A stretch of DNA of 64,000 nt, from the NCBI RefSeq assembly GCF_001748385.1, contig NZ_BCLI01000001.1, forward strand, positions 413,177-477,176, written 5' to 3'. The position numbers and the translations under genes are program-made. Source of the stretch: Vulcanisaeta thermophila. GTDB taxonomy: Archaea; Thermoproteota; Thermoprotei; Thermoproteales; Thermocladiaceae. The notes beneath the pieces are model-generated. The model searched no databases. It was not told the origin of the DNA and saw only the letters and a list, made by a program, of their open reading frames with translations. Shown here one piece after another: positions 1-64,000 of this stretch. Position 1 is the stretch's first letter; the number at the start of each line of letters is the position of its first letter.

Positions 1-112
1 TGTTATTGATTTTAATTGTGAGTGATGCATCATTCTCATTATAATCCAGAACCTCCACCTCGCTCTCATTAATGATGTTCAATTTCCTCAGGAAATCCCT
101 AATTATTGACAT
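1..112 (-). CDS. N-terminal part of an unrecognised protein, cut by the window edge
   Basis: A reading frame opens at ATG 112-110 and runs without a stop to position 1, giving 37 residues ([18 protein letters not shown]...). Its start overlaps the last 14 nt of the ABC transporter gene, so the two are probably cotranscribed and translationally coupled. The visible part is charged and has no signal peptide or membrane segment. I do not recognise the family. Coupling to the exporter suggests an accessory role, but that is inference from position only. Confidence 0.5.
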
Positions 113-2204
113 TACCAATCACCTCAAGCCCCATCTTGACCTGGTTCATGTACATGTCGTAGTACTTACCCTGCCTCTTCATCAACTCCTCATGATTGCC
201 CACCTCCACGATCCTGCCCCTATCCAGCACCACAATCCTATCAACCCACTGTAATGACGTGAGCCTATGCGTTATTATTATAGTGGTTATGCCCCTGGCC
301 GCCCTCCTAACGGCATCCCACACATGAGCCTCAGAAATGCTGTCAATGGATGAGGTTGCCTCATCGAGGATCAAGAGCCTTGGATTCCTAATGAAGGCAC
401 GTGCTAGGGCTATTAACTGCCTTTGGCCCGTGGATACCCTATTACCCCTTTCCCCAATGTGCGTATCATAGGCTAGTGGTAGTCTCATTATGAATTCGTG
501 GGCGCCGCTTGCCATGGCGGCTGCTATGATCTCCTCAGGGCTTGCGTCCAGCTTACCATACCTAATATTGTCAGCTACTGTACCGTAGAACATAACTGGA
601 TCAGCGGCCACATAACCTATCTGGGATCTATAAAATGATAGATCGAGCTTCTTAAGATCAATACCATCTATTAATATTTCACCACTGATTGGGTCGTAAA
701 ACCTAAGTAGTAATTTAATTAGTGTTGATTTTCCAGAACCCGATCTACCAACTATGGCCACGACCTCGCCCGGTCTTATCTCGAGGTTTATATCCCTAAC
801 CACTGGGTTTAGTGGGTCGTACCCAAAGGTTACATGTTTAAATTCAATGGAACCCTTGATTACGTGCTTGATGGCATTTCTATCCTGCTTCACTTCACCT
901 TCGTAACTCATGAGTTCCAGTATTCTTTCTGCTGATGTGAAGGATTGTTGTATAAAGGGTAGTATGTTCATTATGTTCTGCACAGGTTGGTAAAACATGC
1001 CAGTGTAGGATATAAAGGCCACCAGCGAACCAAGGCTTAATGAGCCCGTTATTACTTGAGTACCACCGACATACCATATTAGTAGTGTGGTTAGTGATAT
1101 GATGAAGCCCAGTATGGGGAACCATAGCAGGTTCGTCTTAACAATATTCATCTGTGAATTAAAGTACTCATCAACCAGACTTCTTAATCTGCTCTTCTCA
1201 TAGTTCTCATTCGCATAAGCCTTAACTACCTCCCAGGCCGGTATTGTGTCTGTGAGTAATGAGGTTATGTCCGCGGACCTCCTCCAAGCCTTATGATAAA
1301 TATACCTAGATATCTTCCTATATACCAGGGTCCCCAGTATTATTGCGGGTATTGGTATTAATGCGTAGAGACCTAGCTTGTAGTCCATTATGAACATTAT
1401 GACCCCAGCACCCACTACGGTCATTATGTTGGCAGCTAATGTTGGTATTCCCCAGATGAGGAACCACTGCGTATTACCTACGTCAGTAGTTATTCTTGAA
1501 AGTATCCTACCAGATTGAAACCTATCCATGAAATTAAGAGACTGATTAAAGACATGCTCGTAAATACTGACCCTAATTTCATTACTAAGTTTCTGTCCTA
1601 GATAATTAAGTAGGTATCCCTGGCTAACCGAAAAAACCACGGATGAAGCATAAACCCCCGCCAGGGCCAGTATTATGAGTTGGAACAACGATATCTTTGT
1701 GGTGCTATGGGACAATAATACATTGTTTATTAATATCTTCATTAAGTAAGGCGGTACCAGGGAAATCCCTGTTATAGCCAACGTTATGGCAACACCAAGT
1801 ATTATCTTCCACTTATAAGGCCTTATTAAATTAAGGAGCCACTTAACAACGTACATCCTTCTATACCCATTCTCCCTGGCGCTAATGTTCGTGCGAACTA
1901 CATTATCAATGCCCATTTGTAAATTATGAATTATATTTAATAGATTCATTATATCCTCTTTATATCTATTGGTGAATTGAAGTATCACTTTATCACTACC
2001 ATTATACCTGGCAATAACCTTATTAATTCCAAAACCCTCAATGAGTCTCAAATCCCTAAGACCACTTAACTCATAAATCTCGGACTTACCATCATACTCA
2101 ACTAATAACCTATCCCTATATAGCGTCACATTAACATGTCCAAACTTATAATCTGGGGTTAAATCAACTATATATTTTCTTAATGGCGCTTCATGATCCT
2201 GCAT
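99..2204 (-). CDS. ABC exporter, fused permease and ATPase
   Basis: This 701-residue protein is a half-size ABC exporter (MsbA/multidrug type), expected to pump a hydrophobic substrate or peptide out of the cell as a homodimer. Residues 1-120 form a soluble beta-rich N-terminal extension. Residues ~130-410 form a six-helix ABC membrane domain, and ~440-690 the ATPase. Visible motifs are Walker A (GRSGSGKST), Walker B with [11 protein letters not shown], and the H-loop (ITHRL). The signature reads VSTGQ instead of LSGGQ. A TATA-like element at 2227-2240 lies about 27 nt upstream of the ATG, consistent with a leaderless start. The next gene (1-112) overlaps its stop. The substrate cannot be told from the sequence. 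Confidence 0.9.
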
Positions 2205-2571
2205 ATTAATCGTAGGGGTTAATACGTATTTAAATATTTTGTCATCATGAGTTTAAAGAGGTCATACTGGTGGTCAAGGTAGAGATGGGGGATCCATGGT
2301 ATTCACGGAGCTAAATGACAATATTAAAGCCGCGGCAAAGGCAATCATGAGAGGCACTGAGGCAGGCATGTCAAGACCAGTCCTGGATAAGGTTCCTAGA
2401 AAGTGGCTACCTGGAGTTACCCATGATTAACGTAGGAAGTGGGGGTGAGGTAAAGGGAGTAATTGAAAGTGTTAAGGAAACTCTAAAGCCTGAGCTTGCT
2501 AAACTAAACACTGCTTCATAGGTCCTGCATCCACAAACCCTATGCGGGCATCTTTGTGAATAAAGAGGTTC
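2205..2571. other. Gene-poor gap holding possible short remnant ORFs
   Basis: This stretch between the ABC transporter promoter and tRNA-Arg has no gene I can support. On the plus strand, ATG 2296 opens a 44-codon frame (MVFTELNDNIKAAAKAIMRG...) ending at 2430, and ATG 2423 in another frame opens 32 codons (MINVGSGGEVKGVIESVKET...) ending near 2521. They adjoin in different frames, share a hydrophilic helical composition, and could be pieces of one decayed gene. I do not recognise the parent family. Confidence 0.3.
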
Positions 2572-2661
2572 TGGCGGGCCCGGTGGGATTTGAACCCACG
2601 ACCTACGGCTTTCTCCCCCAACTCCGAAGGCCGCCGCTCTTCCTGGCTGAGCTACGGGCCC
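2572..2661 (-). tRNA. tRNA-Arg(TCG) with a 13-nt intron
   Basis: Read on the minus strand, the acceptor strands GGGCCCG (2661-2655) and CGGGCCC (2582-2576) pair. They are followed by discriminator G and an encoded CCA (2574-2572). The anticodon stem GCGGC/GCCGT closes a loop CTTCGG-A with anticodon TCG at 2627-2625. A 13-nt insert (2623-2611, AGTTGGGGGAGAA) sits at the canonical archaeal position 37/38. Removing it leaves a normal 7-base loop. The T arm GTGGG-TTCAAAT-CCCAC is clear. Splicing would need the archaeal tRNA endonuclease, which is not in this window. The exact intron border could slide by one base. Confidence 0.93.
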
Positions 2662-2697
2662 TGGTTGTTTTTGTTCCTTGGCTTTTTAGTTTTGTTG

Positions 2698-3756
2698 TTA
2701 TGGTATTACCTCTGTGGAGTCCTGTGTGGGGTCGTAGATTATGTCCTCCTCCTTGATAACCCCATTACTCACTAGTTCCTTTATCTTAGGTGCTATTTTC
2801 AGTACCTCCCTTATTGTTTCCCTGGTTATCCAGTCCACGGTCTCCACTTCGTTGTTCCAGTAATTCCTGCCCTCCATTATTGCGTATAGGCATCTTCCCC
2901 CGCAGTATGGTTTGTAGGGGCATTTTTGGCATTCTGGGGGTAGTTCTATCTTTATTGTTCTGAAGCCTGTGTTCACGTGCCCCAGCACGGCCCACTCCTC
3001 CCTCACTGCTATGGGGCATGCGAGTACCCTACCGTCCGTGGTTATTGAGACTGCCTTGTAACCGGCCCCGCAGGGTGGTCCCTCGTATGGTTTGTACAGG
3101 TATGCGTTGAGTATTCCGAGTATTGGTACAATGCCCATCACCCTACCCCTCTCGGCCTGGTTTAGGAATTCCCTCACCAGCGCCCTTATTCCCGGTAGGT
3201 AGTTGTTAATGGCCCATTCCCTGATGTTCCATTTCTCTGTCCATATGACGTTTAGTTGCCAGTGCACGTAGTCGAAGCCCAGGTTTAGTAGGTGCATTAC
3301 GTCCCTGTAAATGTCTGTGTCCTGGGTCACTGTCATCCTGGCAATGACCCTCCTAACACCGAGACCCTTTAGGTATCTTAGTGCATTGACCACGTTCCTG
3401 TAGACCCCACGGCCCCTGTGCTTGTCAGTCACTTCCTCCCTCCCGTCAATTGATAGTAGCACTACGTCCATCCTGGCCCAGTACTGCCTTGGGAGTAGGT
3501 TTACTAGGGTTCCGTTGGTTTGTATTCCGTACCTCCTGGCCCTTACGTTGTCCATTACCTGCATTATGAACCTATAACCGAGTAGTGGTTCCCCGCCGTA
3601 GAATATCACCGTGGCCTCCGGGTCCCTCTCAATGAGGTTCTTTAATTGGTTTATGTCGTAATTGACCCTCCAGGGCACCACCCTGGGGTTGAAGGACCCG
3701 CCGCAGTAGTCGCACCTTAGGTTGCAGGCGCCTGTGGTGAATATGATCCAGAGCAT
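2698..3756 (-). CDS. Radical SAM/SPASM enzyme, putative peptide-modifying type
   Basis: This 352-residue protein has the radical SAM motif CNLRCDYC at residues 11-18 (C11, C15, C18), right after a short first strand, and a GGEP motif that contacts S-adenosylmethionine. The C-terminal half has a SPASM-type set of cysteines (CGAGYKA, a later CP, CQKC and CGGRC) able to hold extra [4Fe-4S] clusters. The start MLWIIFTTGACNLRCDYCGG matches what I know of the archaeal AF1577-type putative peptide-modifying group. Such enzymes usually crosslink or otherwise modify a ribosomal peptide. No obvious precursor peptide gene is adjacent; the neighbours are tRNA-Arg downstream and the divergent DUF1512 gene. 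The family is secure, the substrate unknown. Confidence 0.85.
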   Translation of the reverse strand: MLWIIFTTGACNLRCDYCGGSFNPRVVPWRVNYDINQLKNLIERDPEATVIFYGGEPLLGYRFIMQVMDNVRARRYGIQTNGTLVNLLPRQYWARMDVVLLSIDGREEVTDKHRGRGVYRNVVNALRYLKGLGVRRVIARMTVTQDTDIYRDVMHLLNLGFDYVHWQLNVIWTEKWNIREWAINNYLPGIRALVREFLNQAERGRVMGIVPILGILNAYLYKPYEGPPCGAGYKAVSITTDGRVLACPIAVREEWAVLGHVNTGFRTIKIELPPECQKCPYKPYCGGRCLYAIMEGRNYWNNEVETVDWITRETIREVLKIAPKIKELVSNGVIKEEDIIYDPTQDSTEVIP

Positions 3757-3816
3757 CCCCCATTGTGGCTGGTTCCTTGTTTTATAGTTTCTTCCTGGCT
3801 TAATTTGTTAGGAATG

Positions 3817-3824
3817 TTTTTAAA
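3817..3824 (+). promoter_or_regulatory. TATA box for the DUF1512 gene
   Basis: TTTTTAAA is centred about 26 nt upstream of the in-frame ATG at 3847. This spacing fits a leaderless archaeal transcript and favours that start over the upstream in-frame codons at 3763, 3814 and 3835. Confidence 0.6.
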
Positions 3825-3846
3825 GCGCCGGTTCATGGGTACTTTG

Positions 3847-5019
3847 ATGAGTGTGCTGGGCATAATGCTGCAGGTGGGGAGTAGTGCCACCTCTGGGAAT
3901 ACCATATTGCTAGCCATACTCTATAACCTGTTCTGGATCGTTATGATGGTTTTATTCTTCTTCCAGGACTACGTGATGATATGGAGGTACTCATACACCG
4001 TGGGTAACTTTCTAAGCGGCCTTGGTAAGCTAATTAATGATAATGTGAACCTAATAATAAATCACATGGAGCAACTGCTAAAGTCTAATGGTTTCAGTCA
4101 GGGTATTGATAAGGCTGGTGTGGAGAAGGTGGTTAGGGATTTAATGGAGTACGTGGTTATTGAGCCAGTTAATGCGGAGCCCACGGGTTTAATGAGGACC
4201 CTCAAGTTGTTGGTGACCACTTACAATGAGAGGCTTGAGGATGCCGTTAGGTCCGTCCTATCCAATGTGAATAGGCCCCTGCTCCAGAATGTGGTTGATG
4301 CTGTGGATGGCCTTAGGGAGTTGAACTTCATATACAAGGTCATAATGCATTATTACAGGCTTAGTAATAAGTATAAGAATCCGTACCTGATGATGCAGGT
4401 GTACATGTTATTGCCTATACTCAGGGAGTACGTTAATGCGCTTAACGGTGCAATAACCACATTCCTGAAGGGGCAGCCTGTGGGTGATGCCGCTGGCCCA
4501 TTAACCGCCTATAGATTCCTCAACCTCTGCGGTAATGCTGAGGAGTTGACGCACAATGTTAAGGACACCTACATAGGGATTTGCAACTTTGAGAATAGGA
4601 GGGTCTATGTGGTGAAGGCTAGGGGTCCTGGGGGTACCGTGGGTAATCTAGACGATGCCATAATCTACCTAATGGAGAGGATAGGCGTTAGGCCCAGGTT
4701 AGTCATAACAGTGGATGCGGCATTGAAGCTTGAAGGTGAGAGAACGGGCTCCATAGCGGAGGGTGTGGGTGTGGCCATGGGTGGTATTGGTGTGGAGAGG
4801 TTCAATATAGAGAGGACGGCAAGCAAGTACGGAGTCCCCCTATACGCCATTTTAATAAAGATGAGCATGCCCGAGGCCCTCTCAGCAATGCCCAAGGAGG
4901 TGGAGTCAGCGGTTAATGAGGCTGTGGAGAGGGTTAAGGGGATAATTAGGGAGAGGACCAGGGAGGGTGATGAGGTAATCCTAGTGGGTGTGGGTAACAC
5001 GTGCGGTGTGGCTCAGTAA
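3847..5019 (+). CDS. DUF1512 family membrane-anchored protein
   Basis: From ATG 3847 this encodes about 390 residues. One or two hydrophobic segments near the N-terminus (~residues 15-40) are followed by a long soluble region. The C-terminal half carries glycine-rich conserved stretches (GPGGTVGNLDDAI, EGVGVAMGGIGVERF) and ends in a helix plus EVILVGVGNT. These match the archaeal DUF1512 family as I recall it; no biochemical role is established to my knowledge. The open frame extends upstream to 3763, but the TATA box at 3817-3824 makes the 3847 start more likely. It is divergent from the radical SAM gene and is followed by a small zinc-ribbon membrane protein. Confidence 0.75.
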   Translation: MSVLGIMLQVGSSATSGNTILLAILYNLFWIVMMVLFFFQDYVMIWRYSYTVGNFLSGLGKLINDNVNLIINHMEQLLKSNGFSQGIDKAGVEKVVRDLMEYVVIEPVNAEPTGLMRTLKLLVTTYNERLEDAVRSVLSNVNRPLLQNVVDAVDGLRELNFIYKVIMHYYRLSNKYKNPYLMMQVYMLLPILREYVNALNGAITTFLKGQPVGDAAGPLTAYRFLNLCGNAEELTHNVKDTYIGICNFENRRVYVVKARGPGGTVGNLDDAIIYLMERIGVRPRLVITVDAALKLEGERTGSIAEGVGVAMGGIGVERFNIERTASKYGVPLYAILIKMSMPEALSAMPKEVESAVNEAVERVKGIIRERTREGDEVILVGVGNTCGVAQ

Positions 5020-5056
5020 GTAAATAATTTAAATATCGACCTGTAATGCTTTGCAT

Positions 5057-5365
5057 GTGAGTTTCGAGGTTACCTACGCATTGATAGTGAGCATAGTAGT
5101 ATTCGTGCTAGCCATAGGACTCGCCGTATTTCTCAACTCGAGGTATTATAGGATGATCGTGAACTCCATGACCAAGGCCAGGGAGCCCCAGGCCACGGTT
5201 TCAGGGGACCTCGAGGTCCTGAAATGCCCCAAATGCGGTTACTCAACCACGATACCCTTCAGGGTTGGTGATTACGTGGGTAAGGTGGTTAATGAGACAT
5301 GCCCAAACGATGGGAGTAGGTTAGTGGTTTATGCAATATACTCATCAAGGCCCACCCAGCCCTGA
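5057..5365 (+). CDS. Small membrane protein with a zinc ribbon
   Basis: About 102 residues. One transmembrane helix (~residues 5-27, ALIVSIVVFVLAIGLAVFL) is followed by a cytoplasmic part with two cysteine pairs, CPKCGY and CPNDG, plausibly a zinc ribbon of the form C-x2-C...C. I do not recognise the family. A TATA-like run at 5026-5036 is centred 26 nt upstream of GTG 5057, so I prefer this start to the TTG at 5051. The gene lies between DUF1512 and the AsnRS gene on the same strand. Confidence 0.6.
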   Translation: MSFEVTYALIVSIVVFVLAIGLAVFLNSRYYRMIVNSMTKAREPQATVSGDLEVLKCPKCGYSTTIPFRVGDYVGKVVNETCPNDGSRLVVYAIYSSRPTQP

Positions 5366-5422
5366 ATTGCCGAAGTAAATTTTTTAAGCATGCAATCCCC
5401 GCCTTACCCGTGACCCATTTTA

Positions 5423-6727
5423 ATGGAGGGTAAGGTGGTTAGTATAAGGGATGTGTTCAACCTGAGTGAGGGCTCTGAGGTGACCATAAGGGGTTGGGTG
5501 TATAGGAAGAGGGTCCTTAAGGATAAGGTGTTCCTGGTGGTTAGGGATGGTAGTGGTATTGTGCAGGTGGTTTTTGATAAATCCCTAGGGGAGCCCTTTA
5601 ACATAGCCTCGAAACTCAACATAGAATCCTCCATAATCCTCACAGGGGTCACCAAGAGGGAGCCCAGGGCACCAGGTGGTGTGGAGGTACATGCCAAGGG
5701 GATTAATTGGTACTATGCGGGTTACGAATTCCCAATAAACGAGGATGCGGCCAAGGCCGATAGTGAGTACCTGCTCGACGTTAGGCATTTGTGGCTTAGG
5801 AGTAGGAGGATGTGGGCTGTCCTTAGGGTTAGGCACACGGTTTTCGGAGCCATCCACGAGTTCTTCAGGTCCAGGGGCTACTTCGAGGTTCAGGGTCCCA
5901 TGTTCGTTTCCGCAGCGGTTGAGGGTGGCGCCACGTTATTCCCTGTGGAGTACTTCGACATGAAGAATGTGTACTTGACACAATCCTCCCAGTTCTACCT
6001 CGAGGTCCTAATATACTCGTTGGAAAAGGTCTACACTGTGGCGCCAAGCTTCAGGGCTGAGAAGTCAAGGACTAGGAGGCACCTGACCGAGTTCTGGCAT
6101 GCGGAGGCTGAGGAGGCTTGGTTGCAGTTTGATGGTTTGATGAACTTCCTTGAGGATTTGATAACGTACATTGTGAAGAGGGTCCTTGATGAGAGGCAGG
6201 AGGAATTGAGACTACTGGGTAGGGATACCAGGGTGCTTGAGAATGTGAAGCCCCCATTCCACAGGATTGATTATGATGAGGCCATAAGGATACTGCAGTC
6301 CAAGGGCGTGGGCATAAAGTGGGGCGATGATATTGGGGCTGATGAGGAGAGGGTATTAACGATGCAGTTTGATAAGCCCATACTTCTCCACCACTTCCCA
6401 GAGCGGGTGAAGGCATTCTACCACAGGAATGACCCCTCGAGACCAGAGACCACATTAAGCGTTGATTTACTGGCCCCCGAGGGTTACGGCGAGGTCATTG
6501 GTGGTGGTGAGCGTATATACGACTATGAGGAGCTACTGAGTAAGATTAAGAAGTTTGGGCTGAACCCCGAGGATTATTACTGGTACCTGGACCTTAGGAA
6601 GTACGGCTCCGTACCCCACTCAGGCTTTGGGCTTGGTATTGATAGGCTTGTTATGTGGATATGCGGTTTGGACCACATTAGGGATGCGGTGCCCTTCCCA
6701 AGGGATGTGAGGCGCGTTAAGCCCTGA
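5423..6727 (+). CDS. asnS: Asparaginyl-tRNA synthetase
   Basis: A 434-residue class IIb synthetase that attaches asparagine to tRNA-Asn. Residues ~15-105 form the OB-fold anticodon-binding domain. The class II core follows, with motif 2 around FRAEKSRTRRHLTEFWHAEA and motif 3 GFGLGIDRLVMWICGL near the C-terminus. The HLTEFW stretch and the SRTRRHL context favour AsnRS over archaeal AspRS, though the two families are close. Length is normal for the archaeal enzyme. The Fap7-like gene begins 10 nt downstream, so the two probably share a transcript. Confidence 0.88.
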   Translation: MEGKVVSIRDVFNLSEGSEVTIRGWVYRKRVLKDKVFLVVRDGSGIVQVVFDKSLGEPFNIASKLNIESSIILTGVTKREPRAPGGVEVHAKGINWYYAGYEFPINEDAAKADSEYLLDVRHLWLRSRRMWAVLRVRHTVFGAIHEFFRSRGYFEVQGPMFVSAAVEGGATLFPVEYFDMKNVYLTQSSQFYLEVLIYSLEKVYTVAPSFRAEKSRTRRHLTEFWHAEAEEAWLQFDGLMNFLEDLITYIVKRVLDERQEELRLLGRDTRVLENVKPPFHRIDYDEAIRILQSKGVGIKWGDDIGADEERVLTMQFDKPILLHHFPERVKAFYHRNDPSRPETTLSVDLLAPEGYGEVIGGGERIYDYEELLSKIKKFGLNPEDYYWYLDLRKYGSVPHSGFGLGIDRLVMWICGLDHIRDAVPFPRDVRRVKP

Positions 6728-6736
6728 GGTAGTGAA

Positions 6737-7315
6737 ATGAGGCTTGTAATAACGGGCACGCCGGGCGTGGGGAAAACCACACTGGCCAGTGAATTATCAA
6801 AGGCCCTGGGGCTACCCATAGTTAAGGTTGAGGACTTAATTCATGATTACCTACAATGGGACCCCACACTCCTCACGAATCGCATAGTGAATGTGGAGGA
6901 GGCTTATGAAGAACTGAACCGTAGGCTCAGGGAGATGGGCTCCTACATCGTGGATACGGTTGCCGTGGACCTAATAGACCCATCACTTATTGATTGGTGC
7001 GTGGTTTTACGGCTAGACCCAAGGGAGCTGCTCAGGAGGTTATTAGGTAGGGGTTGGCCTTGGTGTAAGGTTGTGGAGAATGTATTCTCCGAGGTGATTG
7101 GTGTGTTAGCATCCGCGTGCCTAAGCGCCGTGGGCCCCAACCACGTGATTGAAGTCAACACCACGGGTAAGGATGTGGCTCAGGTGGTTAATGAGGTGCT
7201 CAGCGCCATAGCCCATGCCAAGCCCCTTGTTAATTCCGTGGATTGGTTGGAGCTCCTGGACACGGACTTCCTCCTCAATATGGAGGGGGAGTTGGATAAG
7301 TGCCGTGTTTATTAG
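6737..7315 (+). CDS. Fap7/AK6-type adenylate kinase-like NTPase
   Basis: A 192-residue P-loop protein with GTPGVGKTT at residues 7-15 directly after the first strand, as in the Fap7/AK6 (hCINAP) group. That group acts as an atypical adenylate kinase/ATPase in small-subunit ribosome maturation. The lid region (LRLDPRELLRRLLGRGW) has the expected R-x-x-x-R pattern. It follows asnS by 10 nt. Its stop overlaps the stop of the convergent gene at 7312 by three bases. Confidence 0.8.
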   Translation: MRLVITGTPGVGKTTLASELSKALGLPIVKVEDLIHDYLQWDPTLLTNRIVNVEEAYEELNRRLREMGSYIVDTVAVDLIDPSLIDWCVVLRLDPRELLRRLLGRGWPWCKVVENVFSEVIGVLASACLSAVGPNHVIEVNTTGKDVAQVVNEVLSAIAHAKPLVNSVDWLELLDTDFLLNMEGELDKCRVY

Positions 7316-7698
7316 TCCGTGTACCTTACACTCTTCATTAACCTCCTTATCTCAAACATGAACTCCCTCTTCCAACCCATACTCTCCAACCTCTTACTTA
7401 CTATCCTAAGCGTACCAGCCCTGAGGCTCACGAGCAATGCCTTACCCACGCTCTTACCCTGCATGAAGAACCTAACCAGGACTAATCTATCGCTTTCGTA
7501 CTCGAACACGTAATCCCTAGCCGACTTGTACTTACCCAGTACGTGGGAGAACTCCTCCTCGGCCATGTCTACGTATGAGATCATGTCGGGGTCCACCTCC
7601 ATGTAATCAAGCTTGTGTAGCCCCGCATTTTCAAGGTCCAGGAGCGCAGTATCAATATCCTTCTTCACCTCGTATATTGCAATGCCATAAATACGCAT
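7312..7698 (-). CDS. Unrecognised soluble protein, about 128 residues
   Basis: From ATG 7698 this encodes a mixed alpha/beta protein (MRIYGIAIYEVKKDIDTALL...) rich in acidic residues in the middle and basic residues at the C-terminus, with no membrane segment. The open frame extends to 7740. A TTTTTAAA element at 7729-7736 on this strand lies about 28-38 nt from 7698 and would overlap the longer version, so 7698 is preferred. It is convergent with the Fap7-like gene, with stops overlapping. I do not recognise a family. Confidence 0.6.
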   Translation of the reverse strand: MRIYGIAIYEVKKDIDTALLDLENAGLHKLDYMEVDPDMISYVDMAEEEFSHVLGKYKSARDYVFEYESDRLVLVRFFMQGKSVGKALLVSLRAGTLRIVSKRLESMGWKREFMFEIRRLMKSVRYTD

Positions 7699-7757
7699 GC
7701 AACTCGCCGCGTAACGAATAACGTATTGGTTTAAAAACATTTTGGTTAGTAATTAAT

Positions 7758-9038
7758 TCAAGGAATAATGTGCCCATTAATCACCATGAACCATAGGTAG
7801 TAAATTAGGGAGTTGACAATGGTGACTGGGAGTCCATACCTAATGAACTCCAGGAACCCAAAGCCCTCACCACCCCTCTTCTCACTGGCTTCATTGATTA
7901 TCACATTACTCGCGGCACCCAGTAATGTTAGGTTCCCGGCTATTGTGCTTGAGGCTGCGAGTCCAACCCATGCCAGGTAGTTCGTTGGTGATACGCCCAG
8001 GCTCTTCATGAGTGGTATGTACAGCGCCACCATGGGCACATTACTAATAACCTGACTCAGTAGTAACCCTGATATGAATATGCCAGGTAAGGTCGTGGGC
8101 TGCGGCAGGTAATGGGCCAGGAAGCCCAGAACACCCGACTTCAACGCTCCGTCACTAACTATAAATAGCCCTATGAAGAATAGTATTGTGGTCCAATCCA
8201 CATTCTGGGCAATACTCCTCCTATCACTACTCACTAGGTATAGTACCGAGGCGCCCGTGAAGGCGAGGGTCACCGGTGTTAGGTATGGGCTTACGCTGTA
8301 TATGTCGGTTATGAAGAACAGGGGTATTAACAGGGCGAGGATTGCCAGGGCTGTGTAGGCAAGCTTAGCATTTATCAGTAATTCCCTGGGGTTCCTAACC
8401 TCAATGAGCTCCACATCATCATTACCATCACCGCGAAATAATATGAGTAGTAATGGGTATGTGATGAGTATGTTAATCAGCGTGGGTGGGAGTAGGTATA
8501 GGGTGAAGATTACGAAGGGCCTTGGCACACCGGACTCCAGTGCTATGAGTAGGTTTTGTGGGTTGCCAATGGGCAGTGCCACACTTCCTATGGTTACTCC
8601 AAAGGCCAGTGCGTAGAGGAGTGGTTTTATGTTGATCCTGGCGTACCTCCTCATGGAGACGATAACAGGTGTGAAGCTACCTGCTATGCCATCGTTTGAA
8701 AGCACCAGGGATAGTGCCGCTGATGAAACAAAAACCCTAAGTATTAAACTCCTCATCTTATCGCTACTGAGCATTAACCTGTACGCCAGGTAATTAAAGA
8801 AGCCACTAACCTCCAGGGCTGATGATACCGTGAATAGTGAGATTAGGAATAATATCACGTTTAGGTTTATTGCCGAGAGGGCCTCAGTGGGCGTTAGTAT
8901 GCCCAGGGCTATGGTTAACGAAGCCCCAAGGAGCATGGCGGCCCAGGGCTGTATATTGAGCCTACCCACACCCCTCAGAGCTATCAAGCCATAGGTTATA
9001 CTGAGTATTACTAGGTCCAAAGCGAACCTATCCATCAT
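7758..9038 (-). CDS. ArsB/NhaD/SLC13-type ion permease
   Basis: A 426-residue polytopic protein with about 10-12 transmembrane helices and the inverted-repeat signatures of the ion transporter superfamily: GNPQNLLIALESG in the first half and GNLTLLGAASNVI in the second, plus SNVPMVAL. This architecture exports or exchanges anions such as arsenite or dicarboxylates, or Na+/H+; the substrate cannot be assigned from sequence. A TATA element at 9069-9077, read on this strand, sits about 30 nt upstream of the ATG. The same element faces the guide RNA candidate on the other strand. Confidence 0.85.
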   Translation of the reverse strand: MMDRFALDLVILSITYGLIALRGVGRLNIQPWAAMLLGASLTIALGILTPTEALSAINLNVILFLISLFTVSSALEVSGFFNYLAYRLMLSSDKMRSLILRVFVSSAALSLVLSNDGIAGSFTPVIVSMRRYARINIKPLLYALAFGVTIGSVALPIGNPQNLLIALESGVPRPFVIFTLYLLPPTLINILITYPLLLILFRGDGNDDVELIEVRNPRELLINAKLAYTALAILALLIPLFFITDIYSVSPYLTPVTLAFTGASVLYLVSSDRRSIAQNVDWTTILFFIGLFIVSDGALKSGVLGFLAHYLPQPTTLPGIFISGLLLSQVISNVPMVALYIPLMKSLGVSPTNYLAWVGLAASSTIAGNLTLLGAASNVIINEASEKRGGEGFGFLEFIRYGLPVTIVNSLIYYLWFMVINGHIIP

Positions 9039-9068
9039 TGGTCAGCCAAGCCCTGTGCGTAGGGAGTC

Positions 9069-9077
9069 TTTATAAAC
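9069..9077. promoter_or_regulatory. Bidirectional TATA element
   Basis: TTTATAAAC is nearly symmetric. On the minus strand it lies about 30 nt before the permease start codon. On the plus strand its expected start site (~9096-9100) falls on the C box of the guide RNA candidate at 9096. Confidence 0.6.
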
Positions 9078-9095
9078 CAATGCCCACTTTCTACA

Positions 9096-9150
9096 GTGAT
9101 GATGAGGCTCGAGAGGCATGAGTGGTGATATGAACGCAGGCCTTACTGAC
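9096..9150 (+). ncRNA. C/D-box guide RNA candidate, predicted target tRNA-Leu(TAG)
   Basis: The boxes are in order: C box ATGATGA (9099-9105; a second register GTGATGA starts at 9096), a 12-nt guide GGCTCGAGAGGC, D'-like ATGA (9118-9121), a 5-nt spacer, C'-like TGATATGA (9126-9133), a 12-nt guide ACGCAGGCCTTA (9134-9145), and D box CTGA (9146-9149). Both guides have the standard archaeal 12-nt length, and the TATA box at 9069-9077 has correct spacing. Eleven bases of the second guide (9134-9144) are perfectly complementary to 18061-18071 in the variable arm and T stem of tRNA-Leu in this window. The N+5 rule would place 2'-O-methylation at the G at 18064. D' and C' are imperfect, as is common. 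Confidence 0.62.
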
Positions 9151-9184
9151 AGTAGGCATAAAAATGCGGGGCTTTACGAAGTCC

Positions 9185-9964
9185 GTGGTCAGTAAAGGTG
9201 CATTGAGGGATTTTTTAGACGGTATTAGGGCCCTAATGACCTTCTTCACAGTAATCCCCATGGGTGGGTCCCACAGCATCCAGAGGGCCTTTGACTACGC
9301 CTGGCTATCACCATTGATAATACCATTGATAACGGGGCTCATTCCTGGCCTCGTTGGTTCATGGGTATGGCGCATAACCAACAACCCCCTCGCCTCATCA
9401 TCAATCGCCTACTCACTATTGCTGGTGCTCACGGGGTTCAACCACATTGATGGCTTTGCGGATACCGTGGATGCGCTAATGATTAGGGGTGACGTTAATG
9501 AGAGATTGAGGGTGCTTAAGGACCCGCATAAGGGGCCCGTGGCCATCGCGTCCACAGTACTACTAATAATACTCTCAATATCATTCCTAACCACGAGGCC
9601 TAGTGAATTATGGGAAATACTTTACGTGGCGGAGGTTACCTCCAAGGCATCCTGCTGCACCTCCGCATTACTGGGCAGGGAGCCCAGTTACCAGGGGCTT
9701 GGTTATGCATTAACCAGGACTTTGAGGCGTAGGTACGCGTACGTGCTCATAACGGACCTGGCCTCGGCAATTATATCATACTTAATACTCGGACCATTGG
9801 GCGCTATATCGCTGGTAATAGTCGTGGCCCTCTACCTACCCGTATTCAACCACCTACAGAACTCGTTCGGGGGCGCCGTGGGTGATCTTTATGGATTCAC
9901 CCTGGAGGTCACCAGGACCGCCGCTATAATCCTACAATCGCTCATGCAGGTATTAACACTCTAG
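9185..9964 (+). CDS. cobS: Adenosylcobinamide-GDP ribazoletransferase (cobalamin synthase)
   Basis: This polytopic membrane enzyme joins adenosylcobinamide-GDP to alpha-ribazole at a late step of cobalamin synthesis. The family motif GFNHIDGFADTVDAL is followed by DPHKGPVA, and a C-terminal NSFGGAVGDLYGFT stretch is present; about six transmembrane segments can be drawn. The open frame starts at ATG 9164, but a TATA-like GCATAAAAATGC at 9156-9167 overlaps it. That element fits a leaderless GTG at 9185 (26 nt downstream), which I prefer. No other cobalamin gene is adjacent. Confidence 0.88.
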   Translation: MVSKGALRDFLDGIRALMTFFTVIPMGGSHSIQRAFDYAWLSPLIIPLITGLIPGLVGSWVWRITNNPLASSSIAYSLLLVLTGFNHIDGFADTVDALMIRGDVNERLRVLKDPHKGPVAIASTVLLIILSISFLTTRPSELWEILYVAEVTSKASCCTSALLGREPSYQGLGYALTRTLRRRYAYVLITDLASAIISYLILGPLGAISLVIVVALYLPVFNHLQNSFGGAVGDLYGFTLEVTRTAAIILQSLMQVLTL

Positions 9965-10031
9965 GAATACCTATAAGGTGATAGTAAGGTAAGTATTTTA
10001 ATAGGCCCTGGCTATTGAGTGGTTAATCAAT

Positions 10032-11582
10032 ATGATGAGCGACCCGGCAGTGGTGGTGAGCATAACGCCAGACCTTGCCCTGGACCTTGGCTACACATAC
10101 GCCGGCGGTTTGGGCGTCCTAGAGGGTGATAAGTTCTACGGTGCATCTAGGCTGGGCATTAATTACTACGTAATAACACTACTCTATAGGAATGGTTACG
10201 TGGAGTACGAGTTCGACGATAAGGATAACCCAATACCCAAGCCCCAGCCCCAGCCCAGGGAGTTCCTGAACTCCCTAAGGCTTGTGGATACGTTCAATGT
10301 GGAGCTCAGGGGCTGCGGGGTGGAGGTTAATGCCTGGGACTATAACGTGGGCACTGCACACGCGGTGTTCCTAGAGCCCAGGGGTCCTGAGTGGGCTTTG
10401 AAGCTTGTTGATCGAATATACATTGAGGATACCATTGAGGAGAAGTTCCTGAAGTACGTGTTCCTTGCAAGGGGTGCGGTGGAGTTCATTAGGCGGAACA
10501 TTGGGCTTGAGAATGTTAGGTACATAGACCTCCAGGAGGCGTATGCCGCCATGGTCCCCATAATCCTAAAGATACCAGGTAGGTATAGGTTGATAATCCA
10601 CACACCGGGTCCCTGGGGCCACCCATCATTCCCCAATGAATTATTCAGGAGGGAGACAGGTTATCAATTCATTGAGAATCCTGTGGTGCTCACTAGCGTC
10701 GGTGCGGCCATGGCGTATGAAGTGTTCATGGTTTCGGCGAAGCACTTCGATATCATGAGGAAGGTGATACCCCAATTCATGGATAAGGCTAGGTTCGTAA
10801 CCAACGGCGTGAATATCGAGAGGTGGATGGACCCGGAAATAAGGCTTCACTACGAGAGGGGCTCCCTAACACCTGATGTGCTGAAGTCCATAAGGGGTAG
10901 GTTGAGAAAGGAATTACTGAGCCTTATTAAGTCAAGGAAGGACGTGAATGTTAATGATGATACCCTCATAATTGCCTGGGCCAGGAGAATGACACTTTAC
11001 AAAAGACCCTACTTCATATCAAGGCTTATTGAGGAGGGTGATTACAGGGATGTGCTCTTTGTCCTGGGCGGTAAGGCGCACCCCATGGATAAGGATGGGC
11101 TTAACTACATGAGGAAGTTTAGGGAGTTGCATAGGAAGTTCAATAATGTGGTCTACATACACGATTACGACGTTGAGAAGGCAAAGATAATACTGAAGGG
11201 GTCCGATGTGCTGGCCTTCACACCATTCCCGGGGTGGGAGGCGAGTGGCACGAGCTTCATGAAGGCCGCCATAAATGGTGTCCCATCCATAGCCTCTAGG
11301 GACGGGGCTGCCGTGGAGTTGATAGTGGATGGCGTCAATGGTTGGTTGTTTGGTGAGGATGTTAGGGAGTTGATAGACATGAACAACGACCCAAGGAGTA
11401 AGGAGATAGATGAGAGGGAGTATGAGGAGTTTAAGGCCAGGTTTGCCCAGGTATATGACCTGTTTAACTCGGACAGGGAGAAGTTCCACCTAATTGGTCT
11501 CAGTGCCATACTGAGCTTCGCATCGAGGGTTGACATAAGGAGGGTGCTGAGGGAGTACTACCCAGACCTAGTTAGGGGTTAA
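10032..11582 (+). CDS. glgP: Short archaeal alpha-glucan (glycogen) phosphorylase
   Basis: At 516 residues this is much shorter than the ~800-residue bacterial and animal enzymes but keeps the GT35 core. It has YAGGLGVLEGD near residue 25, TNGVNIERW in the middle, ARRMTLYKRP (cf. the KR-x-x-EYKRQ motif), and the cofactor region EASGTSFMKAAINGVPSIA, whose lysine corresponds to the pyridoxal-phosphate lysine. It should release glucose-1-phosphate from glycogen or maltodextrin. A TATA-like TATTTTAATA near 9992-10001 precedes the start. The family call is good; substrate chain-length preference is unknown. Confidence 0.8.
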   Translation: MMSDPAVVVSITPDLALDLGYTYAGGLGVLEGDKFYGASRLGINYYVITLLYRNGYVEYEFDDKDNPIPKPQPQPREFLNSLRLVDTFNVELRGCGVEVNAWDYNVGTAHAVFLEPRGPEWALKLVDRIYIEDTIEEKFLKYVFLARGAVEFIRRNIGLENVRYIDLQEAYAAMVPIILKIPGRYRLIIHTPGPWGHPSFPNELFRRETGYQFIENPVVLTSVGAAMAYEVFMVSAKHFDIMRKVIPQFMDKARFVTNGVNIERWMDPEIRLHYERGSLTPDVLKSIRGRLRKELLSLIKSRKDVNVNDDTLIIAWARRMTLYKRPYFISRLIEEGDYRDVLFVLGGKAHPMDKDGLNYMRKFRELHRKFNNVVYIHDYDVEKAKIILKGSDVLAFTPFPGWEASGTSFMKAAINGVPSIASRDGAAVELIVDGVNGWLFGEDVRELIDMNNDPRSKEIDEREYEEFKARFAQVYDLFNSDREKFHLIGLSAILSFASRVDIRRVLREYYPDLVRG

Positions 11583-11625
11583 CACAGGGCAAACGTGTAT
11601 AAGGATTCATGCAGCGCTATGCGCA

Positions 11626-12051
11626 ATGGAGGTAACAAGGGCCGTTAGGTTTGAGGACATGGGTTGCGAGGGCTGTGTAAACCTCGTACTGGACTCCTTG
11701 AGGAGTATGGATGGCGTCCTCATGGTAGCCAGGTCTGGGAATGAGCTGATCATTACTTACGATAGTGATAAGGTAACCTTTAGTGATTTAATGAACATGG
11801 TCATGATGCACGGACTCGCGCTCTACCTGAGGAGGATTGTCTTAAGGCTTGGTAATGCCCGTGAGCTGGGGCTTGATGAGGTGCAGAGGCTTTATAGGGA
11901 ATTCAATGACCTGGTGAGTTTGGTTCAGGATGTAACAACTCACAGACTCTTCTTGCTGATGCACCCAGACTCGAACCCAAGCCCACTCATTAATGAGCTT
12001 AGGAGGCTTGGTCTTCAGGTTAGTGACCCAGTGATTGATGAGTTGGGGTAG
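11626..12051 (+). CDS. HMA-like domain protein
   Basis: A 141-residue protein whose first ~65 residues resemble a heavy-metal-associated (HMA) domain: VRFEDMGCEGCVNLVLDSLRS with the CEGC pair (C-x2-C), then a VDGV-like loop and a YDSDKVT strand. The remaining helical part (LDEVQRLYREFNDLVSLVQD) is not familiar. The two cysteines could bind a soft metal ion, but no metal ATPase or regulator lies nearby. A TATAAGG element near 11597 is about 28 nt upstream of ATG 11626. Confidence 0.6.
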   Translation: MEVTRAVRFEDMGCEGCVNLVLDSLRSMDGVLMVARSGNELIITYDSDKVTFSDLMNMVMMHGLALYLRRIVLRLGNARELGLDEVQRLYREFNDLVSLVQDVTTHRLFLLMHPDSNPSPLINELRRLGLQVSDPVIDELG

Positions 12052-12072
12052 GTGCGTATTTCAATTTCATGA

Positions 12073-13233
12073 TCAAGGCGGCGTGGGCCTAACAAGGTCC
12101 AGGGGTAGCCCAAGCCTCTTCGCAGCCTCCGCGAGGTGCCTCATGTAAACCCTCAACTCCCTATCATGACTAATCCTATCCACTAAACCCTGCATTACCT
12201 CAATGACCGCGTCATAAACCTCCCTATTCACTGGGTATGGTGAGCCATCCTTACCACCAAGCGCGAACGCGTACCTCCTCGGGTCCACATTGGCCGGGTC
12301 CTCCCAATCAACCCTATCCCTATACACAAGCTCCGCAATCAACGCTAGGGCGAGCATTGTACTGGGCCCGAAGCCCCTGGTTAGGAGTAATTCGCTGAAG
12401 TCATTGACATCCCTTGCGCCCCTAAGGGCCTCCTCATTTATGGAAGCCCTGTAGGGCCTAAAGGCGCCGCTTATGTATGGGTTGTAGTACTTGGGTGGTT
12501 GTGAGCCCACGTAGGTCAGTATGGACGCGTTGCCCTTAATCATAGCCCTGACCACTGCCCAATCCCTAATCACCTTATTCACGTCCTGCCTTACCAGGTC
12601 AATGATGGTCTTCCTAGCCCCCTCACTAACCCTACTAACCATGTTCAGGGCGTAATCACCCTTAAAACCCACAATGCCCGTGTGGGGCTCATTCATTAGG
12701 TCGTTACCCATCCATATGTGGTACCTCCTGGCGTATCTCGAGCTCTCATTCAGTCCCTGCTGAACCACGGCCCAGGTCCCGTCAACGCCTATGATCATCG
12801 CGTGGTGATAAAGCCTATAACCATCCTGTAAAGCGGTCCCGTCAATCTTAGCGGTCAATCTAGAGGCTAATTTCAACTCCTCCACATCCAGGTCCCAGGA
12901 CCTGCCCAGCTCCTCAATCTCATTGGGTACATTCAACGCATAAACACCCTTACCACCCACAACCCTAATACCCACATCAACCCTGAGGAGGGACTCCTTA
13001 AGCGCCGCGGTGGTCACCGTGGTGCTCCCCGAGGAGTCCCAATCCATGCCTATTATGTTATTGAAGGATTGGAAGAATATTGGGTTAGAGAACAACCTAA
13101 TGGTCTCCCTAACCCCATGCTCCTCCACGAGCAGTTTAACAATCAAGCCGCTAAGCTTAACCATCCTACTAAACAGCCACGGGGGCACGTGTCCCGTGTG
13201 GAGCGGTAAGTCGGCAAATCCTGTAACACCCAC
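12073..13233 (-). CDS. DUF763 family protein
   Basis: A 386-residue soluble protein with the DUF763 pattern as I know it: the N-terminal TGFADLPLHTGHVPPWLFSRM, the DGTALQDGYRLYHHAMI stretch in the middle, and YAFALGGKDGSPYPVNR near the C-terminus. Members occur in many thermophilic archaea and some bacteria. I know of no settled biochemical function, though the conserved Asp, His and Gly positions suggest an enzyme. The start has TTTAAAC just upstream. It stands alone between an HMA-like gene and a small membrane protein. Confidence 0.8.
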   Translation of the reverse strand: MGVTGFADLPLHTGHVPPWLFSRMVKLSGLIVKLLVEEHGVRETIRLFSNPIFFQSFNNIIGMDWDSSGSTTVTTAALKESLLRVDVGIRVVGGKGVYALNVPNEIEELGRSWDLDVEELKLASRLTAKIDGTALQDGYRLYHHAMIIGVDGTWAVVQQGLNESSRYARRYHIWMGNDLMNEPHTGIVGFKGDYALNMVSRVSEGARKTIIDLVRQDVNKVIRDWAVVRAMIKGNASILTYVGSQPPKYYNPYISGAFRPYRASINEEALRGARDVNDFSELLLTRGFGPSTMLALALIAELVYRDRVDWEDPANVDPRRYAFALGGKDGSPYPVNREVYDAVIEVMQGLVDRISHDRELRVYMRHLAEAAKRLGLPLDLVRPTPP

Positions 13234-13335
13234 GGTTTAAACAAGCCCTGGGAGTTAAAGAAGCTTTTGCTCAATAATCAATAAACCACGCATGGGTGAG
13301 ATACACTTTTAAATAATGCATCAACAATGTGTCGT

Positions 13336-13728
13336 ATGTCGCAGCAAACACAGGCGAGGCCTAGCACGGCGTATGTACTCTCGCTGATAGGAAGCATCCT
13401 AATGCTCATATCGGCGGTGGTTGAGTTAGCTGCCTTGATAATGTTCAGCGTAGTGCCGTATCATAGGTTTGGCTACATGCCCATGCCTTTCATATTCGGA
13501 ATGGGCGCAGTACTGATTGTTCTGGGTATTGTGGGTATAATCATAAGCGCCCTGGCCCTCTACTTCTCACTAAGGCTCAATAAAGTGGGTGACGTCAATG
13601 CCGTGCATAGTACGGGGATTATTCTACTTGTGCTGTCAATAATAGGGCTTTTCGTGGCCAACGGCTTCATTGTGGGCTTCATACTACTCCTAATAGGCTC
13701 AGTAATGGCAATGACATGGAAACCCTGA
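13336..13728 (+). CDS. Small four-helix membrane protein
   Basis: From ATG 13336 this is about 130 residues with hydrophobic segments at roughly 15-42, 55-85, and two more in the C-terminal half (GIILLVLSIIGLFVANGF and VGFILLLIGSVMAM). The pattern resembles DUF4064-like small membrane proteins, but I cannot assign it firmly. A TTTTAAATAATG element at 13309-13320 is centred ~22-25 nt upstream of 13336, so this start is preferred to the ATG at 13327. Confidence 0.6.
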   Translation: MSQQTQARPSTAYVLSLIGSILMLISAVVELAALIMFSVVPYHRFGYMPMPFIFGMGAVLIVLGIVGIIISALALYFSLRLNKVGDVNAVHSTGIILLVLSIIGLFVANGFIVGFILLLIGSVMAMTWKP

Positions 13729-13769
13729 ACAAAGACCTTAATTAGTTCAAAAATCAATAAAAATTTACT

Positions 13770-14018
13770 ATGAACAGGGCATTGATTAACTACATAACGG
13801 AACTACTAAACCCATACTCCACCTACTACTCAGACGGTGTGCTCAATAGTGAGGGGATGACAATACTCAGGGTGATAGCCAGGGAGGTCCTTAAGGAGTA
13901 CCCATGGCTCAGGAGGAGGTTCGCCAAGGCCAGGCGCAGGAGGGATTATGAGTATGTTTCAAGCCTAATGAGTGAGGTCCTCCAATTAATCACCTCCGGT
14001 TCCTCCTCACCCTCCTAA
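13770..14018 (+). CDS. Unrecognised small helical protein
   Basis: An 82-residue, mostly helical, basic protein (the WLRRRFAKARRRRDYEYVSS region carries many arginines), without a signal peptide or membrane helix. The arginine-rich helix could contact nucleic acid; this is inference. Its 3' end overlaps the 3' end of a minus-strand small membrane protein gene by 29 nt. An AT-rich stretch (AAAATCAATAAAAATTTA) just upstream can serve as promoter. Confidence 0.5.
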   Translation: MNRALINYITELLNPYSTYYSDGVLNSEGMTILRVIAREVLKEYPWLRRRFAKARRRRDYEYVSSLMSEVLQLITSGSSSPS

Positions 14019-14169
14019 CCTCACGCCTCACATAATCACTGGACCTCCTCAGCAACCTCTCCACATTGAAGTTACCCGCCCTCACTATTATGATTAGAAG
14101 TAAAGCCAGGAAGAGCAATGCCGCAACACCCCTCCTGAGCACCCTGGCCGCCTTATCAATGGGGTTCAT
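13990..14169 (-). CDS. Single-helix membrane microprotein (59 residues)
   Basis: ATG 14169-14167 opens 59 codons ending in TGA at 13992-13990. The protein has a short basic N-terminus (MNPIDKAARVLRRG), one strong transmembrane helix (VAALLFLALLLIIIV), and an extremely arginine-rich C-terminal tail (RREVRRVRRNRR). A TTATAAGT element on this strand at 14194-14201 is centred about 28 nt upstream, fitting a leaderless transcript. It is convergent with the 13770 gene, with 29 nt overlap. The positive-inside rule places the tail in the cytoplasm. No family is recognised. Confidence 0.55.
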   Translation of the reverse strand: MNPIDKAARVLRRGVAALLFLALLLIIIVRAGNFNVERLLRRSSDYVRREVRRVRRNRR

Positions 14170-14208
14170 GGCTCAAGCATTTATTAATGCGTAACTTATA
14201 AACCCTAC

Positions 14209-15717
14209 GTGGAGCAAAGCCTCTCAAGGGCAGTGGCCAATAAGTGCTCGGGGTATAGGGACCTAGTGGGTGGCTCGACTAGTGAGTATGAATTCCTACA
14301 GTGGTTACTGGCGCAGATAGACAACCCCCTGCTCTCATACGAGCTACACCCTGTGGATGTGCTCGTGTGGGTCAATAAGTACGCCAGGGTGTCCCTAGGG
14401 AATAGTGATTACAGGGCCGTGGCAATGCCACTAACAATGGGGGGCTCGGGCGTTGGGAGGTTAACCACGGACATAAACGATGCCGAGGGTAAGGTGCTCC
14501 TCACGGACTTCCCAGAGGACATGGACGACGCCAAGTACATATACATAAAGGCCATGAGGAAGGGGGCCCAGGCAGTAATATTCAGGGATAAGCAGCCAGG
14601 TGTGCTGAGGAGGATAGTGGTCACGGCAACGGAGGACTACACATGGGACAGGGCACCACCACCAACCACACCAGCCCTCGTGGTGCCCAGGGACGTGGGT
14701 GATGAGTTGGTTAAGCACGTGGGTAAGGACGTGGAGTTCATGAGCGATGTAAGTACCAGTGTGAGCACGGGTTATAACCTGGTAATAAATCTCGAGGGGA
14801 ATAGTGAGGAGAAGGTACTACTAGTGGCTCATCACGACCACTGGCTCAGTGGCTATGCCGATGACTGCCTCGGCGTGGGCATTGTCATGGAACTGCTCTT
14901 TGATTTATTAAGAGGCAAGGCAAGTGGTAAGAGGGGTCTCTCGGTAATATCATTCACAGCCGAGGAAGCGGGGGACCCAGGCTACGCAAGTCTCTACTGG
15001 GCCTATGGCTCTGCCAAGTACACGGCCTACCTGGAGGGCACTGGGGATTTGGACAGGGTGTATGCCGTCCTGGATTTGGACGTGGTGGGTAGGGACTACG
15101 TACTACATACTAGCGAGGATGTCATGGCACAGCTGAGCCAGGTGGTGGAGGCCCAGTGGGAATTCCCAAAGCCATACTTCGACGCGTTGAACTTCGAGGT
15201 AAAGGGTATACCCTCCATAACCCTCTCAAGCCTTGATAATTACTGGGATGTATACCACACGGATAGGGATGTGGAGAGTGAGGCCAGGCAGGACTCCATC
15301 CAGAGGTCCATGGAGACCGCCCGTCAACTGCTCAATTACCTACTCAATAATGATCTAAACCCGGCACCGTACACCTCGGTATTGGCTAGGGACTTGGAGA
15401 GCGTGGGCATAAACATCAATGGTAGTGGGGACTGGGAAACATATAGACTCCTTAAGTACTTGCTCTCGAAGTACCTAGTGGAGTATAGGAGGGATGGCTC
15501 GGTGAAGACGGTCTACACAAACTCCATATTATCATACATAAGGAGGTACCTAAACGTGGGCAGCATGGACCAGGTACCACTGAGGGTTGAGGAGATGGGG
15601 ACTGGGGAGGTGCTTTTCGACACAAGCACCATAAGGAGTAACCAACAACTTAGTGATTACCTAATGCGCATAATCACGTCAATAACCAGTGAGTTGGAGG
15701 GCAAGGTCAGGACTTAG
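14209..15717 (+). CDS. M28-family metallopeptidase (aminopeptidase-like)
   Basis: A 502-residue protein with the co-catalytic di-zinc layout of peptidase family M28: LLVAHHDHW (metal His and Asp near residues 208-210), DDCLGVG with the bridging Asp near 218-219, FTAEEAG with the catalytic and metal glutamates (~252-253), an Asp in LDLDVVG, and a C-terminal YHTDRD histidine. There is no signal peptide, so it is probably cytoplasmic. The region between the N-terminus and the first His looks like a PA-like insert. GTG 14209 lies ~25 nt after a TTATTAAT element. The last 11 nt overlap coaD on the other strand. Confidence 0.85.
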   Translation: MEQSLSRAVANKCSGYRDLVGGSTSEYEFLQWLLAQIDNPLLSYELHPVDVLVWVNKYARVSLGNSDYRAVAMPLTMGGSGVGRLTTDINDAEGKVLLTDFPEDMDDAKYIYIKAMRKGAQAVIFRDKQPGVLRRIVVTATEDYTWDRAPPPTTPALVVPRDVGDELVKHVGKDVEFMSDVSTSVSTGYNLVINLEGNSEEKVLLVAHHDHWLSGYADDCLGVGIVMELLFDLLRGKASGKRGLSVISFTAEEAGDPGYASLYWAYGSAKYTAYLEGTGDLDRVYAVLDLDVVGRDYVLHTSEDVMAQLSQVVEAQWEFPKPYFDALNFEVKGIPSITLSSLDNYWDVYHTDRDVESEARQDSIQRSMETARQLLNYLLNNDLNPAPYTSVLARDLESVGININGSGDWETYRLLKYLLSKYLVEYRRDGSVKTVYTNSILSYIRRYLNVGSMDQVPLRVEEMGTGEVLFDTSTIRSNQQLSDYLMRIITSITSELEGKVRT

Positions 15718-16180
15718 CACTCCCGAGGTCCGTGGTTCCCGTCCTCTCCCTAATCAACGTGCTTGAGACCTTATTACCAAAGCCGTCCCTGATTATGGGG
15801 ACCACTATTATGTGCAGGGGCCTAAGGCCCCTCTCCCTCCTTAGGTTGTTGATTTCCAAAGCCCTGGGTAAGGTCTCGAGGCTAACCACTATGGCGTCTA
15901 TGGATGGATCCACTATGGTGGGGCCGTAGGGATCATTAATCACGTCTATCACCACAGAGTCCTCACTACCCCCAAGCTCTTTAATCAAACCCCTCAGATT
16001 AAGGATCCTAACCTTAAGGGGCTTAACCCTATAGGCCTTGTACGCCTGGGCAAACTCATCACTTGTGATGCCCACAAGCACTCTCTCACCGTGTGTTAGC
16101 GCTGTGAATAGGAGCTTCGTATGCCCAGTATGTAGTGTGTCGAATGTACCACCCACAGCAACCTTCCTGTATTTACGCAT
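15707..16180 (-). CDS. coaD: Archaeal phosphopantetheine adenylyltransferase
   Basis: A 157-residue nucleotidyltransferase that transfers AMP to 4'-phosphopantetheine to give dephospho-CoA, the fourth step of coenzyme A synthesis. The nucleotidyl-transfer motif GGTFDTLHTGH is at residues 9-19. The second signature near the C-terminus reads VSSTLIRER, equivalent to the usual ISSTxIR. Length is normal for the archaeal family. A TTTTAAAG element on this strand (16205-16212) is about 28 nt upstream of the ATG. It is convergent with the M28 gene, with 11 nt overlap. Confidence 0.9.
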   Translation of the reverse strand: MRKYRKVAVGGTFDTLHTGHTKLLFTALTHGERVLVGITSDEFAQAYKAYRVKPLKVRILNLRGLIKELGGSEDSVVIDVINDPYGPTIVDPSIDAIVVSLETLPRALEINNLRRERGLRPLHIIVVPIIRDGFGNKVSSTLIRERTGTTDLGSAKS

Positions 16181-16324
16181 TGAGTTCTCATTATGCGGGT
16201 CTTTAAAATTTCTTTTTCAAAGTTAATTATTGTGACTATAGAATTCACATTACGGAAATAACTATTGAGTAGACCCATAACACCTATGAGAAGGCTTTTT
16301 ATACCCAGTTACACTCAGGGTATT

Positions 16325-17311
16325 GTGTCCACTATATACAGGAGGATCATTAGGATTGGGGAGAAGAGCATAGGTATTACATTACCCAGGCAGTGGTTGA
16401 GCGCTTTGGACGTGGGCGTGGGCGACGTGATGGAGGTAAGCCTGGTGGGTAAGGTAATAGTGCTGAAGCCAGTGACCCAGGAGGGTGGGGAAGCCAATGA
16501 GGTTAGCATAACCATGGAGGGCTCCATGGACGAGGCCATGAGGATGATAATAGCAAGCTACATAGAGGGTTACGACAATGTGGAGCTCCTGGGCCAGAAG
16601 GACACAATAAGGAGGGCATACTCAAAGGTGGAGAGTAAACTACCCGGCTCCCTAATGCTTGAAAGCGACGGTAGTGTACTCATTAAGGTGGCCACGAGCG
16701 AGGCCAACGTGGACCTGAACGAGGTGATAAACAGCATGGCAAACATACTAAACTCCATGTTCACGAAATTCCTGGAATACCTGGAAACAAACAGGGAGTC
16801 ACTCCTTAAGGAGATACTGGACCTGGATGAGCAGATGGATAAGCTCTACTTCCTAGCCCTGAGAACCATTAAGAAGCTATCCTTCAGGGACCCCAAGAGG
16901 GCCATTGACGATACAATAGTGGTGAAGAACCTGGAACACGCGGCCGACGCCCTAGATAGGCTATCCAACGCCTACATGAGGATACAAATAACCAAGTGCA
17001 GACCGGAAATAAGCAATAAGTTAAGGGCCGTTTGGAACTACATCATGAGGTCCGTCTACTCATACCTAGATAATAACGTGAGCAACGCCCTAAAGATACT
17101 GGTGGACAGGGAGCACATGCTCAACAGCATCCTGGAACTGGCCACAATGGGCTGTGCAGAATCCAGCGACCTACTGGCGGCCACAATACACGAAAGCCAA
17201 TTAATAGTGGCCCTCGCAGCGGACATAGCCGAGGCAGCCTTCAGTAGGCATGTAAGGAATGTGGCAAAACCCACAAAAACCCTGGAGGCGGAGGAGAAGG
17301 GGGAGGAGTGA
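16325..17311 (+). CDS. AbrB-PhoU fusion regulator
   Basis: From GTG 16325 this encodes about 328 residues. The first ~50 form an AbrB/SpoVT-type swapped-hairpin domain (IIRIGEKSIGITLPRQWLSAL...VGDVMEVSLVGKVIVLKP). The rest contains PhoU-like helical repeats with the typical acidic stretches (LLKEILDLDEQMDKLYFLAL, VVKNLEHAADALDRL). In archaea this fusion is thought to regulate phosphate uptake. CTTTTTATA at 16295-16303 is centred 26 nt upstream of GTG 16325, so I prefer this start to the upstream codons at 16265 and 16286. No phosphate transporter is adjacent. Confidence 0.78.
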   Translation: MSTIYRRIIRIGEKSIGITLPRQWLSALDVGVGDVMEVSLVGKVIVLKPVTQEGGEANEVSITMEGSMDEAMRMIIASYIEGYDNVELLGQKDTIRRAYSKVESKLPGSLMLESDGSVLIKVATSEANVDLNEVINSMANILNSMFTKFLEYLETNRESLLKEILDLDEQMDKLYFLALRTIKKLSFRDPKRAIDDTIVVKNLEHAADALDRLSNAYMRIQITKCRPEISNKLRAVWNYIMRSVYSYLDNNVSNALKILVDREHMLNSILELATMGCAESSDLLAATIHESQLIVALAADIAEAAFSRHVRNVAKPTKTLEAEEKGEE

Positions 17312-17333
17312 TGAGCACGTCGGTATCCGAACG

Positions 17334-17993
17334 ATGACGACGGTCAGAGATACTGAGATAAAGCGATTAAGAGACCTGGAACTACTGATTCAGGAAATAC
17401 CCAATTATGAAAAGCCAAAACTGAAACTGGAGCAGTACGTCACAGACGCAAACATAGCAGCCGTAATGCTCTGGGACGCCCACATGAGGGGTTACATAAG
17501 GGGCCAGAGGGTCCTTGACCTGGGTTGCGGCACAGGTAGGTTTGCAATACCCGCAGCGATCCTGGGCGCAAGGCACGTACTATGCATAGACATAGACCCA
17601 GAGGCCATGGCCGTGGTTAAAAAAGAAATTGAAAAGAGAAAACTAACAAACATAGACCTAGTAATCACGGACATAAGGACACTAAACCTAAGGGGTAAAT
17701 TCCACGTGGCATTCCAAAACCCACCCTTCGGAATATGGGAGGGAAAGGGAACAGACATGGCATTCCTACAAAAGGCCCTGGAACACTCAACAGTGGTATA
17801 CACAATACACAAACTCAGCACCATGGACCACGTAATAAACACCGTAAACCAATGGGGATACACAACCGAGGTACTGGACAAGGCAGTAATAACAATACCA
17901 CCCATGTACAAACACCACAGAAAGAAAAAACACAAAGTGGAGGTATTCATAGCAAGGATAACACCACGAAACAAAGAGCTTAAAAGCCATTAA
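17334..17993 (+). CDS. METTL5-like rRNA adenine methyltransferase
   Basis: A Rossmann-fold SAM methyltransferase of about 220 residues. EQYVTDANIAA precedes motif I (VLDLGCGTGRFAIPAA), DIDPEA follows, and the catalytic motif is QNPPFG, the N-P-P-F form that targets an exocyclic adenine amine. The order and the early EQY-T motif match METTL5-type enzymes, which make m6A in small-subunit rRNA in eukaryotes; the archaeal target is inferred. I start it at ATG 17334, 23 nt after the PhoU-like gene. The basic C-terminus (HHRKKKHK) may help bind RNA. Confidence 0.82.
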   Translation: MTTVRDTEIKRLRDLELLIQEIPNYEKPKLKLEQYVTDANIAAVMLWDAHMRGYIRGQRVLDLGCGTGRFAIPAAILGARHVLCIDIDPEAMAVVKKEIEKRKLTNIDLVITDIRTLNLRGKFHVAFQNPPFGIWEGKGTDMAFLQKALEHSTVVYTIHKLSTMDHVINTVNQWGYTTEVLDKAVITIPPMYKHHRKKKHKVEVFIARITPRNKELKSH

Positions 17994-18009
17994 TGGCATT
18001 ACGCATAAA

Positions 18010-18097
18010 GCGGGGGTGCCCGAGCCAGGTCAAAGGGGACGGGTTTAGGTCCCGTTGGCGAAGGCCTGCGTGGGTTCAAATCCCACCCCCCGCACCA
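18010..18097 (+). tRNA. tRNA-Leu(TAG)
   Basis: The acceptor strands GCGGGGG (18010-18016) and CCCCCGC (18087-18093) pair, followed by discriminator A and an encoded CCA (18095-18097). The anticodon stem ACGGG/CCCGT closes loop TTTAGGT with anticodon TAG at 18046-18048. A long class II variable arm and a T arm GTGGG-TTCAAAT-CCCAC are present. There is no intron. Bases 18061-18071 are complementary to the guide of the C/D RNA candidate at 9096-9150. Confidence 0.97.
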
Positions 18098-18167
18098 AAA
18101 CCTTCCTATCTCCACACCCTTAATCACTGTTAGGTCGCCTAACAAAACTTAATAATACCCTTTAATA

Positions 18168-19229
18168 ATGGGTATTGTGACATCACAGGAAAGCATAAGG
18201 ATCACCTCCTCATTGTTCAATTACCCAGTGGTTAGGCCCCGTAGGCTTAGATCCAACGTACTCCTTAGGAACCTCGTTGCCGAAACCATGCTGAGGCCTG
18301 ACGACTTGGTTATGCCCATATTCGTGAAGGAGGGCATAAACGAGCCGGAGCCCATTAAGTCCATGCCTGGTCAGTACAGGTACCCCCTTGGAGATAAGCT
18401 CATAAACTTCGTGGATCAGTTAGTGAGCTCTGGGGTTAAGTCTGTGATTCTCTTTGGGATACCTGAGCATAAGGATGAGTGGGGTTCCTCGGCGTATGAT
18501 GAGCATGGTATAATACAGAGGACAATAAGGCTCCTAAAGGACTCCTTCGAGGATAGACTCATTGTAATGGCTGATGTATGCCTTTGTGAGTACACGGACC
18601 ATGGGCACTGCGGCGTGGTTAAGTTCCTGAACAATGGTAAGTACGTGGTCGATAACGACACAACAATAGGGCTTTACGCAAAGACCGCAGTAACCTACGC
18701 AGAGTCTGGCGTGGATGTTGTGGCTCCCTCAGGGATGATGGATGGTCAGGTTAGGGCCATTAGGGAGGCCCTGGACAGGGCTGGTTTTCAGGACGTGGCC
18801 ATAATGGCCTATAGCGCCAAGTACGCAAGCTCATTCTTCGGGCCCTTTAGGGAGGCCGCGTCCAGTGCGCCTAGGTTTGGTGATAGGCGTACTTACCAAA
18901 TGGATCCCAGGAATGCCCATGAGGCGCTTAAGGAGGTTGCCATGGACATAGCCGAGGGTGCCGACATGGTCATGGTGAAGCCAGCCACCCTATACCTCGA
19001 CGTGATTAGGCTCGTTAAGGAGAACTTCCCAGAGGTTCCGCTGGCCGCTTACCAGGTAAGTGGTGAGTACGCGATGCTTAAGGCCGCAATTATGAATGGT
19101 TGGCTTGATGAGAAGAGGGCGGTTCTTGAGTCCCTCATTGCCATTAGGAGGGCTGGTGCTGACGTAATAATAACGTACTTTGCCAAGGATGTAGTGAACT
19201 ATATAGATGAGCAGGATAAACTATTTTAA
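18168..19229 (+). CDS. hemB: Porphobilinogen synthase (5-aminolevulinate dehydratase)
   Basis: A 353-residue enzyme that condenses two 5-aminolevulinate molecules to porphobilinogen in heme/siroheme/cobamide synthesis. The zinc cysteines are C138, C140 and C148 in VCLCEYTDHGHC. The two Schiff-base lysines are K218 (YSAKYASSF) and K271 (MVKPATLYLD). GGG/APSGMMDG and QVSGEYAM motifs are also present. It starts at ATG 18168 behind a TTAATAAT-type AT-rich element. No other heme gene is adjacent, but cobS and a heme O synthase lie elsewhere in the window. Confidence 0.96.
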   Translation: MGIVTSQESIRITSSLFNYPVVRPRRLRSNVLLRNLVAETMLRPDDLVMPIFVKEGINEPEPIKSMPGQYRYPLGDKLINFVDQLVSSGVKSVILFGIPEHKDEWGSSAYDEHGIIQRTIRLLKDSFEDRLIVMADVCLCEYTDHGHCGVVKFLNNGKYVVDNDTTIGLYAKTAVTYAESGVDVVAPSGMMDGQVRAIREALDRAGFQDVAIMAYSAKYASSFFGPFREAASSAPRFGDRRTYQMDPRNAHEALKEVAMDIAEGADMVMVKPATLYLDVIRLVKENFPEVPLAAYQVSGEYAMLKAAIMNGWLDEKRAVLESLIAIRRAGADVIITYFAKDVVNYIDEQDKLF

Positions 19230-19325
19230 GTAATTACTAAAATGGATACTTATTTAACCAATATACCAATCTTTATTTTAGAGAAAGCAATATAAACCCT
19301 CTAGGTTACCACCACATGACCGGGA

Positions 19326-20546
19326 ATGGACATCAATAAATTGCTAGCCGGTAGAACTAAGCTCATGAGGGCCTCTGAAATTAGGGAGCTCCTTAAGTGG
19401 GTCACGGAGGATGTGATATCCTTTGGCGGTGGGATGCCCGACCCATCCTCATTCCCCATTAACGAAATAATAGAGGTGACTAGGGACGTACTAACCACGA
19501 AGGGTGACAAGGCACTGCAGTACGGAGCCACGGGTGGCGTTCCCGAGCTTAAGGAGGAGTTGATGAGGTTCATGAATAAGGGGGGCATAGGTACCCTTGG
19601 TGATCACGATGTCATAATAACCGTGGGGAGTCAGGAGGCACTGGACTTGCTGGGCAGGGTGCTTATAGATCCTGGGGATTACATAATAACTGAGAGTCCC
19701 ACGTACCTAGCGGCCATCCAGGCCTTTAGGATTTATGAGCCTAGGATAGTGGGTGTGCCCATGGATGGTGAGGGCATAATTATAGAGGAGTTGGAAAGGA
19801 GGATTAGGGAGATTAGGGAGGGTGGTGGTAGGATTAAGTTCATATACGTAATACCCACCGGGCAAAACCCCACTGGCATAACCATGAGTATGGAAAGGAG
19901 GAAGGCCCTACTCGAGGTGGCCAGTGAGTATGACCTGTTGGTGATCGAGGATGACCCATACGGCTACATATACTTTGGGAATGACTCACAACCAAGTAGG
20001 TTGAAGGCCATGGACTCCGAGGGCAGGGTCATATACATGTCCACATTTAGTAAGATAGCGGCGCCGGGGCTTAGGCTTGGTTGGGTTTACGCGACCAAGG
20101 AAATCATTAGGTGGCTTGAGCTTGCCAAGCAGTCCGTGGATCTGCACACATCAACATTGAACCAGTACATAGCCGCTGAGTTGCTTAGGAGGGGGGTGAT
20201 CGAGAGGAACATACCGAGGATAAAGGAGATATACAGGACAAAGAGGGACCTAATGCTCCAGGCACTGAGTGAGTACATGCAGGACGGAGTGACCTGGACG
20301 AAGCCTTCGGCGGGCATGTTCATATGGCTCTCACTACCTGACCATGCGGACACATCTAAACTGCTCGAAATAGCCATTAAGAAGTATAGGGTTGCCTACG
20401 TGCCAGGAAGGTCCTTCTACCCCAATGGGGAAAGGGGTAATGACATGAGGCTAAACTTCACATACCCCAAGCCCCAGGAGATATTTGAGGGAGTGAGGAG
20501 GCTATCCCTAGCCATATCCGAGTACCTGAGGGAAATCAAACCTTAA
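19326..20546 (+). CDS. PLP-dependent class I/II aminotransferase
   Basis: A 406-residue fold-type I aminotransferase. The pyridoxal-phosphate lysine is K243 in MSTFSKIAAPGLRLGW; IPTGQNPTG and the EDDPYGY motif (D210, Y212) contact the cofactor, and the substrate-binding arginine is in MRLNFTYP. The early FGGGMPDPSSFP stretch is typical of the 2-aminoadipate/aromatic/multi-substrate (LysN or MocR-domain-like) group. The exact amino acid substrate is open. It lies 30 nt upstream of the HerA-like gene. Confidence 0.88.
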   Translation: MDINKLLAGRTKLMRASEIRELLKWVTEDVISFGGGMPDPSSFPINEIIEVTRDVLTTKGDKALQYGATGGVPELKEELMRFMNKGGIGTLGDHDVIITVGSQEALDLLGRVLIDPGDYIITESPTYLAAIQAFRIYEPRIVGVPMDGEGIIIEELERRIREIREGGGRIKFIYVIPTGQNPTGITMSMERRKALLEVASEYDLLVIEDDPYGYIYFGNDSQPSRLKAMDSEGRVIYMSTFSKIAAPGLRLGWVYATKEIIRWLELAKQSVDLHTSTLNQYIAAELLRRGVIERNIPRIKEIYRTKRDLMLQALSEYMQDGVTWTKPSAGMFIWLSLPDHADTSKLLEIAIKKYRVAYVPGRSFYPNGERGNDMRLNFTYPKPQEIFEGVRRLSLAISEYLREIKP

Positions 20547-20575
20547 AAGGGGGAAAGCCCAGGTAAACTTAATTA

Positions 20576-22090
20576 ATGGGGGATGACGACAAGCAATTGG
20601 AGATTGAGCATAAGGAGGAAGTAATTGGGCAGGTGGAGAGGGCAGTCCTTGATGGTGATAACCTTATACTAACCATAAACTCGCACCTGAGCCACAACAC
20701 GATAATGAGGATGTTATCCAGGAAAAGCATAATCCTCATAAGGAATGAAGCGGGCAATGAATTACTAACCGAGGTTAGGGGAATAGAGGCACTGGCTCCA
20801 ATACCACCCTCAATACCCGAACCCAACAGGACAAGGATAAGGATAGTGGCGAAACCCATAGCCCTAAAAACAACCATAAACGGAAGACCCAGGTACGTAA
20901 GAGGAATTATAATACCAGCAATGGGTAGTGCCGTGATTGAACCAGGCATGGGCACCATAATGGAGGCCCTGGACCTAAGGGGTGATGTGACTATTGGTAA
21001 GGCGATTATTAATAATCAGGAGGTACCAATAAAGGTGAGTGTGGATGAGTTGGTAAATGGGCTTTACGTGGTTAGTGGTGAGGGGGATTGGAGGTTCAGG
21101 GTAATCATGAATATACTGAGGAATGAACGATTAAGTAAGGAGTACGAGAGCATAATCATCATGGACAGGTCGGGAAAATACGTAGGGGCATTAATACACG
21201 GCGAATTATGCGGTCAGTGTCGTGAGGATGACAAGGCATTATTCATACCCGTGGACCTAGCAAGGCTTGAGAGGGCTGTGGATATGGAGGAGGTTGTTAA
21301 GTACATCATGGATAGACTGAGGATTGCGGGTTTGAGGGGTAAGGTGAAGGTTAAATTAACCACAACTAAAAGAGGCATTAAGCTCACAGTAAACACGGAC
21401 AGAGGCTACGGATTCCTAACATACCCAACAACAATAAGCACCAGGTGGTTCATGGAGGAGATCGTGGAAATGGGCGTATTGGGTGCAAGTGTTAACTACG
21501 TACTACAGGCAGTAATGAGTAAGGGGGAGGGTGTGGATTCAATTGGGGATTTCATAAACAAGATACAGAATGAGGTGACCACCCCACGGGCATCCGTAAT
21601 AAAGACCCTGAACCTACTAATGAGGTTAAAGCGCACAGGCTACTTCGACCTACTAATAAACATAAGGAATAAGACCATGAAACCCCCAATAAACCCACTG
21701 GGCATCTTAGGGAGCAAATTCGTGGTTTACGACCTTCACGAGATGCCCATGGAACTAATGAACACGTACCAACTGGTACTCATGAAGAATGTACTACGTT
21801 GGTTCATAACAGAGGGGAGGAGGGCATTGTTAATACTGGATGATGTTGATGGGATAATTAGGAGCAGGAGGTTACTAAATGAATTCATAAACCTAATAAG
21901 ACTGAAGAATAACAACGTGGCCATGATAATATCGAGCAGGGTAAACAACGGGGAGATCAGGAACCACGTGGGGAGCACCGTAATGACTGGGTCCATGCCT
22001 GGGGATTGCGTGGGGGCACCAACCACGGATAAACCCATCACACTAATAACACCCACCAGGTGCATAACAGGCTCACTAAATGGGGAATGA
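20576..22090 (+). CDS. HerA-like protein lacking the P-loop
   Basis: A 504-residue protein that follows the HerA plan but has lost ATPase motifs. The N-terminus resembles the HAS barrel. TIGKAIINNQEVPIKVSVDELV (~139-160) aligns by eye with SIGRIRLTNIPAKLDANKLT of the true HerA at 38517. The next block reads VVSGEGDWRFR where that protein has LAATGGGKSWL, so the P-loop lysine and Ser/Thr are gone. IIIMDRSGKYVGAL then matches VVIDPHGEYSAM. Near 417-450, ALLILDDVDG and VAMIISSRV match HerA Walker B and sensor positions. Function is unknown; a non-catalytic HerA partner or structural DNA protein is one option. The following MetF-like gene starts 31 nt later. Confidence 0.6.
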   Translation: MGDDDKQLEIEHKEEVIGQVERAVLDGDNLILTINSHLSHNTIMRMLSRKSIILIRNEAGNELLTEVRGIEALAPIPPSIPEPNRTRIRIVAKPIALKTTINGRPRYVRGIIIPAMGSAVIEPGMGTIMEALDLRGDVTIGKAIINNQEVPIKVSVDELVNGLYVVSGEGDWRFRVIMNILRNERLSKEYESIIIMDRSGKYVGALIHGELCGQCREDDKALFIPVDLARLERAVDMEEVVKYIMDRLRIAGLRGKVKVKLTTTKRGIKLTVNTDRGYGFLTYPTTISTRWFMEEIVEMGVLGASVNYVLQAVMSKGEGVDSIGDFINKIQNEVTTPRASVIKTLNLLMRLKRTGYFDLLINIRNKTMKPPINPLGILGSKFVVYDLHEMPMELMNTYQLVLMKNVLRWFITEGRRALLILDDVDGIIRSRRLLNEFINLIRLKNNNVAMIISSRVNNGEIRNHVGSTVMTGSMPGDCVGAPTTDKPITLITPTRCITGSLNGE

Positions 22091-22120
22091 ATATAAACCC
22101 AGTGAGGGACAGGCTAAGGT

Positions 22121-22858
22121 GTGGCGGTAATAATAGCGGAACTACCACCACTGAGGAACCTGGACAATGTGGATAACTACCTAAACACCGTAGCTCAGGT
22201 TGCGGATTACGTAACACACGTAAACATACCAGACTCAACCTTCGCAAACCCCTCAGCAAACTCCATACTCACAGGGGCACTCATAAGGAGGAGGTTCAAC
22301 GTGGAGGTCATTGCGAACGTTAGGGTTGCGGACCACAACAAGGTGGGGCTAATGGCACTAATAATGGGTGGAATAGCCAACGGGGTAAGGAACTACCTAC
22401 TACTCAGGGGAGACCTAGGGCCCGGGGTAACACCCGTACAGGACCTAACACCCACAACCGCAATAGGGTACCTCAGGAGCGAGGGCAGGCTGAAGGCGAG
22501 GTTCGGCATATCAATATCCACATACACACAGGAATACATAAGGGAGAGGCTAGAGGCAAAACCAGACTTCGCAATGCTACAATACACACTCAACAACGAA
22601 GACCTAGAACTAGCCCTAAGGGTCAATGAGAACTACGGCATAGACCTATACCCACCACTACTAATAATCACCAACAAATCCGCAAAAACAATATCAAAAA
22701 TACTCAACAAAGACGTACCAATACCCAACGACCCCATAGAAGACGCCGTGAAAAGAGCCAAGGAACTACTAAGGAAATTCCCAGGAATATACCTAACAGC
22801 ACCAGGAGACCTAAACGCAATAATAAACACAGCAAAAGCACTAAAGGAAATAATCTAA
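22121..22858 (+). CDS. MetF-like (methylenetetrahydrofolate reductase family) TIM-barrel protein
   Basis: A 245-residue protein beginning at GTG 22121. NIPDSTFANPSANS near the N-terminus and VRVADHNKVGLMALIMGGIANGVRNYLLLRGD in the middle correspond to the methylenetetrahydrofolate reductase fold, which uses FAD and reduces the pterin one-carbon unit. It is shorter than bacterial MetF (~290), as in other crenarchaeal members. Whether the cofactor is a folate or a methanopterin-like pterin cannot be told. It probably shares a transcript with the HerA-like gene. Confidence 0.72.
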   Translation: MAVIIAELPPLRNLDNVDNYLNTVAQVADYVTHVNIPDSTFANPSANSILTGALIRRRFNVEVIANVRVADHNKVGLMALIMGGIANGVRNYLLLRGDLGPGVTPVQDLTPTTAIGYLRSEGRLKARFGISISTYTQEYIRERLEAKPDFAMLQYTLNNEDLELALRVNENYGIDLYPPLLIITNKSAKTISKILNKDVPIPNDPIEDAVKRAKELLRKFPGIYLTAPGDLNAIINTAKALKEII

Positions 22859-22913
22859 ACCCCCGAGACAGACGGCCCAGGCAAGCACAGTATTGAACTA
22901 AGCAATCGATTAA

Positions 22914-23552
22914 TCATGAATGGAAGAACAACGGCTTTTCCTCCATAGTATAACGCGGCACCTCACCCCACGTCGGATAACCACACTGCGGATAAAACAC
23001 CAAGTTACTCAACAACATACCCGTGACCGGCCTAAGAATGGTTATATTAACCACAGTACTTGATGAATCAGCACCATAAACAGCCGCAACCAAGGCATAG
23101 GCACCTGGCCCAAGAGTCACATTCAACCAAGTGGGACCATCACCCATCACACACTCTATATACCCATAATTATCCCTAGGAATAAAGTTACTATTCAACG
23201 CCCCAACCATGAGCGATGAACCCATCGTGATGGAGGCCACGCATACATAGGCAGGAGGCCTCAAATAAAACTCATTGGTTATGTAGTAAGTACCATTCAG
23301 CACAAACTCAGTCATCACACTGGGCGACGCACCACCAATGGTCACATTCCTGCCCTGTGGGGCAAACGGTACGAAACTTATGTACTCCGGCAGCAACGGC
23401 GGTTTACAGGGCACAAAACCAAGGAACCGCACAACATCACCTGCATAGTAAGTGCTTACTCCATAAATCACCAACTCAATAATCATCAAAACACCAAATA
23501 AAACCGCCAGAAAAAGACTAAGCTCAACCTCAATCTTAATGGTACGAGCCAT
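22914..23552 (-). CDS. Membrane-anchored surface protein
   Basis: A 212-residue protein with one strong N-terminal hydrophobic helix (~10-35, LSLFLAVLFGVLMIIELVIYG) followed by an extracytoplasmic beta-rich part with several N-glycosylation sequons (NVT, NGT, NVT, NIT) and scattered cysteines. No class III signal peptide is obvious. Its start codon overlaps the stop of the upstream secreted protein gene (shared base 23552), so the two are translationally coupled. I do not recognise the family. Coupling suggests the two proteins form one surface structure; this is inference. Confidence 0.6.
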   Translation of the reverse strand: MARTIKIEVELSLFLAVLFGVLMIIELVIYGVSTYYAGDVVRFLGFVPCKPPLLPEYISFVPFAPQGRNVTIGGASPSVMTEFVLNGTYYITNEFYLRPPAYVCVASITMGSSLMVGALNSNFIPRDNYGYIECVMGDGPTWLNVTLGPGAYALVAAVYGADSSSTVVNITILRPVTGMLLSNLVFYPQCGYPTWGEVPRYTMEEKPLFFHS

Positions 23553-24334
23553 TACGAATCACCCAGCATAACCACAGTATCATTCTGGCACAGCCCCACA
23601 TATTCAAACGCAAATGCTGGCCCTTGATCACCAGCATATGATATATACCATACATAGCCCTGCGGCAGATTATAAACCCACACATTCACCGTTGAGCCCC
23701 GTATCTCGGCGAAGCCACTACTGGAATAACCATTTATAGAAACAACAACACCTGTAAACAATAACGCGGATACGGTGAAGGTCACAGGGCTACCGCATGT
23801 GCCGAACTCCATTATTGGAGTGCTGTAACCATTATTAAACCGTATAGAGTAATAACCACCATAATATACCTGACCTGGCTCATCGGCATCGGAGGTCGTG
23901 CCGCTGGGCAATATTCGAATGATCCTAAAAGTTGGCGGGTTACTACCTAAATCCCTGGCCACATATGGCTGAGTACACGGATAACCACCGGCAATTACTG
24001 GGACATTCTTCGTGCTATAAATGGCCCATTCATCAAGCCTAAAGAGACCAACTGCCTCCCCATTGTATACATAAATCGACCGTGACAACGCAGTTGAAAC
24101 CCGGCTAGTTAAGACCACAAACCCCGAACCAAAGGTATAAGTAACGGTATACACACCCTGCGCCGCACTCGCATTACCTAAATACGGCGAATTCAGCAAC
24201 ATTACTGGAGTCCAGTACATCCCCTCAGCCACCACAGGCCCTAACATACACTCATAACCACCAAGGACAAGCGGAGCAGAAGCCACAGCCGGGATTGCGT
24301 ATATAAACATAAGAACGACCACCAATAACAACAC
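23552..24334 (-). CDS. Secreted beta-rich protein with a signal peptide
   Basis: About 260 residues with a classical signal sequence (VVVLMFIYAIPAVASA, likely cut after ASA). A long glycine-, tyrosine- and serine-rich segment follows, expected to be beta-sheet, with a few cysteines (YECM, YPCT, GTCG, LCQND) that could form disulfides. The open frame begins at TTG 24340. GTG 24334 has a purine-rich GAGGGGG stretch at a better distance, and an in-frame TGA lies just upstream, so the start must be one of these two. The downstream membrane-anchored gene overlaps its stop. Confidence 0.6.
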   Translation of the reverse strand: MLLLVVVLMFIYAIPAVASAPLVLGGYECMLGPVVAEGMYWTPVMLLNSPYLGNASAAQGVYTVTYTFGSGFVVLTSRVSTALSRSIYVYNGEAVGLFRLDEWAIYSTKNVPVIAGGYPCTQPYVARDLGSNPPTFRIIRILPSGTTSDADEPGQVYYGGYYSIRFNNGYSTPIMEFGTCGSPVTFTVSALLFTGVVVSINGYSSSGFAEIRGSTVNVWVYNLPQGYVWYISYAGDQGPAFAFEYVGLCQNDTVVMLGDS

Positions 24335-24529
24335 AACCAAGCCCCCTCAAAGACACCCCTAACCTGCATAGAGACTCCTTACTTAACATAATTAAGTTTT
24401 CATTTAAGTCCCCACCACCCACATAATACCCAACAATAAACAGCACAACCATGCACCCAAAACACACCATAACGAGACAAAGAACTTAAAAACCCAGGAA
24501 CAAACACCACATATACACCACGCCCAAAC

Positions 24530-24650
24530 GGGGCCGTAGTCTAGCCTGGCTAGGATGCGCGGCTTGGGCTGCCACCGCGGGCAACAACCAAAAGGCCCGC
24601 GGACACGAGAACCCGCGTGACCCCGGGTTCAAATCCCGGCGGCCCCACCA
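24530..24650 (+). tRNA. tRNA-Pro(TGG) with a 43-nt intron
   Basis: The acceptor strands GGGGCCG (24530-24536) and CGGCCCC (24640-24646) pair, then discriminator A and encoded CCA. The anticodon stem CGCGG/CCGCG and loop CTTGGG-C give anticodon TGG at 24565-24567. A 43-nt intron at 24569-24611 occupies position 37/38. The intron contains a perfect 8-bp hairpin CCGCGGGC/GCCCGCGG, which would help present the bulge-helix-bulge splice site. The mature length is 78 nt with CCA. Confidence 0.93.
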
Positions 24651-24757
24651 AAACAACCCTTTTCAGTGAATTGTTAATAGATGATTTCATGATTACAATC
24701 TTTATGTGGTGATCCTAGTGTGTATGTCGTGGTTCTGGGCTTATGCTTGGGTGAGAC

Positions 24758-25024
24758 TTAGCTGGGTGTGGTTTCTTTTTTCTTTTTCTCTTCTTCGAGT
24801 GTTAGTTTGTCCTTTTTGATTAGTCTGCCTATTTCCTCGATTTCCTCCTTGGTTAGTGGGTTTCCGGTGGTTCTGCTTGTTAGTGATGTGTATAGTCTGT
24901 TTAGTTCGTTTCTTATGAGTTCCGAGCCCCTGGGGCTTAGGCTCCTTCGTATGTCATTATCTCCACCATGAATTCCTGGGCGTTTCTGGTCCTCGCTAAT
25001 TAGTGCTATGATTAATTCATCCAT
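24758..25024 (-). CDS. Unrecognised small charged protein
   Basis: From ATG 25024 this encodes 88 residues, strongly hydrophilic and helical, ending in a glutamate/lysine run (LTLEEEKKKKETTPS). A TATATAAG-type element on this strand at 25045-25053 is centred 25 nt upstream of 25024, which excludes the longer frame reaching 25114. There is no membrane segment or known motif. It lies between tRNA-Pro and a pilin-like gene, both separate units. No function is suggested. Confidence 0.5.
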   Translation of the reverse strand: MDELIIALISEDQKRPGIHGGDNDIRRSLSPRGSELIRNELNRLYTSLTSRTTGNPLTKEEIEEIGRLIKKDKLTLEEEKKKKETTPS

Positions 25025-25146
25025 ATTATTAGGTATGGAATTGCGTATATAAGTCTTTGTGTTGACAATGCAGGTGGTTTTGTGGGCTTGGGGAGTTAGT
25101 CGTGGGTTGAGCACATGGTTATGCGGTGCCCAGGTAATGGGCGTGG

Positions 25147-26076
25147 TTAAGGTGCTGCTGGGCAGAAGCCGCAGTAGGCTAGTCCCTTGTTTAGAATAAT
25201 GGGCATGAGTGTAACATTGCCGACATTATTGACTGTCCAGCTGACGTAAATCGTGAACCAATCCTCGACTAATCCGGGACATGATAGTAGTGATATGAAT
25301 GAGCCGGCGGCTGTGTCGTATACTTCGATTACGGGTGTGTAAAGTGGTGAGTAGTTGTTAGTAAATACGCAGTTTGATACCCAAAACACGTACGTTCTTG
25401 TGTAATCATGAACGTACGTTAATTCTATCCATTGGCCAGTCTCACCAACATACTCGCCATAATCAACGACGGCGCCCGCGGTTGCAGGGCCGATGTAGAG
25501 AATGCCTGTGTAGTTTACGTACCCTCCGAAGAACGATGCGTCTGGGAAGTACTTACTTAGTAGGGGGCCTGTTAATTCGTATAATTCGTACTTCTCGATG
25601 AGCACTAACTTGGTGTTATTGCCCATGGGTATGGTCTCCACAGTACTGTTCTCACTAATTGGTACCTTGGTTAGTGGGTCTATCTCGGCCTCGTTGTTGT
25701 GTATTAGGATGCCCAGGTAGTCCCCTCCGTTATTGATTGTTATGAGTACGTAGTAGTAATTTCCGTGTTCCAGGGTGGTTATGGGCTTGTAATTCTTAAT
25801 GCCGTGTGCGCTTAAGGTGTTATTAACTAGGTTAATTAGGTCCTTGGGTATGCTGTGTGTTTCGTTGTAGGGTGGTGGTGTTATGTTTAGGATTACCGTG
25901 TATTGTGAGATTGCGGCTGCGGCGTGTGCGTTGTTGAGTATGTTTATGGCTTCTTGATACGCATTGTTGCTTACCATGTATAGTGCCATGCCAAGGTCTA
26001 GGGCTATCACGGTAATTATGACCGCCACTATTATGGCTAGACCCCTTCTGCCTATTCTTAATCTGAACTTACTCAT
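25147..26076 (-). CDS. Archaeal type IV pilin-like surface protein
   Basis: A 309-residue protein whose N-terminus (MSKFRLRIGRRG followed by LAIIVAVIITVIALDLG) looks like a class III signal peptide. PibD-type prepilin peptidase would cut after the glycine, leaving the hydrophobic helix as the pilus core. The large extracytoplasmic domain has many sequons (NIT, NNT, NST, NYT, NVT), typical of a glycosylated surface protein, and ends with a C-x2-C pair (YCGFCP). An ACTTATAAATCC element about 24 nt upstream fits a leaderless start. It is much larger than usual pilins, so it may be an adhesin or minor pilin. Confidence 0.6.
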   Translation of the reverse strand: MSKFRLRIGRRGLAIIVAVIITVIALDLGMALYMVSNNAYQEAINILNNAHAAAAISQYTVILNITPPPYNETHSIPKDLINLVNNTLSAHGIKNYKPITTLEHGNYYYVLITINNGGDYLGILIHNNEAEIDPLTKVPISENSTVETIPMGNNTKLVLIEKYELYELTGPLLSKYFPDASFFGGYVNYTGILYIGPATAGAVVDYGEYVGETGQWIELTYVHDYTRTYVFWVSNCVFTNNYSPLYTPVIEVYDTAAGSFISLLSCPGLVEDWFTIYVSWTVNNVGNVTLMPIILNKGLAYCGFCPAAP

Positions 26077-26134
26077 CAGGTAGCTTTTTTAAGGATTTAT
26101 AAGTTTTTTGTGGTGGTTTCAATCCCCCAATAAT

Positions 26135-26175
26135 GATCACGCCCTTCCTATTGTGTGGGGTTATTGGGCGTGGTC
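26135..26175. repeat. Inverted repeat, possible hairpin
   Basis: GATCACGCCC (26135-26144) pairs with GGGCGTGGTC (26166-26175) in a 10-bp stem with one G-T pair around a 21-nt loop. An overlapping alternative pairs CCCAATAA with TTATTGGG. It lies 3' of the DUF309 gene on the minus strand and upstream of the pilin-like gene. It could be a terminator or an operator. Confidence 0.35.
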
Positions 26176-26222
26176 TTTGTCATACCCGTGGGTGTTTTGT
26201 ATGTGGGGGTAAATGCCTGGGT

Positions 26223-26705
26223 TTAGGTGTTGGTGTGGTTTGGATTTAGTGCTTCTGGTGTGCAGTTCCTCACTATTAATTCCACGGCGTCCCTAATGAG
26301 CCTCTTATAGCCCGTGTGACCACCCTCCTGGAGTTTAGCGAGTGCCGCTGCCAGTAGTATTAATCCCCTCATGAACTCGCTCCTATTCCTCCTCCAAACC
26401 CCCTCCAAAACCTCATGGGCTTCCCAAAATCTTTCCTGGCCCATTAGTTCCACGTAGGCTTCTAGGGGATTCTCCACGTGCCTCTCCACATCGAGGTCTA
26501 CCAGGTCCATGACCCTCATGCCTGCTTTGCTTAGCTTCTTCAATTCCCCGTCTATGTCATCCGTGATTAGGTCCACCTCAACGTGCCCGGTGGTCACCCT
26601 GGCATTTAAAACCCTCATTCCCATTGCCCTCAGCGAGTTCATTATCTCAGTCCTGCGTTTGGTCACGTAATCCTCGCTCTCAATCACAATTAGGTACCTG
26701 GTCAT
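26223..26705 (-). CDS. DUF309 domain protein
   Basis: A 160-residue protein. Residues ~1-70 form an alpha/beta part (YLIVIESEDYVTKRRTEI...VEVDLITDDI). The second half is a DUF309 helical domain with the typical FWEAHEVLEGVWRR motif and a second helix LILLAAALAKLQEGG. The function of DUF309 is not established; the conserved His, Glu and Trp suggest ligand or metal binding. No operon partner is evident. Confidence 0.7.
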   Translation of the reverse strand: MTRYLIVIESEDYVTKRRTEIMNSLRAMGMRVLNARVTTGHVEVDLITDDIDGELKKLSKAGMRVMDLVDLDVERHVENPLEAYVELMGQERFWEAHEVLEGVWRRNRSEFMRGLILLAAALAKLQEGGHTGYKRLIRDAVELIVRNCTPEALNPNHTNT

Positions 26706-26767
26706 GCCTGTTTCGTCAATGTGTCAATTAATATTACTGTCTGTGGTATGATGAGGCGTGGGCGTGG

Positions 26768-27490
26768 TTACCACTTTATGACAACCTTTATCTCACCCTT
26801 CACCTTCTCATGTAGTGCCTTCATGACCTCCCCCTCGTTATTTATGTCTATGGTCTTCGTTATTAGCCTCCTCGTTGCCCTGGGCCATATGGACTTCCAC
26901 TGTGCTAGGTGTGAGAGGGCCATTTGGAAGTGGGGTTTTTGCCCGTTGGCTAGGCCCACTATCACGTTTGATTTATGGATAAACCTCTGCCACACGTCAT
27001 GTGGTATCACGGACTCACCGCTTGATGGAAACCCAAAGAGGCCCAGTACACCGTTAGGTCTCAGCATTTCCACGGCATCCCTGATTAATGAGGCTGATGT
27101 GCCCGTGGTGTCAACGACCAGGTCAAACCCCACCCTCTTTAACCTATCCAGGCTGTCCCTGGTGTAGTTAATGAATGTAACGCCCGCCTCCTCAGTAATT
27201 ACGCTCTCATTCTCCAGGGGATCCCTCCTATTGGCTATGTAGACCTCGAATCCGTAGGTTCTAAGTAGGAGTGATAGTAATGTGCCCGTGGACCCACTAC
27301 CGAGTACCAGGGCTCTGCGGCAGTTGTGGGTTCCATCGTCACAGGTCCAGATGAGCCTCCTCTGTATGTTGAGTATCTCCTCGACGGATTTCTCCAGGTC
27401 CGAGAGTGGCTGTGCCAGATTGCTATGTCGAGCACCTCACTGGGGATCTTAACTAGGTACCTGGGGTCAATTATGACTGGGATATATGCT
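26768..27490 (-). pseudogene. Broken glucose 1-dehydrogenase (zinc alcohol dehydrogenase family)
   Basis: The C-terminal ~230 residues of an archaeal glucose dehydrogenase are recognisable in two frames. One carries the entry segment VIIDPRYLVKIPSEVLDIAI near 27485-27430. After a one-base shift, a second frame carries NLAQPLSDLEKSVEEILN, then WTCDDGTHNCRRALVLGSGSTG (the NAD(P) Rossmann loop), ANRRDP, FGFPSSG and GQKPHF to a proper stop at 26768. The N-terminal catalytic GroES-like domain (~120 residues, with the zinc ligands) is missing and an in-frame stop lies upstream. The shift near 27430-27435 plus the 5' deletion make it a pseudogene unless the assembly is wrong. The intact enzyme starts the branched Entner-Doudoroff pathway. 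Confidence 0.8.
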
Positions 27491-27588
27491 AAAGTATCAG
27501 TGTTAAATTAATACCTAAGTAATAAGAGGGCTTATTAGTTTAATTTTTATACCCATTATATACCAATCCTGATGTATATGTAGTTTGG

Positions 27589-28509
27589 CTACTGCTCATT
27601 ATGCCCCATTAATTCGTAGTAAAGCTTTAGTAATGCCTGAGTCCCCTTTTCGCCAAGCCCCCTGGCCACCAGTGCGTTGTATAGTTGTAGTGTTAGGGCT
27701 GTCCCTGGTAGTGGTACGTTTAGTTTATTGGCAACCTCCACCACGTACTTAAGGTCCTTCCTCAGGTGTGCCGCCCTGAATCCTGGTTCGTAGTCCCCCT
27801 TCATCATCTTGGGCATGTAGTACTGCACTGTGAAGGAGTTTGCGGCTCCCGTGGATAGTACGGTGTATAGTTTTTCCATGTCTATGCCGGCCTTCCTTGC
27901 CAATGCCATGGCCTCGGCAACGGCCAGCATGTTTATGCCCACCACTATTTGGTTTAGTAGCTTGAGCATTTGCCCACTGCCCACATCCCCAGCGTACACT
28001 ATTGTCTTCCCCATGGCCTCGAGTACTGGCTTTACCCTCTGGAATACCTCGTACTTCCCACCCACCATTATGGTGAGTGTGCCCTCCCTGGCACCCTTAT
28101 CACCGCCAGTCACGGGTGCGTCCAGGAACTCCACACCGTACTTAGCAAGCCTCTCCGCAAAGCTTCTCGCGTACTCCGGCGAGTTAGTGCTCATGTCAAT
28201 CACTATCAACCCAGGGTGTGCACCATAAACAACACCATTGGGTCCGAAGAGCACTTGCTCCACGTCTGGTGCGTCGGTCACCATGTCTATGACCACGTCC
28301 GACTTCTCCGCCACCTCCCTGGGTGAGTCCGCCACTGGTATTCCCTGTTTTGCGAAGGGTTCTGTCTTGCTTCGTGTTCTATTGTAAACTATTAATGGGA
28401 AACCGGCCATGTGTATCCTCATGGCCATGGCACTACCCATTATGCCAAGCCCTATGAAACCAACCCTCAGCACAGAATCCCATCCCCAGCCCCAACTTAA
28501 ACCCTTCAC
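27589..28509 (-). CDS. Beta-hydroxyacid dehydrogenase (3-hydroxyisobutyrate dehydrogenase family)
   Basis: A 306-residue NAD(P)-dependent dehydrogenase. The Rossmann motif GFIGLGIMGSAMA (~residues 18-30) is followed by a cofactor-binding YNRTRSK; DAPVTGGDKGAREGTL is the substrate-binding signature, and the catalytic lysine is in GSGQMLKLLNQIV. It may act on 3-hydroxyisobutyrate, tartronate semialdehyde, succinic semialdehyde or a related substrate. The GTG at 28509 fits a TATA box at 28528-28538; an internal GTG at 28473 (VLRVGFIG) is the alternative. It is divergent from the MoeA-like gene. Confidence 0.88.
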   Translation of the reverse strand: MKGLSWGWGWDSVLRVGFIGLGIMGSAMAMRIHMAGFPLIVYNRTRSKTEPFAKQGIPVADSPREVAEKSDVVIDMVTDAPDVEQVLFGPNGVVYGAHPGLIVIDMSTNSPEYARSFAERLAKYGVEFLDAPVTGGDKGAREGTLTIMVGGKYEVFQRVKPVLEAMGKTIVYAGDVGSGQMLKLLNQIVVGINMLAVAEAMALARKAGIDMEKLYTVLSTGAANSFTVQYYMPKMMKGDYEPGFRAAHLRKDLKYVVEVANKLNVPLPGTALTLQLYNALVARGLGEKGTQALLKLYYELMGHNEQ

Positions 28510-28527
28510 TTACGTGTGCGAAAGCCC

Positions 28528-28538
28528 TTATAAAATGG
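28528..28538. promoter_or_regulatory. Bidirectional TATA element
   Basis: CTTATAAAATG lies about 26 nt upstream of GTG 28558 on the plus strand and about 23 nt upstream of GTG 28509 on the minus strand. The dehydrogenase and MoeA-like genes therefore seem to start as leaderless transcripts from one shared element. Confidence 0.6.
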
Positions 28539-28557
28539 TTTTATGAGGGGTTAGTTC

Positions 28558-29553
28558 GTGAGGCTTGTCAGGGTTGAGGATGCAGTGGGCCTGGTTCTGG
28601 GTTACGACACCACGTACGTGAGTAGGGATGGGGCCACAGTACTCCTTCCCAGGGGTCACGTGATAACCCAGGAGGATGTGGAGAGACTTAAGGACTCGGG
28701 GGTTTACTTCGTGTGGGTTCAGGGTGATGAGGAGTCCAGTGAGTTGATGTACGAGTGGGAGGTTGCGGAGGCAGTGGCTAGGTCATTGGCTGGGGGTAAT
28801 ATTGAGGTTAAGCCCGCTAGGCAGGGCTCGGCACTCCTGGTCTCCAGGGTCCCCGGGGTTTTGAGGGTTAACGTGGATGCCCTGGTCAGGTTCAACATGA
28901 ATGGGAACGTACTCCTCATAACCAAGCATAACCACACAGCGGTGGGTTCTGGCGAGGTTGTTGGTGTTGTTGATGTGATACCCCTTAGCATGCACCGTAA
29001 GGACGTGGAGGGATTGCTTGGCTTTGGGACCATTATTGACGTGGTCCCCTTCAGGCTTAGGAGGGTTGGTGTTGTGATAACGGGCACGGAGATATACCAG
29101 GGTAGGAAGAGGGATTTGTACATGCCCGTGATTAGGAGCAAGGCTGAGAGGTATGGTTGGGATATTGTGTATAGCAGGGTGGTTCCTGATGATGAGGATG
29201 AAATCATAAGCGCCATAAGGGATGCGGTGGGTAGGGGTGCCGAGGTTGTGATAATCACGGGGGGCATGTCCGTGGACCCCACGGACAAAACCCCACTGGC
29301 CATTAGGAAGTTGGGGGCACAGGTACTCTTCTACGGATTACCCATCAAACCCACTACAATGAGTATGGCAGCCCTATGGAACGGCGTGGTACTCTTCGGA
29401 GTCTCAGCAGGTGGTATTTACTACAGTGAGCACAATGCGATTGACATAGTGCTCACAAGGATAATGGCGGGCATGATACCAAGCAGGGAGGAGGTGGCTG
29501 CACTGGGCCACGGTGGGTTACTCACGGAGCTGCAACATCACATGAAGGGGTGA
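28558..29553 (+). CDS. MoeA/MogA-like molybdopterin-binding domain protein
   Basis: A 331-residue protein. The C-terminal ~170 residues form a MoCF-biosynthesis domain: VGVVITGTEIYQGRKRD, VIITGGMSVDPTDKTPLAIR (the GGxS-x-D-x-x-D loop that holds molybdopterin), and LFGVSAGGIYY. The N-terminal part (VEDAVGLVLGYDTTYV...LPRGHVITQEDVERL) resembles MoeA domain I, but the protein is shorter than standard MoeA (~400). It may insert molybdenum or tungsten into the pterin cofactor, or be a related MoCF protein. It starts at GTG 28558. Confidence 0.75.
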   Translation: MRLVRVEDAVGLVLGYDTTYVSRDGATVLLPRGHVITQEDVERLKDSGVYFVWVQGDEESSELMYEWEVAEAVARSLAGGNIEVKPARQGSALLVSRVPGVLRVNVDALVRFNMNGNVLLITKHNHTAVGSGEVVGVVDVIPLSMHRKDVEGLLGFGTIIDVVPFRLRRVGVVITGTEIYQGRKRDLYMPVIRSKAERYGWDIVYSRVVPDDEDEIISAIRDAVGRGAEVVIITGGMSVDPTDKTPLAIRKLGAQVLFYGLPIKPTTMSMAALWNGVVLFGVSAGGIYYSEHNAIDIVLTRIMAGMIPSREEVAALGHGGLLTELQHHMKG

Positions 29554-29638
29554 TTAATCCTCCATGAATTAATGATTATCTTAGCTGCGGTTATATTTAT
29601 AATTTTTCTTAATTATTGTGGGAAAGGGTTAAATAACT

Positions 29639-29893
29639 GTGGACCATTGCCTTGTGAGGATTATGAACCTGAGGCTCAGGCTACACTACCTATGGCTTTG
29701 GCTGACCTCAACGATTAGGTATTACCTAAGGAAACCCCGCAGGGACCTAGCGGCAATGCTCACGCTACTCGCCACTCTATGGGTCATCTCATACGTACTC
29801 TACATGGTTAATTTATTCTACGAGGCCTCCTCGTACATTTTAATAATTGGTACAGTACTTATGATTCTCCTGGCATTGATATTCAGGGTTTAA
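29639..29893 (+). CDS. Small two-helix membrane protein
   Basis: An 84-residue protein with a basic N-terminal half (RYYLRKPRRD) and two hydrophobic segments (LAAMLTLLATLWVISYVLYM and YILIIGTVLMILLALIF). The start is uncertain: GTG 29639 or ATG 29663; a TTATATTTATAA region near 29591-29602 and TTAAATAA at 29628 are both possible promoters. No family is recognised. It stands alone between the MoeA-like and DUF72 genes. Confidence 0.5.
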   Translation: MDHCLVRIMNLRLRLHYLWLWLTSTIRYYLRKPRRDLAAMLTLLATLWVISYVLYMVNLFYEASSYILIIGTVLMILLALIFRV

Positions 29894-30027
29894 CGCATTA
29901 CTAACCCTCCACCTCAGCCAATACATTCAATTACACTACTAAGCCTCCCTGGACCTTGCCACGTCTATGAATCCACAGCCAATGTGGGGAATAGGGAATA
30001 TAAAAAGCCTCTACGTTACATCATTAT

Positions 30028-30726
30028 GTGGAGGTTTTTGTGGGTACGAGTGGTTGGTTGTATGATTGGAATCCGGAATCCTCCTTTGATTGGTACGTGG
30101 CCCATTCTGGGCTTAATGCTGTGGAGTTAAACGCATCCTTCTACAGATTCCCATTCCGCAACCAGGTCCTCTCATGGGCTAGGAAGGGTGGTGGGTTGAG
30201 GTGGGCTGTTAAGGTTAATAGGTACGTAACCCACATTAAGAGGCTTAAGCCCGAGGCCTTCAACACCTGGGTTAGATTCCACGAGCTCTTCAAGCCCCTG
30301 GACCCACACATAGACTTCTACCTATTCCAATTACCGCCCAGCATGGCCAGGAGTGAGGAGTCCCTGGCCAGGGTGAGGGATTTCGCGGTTAGGACGGGCC
30401 TTGGACCCAGGTTTGCCGTGGAGTTTAGGCATGAGTCCTGGTTCAATAAGGAGACCCTGAGCATGCTTAGGGACCTTGGTATCACCGTGGTTTCGGTGGA
30501 TGAGCCAGGCCTTACGTGGGTGGCCTCGACCAATGGTATTGTCTACCTAAGGCTCCATGGCAGGAATGAGTGGTATGCGCATAACTATACTAGGGAGGAG
30601 CTCAGGGAGTTGGTTAATGAGGTCCTGAGGCTAAGGCCCAGTAGGGTCTATGTATTTTTCAATAACAACCACTGGATGCTTGATAACGCGAGGTTAATGC
30701 TTAGGATGCTCCGTGGCGAGGAGTAG
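30028..30726 (+). CDS. DUF72 (YecE-like) TIM-barrel protein
   Basis: A 232-residue protein with the family signatures: VFVGTSGWLYDWNPE at the start, VELNASFYRFP, WAVKVNRYVTHIKRL, FQLPPSM, AVEFRHESWF, and VYLRLHGRNEWYAHNYT followed by FFNNNHW near the C-terminus. DUF72 proteins adopt a TIM-barrel-like fold; no reaction is established. AATATAAAAAG at 29997-30007 is centred 26 nt before GTG 30028, indicating a leaderless start. Its last 33 nt overlap the convergent MFS gene. Confidence 0.85.
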   Translation: MEVFVGTSGWLYDWNPESSFDWYVAHSGLNAVELNASFYRFPFRNQVLSWARKGGGLRWAVKVNRYVTHIKRLKPEAFNTWVRFHELFKPLDPHIDFYLFQLPPSMARSEESLARVRDFAVRTGLGPRFAVEFRHESWFNKETLSMLRDLGITVVSVDEPGLTWVASTNGIVYLRLHGRNEWYAHNYTREELRELVNEVLRLRPSRVYVFFNNNHWMLDNARLMLRMLRGEE

Positions 30727-31893
30727 AATACCAGCTACAGCGAGGAGGACGCCCACCACCATCATAACCAGCATCCCCAGGTTCATGGGCCTAATGAGAC
30801 CAACGAGCATTGGGGCCCAACCACCAATGAGCAGGCCCCAGTTATAGGCTATACCAAGCCCACTGGCCCTATACTCAGGCTCGAACTTACTCACTAGTGC
30901 GTGGGGTACGAGCCCCATTGCGAAGTTCTCAATGAATGCCAGGGCCACGAGGCTTGTGAATGATGGATTAATCATTAGTGCGTATGGTGCGAATGCGAGG
31001 GATAATGCCAGGGTGATCACCACAACCCATTTATAATTAATTACGAAGGACAGTGGGCCTGCTAGGAGGACTGCGGCCACTGCGGCTACTGTGGCTGCCA
31101 ACATGACGCTTGGTATTAACCAGGGCTTCCCAATGTATGCCAGGAGCTCTGAGTATATGAGGTATGTGGAGTAGTAAATGGTTAGTAATCCCCCTGTGAA
31201 CATTATGCCCATGCCTAGGCTTCTCCCTCTAAGCTTGAAGAGTAGGGTTAGTGGGTTACCCCTGGGCTTCCTCCATAGTGGTGATTCCATGAGCCTACTC
31301 CTAATGAGGAAGGCTATTACGGCGGCCACAATGCCAGTGGCTATGTAAACCCTCCACCAGACCTTGCTAAATGCTGGTTGGTTTATGAAACTCGTGAAGC
31401 CTGTGTACACTAGGGTGGCCATTACAACGCCGATTGGGTAACCGCTTTGTACAAAAGCCGATGCCCACTCACTCCTCCATTTGCTCCACTCCATTATCAT
31501 TGCAGTGCCAGGTCCCCACTCTCCACCTAGGAATATTCCCTGGATAAACCTCAGGGTTAACAATGACAGTGGGGCTATTATTCCCACTTCATTGTATGTG
31601 GGCATCACCGCCATGGCCAGGGCGGCTAGGCTGTAACCAAGTACTGTGATTAAGAGTCCAATTCTTCTACCTAGCTTATCGCCCACGTAGCCCATGGCCA
31701 CCGAGCCCAGTGGCCTACCAATGAGGGTTGCCACCAACGTGGATAATCCACCAAGGAATGAGTACGGGCCTGGGAAGAATAAATCACCCAGTAGTGGCAT
31801 TATTGGGGTGATGAGTAGTGCGTCGTAGCCATCCAACACCCAGCCCAGGTAAGATGATAATATGGCCCTGCGTCTAAGCGATTCCTCGAGCAT
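30694..31893 (-). CDS. MFS transporter, metabolite:H+ symporter type
   Basis: A 399-residue protein with about 12 transmembrane helices. Between helices 2 and 3 is the MFS motif GYVGDKLGRRIGL, and helix 4 has RFIQGIFLGGEWGPG, typical of the sugar/carboxylate:H+ symporter (SHS/MHS) group. The N-terminal SSYLGWVLDGYDALL also fits. Substrate is unknown; an aromatic or carboxylic acid is plausible given the neighbouring UbiA/UbiD genes, which is inference. CATTTAAATG lies about 25 nt upstream. It ends inside the convergent DUF72 gene. Confidence 0.87.
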   Translation of the reverse strand: MLEESLRRRAILSSYLGWVLDGYDALLITPIMPLLGDLFFPGPYSFLGGLSTLVATLIGRPLGSVAMGYVGDKLGRRIGLLITVLGYSLAALAMAVMPTYNEVGIIAPLSLLTLRFIQGIFLGGEWGPGTAMIMEWSKWRSEWASAFVQSGYPIGVVMATLVYTGFTSFINQPAFSKVWWRVYIATGIVAAVIAFLIRSRLMESPLWRKPRGNPLTLLFKLRGRSLGMGIMFTGGLLTIYYSTYLIYSELLAYIGKPWLIPSVMLAATVAAVAAVLLAGPLSFVINYKWVVVITLALSLAFAPYALMINPSFTSLVALAFIENFAMGLVPHALVSKFEPEYRASGLGIAYNWGLLIGGWAPMLVGLIRPMNLGMLVMMVVGVLLAVAGILLLATEHPKH

Positions 31894-31931
31894 TGGTGCC
31901 CATGCTTATAGTATTCATTTAAATGTTACCC

Positions 31932-32873
31932 TCATGGTACGTGAAGGAGTCTGCTTATTACCATGGACGCTATCAGTATTATTAACAATAACAACCTTAT
32001 GCTGAAGGGGCCGGCCCACAACTTCCTGAGCTCACGCCATCTCTGCCTAACCACTGACTCATCACCACTAAGTAGGGGACCGGCGAGCCTTATGGTGCTG
32101 GGTATTAGGAGGAGTGAGACTAGGGATGTGTATGGGAGGAAGTGAAGTATTACCGAGAGCACAATTGCCGTGTATATCAGGGCTATTGTGGCGTAAACCA
32201 CGTACTTAACCCTCTCAATACCCACCAGGAGGACCACGGTGAGCTTACCCACGGCCCTGCACGCATCCACCTCAAGGGCTCCTGAGCCTATGAGTATTAG
32301 GAATGTGAATGCACCATTGGGTACGCCCACGAGTAGTGGCGCCCAGTTCGTGAATATGCCCGTCTGGACTATGTAGGAGCCCCACGTTACCAGGGGGCCC
32401 ATTGCCAACCCAGCCAGGACCTCGCCAAAGCCCCTGTAATGGAACCTTAGGGGCCACTCGCTATAGCCAACGCCGATTAATAGGCCCGCCAGCGCCAGGG
32501 CTATCACAGCCCACCCAACCATGAGCGTTAAGTAAATGCCAAGTGCCAGTGCGGTGATGAGTAGTGCATAACCAACCCTCCTAACACTCACTGGGTTTAG
32601 TCCAAGGTCTATTATTGGGTGTGGCCTGTGGGAGAAGCCGCTCTTCCTGTATAGTATGTCAACGCCTGTTTTGTAATCCACGTAGTCATGGACCAGGTTA
32701 ACCCCTGCCTGGGCAATCATGACCCCAAGCACGGTGACCAGGTAAACCAGTGGGTTAAACACGCCGTTTAGGTACCAGGCCAGTGCTGTTCCCAGGGTGA
32801 CTGATGAGAAGGCGCTGGTTAGGGTTGTGGGGCTTGTGGATAGTAACCAGGGCCTTAACCCTCTGGTTGTCAT
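31932..32873 (-). CDS. UbiA-family prenyltransferase (MenA-like)
   Basis: A 313-residue membrane prenyltransferase with about eight helices. The first aspartate-rich motif is NLVHDYVDYKTGVD (residues 59-72) and the second is EVDACRAVGK (201-210). YSEWPLRFHYRGFGEVLAGLAMGPL is the MenA-type stretch. Such enzymes prenylate 1,4-dihydroxy-2-naphthoate or another aromatic acid in menaquinone/thermoplasmaquinone-type synthesis. It is divergent from the UbiD-like decarboxylase 82 nt away, which suggests a shared quinone pathway. It is distinct from the heme O synthase at 37557. Confidence 0.85.
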   Translation of the reverse strand: MTTRGLRPWLLSTSPTTLTSAFSSVTLGTALAWYLNGVFNPLVYLVTVLGVMIAQAGVNLVHDYVDYKTGVDILYRKSGFSHRPHPIIDLGLNPVSVRRVGYALLITALALGIYLTLMVGWAVIALALAGLLIGVGYSEWPLRFHYRGFGEVLAGLAMGPLVTWGSYIVQTGIFTNWAPLLVGVPNGAFTFLILIGSGALEVDACRAVGKLTVVLLVGIERVKYVVYATIALIYTAIVLSVILHFLPYTSLVSLLLIPSTIRLAGPLLSGDESVVRQRWRELRKLWAGPFSIRLLLLIILIASMVISRLLHVP

Positions 32874-32955
32874 CGGGATTGTTTTACATACTACCTATTT
32901 AACCTTTGCTGTGTACAGGCGATATGTTCATTAATGGTTTAGGTCTTGAATTCAT

Positions 32956-34380
32956 GTGTTTAGGGACATTAGGGAGTTCATGGGGGAGTTAAGGAGTAGG
33001 GGTTGGCTTGTGGATGTTGATGAGGAATTGAGCGTGGACCTGGAAATACCGGCACTACTGAGGGAGTTGGGGTATAGGAGGGGGCCAGCGGTCATCATAA
33101 GGAGGGTTAGGGAGGGAACACTACCAATACTTGGGAACCTCTTCGGGAGCTGGGAAAGGGTATCACTGGCCCTTGGTGGTCAGGACCCTGAGGCCCTGGC
33201 CTCCAGGGTCACTGAACTAATCAATATAAGGCTCCCCGAGGGCATTATTGAGGGATTGAAAGCATTAGGGGAACTCAAGCGCCTGGCCCAGTACTTCCCC
33301 AAGGTTGTTAGTAAGGGCGCTGTTAGGGAGGTAGAGTGGCGCGACATTGACCTAACCAGGTTACCAGCCATTAGGCAGTGGGTTCACGAGCCAGGTAGGT
33401 TCCTAACCTTCGGAATAACCTTCATAAAACACGGCGATTACAGGAACTTCGGGTACTACAGGCTTCAGGTAATAGGCAAGGACAGACTAATCATGCACTG
33501 GCAACCATGGCGCAGGAGCGCCATGTACGCGGAGTGGGAGGGGAAGCCCAGGGTAGCCATTGTCTTCGGCCCAGACCCAGTAACCATGCTCATGGGCGGC
33601 GTACCCATACCACACCCACTGGATAAGTTACTGGTCACGGGCTTCATTAGGGGTGAGGGTGTGGAGTTGGTCAGGGGTGTCACGGTGGATGTGGACTACC
33701 CAGCCAATGCGGAGCTCGTGATCGAGGGCGAATTAACCGGTGAGTACGCGCTCGAGGGTCCCTTTGGGGATCACGTGGGCACATACTCAATAGGCAAGTA
33801 CTACCCCGTGGTCAGGGTCACGGCGATTTACTCCAGGGAGGACCCCGTGATACCCGTGACGGTCACAGGGAAGCCCGTCCTTGAGGATGGTAACATAATC
33901 AGGTTTGGTGAGTCCGTGGTGAAGCCACTACTTAGGCTCCTTCTCCCTGAGGTTGTTGACATTCACATACCGCCTGAGGGTGTTAGTTACGTAACCATAG
34001 TATCCATAAGGAAGAGGTACCCAGGACACGCCAGGAGGGTCATGACTGCACTGTGGGGTTTGGTTCCTGTGATTGGTAAGATAACCATAGTGGTGGATCA
34101 TGACGTGAACGTGAGGGATTGGGGGCAGGTGATGTACGCGGTGGCTGCCCACGTTAACCCAGCCAGGGACGTGGTTGTGATTGATAACTACCCCGTGGAG
34201 GAGCTGGACCCATCAACGCCAATACCGAACCTAGGCAGTAAAATGGGTATTGACGCAACGAGGAAGTTACCCGAGGAGTATAATGGTAAGGAGTACCCCA
34301 TGGATTCGGTAACCACTGGGGATGTGGAGGAAAGAATCAGGGCGCTCCTGGGCAGGATCCTGGGCAGGTTAAATGCGTGA
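32956..34380 (+). CDS. UbiD-family decarboxylase
   Basis: A 474-residue protein of the UbiD family, (de)carboxylases that use prenylated FMN on aromatic or alpha,beta-unsaturated acids. Visible landmarks are the N-terminal REFMGELRSRGWLVDVDEELS, PILGNLFGSW, MHWQPWRRS, GVPIPHPLDKLL, and EGPFGDHVGTYS, the last being the conserved glycine/acidic motif at the active site. The C-terminus has VVDHDVNVRDWGQVMYA and GSKMGIDATRK. No UbiX (flavin prenyltransferase) is in the window. Divergent pairing with the MenA-like gene points to quinone synthesis. Confidence 0.9.
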   Translation: MFRDIREFMGELRSRGWLVDVDEELSVDLEIPALLRELGYRRGPAVIIRRVREGTLPILGNLFGSWERVSLALGGQDPEALASRVTELINIRLPEGIIEGLKALGELKRLAQYFPKVVSKGAVREVEWRDIDLTRLPAIRQWVHEPGRFLTFGITFIKHGDYRNFGYYRLQVIGKDRLIMHWQPWRRSAMYAEWEGKPRVAIVFGPDPVTMLMGGVPIPHPLDKLLVTGFIRGEGVELVRGVTVDVDYPANAELVIEGELTGEYALEGPFGDHVGTYSIGKYYPVVRVTAIYSREDPVIPVTVTGKPVLEDGNIIRFGESVVKPLLRLLLPEVVDIHIPPEGVSYVTIVSIRKRYPGHARRVMTALWGLVPVIGKITIVVDHDVNVRDWGQVMYAVAAHVNPARDVVVIDNYPVEELDPSTPIPNLGSKMGIDATRKLPEEYNGKEYPMDSVTTGDVEERIRALLGRILGRLNA

Positions 34381-34420
34381 CACGAATACATTAATATTCA
34401 GGGAAAGCCCCAAGACACCA

Positions 34421-34504
34421 ATGAGGGTCTGCGTAATTGGCCTTGGTAGGATGGGGAGGGGGATGGCCATAAATCTGGTCAGTGAGGGCCTCGGAAATGG
34501 TTAG
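34421..34504 (+). pseudogene. Remnant N-terminus of a beta-hydroxyacid dehydrogenase
   Basis: ATG 34421 begins 27 codons encoding a Rossmann entry, MRVCVIGLGRMGRGMAINLV, followed after a few residues by TAG. The GLGRMGRGMA loop matches GLGIMGSAMA of the intact dehydrogenase at 27589. No continuation of the domain is visible downstream in any frame before the next gene at 34559. This is a truncated relic of a 6-phosphogluconate/3-hydroxyisobutyrate dehydrogenase-type gene. Confidence 0.65.
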
Positions 34505-34558
34505 GCTTCTTGCCTAAGTTAAGTAAAACCTTAATACCCCAGGAAGTGCAAACCACAC

Positions 34559-34924
34559 ATGGCGATTAATGAGGGATCAATAATAATCACCACAACCCCA
34601 TACATACCAGGCTACAGAGTGGTCAAGGTTCTGGGCATAGCGATTGGCATTACCGTGAGGACCAGGGGGCTTGGTGGTAGATTCCTGGCGCAACTACGCT
34701 CCCTGGTGGGTGGTGAGATCACGGAGTTCGTGGAGATGGCTGAGCAGGCCAGGAGGCAGGCGATTGAGAGGATGATAAACCACGCCAGGGAGTTGGGCGC
34801 CAATGCAATAATCAGTTTCAGACTCGACTCTAATGAGTTGAGTGATTTCATGGATGAGATAATAGCATATGGCACGGCTGTGCTCATAGAGCCCGAGTCC
34901 CAAAGCCAGGTTGTTCAGGATTGA
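34559..34924 (+). CDS. YbjQ/UPF0145 family protein
   Basis: A 121-residue protein with the YbjQ pattern: IITTTPYIPGYRVVKVLGIAIGITVRT at the N-terminus, then GLGGRFLAQLRSLVGGEI, EMAEQARRQAIERMINHARELGANAIISFR, and a final AYGTAVLIE strand. The family folds as a pentameric alpha/beta ring and is often labelled heavy-metal-binding without firm proof. It is followed by the YhfC-like gene 9 nt downstream, so the two likely form one transcript. Confidence 0.85.
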   Translation: MAINEGSIIITTTPYIPGYRVVKVLGIAIGITVRTRGLGGRFLAQLRSLVGGEITEFVEMAEQARRQAIERMINHARELGANAIISFRLDSNELSDFMDEIIAYGTAVLIEPESQSQVVQD

Positions 34925-34933
34925 GGATTCACC

Positions 34934-35698
34934 ATGTACTACGTCTTAGTCATATTCATACTTTACTGGGCCTTGGCACCTGTATTGGCATTGTTAATGT
35001 TTAGGAGGTTCCTTTGGATGGGTAAGTGGGGGTGGGTTTTCGTGGGGCTTGGGTACATGGTGTTGGCATTAATCTTTCAATCAATTCTCCAGCAAATACC
35101 CGAATTAGTAATGATCATAATGCACCTAAATAGCTTAATCACTAATTCCATAAGCATCATCGAATTAGTTAAAACGTTCTCCATCGGGAACTCAGTGTGG
35201 TTACCCCTGTACATTGGGTTTGTGGCTGGGTTGTGCCAGGAAACTGCTCGTTACTTTGCGGTTAAGGGTAGGTTAATTACCTCGGCACTCTATGTGGGTT
35301 TCGGCTTCTCTTTGGTGGACATAGCTGTGGGCTTAATAAACATGGTAGTGGCCATGGCATTGAGTAAGGTGGGTGGTTTACCCCTGATTTCCATAATAGG
35401 ACTCTCGCTCAATCCCCTCGTATCAATACTATATCATCCAGGGGCTTCAATGTACCTTAGGTACGCGCAGGAATTGAAGCGTGGCTTAAGGGGTTATGTT
35501 ATTACCCTAGCATCCCATACATACTTAGACACGGCTGTGTCGTACTTAAATATTTACGCCATGTTGGGACTACTGGATCAAACAAGCCTACTCAATGTAA
35601 CAAGCATATTCTGGGCTAGTGCCATCATACTCTCAATTGCCCTATTCGCTGTGGGCCTATCCAGGATAACCCGATTCGCTATTAATCGTAATGGTTAG
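34934..35698 (+). CDS. YhfC-like intramembrane metalloprotease family protein
   Basis: A 254-residue protein with about seven transmembrane helices. It has GLCQETARYFAVK where most YhfC/CPBP-like members show E-E-x-x-R, then GFGFSLVD, ILYHPGASMYLRY, and SHTYLDTAVSY with His and Asp in membrane helices, as expected for metal ligands. The first glutamate of the usual pair is a glutamine here, so catalytic competence is open. It follows the YbjQ gene by 9 nt. Confidence 0.65.
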   Translation: MYYVLVIFILYWALAPVLALLMFRRFLWMGKWGWVFVGLGYMVLALIFQSILQQIPELVMIIMHLNSLITNSISIIELVKTFSIGNSVWLPLYIGFVAGLCQETARYFAVKGRLITSALYVGFGFSLVDIAVGLINMVVAMALSKVGGLPLISIIGLSLNPLVSILYHPGASMYLRYAQELKRGLRGYVITLASHTYLDTAVSYLNIYAMLGLLDQTSLLNVTSIFWASAIILSIALFAVGLSRITRFAINRNG

Positions 35699-36064
35699 AA
35701 TGAAGGAGCTAGGCGTGTTATGTTCCGCAGTAAGAATGAGATGCACAAAAGGATATGGATTCGCCGGGTTAATGCTTAAACGCTGCTTAATGCGGTATCA
35801 ATATACCCATATATAATGAACATATCCCTATATAGATCGCGGATGCCTTTGTTATTAGGGTTGAATTTAACGCAGGAACGGGAATGTGATTAAGGGGCGA
35901 TTTAAGAAACCGAGGGAATACTGTTGATTTCATGGCGAGTTATGAGTTTGGGACATATTAATCATAATAAAGTGGCTATTAGGTTGATTTAACAATGGGT
36001 AGATTAATATTTACTGGCGGTAAGTTTTATAAATTCATGAGGTTAATGAAGTATGTAATGGGAA
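35699..36064. other. Intergenic region with AT-rich promoter elements
   Basis: This 366-nt gap holds no gene I can support. A 38-codon frame from ATG 35700 has no recognisable protein character. CATATATAATG at 35809-35819 is a strong TATA-like element without a clear product. GTTTTATAAATTC at 36024-36036 is a suitable promoter for sufB, giving a leader of about 10 nt before GTG 36065. Confidence 0.4.
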
Positions 36065-37477
36065 GTGAGTGGCGTCAAGTTGGACCTCATTAAGGAGGAT
36101 TTCTCAAACATGCTCGGTTTGGCTAAGCCGATTAAGTGGGATGTAACAATAACGGGTAAGATAAGTAGGGATACTGTTGAGGAGTTGAGTAGGATTAAGG
36201 GTGAGCCTGATTGGATGAGGAGGCTTAGGTTAAGGGCCCTCGAGATGTTTGAGAAGCAGCCTTGGCCAAATTGGCTCCCCCTGGAGGGTAGCATTAATCT
36301 TGAATCCCTAATCCTATACGCCAAGCCAAGTGTTGAGAGGGCTAGGTCATGGGATGAATTACCTAGGGAGTTGAGGGAGTACTACGAGGCGCTTAAAATA
36401 CCCGAAGTTGAGTCCAGGTTATTGGCTGGGGTCATTGGCCAGGTTGACTCGGGGGTTGTTTATGAGAATGTTAAGAAGAGTCTCGAGGAGGCTGGAGTTA
36501 TTGCAATGAGTATGGATGAGGCGGTTAAGAGGTACCCTGACCTAGTTAAGCAGTACTTTGGTAAGGTTTTCCCACCTGAGTATAAATTCGCATCACTTAA
36601 TATTGCATTATGGAGTGGTGGTGTATTCGTCTACGTGCCGCCTAACACGCATGTTAAGATGCCCATGGAGCTTGTCATACTAATTAGTAGTGCTAATGTT
36701 GGTCAATTTGAGCACTCGCTTATCGTTGTTGGTGAGAATTCCCAGGTTGAATTAATAGTAGCCTGTGCAGCCCCGGTCTTCAGTGGGCTTAGTTTACATG
36801 ATGGTGTAACCGAGGTTTACGTGCATAAGGGGGCTAGGGTTAGGCTCATTGACATGAAGAATTGGAGTAAGGGTGTTATTTACTTCGGTAATAATAGGGC
36901 AATAGCTGAGGCCAACACTAATGTTGAGTGGCTTAGTGGTTCACTGGGTGGTAAGGTAACTATGGTTTACCCAATGACCGTGCTTAAGGGTGAGTACGCC
37001 AAAACAACAGTCACATCAGTGGCCTTAGCCAATGGATTAACCTGGAAGGAGGAGGGTGCTAAGGTATTCCATGATGCACCGCACACGTCAAGTAAGGTGG
37101 TTAGTAAGGGGGTGAGTATAAATGGTGGCACCACTGTGTATAGGGGCCTCGTCTACGTTAGGAAGGGTGCTAGGTTTGCTAAGTCTCATATATCGTGCGA
37201 TTCTCTCATACTTGATGATAAGTCCAGGGCATACACAATCCCCCATAACCAGGTATTTGAGGATTCGGCGGTGGTGACTCATGAAGCCTACACGGGCAAA
37301 ATAAGCGAGGATAAACTATTCTATCTCAGAAGCAGGGGATTAAGTGAGGAGGAGGCCAAGAGCCTAGTAGTGCTTGGTTACTTCCACGACGTTATGGTTA
37401 ACCTACCTATGGAGTATATATCAATATTCAATAAGGCCATTGAATTGGAGTTAAGCAGGATGGGTAAGGTTGGATGA
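36065..37477 (+). CDS. sufB: SufB-type Fe-S cluster assembly scaffold
   Basis: A 470-residue SufB/SufD-family protein with the long parallel beta-helix (VFVYVPPNTHVKMPMEL, SLIVVGENSQVELIVACAAPV, EVYVHKGARVRLIDM). Conserved C-terminal motifs are SHISCDSLILDDKSRAYTIPHNQV, containing the key Cys, and the SRGLSEEEAKSLVVLGYFHDV signature of SufB. SufB with SufC builds Fe-S clusters on the cytoplasmic scaffold. No sufC or sufD is adjacent, although sufC usually precedes sufB in archaea. The start is GTG 36065. Confidence 0.9.
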   Translation: MSGVKLDLIKEDFSNMLGLAKPIKWDVTITGKISRDTVEELSRIKGEPDWMRRLRLRALEMFEKQPWPNWLPLEGSINLESLILYAKPSVERARSWDELPRELREYYEALKIPEVESRLLAGVIGQVDSGVVYENVKKSLEEAGVIAMSMDEAVKRYPDLVKQYFGKVFPPEYKFASLNIALWSGGVFVYVPPNTHVKMPMELVILISSANVGQFEHSLIVVGENSQVELIVACAAPVFSGLSLHDGVTEVYVHKGARVRLIDMKNWSKGVIYFGNNRAIAEANTNVEWLSGSLGGKVTMVYPMTVLKGEYAKTTVTSVALANGLTWKEEGAKVFHDAPHTSSKVVSKGVSINGGTTVYRGLVYVRKGARFAKSHISCDSLILDDKSRAYTIPHNQVFEDSAVVTHEAYTGKISEDKLFYLRSRGLSEEEAKSLVVLGYFHDVMVNLPMEYISIFNKAIELELSRMGKVG

Positions 37478-37556
37478 CCTCGCCTTAAAGTCCTGTGAAA
37501 CCATAGGGGCCAGGGGAATTATAAAATCTAAAAAGCCCATGACTTGGAATAAGGTA

Positions 37557-38411
37557 TTATCTAATTATGGATAGTGCCATCCCCAGCACAAGGAATACCG
37601 TGAGTACTGGTGAGCTTGCTTTGAACATTCCCCAGAAGGTTTCCCTGTCGGGTTTTACAAATACTTTGGCACTGTAGTAGCTGCTCCATGCTATTGTGGG
37701 TATTAGTATGGCCAGCCCTATGGGGTTTCTCATGAAGATTAGGTATAGGATTAGCATGTATATGTTTGATGCCACGTTTAGTATTGATACCAACATCATA
37801 GCCCTCTCCTCGTTCATTTCCAGGGGTAGCATTTTGATGCAGGTTCTTGCGTAGTCGTCACGGGCCCTTATCACTAGGCTCCATATGTGGGCTGGTATCC
37901 ATAGGTAGATGGCCATGGATAGTAGGATGGCCTCCAGGTCTATGGGCCTCGCCACCACCCAACCAGTGAGGAGCGCTGCATTGCCCGCAACACCGCCTAT
38001 CAATATATTGACCCAGCTCCTGCACTTGAGGAGTACCGTGTAAACTATGGCGTAGAGAAACCAGCCCAGGGCCACGAATAGCGTGGGCCATGGACCGAGC
38101 CACAGGTAGGATAGTGCAAAGCCCAGTATTGACAGTGCCATGGCCTCTATCAGTGCGTTTGTTGGGCTTACCCTGCCCGAGGGCACGGGTCTGTGAGCCG
38201 TCCTCTCCATCATTGCGTCCACACCCCTTTCGTAGTACATGTTGAAGGCTGCGGACCCGCCTGTGCTGAGTAACCCGACGATTATTAATTCCGCAATGAT
38301 TACGGGGTTTATCCTGGGTGCTGCGGCGAATATGTAACCGGCCACCGCAGCCAGTACCAGTAGCCATATTACCCTGGGCTTCATGAGGGCCACGTAGTCC
38401 TTAAGCCCCAT
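37557..38411 (-). CDS. ctaB: Heme O synthase (protoheme IX farnesyltransferase)
   Basis: A 284-residue UbiA-superfamily membrane enzyme that adds a farnesyl group to protoheme IX for heme-copper oxidases. The first motif NMYYERGVDAMMERTAHRPVPSGR contains the N-x-x-x-D-x-x-M-x-R-T-x-x-R-P-x-P signature of CtaB/CyoE. The second region reads IRARDDYARTCIKMLP. About eight transmembrane helices are visible. It is presumably needed for a terminal oxidase encoded elsewhere. Confidence 0.92.
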   Translation of the reverse strand: MGLKDYVALMKPRVIWLLVLAAVAGYIFAAAPRINPVIIAELIIVGLLSTGGSAAFNMYYERGVDAMMERTAHRPVPSGRVSPTNALIEAMALSILGFALSYLWLGPWPTLFVALGWFLYAIVYTVLLKCRSWVNILIGGVAGNAALLTGWVVARPIDLEAILLSMAIYLWIPAHIWSLVIRARDDYARTCIKMLPLEMNEERAMMLVSILNVASNIYMLILYLIFMRNPIGLAILIPTIAWSSYYSAKVFVKPDRETFWGMFKASSPVLTVFLVLGMALSIIR

Positions 38412-38516
38412 CAGTAGTCATTCACGGTATTGCTCTTTTAAGCCTTATTTCAGCTGCATGCTGACTTGACTAATTTAGTTGTTAATCATATATTTTAACA
38501 GGTGATTTTGTCTAAC

Positions 38517-40136
38517 GTGAAGGTTGGTGTTGTGGTTAGGGCATTGAACCCAGGATCCTTCTGGTTCAGGGTTTTTGATGAGTTTGAGGATAGGCTGAGT
38601 GTGGGTTCCTTCGTAACCCTAGATAATTACGAGGGATCCAGGGAGCCCATACTGGCTAGGGTCACTAGGATTGTTAGGCATAATTACCTGGTTGATGATA
38701 GGGTTATTGCGCAGTTGAATAGTGAGGACGTTATAAACACCTTCAGGGAGTACGGTGTGGACATACAGTACATAACGCAGTCCGTGCTTGCCAAGGCCTC
38801 GGTGATTGGTTACAGGGTTGGTGGTAGGTTCGTGAGGCCCCTGAAGCCTCCCAAGCCCATGGAATTCGTGCACCTACCTAGTGAGGATGTGCTCACAAAA
38901 ATGCTTGAGGTGAGTGATTCGGGGATTAAGCTGAGTATTGGGCGTATTAGGCTCACGAACATACCAGCCAAGCTAGACGCCAATAAGTTAACCTCACACC
39001 ATTGCGCCATACTCGCGGCCACGGGCGGTGGTAAGTCATGGCTTGCCGGCGTTATAATTGAGGAGTTGGCGTTGAGGGCTGAGGTGCCCATAGTGGTTAT
39101 TGACCCTCATGGTGAGTACTCGGCAATGCAGGTGCCCAGGTATGAAAGTGATGAGGCTAGGTTCGTGTCTAGCCTTGTTAATGTTTATGTTCCAGGTAAG
39201 GTGGATCTCAGGACGTTTAATGAGAATTTCAGGGCTAGGTTTGGTGTGGATAGGAGGTATGTTAGGGTTGGTATTAACCCAAGGATGCTCCCCCTGAGGA
39301 TTATGGAGGGACTCCTCAATCATTACTATGGGCTCACGGACGCCCAGAGGAGGATTTTGGAGGAGGCTTGGCAGTACATAACCATGTCCAGCGAGTTAAC
39401 CCCACTCGATGAGTTGTTGAGGGAGTTGGAGTCGTATGGTAAGGGGGTTACGAGGGGTTATGGTAGTGAGCTTGCCCTGTCCACTTTGGTGACTAAGGTT
39501 AGGATGCTCATTGAGAATAGGCCCTTCTTCATAACAAAGCCTGGGGAGTTCTATGAGGGTGAGCCCATTAGGTTGTTGGAGTTTGAGGATTTAATTAATG
39601 ACCCGAGGATTCACGTATTCGACATAAGCGGCCTGGACCTTGTGGATCAGCAGGCCCTGGTATCACTGGTGCTCAATGGGCTCTTTAGGCTTGCGGTTAG
39701 GATGGGCGGTAAGCCCGTATTCATAGTTGTGGAGGAGGCCCACAACTTCGCACCGTCAAGCGGCTCATCCCTCAGTTTACCGGCTATGATTAAGATTGCC
39801 AGGGAAGGTAGGAAGTTCGGTATTGGGCTTTGCGTAATAAGCCAGAGGCCCTCCAAGGTTCACCCCGACGTGCTCAGTCAGTGCATGACGCAGATTTTCA
39901 AGAGGATTATAAACCCCGTGGATCTTAAGTATGTTAAGAATGTTGTGGAGTTCATATCCACAGAGGATTTGTACGAGGTCAGAGTTCTTAATGAGGATGA
40001 TGCGTTGGTCACGGGGCTCGCGGTCCCCATGCCACTCCCCGTTAAGGTTAGGGATAGGTTGACGGAGCATGGTGGCGTAACACCCACGTTAACTGCCAGG
40101 TTTTCCTCACGAGACCTGAGTAAAACTTTTAATTAA
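38517..40136 (+). CDS. herA: HerA-type DNA translocase/helicase
   Basis: A hexameric ATPase of the HerA/FtsK superfamily, about 539 residues. It has an N-terminal HAS barrel (~1-150), Walker A ATGGGKS (near residue 170), VVIDPHGEY, Walker B PVFIVVEEAHNFAP (~400), and the arginine-finger/sensor segment ISQRPSKV. In archaea HerA works with NurA in DNA end resection at double-strand breaks. NurA, Mre11 and Rad50 are not adjacent here. A TATATTTTA element is centred about 25 nt before GTG 38517, favouring this start over GTG 38502. A TGT-fold gene follows 19 nt later. Confidence 0.88.
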   Translation: MKVGVVVRALNPGSFWFRVFDEFEDRLSVGSFVTLDNYEGSREPILARVTRIVRHNYLVDDRVIAQLNSEDVINTFREYGVDIQYITQSVLAKASVIGYRVGGRFVRPLKPPKPMEFVHLPSEDVLTKMLEVSDSGIKLSIGRIRLTNIPAKLDANKLTSHHCAILAATGGGKSWLAGVIIEELALRAEVPIVVIDPHGEYSAMQVPRYESDEARFVSSLVNVYVPGKVDLRTFNENFRARFGVDRRYVRVGINPRMLPLRIMEGLLNHYYGLTDAQRRILEEAWQYITMSSELTPLDELLRELESYGKGVTRGYGSELALSTLVTKVRMLIENRPFFITKPGEFYEGEPIRLLEFEDLINDPRIHVFDISGLDLVDQQALVSLVLNGLFRLAVRMGGKPVFIVVEEAHNFAPSSGSSLSLPAMIKIAREGRKFGIGLCVISQRPSKVHPDVLSQCMTQIFKRIINPVDLKYVKNVVEFISTEDLYEVRVLNEDDALVTGLAVPMPLPVKVRDRLTEHGGVTPTLTARFSSRDLSKTFN

Positions 40137-40155
40137 CCCTCGACCAACCACACAC

Positions 40156-41088
40156 GTGAAGATAATACTGGGCACGCCATTATCCGCCAGACCAAAGCCC
40201 TGGCTCTACTTCAGGGTTCCAGCGGTCATGGTTAATGCGTACGACGTGCTGAGGAGTAAGTTATTTGCTAGGGATCATTCCATAAAGAATTGGCTTCAGT
40301 ATGATGGGGAGGTTTGGATGGATAGTGGTGGTTATCAATTCCTAAAACACGGAATAACACCAAACCTTAACGACATAGCCAGGGTTTACGACCACTACTG
40401 GGACGTGAGGTACTACCTAAACCTTGACTACCCACCCTCACCAAGTGATGATGAGTTCACAGCGAGGGATAAGCTCAAGGCATCCATGAGTAACTTCGAG
40501 GTATTGGTTAGGAGGTTCGATAACGTGGTGCCCGTGATACATTACCACTGGAGCACGGGCGTGGTTCTCGAGTACCTAAGGAAGTACCTTGACTACAACC
40601 CCGAGTGCATAGCCATTGGCGGTTTAGTACCCTACATCCTAGTAATCAGGGGCGTGCCCAGGAACTCCCGTAGGAACGCACTCTCCTTCCTGAGGGAGGT
40701 TAGGCGTGAATTCAGGGGGTGCATCCACGTGCTGGGTCTGGGCTCACCCATACTAAACCCAATACTTAGGGCAATCGGTATAGACAGCACTGACACAAGC
40801 ACATGGCGGCTCAAGGCTGCCTATGGGAAGGTAATAATGCCAGGGGGTGGGGAGAGGCATGTGAGTGGTAGGCAGGTAAACTTCGGTAGGAGGGTGGCAT
40901 CACTCAGTGAGTTGCTTGAGTTGAGGGATTACCTGTTTAGAACGGGGTTCCCACTGGTTGATAGGTTTGATGATGTGAGGGGCAGCTTTGAGTATAGGGC
41001 CTTGGTTAACGCCTGGGTTGTACTCACAAGCTTTGAGGAGCCCAGGCATGGTGTGTTCAGGAGAATCTACCAGGAATTAACCTCGTAA
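40156..41088 (+). CDS. Short tRNA-guanine transglycosylase-fold enzyme
   Basis: A 310-residue protein with the catalytic landmarks of the TGT family. WMDSGGYQF holds the general Asp (D56; cf. DSGGFQ), CIAIGGLVP corresponds to the GGLAVGE loop, and HVLGLGSP followed by GIDSTDTSTW corresponds to the VGxGxPEDI...GIDMFDCVLPTR stretch with the nucleophilic Asp (D210 or D213). The zinc-site cysteines of bacterial TGT and the C-terminal PUA domains of archaeosine TGT are absent. Candidate roles are tRNA base exchange or a DNA 7-deazaguanine role as in DpdA; sequence alone does not decide. It follows herA closely. Confidence 0.7.
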   Translation: MKIILGTPLSARPKPWLYFRVPAVMVNAYDVLRSKLFARDHSIKNWLQYDGEVWMDSGGYQFLKHGITPNLNDIARVYDHYWDVRYYLNLDYPPSPSDDEFTARDKLKASMSNFEVLVRRFDNVVPVIHYHWSTGVVLEYLRKYLDYNPECIAIGGLVPYILVIRGVPRNSRRNALSFLREVRREFRGCIHVLGLGSPILNPILRAIGIDSTDTSTWRLKAAYGKVIMPGGGERHVSGRQVNFGRRVASLSELLELRDYLFRTGFPLVDRFDDVRGSFEYRALVNAWVVLTSFEEPRHGVFRRIYQELTS

Positions 41089-41149
41089 TTCCCGCTGCGG
41101 GGCATGCGTGAGCGTTAATACTTTAATATCCATAGCACCAGGACACGCT

Positions 41150-41494
41150 GTGAGGAGGGTAGCAAAGAATTGCCTAACACTGGTAATTAATGTATGCAAT
41201 GACAACCTTGACAAACTCAAGAACCTAATGAATACGGCAATTAGGAAGGTGGGCTTTGGGGGCTTGGTCAGGGTTTTGGTCCTTAAGTGCAGGGACCTTG
41301 ATTTTAATAGGTACATTAGGGAGGTTAATGAGGTTGTTGCCAATAATTACACGGTCACCATCCTAGTCTATGACTTCATGGACATGGACCAGTTAATTAA
41401 GGAGTTGAGTAATAAATTAACCGGGTGTAACACGGAGGGTATACTCTCAACGATGGAGCTACCCCAGGGATTTAACTACGAGAAGGTTTCGTGA
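41150..41494 (+). CDS. Unrecognised small alpha/beta protein
   Basis: From GTG 41150 this encodes about 114 residues of alternating strands and helices (CLTLVINVCNDNLDKLKNLM..., LVRVLVLKCRDLDFNRYIRE, YTVTILVYDFMD), suggesting a small ferredoxin-like or Rossmann-like fold. CTTTAATATC at 41121-41130 is centred 26 nt before GTG 41150, which argues against the longer frame starting at 41108. No motif allows a functional call. It follows the TGT-fold gene. Confidence 0.5.
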   Translation: MRRVAKNCLTLVINVCNDNLDKLKNLMNTAIRKVGFGGLVRVLVLKCRDLDFNRYIREVNEVVANNYTVTILVYDFMDMDQLIKELSNKLTGCNTEGILSTMELPQGFNYEKVS

Positions 41495-41496
41495 AG

Positions 41497-41545
41497 ATCG
41501 GCTTAGCCCGGCTCATCATTCATCAGGCCTTGCAAGCCTCGTCAC
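41497..41545 (-). ncRNA. C/D-box guide RNA candidate (imperfect D box)
   Basis: Read on the minus strand: C-like GTGACGA (41545-41539), a 12-nt guide GGCTTGCAAGGC (41538-41527), D' CTGA (41526-41523), a 3-nt spacer, C' ATGATGA (41519-41513), a 12-nt stretch GCCGGGCTAAGC, then CGAT where a D box is expected. A TATA element (CCTTTTATACC, around 41571 on this strand) places the start near 41545. The first guide would pair with a GCCTTGCAAGCC sequence, the shape of a tRNA-Ala(TGC) anticodon loop, pointing to position 34. The weak final D box keeps confidence low. Confidence 0.4.
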
Positions 41546-41624
41546 TGGGTCATCATTCACTGAGTGGTATAAAAGGGATTTCCCATGTTTAATTAATGGT
41601 CACAAGCATCTGATGACCTTTTAA

Positions 41625-42302
41625 TTACTCAACCCAGTAGTAGTGGCTTATTGATCTATTGAGTACTGGGTCGTGGAGCTCTACCTCGAAGTAACTGCTG
41701 GGTTTTATCTGGCCCTTTATTGTGGGTATGGTCCCTGAGAACACAATCACATTCTTAACATCAGCCACAACCTCCTTAATCAAGTCCACAAGCTTGGTGG
41801 GTTGTAGTAAGAACTTAGTGGTTCCCTCCTGGTACGGAACCTTCTCATCATTCTCTAAAATCCAACTCCTAAGTATTAAATCATCCCAGTGATCAATGAC
41901 CTCCCTGAGGGGCCATGCCCTCCTGGCCACTATCTTGGGGTACATATGCTTACCAGCCAGTGGGCTGCATCTCTCGGCCTCTCTGTCCGTGTGGTCACTA
42001 CCCACTGTTACGTATATTTCATCCTCATTCTTAATGAGTAGTACGTACTCCACCTCCCCACTGTTCAACTCACTTATCTTCCTAATGTAGTTACTCGTGG
42101 TTACTAGGTATGGTTGTAATACGTATATCTCGGGTATTGACTTGGGCCCCGCAATACCTATCTTGCTCAACTCCTCGGTTTCCCTTTTAATGATGTCCGT
42201 CGACCTGGCGGACCACGCGAAGACCACGAGGTCACTCACGGCTATTTCAATATCCCTCTCATTACCATTTTTGAATTCTATGGTCACGTTAAGCCTATGC
42301 AT
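41625..42302 (-). CDS. DUF2848 family protein
   Basis: From ATG 42302 about 225 residues. The DUF2848 hallmarks are VSDLVVFAWSARS, an ELSKIGIAGPKSIPEIYVL stretch, EVEYVLLIKNEDEIYVTVGSDHTDREAE (Gly-Ser-Asp-His), and the WPLREVIDHWDDLILRSW motif. The family has a fumarylacetoacetate-hydrolase-like appearance, and an enzymatic role on a small organic acid is plausible but unproven. GTTTATAAAC at 42321-42330 is 24 nt upstream of 42302, which removes the 12-residue extension of the longer frame. Confidence 0.8.
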   Translation of the reverse strand: MHRLNVTIEFKNGNERDIEIAVSDLVVFAWSARSTDIIKRETEELSKIGIAGPKSIPEIYVLQPYLVTTSNYIRKISELNSGEVEYVLLIKNEDEIYVTVGSDHTDREAERCSPLAGKHMYPKIVARRAWPLREVIDHWDDLILRSWILENDEKVPYQEGTTKFLLQPTKLVDLIKEVVADVKNVIVFSGTIPTIKGQIKPSSYFEVELHDPVLNRSISHYYWVE

Positions 42303-42392
42303 AGACAGGCACGCTCTCTGGTTTATAAACTTACCCAAAATTTAAACTTTTATTCCCACCGTAGGGTGGATTGAGTTGAGTAATTAATGATA

Positions 42393-42686
42393 TTACTGGG
42401 CCCTCGGCCCAGTGGTGGTTGGTTTTGAAGTTGGTGTTGTGGCTAGGGTCTTGCCCATGGTGGTTTGGGGGACCCAGGCACCGCCTGCGAAGGTGAAGCC
42501 GCACTTGGGGCATCTCCATATTCCGAAGGCTATCCTCTCAAGCTTCACTAGGGACTTGCACCTGGGACACCTGTGCTTTGCCCTTTGCTGCACCTCTATC
42601 TGCAGTACCTTCCTCCTAACGCCCATGCCGTACCTTGCCCCGTACCTCCCGGTGGGGCCCACAACCTTCGTGTGGCTGAAGGGCAT
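42393..42686 (-). CDS. rpl37ae: Ribosomal protein L37Ae
   Basis: A 97-residue large-subunit ribosomal protein with a zinc ribbon CPRC...CPKC flanked by basic residues. The N-terminal GRYGARYGMGVRRKV matches the family, which binds 23S rRNA. The C-terminus has a low-complexity Thr/Pro tail (TPTSKPTTTGPRAQ) beyond the usual length. A CTTTAATAACC element on this strand is about 26 nt upstream. In many archaea rpoP follows this gene; none is seen here. Confidence 0.92.
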   Translation of the reverse strand: MPFSHTKVVGPTGRYGARYGMGVRRKVLQIEVQQRAKHRCPRCKSLVKLERIAFGIWRCPKCGFTFAGGAWVPQTTMGKTLATTPTSKPTTTGPRAQ

Positions 42687-42731
42687 TGGCTCAAGGGGCT
42701 TTGTTGGTTATTAAAGTCTTTCTTCCGTGGT

Positions 42732-43190
42732 TTAAATAATGACTCCTCCCTGCCCACCCCTGGCGCTGGGCATGGGTAGTAACTCCACGTCGGAGTTCAT
42801 GAAGAGCCTAAACACCACCAGTAACTTATCCCTATCCCTACCCATTTCCTCCCTGGACCTGTACATCCTTATCGCGGTTCCCCCCGCGTCTATGATCACC
42901 CCAATGAAGTTTATACCGCTAACCTTACTCAGTAGGTCCTTCGATGTTGTTATCCTTATGAGGGGCATTATTGGGCTGTATTGAATGGCCATCTCTGCGT
43001 TATTATCGAAGGGCCTCACGAAGACGGGGACCTCGGGCTTCACATCACGGGCTAGGGCAGGGGGTATGGATGCCATGAGCCCAATGAGGTTATTCAGCAT
43101 TATCCTTAGGTAGTCCAGGGCATCGTCGGCGCTGGGTATTGTTATCTTAATCTCAGCTACCAAGCCAAACCTTATTATTTCGGATAGCAT
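42732..43190 (-). CDS. Unrecognised alpha/beta protein next to L37Ae
   Basis: From ATG 43190 about 152 residues: strand IKITIPS, a long helix DALDYLRIMLNNLIGLMASI, several strands including VPVFVRPF and MAIQYSPIMPLIRITTS, and a C-terminal helix VFRLFM with a glycine-rich tail. A CTTATTAAATTT element on this strand lies about 25 nt upstream of 43190. The alternation of helix and hairpin faintly recalls the secretion-ATPase-linked modules at 48.8-51.8 kb, but I would not group them on this alone. Function unknown. Confidence 0.55.
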   Translation of the reverse strand: MLSEIIRFGLVAEIKITIPSADDALDYLRIMLNNLIGLMASIPPALARDVKPEVPVFVRPFDNNAEMAIQYSPIMPLIRITTSKDLLSKVSGINFIGVIIDAGGTAIRMYRSREEMGRDRDKLLVVFRLFMNSDVELLPMPSARGGQGGVII

Positions 43191-43270
43191 TACGTGTATA
43201 ACCAACGAAATTTAATAAGCATTACTGCCAGGTAAGGTTTAAATCACGGGGCCCCATGGGTATGTAGGTA

Positions 43271-43861
43271 ATGATTAGCGGGGCCAGGGTGTTACTGACG
43301 TCATCCAGGGACGCAAGTATAAGGATTAGGCAGTTCCTCAACGAGCTGGAAATGGCGATTCCAGGGGCCGTCAAGGTTAATAGGGGTAGGCAATCCCTAC
43401 TGGGGATAGCCACAAAGGCCGTGGTTCTGGGTGCCCGCGGTATTGTCTACGTTGGCTCCAGGGGTGGTAACCCTGGGTTTATTAGGTTCATCAGGATCAA
43501 CACAAACGAGGGTAAGGTTGAGGTACTACCTTACCTGGTTAGGATATACGGCGTTAAACTACTCATAGACATGCCCGTCAGGGTCAGCATAACCGCCAGG
43601 CCCAGGACAGCCGTTGTGGTTTCCCTAAATGACCAGGGGGAGTTGGTGGATGTGCTCAGTGAGCAGTTGGGTTTACCAGCCGTGGTTGCTGATGATGTGG
43701 ATAGTGTTAGGGGTATGTATGATGTTGTGATCACCATAAGGAGGAGTGGGGATGAGCATGAGGTGAGCTTCCTCGATGGGCTGAGCATGGGTCCCAGGGG
43801 ACCCACAATGTGGGTTAGTGATGTGGTTTATGCAAGGCCCATGGTGATTAGGGTTGGTTGA
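43271..43861 (+). CDS. Brix-domain ribosome biogenesis protein (Imp4-like)
   Basis: A 196-residue single Brix domain. The N-terminal VLLTSSRDASIRIRQFLNELEMAIPGAVKVNRGRQSL and the following ATKAVVLGARGIVYVGSRGGNPGFIRF match the archaeal Imp4/Brix (Mil) proteins that bind rRNA during ribosome assembly. It heads a plus-strand cluster with Pcc1, prefoldin beta, DUF3194 and a DHH phosphoesterase, a conserved archaeal neighbourhood. The pcc1 start codon lies inside its last codons (8 nt overlap). Confidence 0.85.
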   Translation: MISGARVLLTSSRDASIRIRQFLNELEMAIPGAVKVNRGRQSLLGIATKAVVLGARGIVYVGSRGGNPGFIRFIRINTNEGKVEVLPYLVRIYGVKLLIDMPVRVSITARPRTAVVVSLNDQGELVDVLSEQLGLPAVVADDVDSVRGMYDVVITIRRSGDEHEVSFLDGLSMGPRGPTMWVSDVVYARPMVIRVG

Positions 43862-44096
43862 TTACCCATATACCGCGGAGTTCACCCTGGAGGATGTTGA
43901 TGTGGAGTTGATCGCTAAATCCTTCGCAACCTTGAGTAGGGAGATGAGGTTTTCCAGGGGGTATGTGGAGGTTGGTATTAGGGGTGGTGCCGTGGTCATT
44001 ACCGCACGCGCCAGGGACCTAACCAGCCTAAGGAGCCTCGTGAGCGGCATTACCAAGTCCCTATACCTAATACTGACTGTGGACTCCCTCCATTGA
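43854..44096 (+). CDS. pcc1: Pcc1-like KEOPS subunit
   Basis: An 80-residue protein starting at TTG 43854, overlapping the end of the Brix gene by 8 nt. Its beta-alpha-beta pattern (AEFTLEDVDVELIAKSF...YVEVGIRGGAVVITARARDLTSLRSLVSGITKSLYLIL) matches Pcc1, the dimerisation subunit of KEOPS that makes the t6A37 tRNA modification. Position in the Brix-prefoldin cluster supports the call. The unusual TTG start fits translational coupling. Confidence 0.78.
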   Translation: MVDYPYTAEFTLEDVDVELIAKSFATLSREMRFSRGYVEVGIRGGAVVITARARDLTSLRSLVSGITKSLYLILTVDSLH

Positions 44097-44144
44097 GTAT
44101 ACGCACAGGCGCTAATGCTTATATATTCCCCTTTCTCACTCACC

Positions 44145-44525
44145 ATGATGAGTTCATTACCCCCATCACTACAGGCTGACCTGGAGAAGTTGCAGGCGTT
44201 GCAGGATCAACTGAATAGTGTTAGGATTAGGAAGCAGCAGTTCGAGGGTGAGCTTAAGGAGGTGGAGAGGGCCATTAGTGAGATTGAGAAGGTGCCCGCG
44301 GATGGTAAGGTGTACAAGGTGGTGGGCACATTCCTGGTGCTTGTTACCAAGGACCAGGCACTCCAGGAGCTTAAGGATAGGAAGGAGCTACTGGAGCTCC
44401 ACATCAAGACCCTCTCCAGGCAGGAGAGCATGCTCATGAAGCAGATAGAGGACCTAAGGACGCAGATCAACGAGGCAGTGGCTAAGCTACAGGGGGGCAC
44501 CGGCGCGGCTAAGGGTGGTGGTTAA
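44145..44525 (+). CDS. pfdB: Prefoldin subunit beta
   Basis: About 126 residues with two coiled-coil helices joined by a beta region (VYKVVGTFLVLVTKDQAL), the prefoldin beta plan. The complex captures unfolded proteins and passes them to the thermosome. It ends in a Gly-rich tail (GGTGAAKGGG). CTTATATATT at 44118-44127 lies about 25 nt before ATG 44145/44148, so the upstream in-frame ATG at 44115 is rejected. DUF3194 follows 5 nt later. Confidence 0.9.
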   Translation: MMSSLPPSLQADLEKLQALQDQLNSVRIRKQQFEGELKEVERAISEIEKVPADGKVYKVVGTFLVLVTKDQALQELKDRKELLELHIKTLSRQESMLMKQIEDLRTQINEAVAKLQGGTGAAKGGG

Positions 44526-44530
44526 AGGCA

Positions 44531-44869
44531 ATGAGTAATGAATTACTACAGTCAATAGCCAATGCGGTTGCAGAGCAGGTCTATGAGTACTTACTACGGA
44601 GGTTACCCCCCGAGTTAATAGAGGACTTGGTAATAAACGTGAGATTCACAGACCCTGAGCGGCAGGAATTGGAGATAAGCATAGACGCCCTCACAAACCC
44701 CCTACTAAGCAATGTGGGGAGTATTGTTGATGAGGCCGTGGAGTTTGGATTTAAAATAGCGGATCACCTCATGGAACTACTAAGGAGGGGTGAATTAAGT
44801 AATGTACAACCTGGGGGAATTGAGGAAATTGCTAGAAAATACGCAAAGCGCCTGCGTAATAACCCATAG
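44531..44869 (+). CDS. DUF3194 family protein
   Basis: A 112-residue acidic helical protein (LLQSIANAVAEQVYEYLLRRL...LVINVRFTDPERQELEISIDALTNP) matching the archaeal DUF3194 family, which is commonly found directly after prefoldin beta. No function is established. Its last 68 nt overlap the start of the DHH phosphoesterase gene in another frame, long for an overlap between real genes here. Confidence 0.78.
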   Translation: MSNELLQSIANAVAEQVYEYLLRRLPPELIEDLVINVRFTDPERQELEISIDALTNPLLSNVGSIVDEAVEFGFKIADHLMELLRRGELSNVQPGGIEEIARKYAKRLRNNP

Positions 44870-45785
44870 GCACGCGGACCTGGACGCATACGCCTGCGGC
44901 TACGCCATGAGGGAACTCCTGGAGGGCCTGGGCATAAGGACCAGGTTGGTGGTTCCCGAGGGGGTTGGGGCCGAGGTCAAGAGCTACTCCGCCAGGCTGG
45001 GGATTGAGTTGAGTTATGAGGATTCATGTGGGGATAATGACCTGGTGGTCATTGTGGATGTGAGCACAAGTTCCCAATTAAATGAATTAAGGCGGTACCT
45101 TGGCGGTAAGGTCCTGGTTATTGATCACCACTCGGTGCATAACATAAACCCCACACTATCCCTTGTGGATAGTGGCGCCACGAGCTGTTCCGAAATAGCC
45201 GCACTATTAATGATGAGGCTTGGCATAAAGCCCAGTAGAAACGCATCATTACTACTGCTCGGCGGCATAATTAGTGATAGTAATAGGTTCCTAAGGGCGA
45301 GGGTTGAAACCTTCGAGGTAATGAGGTGGTTGCTGGGTAACGTCGACGTGGGATATCGGGACATCATAGGCGCATTAGCAACAGAGGCCAGCTTCTCCGA
45401 GAGAATGGCACTCGTGAAGGGCATGCTGAGGCTTAGGGCCTACAGGCTTGGCGAGTTAATAACGTGCCTGAGCAGGGTTAATGCCTACGAATCATCACTG
45501 GCAGACCTACTAATCAGGGCGGGCTGTGACATAGCCCTAGTGGCCTCGGAGCACGATAACGAGACAAGGATGGTTGGGAGGGCGAGCAGGAGGGTTGGTA
45601 TATCATTGGCGGAGGTCTTTGGTGACGTTGCCAGGTACTTCCATGGTGAGGGTGGTGGTCATGATAAGGCGGCTGCATTGAGCATAGGGGCTTCCGTGGA
45701 TCCCTGGACGGTTTTAATAAAGGCTTTAAATATTATTGAGGAGAAATTGGGCATTAAATCGCAGAGAATATTTGAAAGTGGTTAG
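44802..45785 (+). CDS. DHH-family phosphoesterase
   Basis: A 327-residue DHH/DHHA1 protein. Metal-binding motifs are THRHADLDAYACG (cf. HxxxDxD), VIVDVSTS, and the signature VIDHHSVH (DHH). A C-terminal GGGHDKAAA motif is the DHHA1 substrate-binding segment. It resembles NrnA/RecJ-like phosphodiesterases acting on short oligonucleotides, pAp or cyclic dinucleotides. The start at ATG 44802 overlaps DUF3194 by 68 nt; internal TTG codons at 44820 and 44829 would shorten the overlap to about 40-50 nt but cut conserved-looking sequence. Confidence 0.85.
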   Translation: MYNLGELRKLLENTQSACVITHRHADLDAYACGYAMRELLEGLGIRTRLVVPEGVGAEVKSYSARLGIELSYEDSCGDNDLVVIVDVSTSSQLNELRRYLGGKVLVIDHHSVHNINPTLSLVDSGATSCSEIAALLMMRLGIKPSRNASLLLLGGIISDSNRFLRARVETFEVMRWLLGNVDVGYRDIIGALATEASFSERMALVKGMLRLRAYRLGELITCLSRVNAYESSLADLLIRAGCDIALVASEHDNETRMVGRASRRVGISLAEVFGDVARYFHGEGGGHDKAAALSIGASVDPWTVLIKALNIIEEKLGIKSQRIFESG

Positions 45786-45786
45786 C

Positions 45787-47169
45787 TCACCTCATTATGA
45801 ATGTTAAGAACCTAAGCAACCCATAATGATTAATTACTACCTTAGTACTCACGTGATCAACATGGTGCGGGTCGTACCCACTCACCGCACTTGTTGTATT
45901 ATTACTTACCACAGTTACTGTCGTGGTGCCCATTGATCCCGTACCCACCATGGAATTACCTACGTAATTGCTTGTGTAATTCACCGTGTATAGCTGCGCA
46001 GTGCACCAGGTCAATGGGGTGATGCTTGATTCATACGGGGGTGTTAGGTACTGTTCCTCGGTTAGTGGTAGGGCTGTTTCGTTGAAGAAGTCATACGCGA
46101 GTGCGTAGCCCCCAAGTATTAATGATTCATTGAGTGCGTAGAGCCCTGTGGGTGTGGCGTTGTATATGTAGACTGGGAATAATGCACCGCTCTGTAGTAT
46201 TTCGCTGACGGTTAATGGGAAGTAGGTACCACCGAGGCACGTTGGGTTCACCACGGTTCCGTTGGCGAGTAGTAGTATTGGTGATGTGTATATGAATGGT
46301 CCGAAGGGTACCAGCCTTGGTCTCCCATACACTTCATAGCCATAGTTAGTAAGGGTGCCAATGGTACCATTGCTTGGAAGCTCCACCTGACCCACCAACG
46401 TGGAGTTCACGTACTCGGCAAACCCAAACTCAAAGGCCCTAAGAACCTCACCAAAGCCCTGCTCAGGCCATGATGATGCATTAATTCCCTGACCAACCCA
46501 CGTGTAGAAGACACTTATGCCTGGTAGGCCCACTGCGTAGTAAATGCTAGCCGTGCCCGTGGTTGGGTTATAACCGTAGTAGTGATGCCACAGGTAATAG
46601 GGCTCCCCATCAACACCGATTAGGTACCCACTCTCTAAATCATGGAGCAACTGAGTGAAGCTAATATTGCCCGTCCTGAATAGGAACACAACGAACCTAA
46701 ACCCACCCACATACTCTGTTATTGCCACGGTCCAATTAGCATAAACAGGTACCTGCGGTATGATTAATATGGATGGAACCTGGAGGGTCCATGTGATACC
46801 GCCCGTGGAGTTACTCGTTGATGTGGCGTTTATGAGTACGGGGAAGTTTATTGAGGTGGGTGTTGCGTTGGTTATGTATAGTGTGAATTCCTTATTAGCC
46901 GTACCCACCCACACAGTGGTGGTGTTCGTGACCAGAGTATCCTCCCTGTAAAGTAGTGGGTATGATGTGGCGATTGATTGTAGGAATGATACCGTGGGCC
47001 TTGAGTCTGTTAGGTTCATACTCAGTGTGTATTTAACGTAAATCACGGGCAGGGTTACCGGTGCATAGATCACGTTGTCGTTATTGGCCAGTGTTGTGAT
47101 GGGTATTAGGAGTATAATTGTAAAGATCGCAATTACTAATAAGTACATTATTACTTTTTCAGTAGGCAT
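45787..47169 (-). CDS. Large glycosylated surface protein, unrecognised
   Basis: A 460-residue protein with an N-terminal hydrophobic helix (MYLLVIAIFTIILLIPITTLA) that is a signal peptide or anchor, followed by ~420 extracytoplasmic residues with more than ten N-glycosylation sequons and abundant Tyr, Thr and Gly. There is no clear C-terminal anchor, only a weakly hydrophobic YGLLRFLTFIM end. A CTTTATTAG element on this strand is about 27 nt upstream of the ATG. It is divergent from the secretion ATPase 97 nt away and may be a cargo or surface component of that system, which is inference. Confidence 0.6.
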   Translation of the reverse strand: MPTEKVIMYLLVIAIFTIILLIPITTLANNDNVIYAPVTLPVIYVKYTLSMNLTDSRPTVSFLQSIATSYPLLYREDTLVTNTTTVWVGTANKEFTLYITNATPTSINFPVLINATSTSNSTGGITWTLQVPSILIIPQVPVYANWTVAITEYVGGFRFVVFLFRTGNISFTQLLHDLESGYLIGVDGEPYYLWHHYYGYNPTTGTASIYYAVGLPGISVFYTWVGQGINASSWPEQGFGEVLRAFEFGFAEYVNSTLVGQVELPSNGTIGTLTNYGYEVYGRPRLVPFGPFIYTSPILLLANGTVVNPTCLGGTYFPLTVSEILQSGALFPVYIYNATPTGLYALNESLILGGYALAYDFFNETALPLTEEQYLTPPYESSITPLTWCTAQLYTVNYTSNYVGNSMVGTGSMGTTTVTVVSNNTTSAVSGYDPHHVDHVSTKVVINHYGLLRFLTFIMR

Positions 47170-47266
47170 TGGAATACACTACGGAGTGCTCTAATAAAGG
47201 TTTCTCACTGTTTAATTGCAGGAGGCATAGAAAGGTATTTTAAGGGCTTAGGTATTATGCAATTGA

Positions 47267-48799
47267 ATGAGCCTGGACTTTCAATTAATAAGGCCAGCGG
47301 GGGAGTTTAAGGAGCTGGAACGATACCCACTTTATGAGCCCTTCGCATACGCATCCATAATCGAGAATGAGAAGACCGGCGATTTAATGTATTACCTTGA
47401 TGAGATACAGCTGGACCCCAATGAGGCTAGTGTTTACAGGGAGCTTCTTAGGATCGTGATGCTGGAGTTACCACCACCAGAGGACCTGGTTAAGGTGGGT
47501 GATGTTAAGAATTACCTACTCAATGAATTGAAGAAGATAGTGAATAGGTATAGGAGGTTGTTCAGGGGCGTATCCACAGTGTCCTTCGCAAAATTCCTAT
47601 ACTACATGGAGAAGGACCTACTGGGCTTTGGGCCCATTGATGCCTTGATGAGGGATGAGAATATAGAGGATATTTCATGCGACGGTGTTGGGAGGCCCAT
47701 ATACGTATTCCACAGGAAGTACGAGTCAATACCAACCAATATAGTTCCCATGACGGACCAGGCACTGGATGACCTAGTTGTTAAGTTGATACACATGTCT
47801 GGGAGGCACGTTTCAGTGGCAACACCCATAGTGGATGCCCAGTTACCTGATGGTTCCAGGATAGCCGTGACGTACAGGCACGAGGTGTCACCAGGTGGTT
47901 CCACATTCACAATAAGGAAATTCAGGAAGAACCCACTCACATTCACAGAACTCGTTAAGTTCGGAAACATAAGCCCAGAGATAGCCGGGTACTTCTGGGT
48001 CATGCTGGACAATGGCAGGTCATTCCTAGTGCTTGGTGTTACAGGTGCGGGCAAGACCAGCTTCCTAAATGCCATGGCAACATTCATAAGGCCCCACATG
48101 AAGATAATAACCGTTGAGGAAGTCCCCGAGATAAACCTACCACACAAGAACTGGGTTAGGCTGGTCACTAGGCAGAGCTACGGTTCCGAGAGAATTAACG
48201 AAATAACACTATTCGACCTAGTCAAGGCAACACTGAGGATGAGGCCAGACTACCTAATTGTGGGTGAGATCAGGGGTGAGGAGGCCTACGTGCTGTTCCA
48301 GGCTGTGAATACGGGCCATAGCGGTATATCCACAATGCACGCCGAGTCCTTCGAAGCCGCAGTGAATAGGCTCATGAGCCCGCCCATGAACATACCACCC
48401 GCTTACATACCGGCAATGAACATATTCGTAATGATAAAGAGGGTTAAGCTGAATGGTAGGTTAACAAGGAGGGTTACTGAGGTTGGTGAGGTCTACATGG
48501 ATGAGTCCGGCAGGATTAAGTTTAACACGGTGTTTAAGTGGAACCCGAGGTATGATAGGCATGAGTCGTACATTAGCAATAGCATATTGATTAGGCAGGT
48601 TAGTGAGATGACAGGTAAGGATGTAGATGAGTTGCTCAGGGAGATCGAGACCAGGTCCAAGATTGTGGAGTGGCTCGTGAGCAATAATGTCTTTAACTTT
48701 GAGGATGTGGCCACATACGTACAGGCATACTATACAAACCCAGACAGGGTTTTGAACCTAGTTTATGGGAAGGTGAGTGAAATTGAGATTACTACTTAG
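47267..48799 (+). CDS. Type II/IV secretion or pilus-type ATPase
   Basis: A 510-residue GspE/TadA-like hexameric ATPase. Walker A is GVTGAGKT (257-264), the Asp box IITVEEVPE (~280-288), Walker B YLIVGEIRGEE (329-339), and the His box GHSGISTMHAE (350-360). The N-terminal ~230 residues hold the usual alpha/beta domain (LGFGPIDALMRDENIEDI). A GGTATTTTAAGGG element fits ATG 47267. Unlike normal archaeal pilus or archaellum loci, no TadC/ArlJ platform protein follows. Two overlapping genes (48777, 49142) and a convergent four-gene operon of related small proteins come next. The next gene overlaps its end by 23 nt. Confidence 0.88.
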   Translation: MSLDFQLIRPAGEFKELERYPLYEPFAYASIIENEKTGDLMYYLDEIQLDPNEASVYRELLRIVMLELPPPEDLVKVGDVKNYLLNELKKIVNRYRRLFRGVSTVSFAKFLYYMEKDLLGFGPIDALMRDENIEDISCDGVGRPIYVFHRKYESIPTNIVPMTDQALDDLVVKLIHMSGRHVSVATPIVDAQLPDGSRIAVTYRHEVSPGGSTFTIRKFRKNPLTFTELVKFGNISPEIAGYFWVMLDNGRSFLVLGVTGAGKTSFLNAMATFIRPHMKIITVEEVPEINLPHKNWVRLVTRQSYGSERINEITLFDLVKATLRMRPDYLIVGEIRGEEAYVLFQAVNTGHSGISTMHAESFEAAVNRLMSPPMNIPPAYIPAMNIFVMIKRVKLNGRLTRRVTEVGEVYMDESGRIKFNTVFKWNPRYDRHESYISNSILIRQVSEMTGKDVDELLREIETRSKIVEWLVSNNVFNFEDVATYVQAYYTNPDRVLNLVYGKVSEIEITT

Positions 48800-49145
48800 G
48801 TTTGATAGCACAGAATCGCTGATTAGGTACTTAAATGAGGAATTGAGTAAACTGAGGACAGCGAGGGGCATCCTCGAGAAGGCAATAGGCACCAGTGGGT
48901 ACCTGGAGGTTGTGGATATTAACTTGAACAATGAAATTAGGGTGGATAGGGTAAGTGCGGGTGAGGTGAGGGCCATAATTAGTGAAATTGATAATAAGAT
49001 AACGGCGATAAACAAGATAATAAACGAATTAAGCAACTTATTAGGTACGAACAACGCCAATTATAAAGGCACGGTATTCCTAGAGTATGAGAATGGGTAT
49101 CCATCCAGGGTAATAATAACGCAACCAATGGTGGTGAGCCCATGA
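48777..49145 (+). CDS. Member of an ATPase-linked helix/hairpin family
   Basis: A 122-residue protein starting at GTG 48777 inside the ATPase gene. Its start (LLLRFDSTESLIRYLNEEL) closely resembles that of the convergent 49997 protein (ISIKRFDSINSLIRYLKSEI). The order is helix 1 (~10-38), strand pair (YLEVVDINLNNEIRVDRV), long helix 2 (EVRAIISEIDNKITAINKII), and C-terminal hairpin TVFLEYENGYPSRVIITQP. The hairpin recurs in five neighbouring proteins. It overlaps the next gene by 4 nt (ATGA). There is no signal peptide; it is probably cytoplasmic. Function unknown. Confidence 0.65.
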   Translation: MKLRLLLRFDSTESLIRYLNEELSKLRTARGILEKAIGTSGYLEVVDINLNNEIRVDRVSAGEVRAIISEIDNKITAINKIINELSNLLGTNNANYKGTVFLEYENGYPSRVIITQPMVVSP

Positions 49146-50008
49146 TAGCCCTGGCAGTACTAATGCTCCTAATAATCATGGTGGGACTATTAATAATGGG
49201 GCTGTTGAGGCCCCCGTTGGCTGTGATCCTACCCATACTGGCGGTCTACATAATAATAATGGCATTACCCATGATACTCACCACATTCACAATAATCAAG
49301 GGGCTAACCCCAAGTAACCCGATACTCATAGCCGTTCCATTAATTGGTTTCGCACTGGGTTACGGTATTTCAGTAATTGCCGAGAAACTCCTGAACGTAA
49401 ACATAAGGAACTTAATAATTAAACCCAGCGGCAAAAACAAGAGGGTTAAGAGGGAAATCGCCAAGGAGCAGGTTAGTATTGATAGGTTGCTTAGTGGTAA
49501 GGGTGAGGTGAAGCTTGAGGAGATAATTAATGAGGCAATAACAACACTCAAGTTCCAGGAGAGGAGGTACCTGGGGCTTTCGATGGAGTACTATGATGAT
49601 TGGAACGACGCAGTACTGGGCCTTGCGAGGAACCTCTCAATATATAGGGAAATGGTTGACCTAATAACCAAGGACCTAGAATTCATTAAGAGTGTTTTAG
49701 ATTATGAGGGGAGGGCACTATCCGCCGGTTATTCCATTGTTGATGAGGGTTACGTAAAGGTTAAGGCTAAGAAGGAGGGTGCTGGTGGGGGTGTGGTGGT
49801 CTTCGAGCCCATTGAGGGCATTGCCAATGACCTCTTCACAACGCTACAGGTGATGAGTAACGAAGTAATTAATTACTATGATAAACTAATGGATGAATTA
49901 CTACACGCGATGCAACCAATAATGTCAGGAACCCCATTAATAGTCATTTACCAGGATGGGGTACCAAGGCGGGTTATAGTACTACCAAATGCCTCATCAC
50001 TGCCTTAA
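49142..50008 (+). CDS. Membrane-anchored member of the helix/hairpin family
   Basis: A 288-residue protein. The first ~95 residues contain about three transmembrane helices (IALAVLMLLIIMVGLLIMGL, then two more), and the rest is cytoplasmic. The soluble part shows the helix - strands - helix - hairpin plan: a helix near YYDDWNDAVLGLARNLSIY, strands YVKVKAKKEGAGGGVVVF, helix VINYYDKLMDELLHAMQPI, and hairpin TPLIVIYQDGVPRRVIVLP. It could be the membrane dock for the ATPase; no TadC/ArlJ homology is visible. Its 3' end overlaps the convergent operon by 12 nt. Confidence 0.65.
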   Translation: MIALAVLMLLIIMVGLLIMGLLRPPLAVILPILAVYIIIMALPMILTTFTIIKGLTPSNPILIAVPLIGFALGYGISVIAEKLLNVNIRNLIIKPSGKNKRVKREIAKEQVSIDRLLSGKGEVKLEEIINEAITTLKFQERRYLGLSMEYYDDWNDAVLGLARNLSIYREMVDLITKDLEFIKSVLDYEGRALSAGYSIVDEGYVKVKAKKEGAGGGVVVFEPIEGIANDLFTTLQVMSNEVINYYDKLMDELLHAMQPIMSGTPLIVIYQDGVPRRVIVLPNASSLP

Positions 50009-50422
50009 CCTATCCGTGTTTATGTTGTTGATGGTTATTATCATTATGGGTATGGAGTCCAGCAGTAGGGCTATTACGGGTACGCCCTTATCCTCATCAC
50101 TAAGGGGTTCCAACCTCTCGATGATCGCGTTTAATATCATGGATTTATGCTGGAGATAGCTCACGGCCTCATTAATCACGCTATTCATGGTGTTACTCCC
50201 AGGCTTATAAATAATCCTTAGGCTGTAAACCTCCTGCCCATCCATAACAAATCTAATCCTCTCGGAAACCTCTACTGATAATTGTCTATCACTCTCAGTC
50301 CCTAACAATGACTCCCAATTCTGCTTAATCATCATTAAATACCTAGTGCTGTTTCCAATCTCACTCTTTAAATAACGTATTAAACTATTAATCGAGTCAA
50401 ATCTCTTAATGGATATCATCAT
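49997..50422 (-). CDS. Member of an ATPase-linked helix/hairpin family
   Basis: A 141-residue protein, last in a four-gene operon. RFDSINSLIRYLKSEI at the N-terminus mirrors the plus-strand 48777 protein. A helix then leads to strands LSVEVSERIRFVM and VYSLRIIYKP, helix MNSVINEAVSYLQHKSMILNAIIERL, and hairpin PVIALLLDSIPIMIITIN. The paralogy between the two convergent units is clearest in this pair. It overlaps the upstream gene by 4 nt. Confidence 0.62.
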   Translation of the reverse strand: MMISIKRFDSINSLIRYLKSEIGNSTRYLMMIKQNWESLLGTESDRQLSVEVSERIRFVMDGQEVYSLRIIYKPGSNTMNSVINEAVSYLQHKSMILNAIIERLEPLSDEDKGVPVIALLLDSIPIMIITINNINTDRLRQ

Positions 50423-51063
50423 ACAACACCACCCATCAACACCTCCTCAGCCTTCCTTATCTTATCTGGGTATGCGTAATTCTTAACATCAACCGTGGTC
50501 TCCACAACCACCGAACCCTTACTAACCAACTCAAGATACTGATCAATCACCCTCCCCACATAGGCAGCCTCCTCAGGGTCTAACCCATGAACCCCACTCA
50601 ACACCGTGGGCACCTCAACCCTCTCCTTAACACCTGGGAACTCCATGAGAAACTCCGTAGTGGCCAACTTGGGACCCACCAACACATTAACCGTGCCCCG
50701 CGCCTCATCAACAATGATAACAGCCCCACCCCCAATGCCAATCCTCTCAAGAACGTCACGGGTCTGGTTGAGCATGACCAGTAGGCTTGTGTAATAATTA
50801 ACTACCTCCTTAATTACATTAAGGCGCTCAGTGGCCGAGAATACAAACTCCACCTCAAAGTTACCCTTACCCTTAACATTATAATGGCCATCACCACCCA
50901 CTAGCCTAGCATCCCTCCACCTTCTCCTAACCTCCCTCATTAATTCATTAATGTCCTTATCATCAAAAACGGCTACCCTGCTCACCATGTCTAAAACCTC
51001 ATTGACAATCCTACCCAACTCCTCAATTATCCTACTCAAGTCATCACTGCTTATTATCATCAA
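50419..51063 (-). CDS. Longer member of the helix/hairpin family
   Basis: A 214-residue protein. Helix 1 (LSRIIEELGRIVNEVLDMVSR) is followed by strands HYNVKGKGNFEVEFVF, helix VIKEVVNYYTSLLVMLNQTRDVLE, and hairpin GAVIIVDEARGTVNVLVGP, matching the soluble part of the 49142 protein segment for segment (both have an N/V-N-Y-Y helix). An additional C-terminal ~75 residues (VHGLDPEEAAYVGRVIDQYLE...) are unique. It overlaps its neighbours by 4 and 20 nt. Function unknown. Confidence 0.62.
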   Translation of the reverse strand: MMIISSDDLSRIIEELGRIVNEVLDMVSRVAVFDDKDINELMREVRRRWRDARLVGGDGHYNVKGKGNFEVEFVFSATERLNVIKEVVNYYTSLLVMLNQTRDVLERIGIGGGAVIIVDEARGTVNVLVGPKLATTEFLMEFPGVKERVEVPTVLSGVHGLDPEEAAYVGRVIDQYLELVSKGSVVVETTVDVKNYAYPDKIRKAEEVLMGGVV

Positions 51064-51445
51064 GTTGTATCACCACCGTGGCTGGTGTATCTCCGAAGTA
51101 CCTCACGATGAGTTTTACATCACCACCCCTCTCCTTTATATTCTTTAATCTATTTTCTAAATAATCATAAATTGCATAGTTAATTTTTAAAAATTCCAAT
51201 GCACGGCCCAGCAATTCTATGTATGATTTTCTTGACAATCCGTTATGTATTATTATGGGTATTGCATTGGGTATGTTCATAACCACCCTCTTACTATCCT
51301 CGGGTAGGTTGGCCTTGTTCATCATGATTTCATTGTATGCCTTTATAATAAAGTCTATATAGCTCAGTATGTATGCCTTATTCTCACTGGCCTTATTTAT
51401 TAGGTAGTCCAGGGATACGTTTGTATCAATAACCTGGTTACTCAT
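51044..51445 (-). CDS. Member of an ATPase-linked helix/hairpin family
   Basis: A 133-residue protein: helix 1 (SLDYLINKASENKAYILSYI), strands RVVMNIPNAIPIIIHN, helix 2 (YIELLGRALEFLKINYAIYD), and hairpin DVKLIVRYFGDTPATVVIQL. The pattern matches the other five members although residue identity is low. It overlaps the upstream gene by 4 nt and the downstream gene by 20 nt, so translation is likely coupled. Confidence 0.6.
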   Translation of the reverse strand: MSNQVIDTNVSLDYLINKASENKAYILSYIDFIIKAYNEIMMNKANLPEDSKRVVMNIPNAIPIIIHNGLSRKSYIELLGRALEFLKINYAIYDYLENRLKNIKERGGDVKLIVRYFGDTPATVVIQLDDNKQ

Positions 51446-51837
51446 GGCATGATCACCAGTTTAGTACGCTTATTCACATAATCTATGAATAAAGCCACGG
51501 AGGCCCCCCTGGCGTTAATGCTCTGTAGGTAACTAATTACCTTATCGATTTCGTTTATTATGAAGTTTATAAATGCCAGGTTTTCATTCAATTTATTGAA
51601 GAGCCAGGAGTAGTGGGGTGCTAGGTGTATTGATATGTTGAATGTGGCTGATTGAATGTTGATGGCCCTATGCCTTGGTATTATCCCCATCCTAACCATT
51701 CTATTCTCAATATCAACATTACCCTTTATATTATTTTCCAAAGCCTCATAACTATTCCTAACCGTGAGTAGTCTATCCCTAATGCTCGTTAATTTCTCAA
51801 TGGCTACCTCAATATTTGTGAAGTATAGCGTGATCAT
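51442..51837 (-). CDS. First gene of the helix/hairpin operon
   Basis: A 131-residue protein: helix 1 (VAIEKLTSIRDRLLTVRNSY), strands AINIQSATFNISIHLAP, helix 2 (FNKLNENLAFINFIINEIDKVI), and hairpin SVALFIDYVNKRTKLVIMP. It heads the minus-strand operon 51837 to 49997. The AT-rich element AATAAATATTT (51866-51876 on this strand) is a suitable promoter. No known domain is recognised. Confidence 0.6.
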   Translation of the reverse strand: MITLYFTNIEVAIEKLTSIRDRLLTVRNSYEALENNIKGNVDIENRMVRMGIIPRHRAINIQSATFNISIHLAPHYSWLFNKLNENLAFINFIINEIDKVISYLQSINARGASVALFIDYVNKRTKLVIMP

Positions 51838-51894
51838 TCAACTCTCACGATTAAGTAGAACAGAAATATTTATTCTTTACCCCGTTCCACACTG

Positions 51895-52119
51895 TTAATA
51901 GTCCTTGAGCTTATTAATTATAGTTTTTATATCCCTCTGTATGTTATTAACATCGTGCCTTATGGATAATAACTCCTCCATAACCCTACTATTATCTAGG
52001 CAGCCCATAATGAGCTCAGCCCAACTCCTAGCTTTATACCTCTGCTTTATCTGCCTAAGCCTTTTGTATGTCTCTTCATCAACCTCTATAATAATACGCC
52101 TCTTCCCACTTTTAGACAC
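51895..52119 (-). CDS. Ribbon-helix-helix DNA-binding protein with a coiled-coil tail
   Basis: A 74-residue protein starting at GTG 52119. Residues 1-45 are a ribbon-helix-helix domain: the basic strand KRRIIIEVDEETYKRLRQIKQ, then helix 2 RSWAELIMGCL. The C-terminal 30 residues (LLSIRHDVNNIQRDIKTIIN) have heptad spacing for a coiled coil. CTTTAAAAAG on this strand lies about 26 nt upstream. Its position directly upstream of the helix/hairpin operon makes it a likely regulator of that locus (inference). Confidence 0.72.
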   Translation of the reverse strand: MSKSGKRRIIIEVDEETYKRLRQIKQRYKARSWAELIMGCLDNSRVMEELLSIRHDVNNIQRDIKTIINKLKDY

Positions 52120-52172
52120 AGAATTGGTTCACGGAGTCTCTTTTTAAAGTCTACCTATTTGCAGGTCTATCG

Positions 52173-54578
52173 TTATTCTCGGCGTTGGGCCTTTGTAACC
52201 CCAACCATGAACTCTGGGATCTCCGAAACCTCCAGGTAATACTGTAGTAATATTTTCATGATCTCCCTAAGGAGTAGCATGAGTGTTGACTTCCTAATAC
52301 CAAGCACATCCGAGGCCTCACGCCAGGGCCTTGCCTGGAGAACCTTGCATATTAGGGCTTCCTCGTAGTAACTCGGCAGGTTAATCCTGTCAATACCCCT
52401 CCTGAGGTAGTATGCCTTGACCACCTCGGTTATTGCATCCGTCGTGTTTTCATAACTCATGGGGCCCCATGCATAGGCTATTAACCTCCTCTTCTGGGCT
52501 TCGGTTAACTTGGGCGTGTAATTTTCATCGAGGGGCTTGCCCCAGTCCGTGAGGAGCATTCTTACCACGTCGGGCTCTAGATCATGGAATGGTCCCTGGA
52601 GGGAGTTAAGAAGCCTAAGCCTAAACTCCCTATTTGCGTACTCCACGGTCTCCCTGGCCTCCTCCCTAACCGCCTTTACGAGGAGTACACTGTACTCACC
52701 GCTTATTGGGTTCCTCTCAGGGCTTATGTGGACTGGCATGTAGCCGTTCTTAATCCAGAAGTTGAGGAGCTTGGCATTAACACCGAAACCCACACCAACC
52801 CAGTCAATATTCCTCTCCCTGGCCTCCTCCTCAATGCGCCTTAGCATTTCAGTCCCGAGCCCGCGGTCCTGAAGCTCTGGGTGTGTGGCTATTCTAATTA
52901 TCCTCCAACCCCTGAGCTTTGCGAATTCCGTGAGCCCCCAGTACTTTATTAATCTGTCAGGTATTATATTACCTGGTAGCTTCAACCCCTTAACCACAAG
53001 GTCTATGGTATTATCATCAATGCCACCCTCCTCGGCAAGCTCCACGGAAACCACCACCTTACCACTGGGCAGTGCCAGGGCCCTCACGAAGTGGTGGGGC
53101 GCGTCCATCATCATGCCCAGGTCATCAGGCTCATTCCTATAGTGGGCCTGCACGTATATCCCGAAGAACTGCCTAAGCCTCTCCTCATCCTTTAGGAAGA
53201 ACTCCTCGGCGTTTGGTATGATGTACACCAGAGATTCCCTATTGCCCAGGGCCTTAACATCCTCATCGGTTATCCTCGCAGGCTCCGCATCAAGTAAGAA
53301 TGTACTGAAGAGCCACTTCTCCACTGGGTCGTTGGGTGCGTACCTAATGGGTTCCTTCAACTCGTACTCCAGGACCTTGGTGTCCCTACTCTCCCTGAGG
53401 TACTTGAGGAACCTGAGGCTGAAGCCCCTGCCAGCCCCCTCGTAACCGTGTATTGTGGATGCGTAGATAACCCTGCTAAACCTATCATGTATCCCATAGA
53501 GCACTGGCAGTGGTATCATGGCAGCCTCATCAACAACCACAATATCCCTACCCTCCTCACGGAGCATGTCATAGGGCCTTACGTAATCAATGAATATTGA
53601 CACACCAACCTTAACGGAAACCACGTCATCGCCCCAGTAATCCACGTGTGGGTCGTAGCCCAGGGCCTTCAATCCCTTAATCACGAATTCCATAAGTGTG
53701 GCAACATTGCTCGGGTTCATTGCTGTCACAGCCATCCTGGTCCTACCCTTGGCCTTCCTTAATCTATGGGCCAACGCCGCAAGCGCTAGCCCAATGACGG
53801 CCGACTTACCCCTACCCCTATCGGCTATCAATACCACGTTCACCTTGCGACCCTTAGGGGGCCTATTCAACAACTCCTCCATTATCCTCAAGGCCTCAAC
53901 CTGGTCCTGGGTCCTGGCCAACTCGTAAATCTTCCTGGAGAACCTAATCCTCTCTGGGATGCCTATGGGTCTCGGCTCCCACTTAATGGGGTTTCCAATG
54001 TTGGATGGTGACTTTATTACCGAGCCTTCGTCAGCATTTATGACTAGTGTGTAATCATCACTTAGTAAACTTCTCCAAAACCTAACCTTAAGAAAATGCC
54101 TAACGCTCTCGGGACCATACTGAGGAACCAGGAGGGACTGCTGGAACTTAGTGAGCCTTTTAACCCACTCATTAATTGGTGGGATCATGAGCACGTAGAC
54201 ACCACCACCCCTAACAATACCACCAAGCCTACCCACATCATTGGGCTTAAGATCATTGATCAAGTCAAGAATTGCGAAGTCCACCGTGGTGCCCAGGAGC
54301 TTATCAGTCTCCTTGTACGGCTTATAATCAATACTTACGTCAACATCACCAACACCCCTCATCAGGAGCTCCATCCTCCTCTGGGCGTCTGGGTACTCGG
54401 GCTGGTACATGTAAAGCCCAGAGGCACCACTCCTTAATTGTGAGAATACCCTAAGCACCTCGATGACGTGCTTAATAATTAACGAGTCATCGGTACCCAC
54501 CACCACGATCAATCTCCTATGATTCCCGGCAATACCATCCTCCACCAACTGCCTCACAGTATCCACAAGCCCAGTCAT
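52173..54578 (-). CDS. tmcA: tRNA(Met)/RNA cytidine acetyltransferase
   Basis: An 801-residue TmcA/Nat10 homologue that makes N4-acetylcytidine in tRNA and, in hyperthermophilic archaea, widely in RNA. The N-terminal domain (~1-200) is followed by an RNA-helicase-like ATPase with Walker A ADRGRGKSA (252-260) and Walker B VVVDEAAMIPLP. A GNAT acetyltransferase follows with IATHPELQDRGLGTEML, where the Q/R-x-x-G-x-G/A loop binds acetyl-CoA, and a C-terminal tRNA-binding tail. Length is normal for archaeal members. It is a stand-alone gene. Confidence 0.93.
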   Translation of the reverse strand: MTGLVDTVRQLVEDGIAGNHRRLIVVVGTDDSLIIKHVIEVLRVFSQLRSGASGLYMYQPEYPDAQRRMELLMRGVGDVDVSIDYKPYKETDKLLGTTVDFAILDLINDLKPNDVGRLGGIVRGGGVYVLMIPPINEWVKRLTKFQQSLLVPQYGPESVRHFLKVRFWRSLLSDDYTLVINADEGSVIKSPSNIGNPIKWEPRPIGIPERIRFSRKIYELARTQDQVEALRIMEELLNRPPKGRKVNVVLIADRGRGKSAVIGLALAALAHRLRKAKGRTRMAVTAMNPSNVATLMEFVIKGLKALGYDPHVDYWGDDVVSVKVGVSIFIDYVRPYDMLREEGRDIVVVDEAAMIPLPVLYGIHDRFSRVIYASTIHGYEGAGRGFSLRFLKYLRESRDTKVLEYELKEPIRYAPNDPVEKWLFSTFLLDAEPARITDEDVKALGNRESLVYIIPNAEEFFLKDEERLRQFFGIYVQAHYRNEPDDLGMMMDAPHHFVRALALPSGKVVVSVELAEEGGIDDNTIDLVVKGLKLPGNIIPDRLIKYWGLTEFAKLRGWRIIRIATHPELQDRGLGTEMLRRIEEEARERNIDWVGVGFGVNAKLLNFWIKNGYMPVHISPERNPISGEYSVLLVKAVREEARETVEYANREFRLRLLNSLQGPFHDLEPDVVRMLLTDWGKPLDENYTPKLTEAQKRRLIAYAWGPMSYENTTDAITEVVKAYYLRRGIDRINLPSYYEEALICKVLQARPWREASDVLGIRKSTLMLLLREIMKILLQYYLEVSEIPEFMVGVTKAQRRE

Positions 54579-54721
54579 GCAGGGCGCCTAGGCACCCATA
54601 ACCCCAGAGATAAGCCTTTCCTTCATAATGCATGTCAAGCCCTGAGGAATACCATACCCAGCAGTACGGTTATACCGCCAGTTAGTTAAGGATAAAACCA
54701 CCGTACTATCACTGGGAGTTA

Positions 54722-55492
54722 ATGGCAAATCCGGAAACTACCATGGGTAGGAGGGACTTTCTAAGGGCTATGCTACTCGTGGCAGGGGCTGCCGTGGTAA
54801 TGGGAATGCTCAGGGGCCTGGAGTACCTAGTGCCCCCTGAAATCGGCATCACATCATTCCCCAAGCTACTCCTCGTTGATGAAAATAGCAAGCCCATTAA
54901 GGCTAGCTCCCTACCAGTCAATGCGAACCCCACCATAGCCCTATTCCCATACCCACTGAGCAACGAGCCCAATTTCCTACTTAACCTTGGTGATTCCTCT
55001 GGTAGGCCTGTGGAGGTCCCCCCAACCACCGTTGTGATTCCCCAGACCGGCGTTACGTACGAATTTCCCGGCGGTGTTGGCCCCCACAGGTCTATCGTGG
55101 CCTACAGCGCCCTATGCCAACACCTGGGCTGCACATTCCCAGAACTCACATTTTATCCGCCTGGTCATAAGGTATTAACTGCCAAGGGACCCATGGACAT
55201 GATCCTATACTGCTCATGCCACGGCTCCGTGTACGATCCCTATCGTGGTGGTGCTGTGGTCACAGGACCCACAGTGAGGCCGCTACCGGCTGTGGTTCTT
55301 GAGTGGGATCCAAACACTGACGAATTATACGCAGTGAGGATGATCGGGCCTGTGATCTACGGACACCCAGGATTCGACAACCCAACAAAAGACGTAGTAA
55401 ACAACCCAGTGGGAGACCTACAGTGGGGGAGCCCAATAAGTGGAAGCATAACAACGGTAACAACACACATAAATCCAGCAATCAAGGGGTGA
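54722..55492 (+). CDS. Rieske iron-sulfur protein (SoxL-like)
   Basis: A 256-residue protein with a Tat-type signal (GRRDFLRAMLLVAGAAVVMG), which acts as membrane anchor while the domain faces outside. The [2Fe-2S] ligands are in CQHLGC (C132, H134, C137 for the disulfide) and CSCHGS (C164, C166, H167). This is the electron-carrying subunit of a bc-type quinol-oxidising complex. The cytochrome b gene starts 4 nt after its stop, so they form one operon. Confidence 0.93.
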   Translation: MANPETTMGRRDFLRAMLLVAGAAVVMGMLRGLEYLVPPEIGITSFPKLLLVDENSKPIKASSLPVNANPTIALFPYPLSNEPNFLLNLGDSSGRPVEVPPTTVVIPQTGVTYEFPGGVGPHRSIVAYSALCQHLGCTFPELTFYPPGHKVLTAKGPMDMILYCSCHGSVYDPYRGGAVVTGPTVRPLPAVVLEWDPNTDELYAVRMIGPVIYGHPGFDNPTKDVVNNPVGDLQWGSPISGSITTVTTHINPAIKG

Positions 55493-55496
55493 TTAC

Positions 55497-56927
55497 ATGA
55501 GTGGCAGGAGGAGTTTCCGGGAATGGATTGAGGAGACATTCCACCTAAGGGATGCCCCGTTCATGGGTGTTCCTGATTACATGTTCAACTTGAAATACTG
55601 GCTTGGGGCCATAGCAGCGAGCGCATTTACCTGGCAGGTAATGACTGGCCTACTACTGTTGTTTTACTACGAACCTAGCAATGCCTATGACTCCACAATG
55701 TCCATAATACACAACGTGCCCTTCGGCTCCATAATACTCTCAAGCCACCTCTACGGTGCCTACGTGATGATAATCGCAACATACATTCACGGGCTTTACG
55801 TATTCTTTAGAGGCGCCTATAAAAGGCCTAGGGGTGCTCAGTGGGTTCTTGGGGTAATATTATTCGTACTAACACTTCTCACGGCCTTTACGGGCTACTC
55901 ATTAACTGGTGATGTGCTGGCTATTGACGCCATTAATGTGGGTAGAGGCATACTATCAGCACTGGGTCTTCAGGAATTAGTGCCGGTTATCTTTGGCGGT
56001 GGGGCTTCGGTGAATTTATTTACTAGGTTGCTTGCATGGCATATAATCATCACAGCCATGATAGTACCACTACTAGCCCTGCACTTTTACTTGGCTGAGA
56101 AAAACGGCTTCATGCCAAACCCTAAAGAAGTAAGTTACAGAGTGCCTGCGATACTTAGGAGGGATGACCCCAGGATTAAGCCCTGGTGGCCCAGGAACTT
56201 CGTGTACATGCTCGGCGTGGTATTCCTTACCTGGGGAGTAATACTGCTGGTACCCTCAATACTGGCACTACCCAGTGTGTACCCCTCAGTCCCAATACTA
56301 TTCTCGCCATACCCAGGCCCATCACCCACAAGCCCGCAGGCCGCCGCCATCCCCGCATACCCACCCTGGTTCTTCCTAGTCATTTACAAGGTGCTTGACA
56401 TGCCCCTTGGCTTAGCCGTTAATATTGTGCTTAGCATGATCATACCCGTAGTAATACTACTGATAATACCACTCCTGGATAGGAACGAGTACCTACACCC
56501 ACTGGATAGGCCCTGGGTAACAACACTGGTCCTACTGGGCCTAGTATGGCTAATAGAGCTGAGCGTATGGTCAGCAGTACAACCCGGCGTCCCAGTGAGG
56601 CCCACCTGGGCCGCAGTAACGCTGTTACCACCGGTCATAATAATAGTGGGTGGCATGATAGCCCTCAGGAGAAGGTGGGTTAGGGTAAGGAATGCAGTGC
56701 CAAGTAGGTCAGGAAAGACTAGGCAGGGTAATCAATGGAGACTTAGTAAGAATGCTGCCTCACTGCTTACCTACATAGCCTCAGTACTTGCCATAATAAT
56801 CACCGCGCTATCATTCACACTGAACCCAATAACTGATGGGCCATTCATAGGGGTCGCCTGGGGCTCCTCCCTATTACTATTCTCAGCAGCCACATTCTCA
56901 TACTTCTACGTGAACTACCTAGATTAA
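55497..56927 (+). CDS. Cytochrome b of a Rieske/cytochrome b complex (SoxN-like)
   Basis: A 476-residue membrane protein with about 11 helices. The two heme pairs are H84/H98 (SSHLYGAYVMIIATYIHGLY) and H182/H196 (AWHIIITAMIVPLLALHFY), each 14 residues apart. The quinol-site motif is PPWFFL where typical cytochromes b have PEWY/PEWF, so the usual glutamate is missing. It should oxidise quinol together with the Rieske protein. No cytochrome c1 gene is present, as in other crenarchaeal versions. Confidence 0.9.
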   Translation: MSGRRSFREWIEETFHLRDAPFMGVPDYMFNLKYWLGAIAASAFTWQVMTGLLLLFYYEPSNAYDSTMSIIHNVPFGSIILSSHLYGAYVMIIATYIHGLYVFFRGAYKRPRGAQWVLGVILFVLTLLTAFTGYSLTGDVLAIDAINVGRGILSALGLQELVPVIFGGGASVNLFTRLLAWHIIITAMIVPLLALHFYLAEKNGFMPNPKEVSYRVPAILRRDDPRIKPWWPRNFVYMLGVVFLTWGVILLVPSILALPSVYPSVPILFSPYPGPSPTSPQAAAIPAYPPWFFLVIYKVLDMPLGLAVNIVLSMIIPVVILLIIPLLDRNEYLHPLDRPWVTTLVLLGLVWLIELSVWSAVQPGVPVRPTWAAVTLLPPVIIIVGGMIALRRRWVRVRNAVPSRSGKTRQGNQWRLSKNAASLLTYIASVLAIIITALSFTLNPITDGPFIGVAWGSSLLLFSAATFSYFYVNYLD

Positions 56928-56977
56928 ACCTAAAGCCCAGAAAACTTATTTAACTTATAAGGAATATTCTGTTTTGA

Positions 56978-57033
56978 GTGATTGGGCGCGTTGGTTCTGA
57001 ACCTGGTGATGAGAGATGGGCGGAAAGGGATGA
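56978..57033 (+). ncRNA. Weak C/D-box guide RNA candidate
   Basis: GTGATTG (56978-56984, poor C box), a 12-nt guide GGCGCGTTGGTT, D' CTGA (56997-57000), a 5-nt spacer, a perfect C' GTGATGA (57006-57012), then 17 nt to ATGA. A TATA-like AACTTATAAGG near 56952-56962 has correct spacing for a start near 56978. The poor outer boxes and long second guide make this doubtful. Confidence 0.25.
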
Positions 57034-57104
57034 GTATTCACACAGGGGTTAGTAATAAGTCAAATAGGTAGTGCTTAAAAGCCCATGAATACACCCCACT
57101 ACGT

Positions 57105-57203
57105 ATGAACCTTAACGGGACGTTCACGATACAGGAAATCAATGAAACAATTAATGATGATTCAATAAAGGTAGACACATCAATGCCTAATCATGGGTGG
57201 TAA
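57105..57203 (+). CDS. Possible 32-residue peptide upstream of the NuoM-like gene
   Basis: ATG 57105 opens 32 codons (MNLNGTFTIQEINETINDD...) and stops at TAA 57201-57203, 3 nt before the ATG of the next gene. CTTAAAAG at 57073-57080 is centred about 28 nt upstream, fitting a leaderless mRNA. The peptide is acidic with no hydrophobic segment. It may be a real microprotein, or simply a leader whose translation couples to the downstream gene. Confidence 0.35.
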   Translation: MNLNGTFTIQEINETINDDSIKVDTSMPNHGW

Positions 57204-57206
57204 ACC

Positions 57207-58682
57207 ATGATTGTTAGGTTCGACCCAATACTGGTGGCGTCATTAGCAATACCCCTGGTGGCAGCCATCATAGACTCCTTCATAAAGGATAAGAACATAT
57301 CCGGCGCCATATCCTCCGCTTCATTCCTACCCATAATCGCGTACTCAATCTACGGCATAACCACCGGCGCCGACTACCTAGTCCCCATTGGCTCACTCCC
57401 AGGGCCCATAGGCACCATTTACCTGGTCTTTGACGGCTTAAGTAATGCCTTCGGCTTCGCCATAGCCATGATATCCCTAACAATATCCATAGTCTCCATA
57501 CCGTACATGGAGCACAGGTTCAAGGTCCTGGGAATACCGGATCAATTCAACATATACTTCCTACTCTTCACACTGTGTGGCATATCCATGCTTTGGATTG
57601 TGTACGCCTATAACTTGATACTTATGTACATAGGCATTGAGGTCTCCCTAATAGCCTCCTTCCTACTGATATACTTCTACGGTTATGATGGCTTCGGAAA
57701 GACCAGGCAGTGGATTGGAATATTATACTTCGTCTATACCCATGTAGCCAGCGTACTATTCCTAGTGGGCGTCATCATACTATCCCTCTACTCAAACACC
57801 ATGGACCTGGCCAGCATAAGGTACATACCACCAATAGCCTGGCTCCTAATGCTAATTGGAATGCTAATAAAACTCCCAAGCTACGGACCCCACGTATGGC
57901 TCCCCTGGGCCCACGGCATGCACCCCACACCCGTGGCAGCCCTGATAATATCTGTGGTCGGCCTATCAGCCTACATACTGGCCAGGCTGTATTTAATATC
58001 ACCGTACTTCATAAGTGACTACAGGATACCAATACTTGCATACGCAATACTAAGCGGCGTCCTAACGGGCCTGGGAACCTTCAGGCACAGGTACCACTAC
58101 AAGTGGTTGCTTGCATACTCCACAGTGGCCAACATGGCGTACCTACTGGCTGGGCTTGCAGTGGGCACCTACGGAATAGTGGGGCTCACACTACACTTCA
58201 TAGCGCACCAGTTCGGTAAGGCTGTGCTCTTCATGACCGCAGGAGCCATAATAGTCTATTATGAGGTCACGGACATTGATGAAATGGGCGGCCTACAAAC
58301 ATTCATGCCGTCCATTGGTGGGGCAGCCCTCCTGGGCTGGATGAGCCTATCCGGCATATTCACGGTGGCGCTGCTGGGTGAGTTCTACATATTCCTTGGG
58401 TTGATAAGCACCCTGGGCTTCAGCCTAGACACCCTATGGGCCTTCGCTGGCCTGGCCTTCATGTTCATACTCACGGGTTACTACGGCTTCTGGGCACTCA
58501 AGGAGGTATTCTACGGACAGCCACGTAAGAACATCTACACCAAGGTTAATGTGGATCCCAAGTTCGTGGTGCCGCTCTACGTACTCGGACTGGCATCGGT
58601 AATACTTTTATTCCCACCAGCATCCACATCCCTAGTGGGCTCCGTACTAAAGGCCATCTACACGGTGATGGCCCATGTATAG
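57207..58682 (+). CDS. NuoM/MrpD-like proton-translocating subunit
   Basis: A 491-residue antiporter-like complex I subunit with about 14 transmembrane helices. Key ionisable residues are the helix-5 Glu in LILMYIGIEVSLIAS, the helix-7 Lys in IGMLIKLPSYGPHVWLPWAH, and a later Lys in HFIAHQFGKAVLFMTAGA. These match NuoM/NuoN/MrpD channels for protons or Na+. The NuoL-like gene overlaps its end by 8 nt. No hydrophilic or quinone-binding complex I subunit is nearby. Confidence 0.85.
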   Translation: MIVRFDPILVASLAIPLVAAIIDSFIKDKNISGAISSASFLPIIAYSIYGITTGADYLVPIGSLPGPIGTIYLVFDGLSNAFGFAIAMISLTISIVSIPYMEHRFKVLGIPDQFNIYFLLFTLCGISMLWIVYAYNLILMYIGIEVSLIASFLLIYFYGYDGFGKTRQWIGILYFVYTHVASVLFLVGVIILSLYSNTMDLASIRYIPPIAWLLMLIGMLIKLPSYGPHVWLPWAHGMHPTPVAALIISVVGLSAYILARLYLISPYFISDYRIPILAYAILSGVLTGLGTFRHRYHYKWLLAYSTVANMAYLLAGLAVGTYGIVGLTLHFIAHQFGKAVLFMTAGAIIVYYEVTDIDEMGGLQTFMPSIGGAALLGWMSLSGIFTVALLGEFYIFLGLISTLGFSLDTLWAFAGLAFMFILTGYYGFWALKEVFYGQPRKNIYTKVNVDPKFVVPLYVLGLASVILLFPPASTSLVGSVLKAIYTVMAHV

Positions 58683-60645
58683 CCAGGAGCTGGGTCTACT
58701 CATGGGATTAATGCTAATAATCCCCGTCCTCCTAGCGGGCCCCATAGCCATATACTGGCTCTTTATCCAGGACCCACGCAGGGCGAGGCCCCTGGCCTAC
58801 TTAGCCGTTGCTGGTCTCGGAGTCTCCGCCCTAATCTCCACATACATAGCCGTGGCATTCCCACTAAAGCCCATTGTCTACTCAACGCCCTGGATAGTAC
58901 TGCCCAGCTTCACTATCCACGTATCATTCATAGTGGACTTCCTGAGTAGGTACATGGGGCTACTAACCGCCTGGCTCGCCTTCATAATAGGCGTGTACAG
59001 CCTGGACTACCTGGCCAATGACTACAGGCTTGGTTGGTTCTGGTTCTTCTACAACCTATTCGCAGCATCCATGCTACTCACCGTGTACTCAAACGACCTA
59101 ATGCTCATGTTCATAGGGTGGGAGGGCCTTGGATTGGCCTCGTGGGCATTGATAGGGCATTGGTACAAGGACGATGATGAACTCTCCTACGTGGGCAGGA
59201 CAGGAGACAGGCTAATACTGGGCAAGCCCGCCTGGACCACACCATCCTACGCGGCCTACAGGGCAATAGCCACCGTCAGGTTCGGCGACATACCAATGCT
59301 CGGAGCCATAGCTGCCATAGGCCTGTTCGGAGGCTCCCTGGAATTCACAAGCATAAACTGGAACCATATAATCACAACACTGGGTGTTGGGGGCACAGTG
59401 GCCCTCCTCATAGCCTTCATGCTGGGACCATACACAAAGAGCGCCCAGTTCCCATTCAATGATTGGTTACTCACGGCAATGACAGGCCCCACAAGCGTCT
59501 CCGCGCTACTCCACTCAGCAACAATGGTCGCCGCTGGAGTTTACATATTCATGAGGCTGACGCAATCCTTATACGCGGCCCACGTGATAATCAGCACAGG
59601 GATTGAGATTGTTTACCTGGTCACCGTGTACATGGGCCTACTCACGGCATTACTGGGCGCATTATTCGCAACAATGATTGATGAGAGGAAGGTCATACTC
59701 GCTGGGTCCACAATGTCAAGCCTAGGGTTCATGATGGGGGTAACGGCACTAACACCCTTCATACCCGAATCCATCTCCGTTGGTGAGTACGTGGTACCAC
59801 TGGCGGTTTTGGTGGCCTTCTCCTACCTAATAATCCACGCCCTATCCAAGGCAACCCTCTTCCTAGTCTCGGGGCACTTGATACATGAGACCCACACTAG
59901 GTTCAACATGGGAAACCTGGAACTGGCAAGGAGGATGAAACTGGGCTTCTACGCAGCAATGGCCGCAGCCATATCACTGGGCGGTGTACCACCACTGGCG
60001 GGTTACTGGATCCACGCGGCCATGGATGAGGCGGCCACGAGCGTCATAAGCATCGTGGGGATCGGCCCCTACGTACTAATGCTCCTGGCCTCCCTGGCCT
60101 ACGTGGCGTTCCTAGCTAGGTTTGTATCACTAAACTTCATAAAGGGCGAGGCGCCTCACGGGCCTCATGGTGAGCACGGTGGAGTGGCCTTGATGGTGCT
60201 GGCCTACACATTAACGGGCACTGCAGCCCTGGCATCCGTAGCCATACCATTCTTCCTAGTACCCCACGTATTCCTAAGCGCCGGTGTGGACACCACAGTA
60301 ATAATGATAGGGGTCATCCTATGGCTAATCTTCATAATAGCCCTCATCAAACCCAGGGTTGGCAATCTAGGCCCCATAACAAGGCTCTTCGAAAGGAGGT
60401 ACTACGTGCAAGCCTTCATGGACGTGGTCCTAGCGGGCTTCGGAGGATTACTCACACTGGCAGCCTTCTACATATACAAGGGCTTCGACATACTCTTCGA
60501 CTTCATAATACCAGACGCCGTAACAGGGCTCTCAAGGTACATAAGGTCACTCCAAAGGGGCTACCTAAGGACATACCTACAAATACTCCTGGTCACCACA
60601 GTCATAGTAATACTGGTGGTACTAATCATAATGGCAATCACATAA
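58675..60645 (+). CDS. NuoL/MrpA-like proton-translocating subunit
   Basis: A 656-residue antiporter-like protein, longer than the partner. The helix-5 Glu is in FIGWEGLGLASWALIGHWY, the helix-7 Lys in LGPYTKSAQFPFNDWL followed by AMTGPTSVSALLHSATMVAAG, and a further Lys in HALSKATLFLVSGHLIHE. A C-terminal hydrophobic helix (LQILLVTTVIVILVVLII) ends the chain, where NuoL carries its lateral helix and last helix. It overlaps the NuoM-like gene by 8 nt. The two genes follow the Rieske/cytochrome b pair. Confidence 0.87.
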   Translation: MYSQELGLLMGLMLIIPVLLAGPIAIYWLFIQDPRRARPLAYLAVAGLGVSALISTYIAVAFPLKPIVYSTPWIVLPSFTIHVSFIVDFLSRYMGLLTAWLAFIIGVYSLDYLANDYRLGWFWFFYNLFAASMLLTVYSNDLMLMFIGWEGLGLASWALIGHWYKDDDELSYVGRTGDRLILGKPAWTTPSYAAYRAIATVRFGDIPMLGAIAAIGLFGGSLEFTSINWNHIITTLGVGGTVALLIAFMLGPYTKSAQFPFNDWLLTAMTGPTSVSALLHSATMVAAGVYIFMRLTQSLYAAHVIISTGIEIVYLVTVYMGLLTALLGALFATMIDERKVILAGSTMSSLGFMMGVTALTPFIPESISVGEYVVPLAVLVAFSYLIIHALSKATLFLVSGHLIHETHTRFNMGNLELARRMKLGFYAAMAAAISLGGVPPLAGYWIHAAMDEAATSVISIVGIGPYVLMLLASLAYVAFLARFVSLNFIKGEAPHGPHGEHGGVALMVLAYTLTGTAALASVAIPFFLVPHVFLSAGVDTTVIMIGVILWLIFIIALIKPRVGNLGPITRLFERRYYVQAFMDVVLAGFGGLLTLAAFYIYKGFDILFDFIIPDAVTGLSRYIRSLQRGYLRTYLQILLVTTVIVILVVLIIMAIT

Positions 60646-60693
60646 CCACTAAACCCCACAAACAATATATATCAGTTAAAATATAAATACCCA

Positions 60694-61431
60694 ATGAACC
60701 AAACCGCACCCAATAAGGTGCTGGGGTTAGTGGGTTTGTTGTTGTTGTTCGTGACTGTTTTTCTGATTCTCACCGGTCATGGGTTAAGTGGTGGTTTGGT
60801 GCGTGGTGGTCGATTAAGTGCTCCCGATGAGTCGTTGAGTGCTTTGTCCGTTGTTTCCATGCCCATTAACGTCTCGGTCTTCGCCGTTGGTCCTAATTCC
60901 CTGCTGGGCTCGGTTAGGGGTTTGTTGCCCAATGCCTCTGTCACGCCCGTAACACTGAGCCAATTAGCGGAGACTCCGAACGACAGCATCATAGTAATTG
61001 ATTGGGGTTACGACGGCCTAAATCTGTCAAGCCCAACCATTGAGACACTATCAATACTACTCTCCAAGGGTGATTTCGTGGCTTTGTATGGAAACTCAAG
61101 CGATGAATTAGCCAGGAGTTATGGCTTAGTCAATTCTACTCAGCATCATCAAACAGGGTCTTTGAGAATAGCAAGGTGACGTTGGTATGGTTAGCACCAC
61201 AGTGGGTCGGACCATATCCTGATTATTATATCTATGGTTTGGGGGTGTATCAGGATGGTAATAGTACATTCTACATCGACTCATGCATAGAATTCAATAA
61301 CAACGGAGGTACTGGTGACAGCACCGCAATCATAAGTAACCTATTTCCTGGGAAACGCACCAATAAACAGCTACCTAACAGGGCTAACCACCGCAACAAC
61401 ATTATGCTACTTCCTACCAACACCACCATAA
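60694..61431 (+). pseudogene. Frameshifted membrane-anchored surface protein gene
   Basis: The first frame encodes an N-terminal membrane helix (VLGLVGLLLLFVTVFLILTG) and an extracytoplasmic region with sequons up to about 61130. Coherent coding then continues in a second frame (VFENSKVTLVWLAPQWVGP, then YIYGLGVYQDGNSTFYIDSC) to about 61340, and in a third frame (YFLGNAPINSYLTGLTTATT) to a stop at 61429-61431. Two indels, near 61125-61140 and 61335-61350, explain this. The family is not recognised; the 5' part looks slightly like DUF4350-type proteins. ATATATAT near 60664 is a suitable promoter. Confidence 0.6.
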
Positions 61432-61516
61432 AGGGGCGGTGTGCGGTAAATTTGCCATCTTATTAACTAAACCATTATGTATGACCAGCATAGACCTGGT
61501 TGGTGGCCCCTTAGGA

Positions 61517-62332
61517 TTAAAGGGGTAGCTTGGTCCTCTCCTTCATGCTTTCAATTAACCAAATCCCCCTCCTCTCAGCCTCCTCCACAGCGCTGGGTGT
61601 TGCCCTTAAGCAATAAATCACCTTGACTACCCTGCCTGGGAATTTATCTGGGAACATGCTAATCGCCTTACTTATCTTCTCATCTATTTTAGCTATCAAC
61701 CTGGGTCCAACCCTGGTCTTGGCTTCACCAATAATGGTTACTTGATTATTGGTCCCATAAACATCAAACTCAAACCTAGAGTTAAGGATAATCCTATCAG
61801 TACTCAATTCAATACCCCTACCCCTGAGCAGATGCGTTATTACGTCATTAGCCTCCTCCTCAATGGATGATGTTAAATTATCTAGGGTTCTCCTAATATC
61901 ATTAATATCCCTCCTCATTCTCCTTATTTCCCGCCATATCTTATTATTCTCCTCCCACAACTTATTCTGACCCTCCCTTAATGCCCTTAATTCCTCCGCA
62001 TGCCTTTGCTCCACCTCTCTAATCGCCTTGACTTCCTCCCATAGTTTATTGTTTTCCTCCCTTAATGCTTTAACCTCCTCCCAAAGCTTACTCTCACCCT
62101 CCCTTAAAGCCCTCAGCTCCTCCAATATCTTATCCTGCCTACTTAATGAGTCCTTGAGTATATTGAGCATTGAGTTAATGACATTAACAACACCACCAAC
62201 AACCTCAGTAAGCCTATCAATGGAAGCCTTAATATCAATAATACCAAGCTTAGCAGCAACAGTAAGCCTGAACTCCTCATCCTCATCCAAAGCCCTCAAA
62301 AACCTCCTCTTATCCTCAGGACTAAGGCTCAT
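61517..62332 (-). CDS. Coiled-coil protein with a PD-(D/E)XK nuclease-like domain
   Basis: A 271-residue protein. Residues ~65-150 are a coiled coil built from a 14-residue repeat, LREGESKLWEEVKA, LREENNKLWEEVKA, IREVEQRHAEELRA, LREGQNKLWEENNK. The C-terminal ~100 residues have RFEFDVYGTNNQVTIIGEAKTRVG, which fits the PD-(D/E)XK core (Asp, then E-x-K on the next strand), followed by VVKVIYCLRATPSAVEEAERRGIWLIE. This is the DUF3782-like layout common in thermophilic archaea. A nuclease role is plausible but unproven. It stands alone. Confidence 0.7.
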   Translation of the reverse strand: MSLSPEDKRRFLRALDEDEEFRLTVAAKLGIIDIKASIDRLTEVVGGVVNVINSMLNILKDSLSRQDKILEELRALREGESKLWEEVKALREENNKLWEEVKAIREVEQRHAEELRALREGQNKLWEENNKIWREIRRMRRDINDIRRTLDNLTSSIEEEANDVITHLLRGRGIELSTDRIILNSRFEFDVYGTNNQVTIIGEAKTRVGPRLIAKIDEKISKAISMFPDKFPGRVVKVIYCLRATPSAVEEAERRGIWLIESMKERTKLPL

Positions 62333-62548
62333 CTAATTAAGAAGAAAGGAGGAAATAAACTAAATAAACCTTACGCAAAACCACAGTACCCATGAGCTCA
62401 TCCTACCATCACCGCCATGAAATGTTTTCCCGAGCTCTCCTAACCTGCCTTGCATCTTCCTAAATCACCATGATGCGCCCTGGATTGCTCACGATTTTTG
62501 ACATCCCTCATTGGCCTTTCCCGGTGCCTGCGCGCCCCGATTGGTTAA

Positions 62549-63712
62549 TCACTTCGTTATTGACTTCATGTACTCGCCCTTAATGTGTTGTATGAGTAGT
62601 GGTAGGTTGATGTTCATGGGGCAGACCTCCCTGCAATTGCCCGAGTGGGTGCACAGCATTGCCGCTGGCCCTGCCACCTCGATGCCCCTGGTCACTGCGG
62701 TCCAGGGTATGCCCATGGGCCCTGTGTAGGGTGGTTTGCCGAATAGTGGGCCCACGGCCCAGTACGTGGGGCAGTGCATGCTGCACCTGCCGCACCTAAT
62801 GCATAGTAGTGCTTCCCAGAGCACGGGGTCCCTGGCCGCCCTTCTTCTTCCGTTGTCGATGAGTACCATGTGGAATTCCCTTGGTCCCTGGGCTGGGGAT
62901 ACCCTGAACATCTCCACGTCGCCTGTGGAGCTTGGTCCCGCGGTTAGGTTAACGTAGGTGGGTGGGTAGTGGCCTGCGTAGGCTGCCTGGACCAGGGTCT
63001 CCATGACCGCGTGGTACAGTGTTGGGACTATCTTCTCCACACCATCATACACAATGTGCACTGGGGGGACCACGGTGGTCATCCTTATGTTACCCTCATT
63101 CTCCACCAGGAGCACGGCGCCCGTGTCAGCGGCTATGGCGTTGGCCCCCGTTATCCCCACCTGGGCCTTCATGAACTTATCCCTCAGGAACTCACGGGCA
63201 ACCTGGGCAATGGCCACCGGGTCCGGTTGTACGTTGATTCCAAGTTTCTCCTTCATTACCTGTGCGATTCTTTCCTTGGTCATGTGTAGGGCTGGTGCGA
63301 GTATGTGGCTTGGCTCCTCATTGGCTATTTGTACCAGGAATTCCCCTAGGTCCGTTTCCCAAACCTCATTACCCAACTCCTGAAGGTATGGCCTAAGCCC
63401 CGTTTCTGTGGCCACGTTGTTCTTACTCATCACAATGACCTTTCCACTACCCACTATCTTACCAACGATTTCCCTGGCCTCCTGGGGCGTATTAGCTAGG
63501 TAGAACCTGCCCCCAATCCTCTCCACGGACTTCCTGGTCATCTCGATGTAATGGTCCAGGTTCTTGATAACCTCCTCCTTGGCCTTCCTAAGCTCCCTGG
63601 CCAGGTCCTTTATGTACGGGTACTGCTCCAGGATTCTGTATACTGAGGGTATGTTCGAGGACTTAGCCCTCTCTATGGCCGTTTCCCAACCACTGGGTGG
63701 GTTTAATGACAT
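62549..63712 (-). CDS. LutB-like LUD-domain iron-sulfur protein
   Basis: A 387-residue protein. An N-terminal LUD (lactate utilisation) domain has [39 protein letters not shown] and [11 protein letters not shown]. Next is a two-cluster ferredoxin region [12 protein letters not shown] and [12 protein letters not shown] for two [4Fe-4S] clusters. LutB acts with LutA and LutC in L-lactate oxidation; neither is adjacent in the window. The N-terminal helix [20 protein letters not shown] is typical. Promoter-like ATATTTAAG lies upstream. Confidence 0.85.
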
Positions 63713-63753
63713 ACAATTGATTGTTGTGATGACTCAATATTTAAGTGATTAGG

Positions 63754-64000
63754 CTAACCCATTTTACCTCTGGCTTCAATGAACCTCATAATTTCATCCT
63801 CAAAGAAGCCGCTGTACTCCTCCACGGAGCCATCACTACCCACAACCTCCAGGGCTGGGCGCCCACTCAGTACTTCACCAGCTATGACCGCGTTTACGCC
63901 CAGGTTGTTTAGCCTGGAGAGTGCCTCGTCAACCCTCTCCCTGGGTATCGTGGCTATTAGCATGCCGGAGCTTAGGCTCCTTAGTGGGTCCAGGCCCAGT
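63754..64000 (-). CDS. C-terminal part of an AIR synthase/HypE-like protein, cut by the window edge
   Basis: The reading frame stays open from the window end through 63754, giving about 81 residues. LGLDPLRSLSSGMLIATIPRE followed by RVDEALSRLNNLGVNAVIAGEV corresponds to the C-terminal domain of the AIR synthase superfamily (PurM, HypE, SelD, ThiL), where the SSG-M/L-L-I-A motif is typical. The ATG at 63963 is internal, not the start. The catalytic N-terminal domain is outside the window, so the specific member cannot be named. Confidence 0.7.
   Translation of the reverse strand, partial: LGLDPLRSLSSGMLIATIPRERVDEALSRLNNLGVNAVIAGEVLSGRPALEVVGSDGSVEEYSGFFEDEIMRFIEARGKMG

Follow-up and report, generated by a model that had tools for sequence, protein, structure and literature searches.

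A six-member protein family beside a type IV pilus-type motor ATPase in Vulcanisaeta thermophila

The cytoplasmic powering and control of archaeal pili are poorly known beyond the archaellum and the Sulfolobus systems. In a 64,000-nt window (the whole stretch of DNA analysed) of the 2.02-Mb genome of Vulcanisaeta thermophila, a secretion-type ATPase gene is accompanied by six genes for small proteins, raising the question of which machine this ATPase drives and what the six proteins contribute to it. An earlier note, made from the sequence alone, had described two convergent gene units whose six products appeared to share one module, and proposed an undescribed multi-subunit machine, possibly a pilus-like, DNA-uptake, or secretion device. 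The gene positions it gave agree with the ORF coordinates (Table 1), as do the overlaps of 4, 20, and 4 nt along the minus-strand genes P7-P6-P5-P4 and the 12-nt convergent overlap of P3 and P4; in addition, the P2 gene overlaps the ATPase1 gene by 23 nt.

Table 1. Genes of the ATPase1 locus (positions in the window)
Feature	Position	Strand	Description
P9	45787..47169	-	Secreted-type protein with abundant N-x-S/T sites; divergent from ATPase1 gene
ATPase1	47267..48799	+	GspE/TadA/ArlI-type assembly motor, 510 aa
P2	48777..49145	+	Cytoplasmic module protein; GTG start
P3	49142..50008	+	Membrane-anchored; N-terminal TM segments (hydropathy and model) and C-terminal cytoplasmic module, P3c (alignment)
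P4	49997..50422	-	Module protein; best structural representative
P5	50419..51063	-	Most divergent of the module proteins; extended at the C-terminus; starts with TTG
P6	51044..51445	-	Module protein
P7	51442..51837	-	Module protein; probable first gene of minus-strand operon
P8	51895..52119	-	Small ribbon-helix-helix/VapB-antitoxin-like protein; just upstream of minus-strand operon

A pilus-type motor and its likely platform protein

ATPase1 carries intact motifs (Walker A GVTGAGKT, GEIRG, and TGHSGISTMHA), matches Pfam T2SSE (2e-34), and has AfGspE (4e-104), FlaI (2e-79), and CpaF (4e-50) as relatives in the PDB. The nearest NCBIfam model is ArlI (9e-118), where 394.2 bits fall below the cutoff of 550, and the BasE model is matched at 7.5e-69, with 232.8 bits against a cutoff of 1000. 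By its sequence, we assign ATPase1 to the archaeal type IV pilus motors, of the ArlI/GspE type. Compared with the archaellum, whose motor ArlI works with ArlX/ArlH, the likeness is thus that of the closest NCBIfam model, while ATPase1 stays below the ArlI cutoff, the locus lacks archaellum genes, and P2–P7 match no named family. The arrangement of P3, as a membrane-anchored cytoplasmic partner, presumably recalls archaellum ArlX.

Neither a pilin nor a platform gene lies inside the locus in any of the Vulcanisaeta genomes compared, so that the assignment of filament components is indirect; two pilin-like genes stand beside a second ATPase elsewhere in the genome (L077). The candidate platform protein, TadC619, is a 619-aa two-repeat T2SSF protein encoded on another contig (G000:C10), unlinked to the ATPase1 locus. 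It is BasF/UpsF-like, with matches to UpsF/BasF at about 1e-22, far below the curated cutoffs, and its gene adjoins a ParA/MinD-like gene in Vulcanisaeta and in g4, a genus of the same family. Within the order, ATPase1 orthologues above 650 bits were found in Vulcanisaeta (g1), in g2 and g4 of the same family, and in G001 (genus g5, family f2), and are in pieces in some draft genomes; clear orthologues (E <1e-20) of the TadC encoded in G001 were found in g1, g2, g4, and g5 only, and g3 of the same family and all of a further family (f3) are without orthologues of either protein. Mainly because these genus distributions match, we pair ATPase1 with TadC619, and their co-occurrence in four genera, together with one shared operon, suggests that the two act as a pair in Vulcanisaeta. 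ATPase1 resembles BasE, and TadC619 resembles UpsF/BasF, of the crenarchaeal Bas/Ups/Aap pili (BasE-BasF, UpsE-UpsF); unlike in those systems, motor and platform are unlinked in Vulcanisaeta, six module proteins accompany the motor, and both scores are far below cutoffs.

Six small proteins and a widespread relative

P2–P7 belong to one protein family, with P5 as its least certain member. Alignments confined to the genus gave profile matches that were weak but collinear, and the addition of homologues from g4 and G001 made them stronger: hhalign probabilities were 77% for P2-P4, 62% over 113 columns for P4-P6, 65% for P2-P7, and 39% for P3c-P2, with P3c also joined to P4 in this chain, against at most about 9–11% for controls. 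P7 matched G1a, a module protein of G001, at 63%, and G1a matched P2 at 91.5%. The layout common to the family is β-α-ββ-α-ββ, i.e., helix, strands, helix, and C-terminal hairpin, and the hairpin lines up in the merged family alignment. A confident model was obtained for P4 only (AlphaFold with 30 family rows; pLDDT 81, pTM 0.67), with a strand at 3-8, a helix at 11-34, strands at 52-60 and 63-72, a second helix at 76-104, and strands at 116-121 and 124-130. The model of full-length P3 was poor (pLDDT 47.5), and no claims on fold beyond the hairpin are taken from it. Foldseek returned no significant fold match for the P4 model, and a viral fold library gave nothing significant either; there were repeated weak matches to prefoldin subunits (e.g., 7wu7_4, prob 0.91, TM by target 0.70, E 0.42). 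None of P2–P7 was named by Pfam, NCBIfam, or PDB sequence searches.

The merged family profile led to a further protein present throughout the order, here called M0 (G000:C7:54588-55025). With ~140 aa, it is the commonest form of the family and occurs in 101 of 300 sampled Thermoproteota genomes, mostly in single copy. M0 matched the merged profile with 97.9% probability (E 6.5e-13) and, in pairwise hhalign comparisons, P2 at 92%, P6 at 81%, and P5 at 45% over 99 columns; it matches no Pfam, NCBIfam, or PDB sequence entry. The idea that M0 is prefoldin alpha was rejected, as the true prefoldin alpha is encoded elsewhere, and neither M0 nor P2–P7 matched Pfam Prefoldin or Prefoldin_2 over cutoff.

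An independent test of the family came from a profile of 60 M0 proteins, all from outside the order. Against the 196 window ORFs, this far-M0 profile ranked P4 (5.7e-11), P2 (1.7e-7), P5 (0.0084), and P3 (0.017) first to fourth, with P7 sixth (0.1) and P6 ninth (0.71). Against the orthologues, best E values were 6.6e-12 for P7, 1.9e-11 for P4, 6.8e-8 for P2, and 1.4e-7 for P6, and weaker for the module region P3c (2.7e-5) and P5 (2.5e-3), while controls (prefoldin beta and another neighbour) gave 0.25 or worse. In the reverse direction, each of the six profiles searched against 1,297 ORFs placed an M0 protein on top every time. All six proteins combine the common layout, modelled with confidence for P4 only, with a match to the M0 profile, that of P5 being the weakest. 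These results bear out what the earlier note had read from the letters: hhalign, the P4 AlphaFold model, and the far-M0 profile agree on the layout of all six; the profile searches it proposed as a check place them in one family, again with P5 weakest; and hydropathy and model support the membrane domain added in P3.

Gene arrangement within the genus and beyond

ATPase1, P2–P8, and the flanking P9 keep their synteny in seven further Vulcanisaeta records, and again in L089. Convergent order and close packing are kept across the genus, the exact 12-nt overlap is not. Mean identity to the window across Vulcanisaeta is 86% for ATPase1, 52% for P9, 76% for TmcA, which is encoded nearby, and 88% in the case of a prefoldin subunit; P2–P7 reach just 32–53%, which against the 86% of ATPase1 indicates that the partners evolve fast. 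In g4, all six members are found at three loci, with ATPase1-P2-P3 kept together downstream of a second pilus-type ATPase and a TM protein, P7-P6-P5 in a separate operon, and P4 at a third locus. The genus g2 retains ATPase1 and TadC619 but was found to have only a P6-like and a P5-like member, so that the full set appears dispensable; this pair overlaps by 20 nt, is unlinked from ATPase1, and lies beside a DHH-family gene, a counterpart of which flanks the Vulcanisaeta locus. Because P7-P6-P5 in g4 and P6-P5 in g2 are unlinked from ATPase1, the two convergent units are gene sets that can be separated, and only Vulcanisaeta has them side by side. Conserved linkage to the ATPase, as the earlier note expected, thus extends to the whole block across Vulcanisaeta and, in g4, to the ATPase1-P2-P3 half only. 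On both points that the note had named as able to refute it, the family relationship and the linkage, the outcome favoured the note.

A pilus operon of G001 (L067) contains, in order, a class III pilin, a 595-aa TadC, the 138-aa module protein G1a (a P2/P7-like protein), a 338-aa TM protein, ATPase1, a 251-aa protein, and more pilin-like genes. The TM protein, G1b, was considered as a P2/P3 homologue; profiles give no support, leaving an analogy only.

At 21 of 60 loci outside the order, the gene directly upstream of M0, on its strand and spaced by 10-121 bp or slightly overlapping, encodes a class III signal-peptide pilin. At one further locus (L232) the pilin is divergent from M0, and M0 stands between pilin and pilus ATPase; the hit lists of the remaining loci hold no pilin-like gene. 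Some of the pilin-M0 loci continue with two roadblock-like genes, plus a divergent pilus ATPase; according to the main text of PMC4858521, type IV pilus loci are known to have roadblock proteins nearby. M0 elsewhere adjoins large surface proteins or metabolic genes, e.g., between sucCD-like and pyrophosphatase genes. M0 is thus strongly linked to pili in a single lineage; a few others lend support, and the remaining ones show no such link. Repeated operon linkage ties an undescribed Thermoproteota family to type IV pili, and Vulcanisaeta belongs to a lineage where this family has grown to six paralogues around one motor.

Thermoproteales pili are described in the main text of Makarova, Koonin and Albers 2016 (PMC4858521) as evolving rapidly and in modules, with stand-alone pilins and ATPase/TadC pairs acting in trans, and a subclade-4A ATPase of Vulcanisaeta and Caldivirga is reported there to adjoin one cytoplasmic and one membrane protein. 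This trio is probably ATPase1, P2, and P3, in which case the ATPase-cytoplasmic-membrane arrangement was already noted in 2016. In subclades 4A and 4E, too, two small proteins come after the motor ATPase, a cytoplasmic one and then a membrane one, and the 4E-like loci examined have the gene order TadC-ATPase-70 aa-168 aa; as P2/P3 homologues, the 70-aa and 168-aa proteins gave no convincing profile match, and the comparison is an analogy only. What sets the present locus apart from 4A/4E, as these are given in that main text, is the six-member expansion and M0, neither of which appears there, and further literature searches returned nothing on the P2–P7/M0 family. The six-member family and M0 are undescribed Thermoproteota proteins, and neither Pfam nor NCBIfam has a model for them. 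The earlier proposal of an undescribed class of system is not supported, since ATPase1 is a type IV pilus motor by sequence, its likely platform is encoded elsewhere, and the family adjoins pilin genes in distant archaea; nor did this analysis yield evidence for a DNA-uptake device. The idea of one module expanded sixfold and tied to a pilus-like secretion ATPase is upheld by family profiles, synteny, and motor identity.

Proposed role of the six-member family

We favour, with moderate confidence, the reading that the locus is a rearranged and expanded type IV pilus motor module with scattered genes, in which P2–P7 form a cytoplasmic collar on ATPase1. Its basis is the family itself, the synteny, the co-occurrence of motor and platform, and the M0-pilin linkage in one lineage. 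Like its relatives, ATPase1 would be a hexamer, hydrolysing ATP and driving TadC619, the TadC/BasF-like platform, which would insert or extract pilins. P3 would hold a module at the membrane, and P2, produced together with P3, would bind to it. Jointly, P2–P7 would most likely assemble into a hetero-oligomeric collar that either links ATPase1 with the platform or chooses the pilins to be handled. Its role would parallel that of ArlX/ArlH or of the GspL/PilM-PilN adaptors, with no likeness in sequence. That these proteins form a complex, its stoichiometry, and its work as an adaptor are inferred. P2–P7 are defined candidates, from heat-loving archaea, for binding to the ATPase and the platform protein.

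Alternatively, P2–P7 and M0 might serve as a dedicated prefoldin-like chaperone or holdase whose clients are pilins or other proteins, with the helices as tentacles, the strands as core, and the six subunits as one heterohexamer. The module family resembles prefoldin in its antiparallel helices joined by a beta-hairpin and in the weak, recurring Foldseek matches (7wu7_4 and several others), M0 lies directly 3' of a pilin gene in one lineage, and all six members are kept in two genera. However, all of these fold matches are insignificant (E >0.2) and amount to a lead, no test, chance similarity among coiled coils being common; the extra N-terminal strand and C-terminal hairpin are foreign to prefoldin, no Pfam prefoldin match exceeds cutoff, and the genome has separate prefoldin genes, including a genuine prefoldin alpha. 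We regard such a chaperone as unlikely.

It is similarly improbable that ATPase1 and the minus-strand operon are mere neighbours, with P4–P7 sharing a housekeeping role with M0. The separation of P7-P6-P5 in g4 and of P6-P5 in g2 from ATPase1 would fit this, as would the frequent position of M0 among metabolic genes, but P2 and P3, which are members of this family too, share a transcription unit with ATPase1 in Vulcanisaeta and g4, a relative sits in the G001 pilus operon, and synteny is complete throughout Vulcanisaeta. A pilin-free secretion or membrane device that is a pilus no longer, with the six subunits taking over what pilins do, would suit the pilin-less locus of every Vulcanisaeta genome compared, the fast-evolving partners (32–53% vs 86% for ATPase1), and the precedent of pilin-free systems proposed for other Thermoproteales ATPases (subclade 4D; main text of PMC4858521), but is very unlikely given that the equivalent ATPase/TadC pair of G001 shares an operon with class III pilins, that these archaea, according to the same text, normally work with stand-alone pilins in trans, and that this genome does hold pilin-like genes (L077).

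The pilus motor module with a collar could also be combined with the prefoldin likeness. The six paralogues might then form one prefoldin-like heterohexameric ring, with one subunit membrane-anchored, docked on the six-fold pilus ATPase. As a coupling complex of archaeal type IV pili, it would descend from a single ancestral protein, M0, that spans the phylum. We offer this as a long shot; if true, a prefoldin-like ring on a pilus ATPase would have no described counterpart.

Two flanking genes have candidate roles. P9, for which Pfam, NCBIfam, and further sequence searches gave no family match, is a possible surface component. P8, with a match to Pfam VAPB_antitox (0.006) below cutoff, is kept in Vulcanisaeta loci and is a candidate regulator of the minus-strand operon.

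The M0 family and its neighbours

M0, the commonest form of the family to which the six small module proteins (P2-P7) beside the pilus-type ATPase belong, is an undescribed protein family of phylum-wide spread and is covered by no Pfam or NCBIfam model. In one distant lineage the gene order is HTH-pilin-M0-roadblock-roadblock.

Besides the M0 gene of L179 (G000:C7:54588-55025), 60 further M0 loci (L217-L276) were collected. Large membrane-anchored surface proteins (about 720-1210 aa) neighbour M0 in L217, L219, L220, L226, L231, and L232, that of L232 carrying beta-propeller-, PEGA-, and CarboxypepD_reg-like domains.

Coordinates of features at and beyond the Vulcanisaeta locus
Feature	Locus	Coordinates	Setting
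Small histidine-rich protein (H runs)	L230	5637-6008	directly downstream of M0; L230 and L233 represent two families
Same	L233	5889-6236	directly downstream of M0
P6-like + P5-like gene pair, 20-nt overlap	L187	2206-3250	genus g2
Same	L188	2055-3015	genus g2
Secreted-type protein, many N-x-S/T sites	window	45787-47169	divergent from ATPase gene
Pilin-free pilus-type ATPase + 5-TM protein + TFB-like gene	L078 (G000:C4:7000-21000)	5842-8900
Second pilus ATPase + two pilin-like genes	L077	5401-7688	contig end of G000:C1
Likewise	L079

Conserved surroundings of the Vulcanisaeta locus

The g2 pair adjoins a DHH gene, the counterpart of which flanks the Vulcanisaeta locus. The secreted-type protein gene keeps its synteny throughout Vulcanisaeta, and its product matched no known family. 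Several locus genes are broken in the JCM draft genomes (L009, L011, and L013), likely through sequencing errors, because the frames are intact elsewhere.

Further pilus-type ATPases

The L078 set resembles the odd "subclade 4D" arrangement in the archaeal pilus survey (PMC4858521). In L079, a TadC-like protein (514 aa) lies a few kb from the second pilus ATPase.
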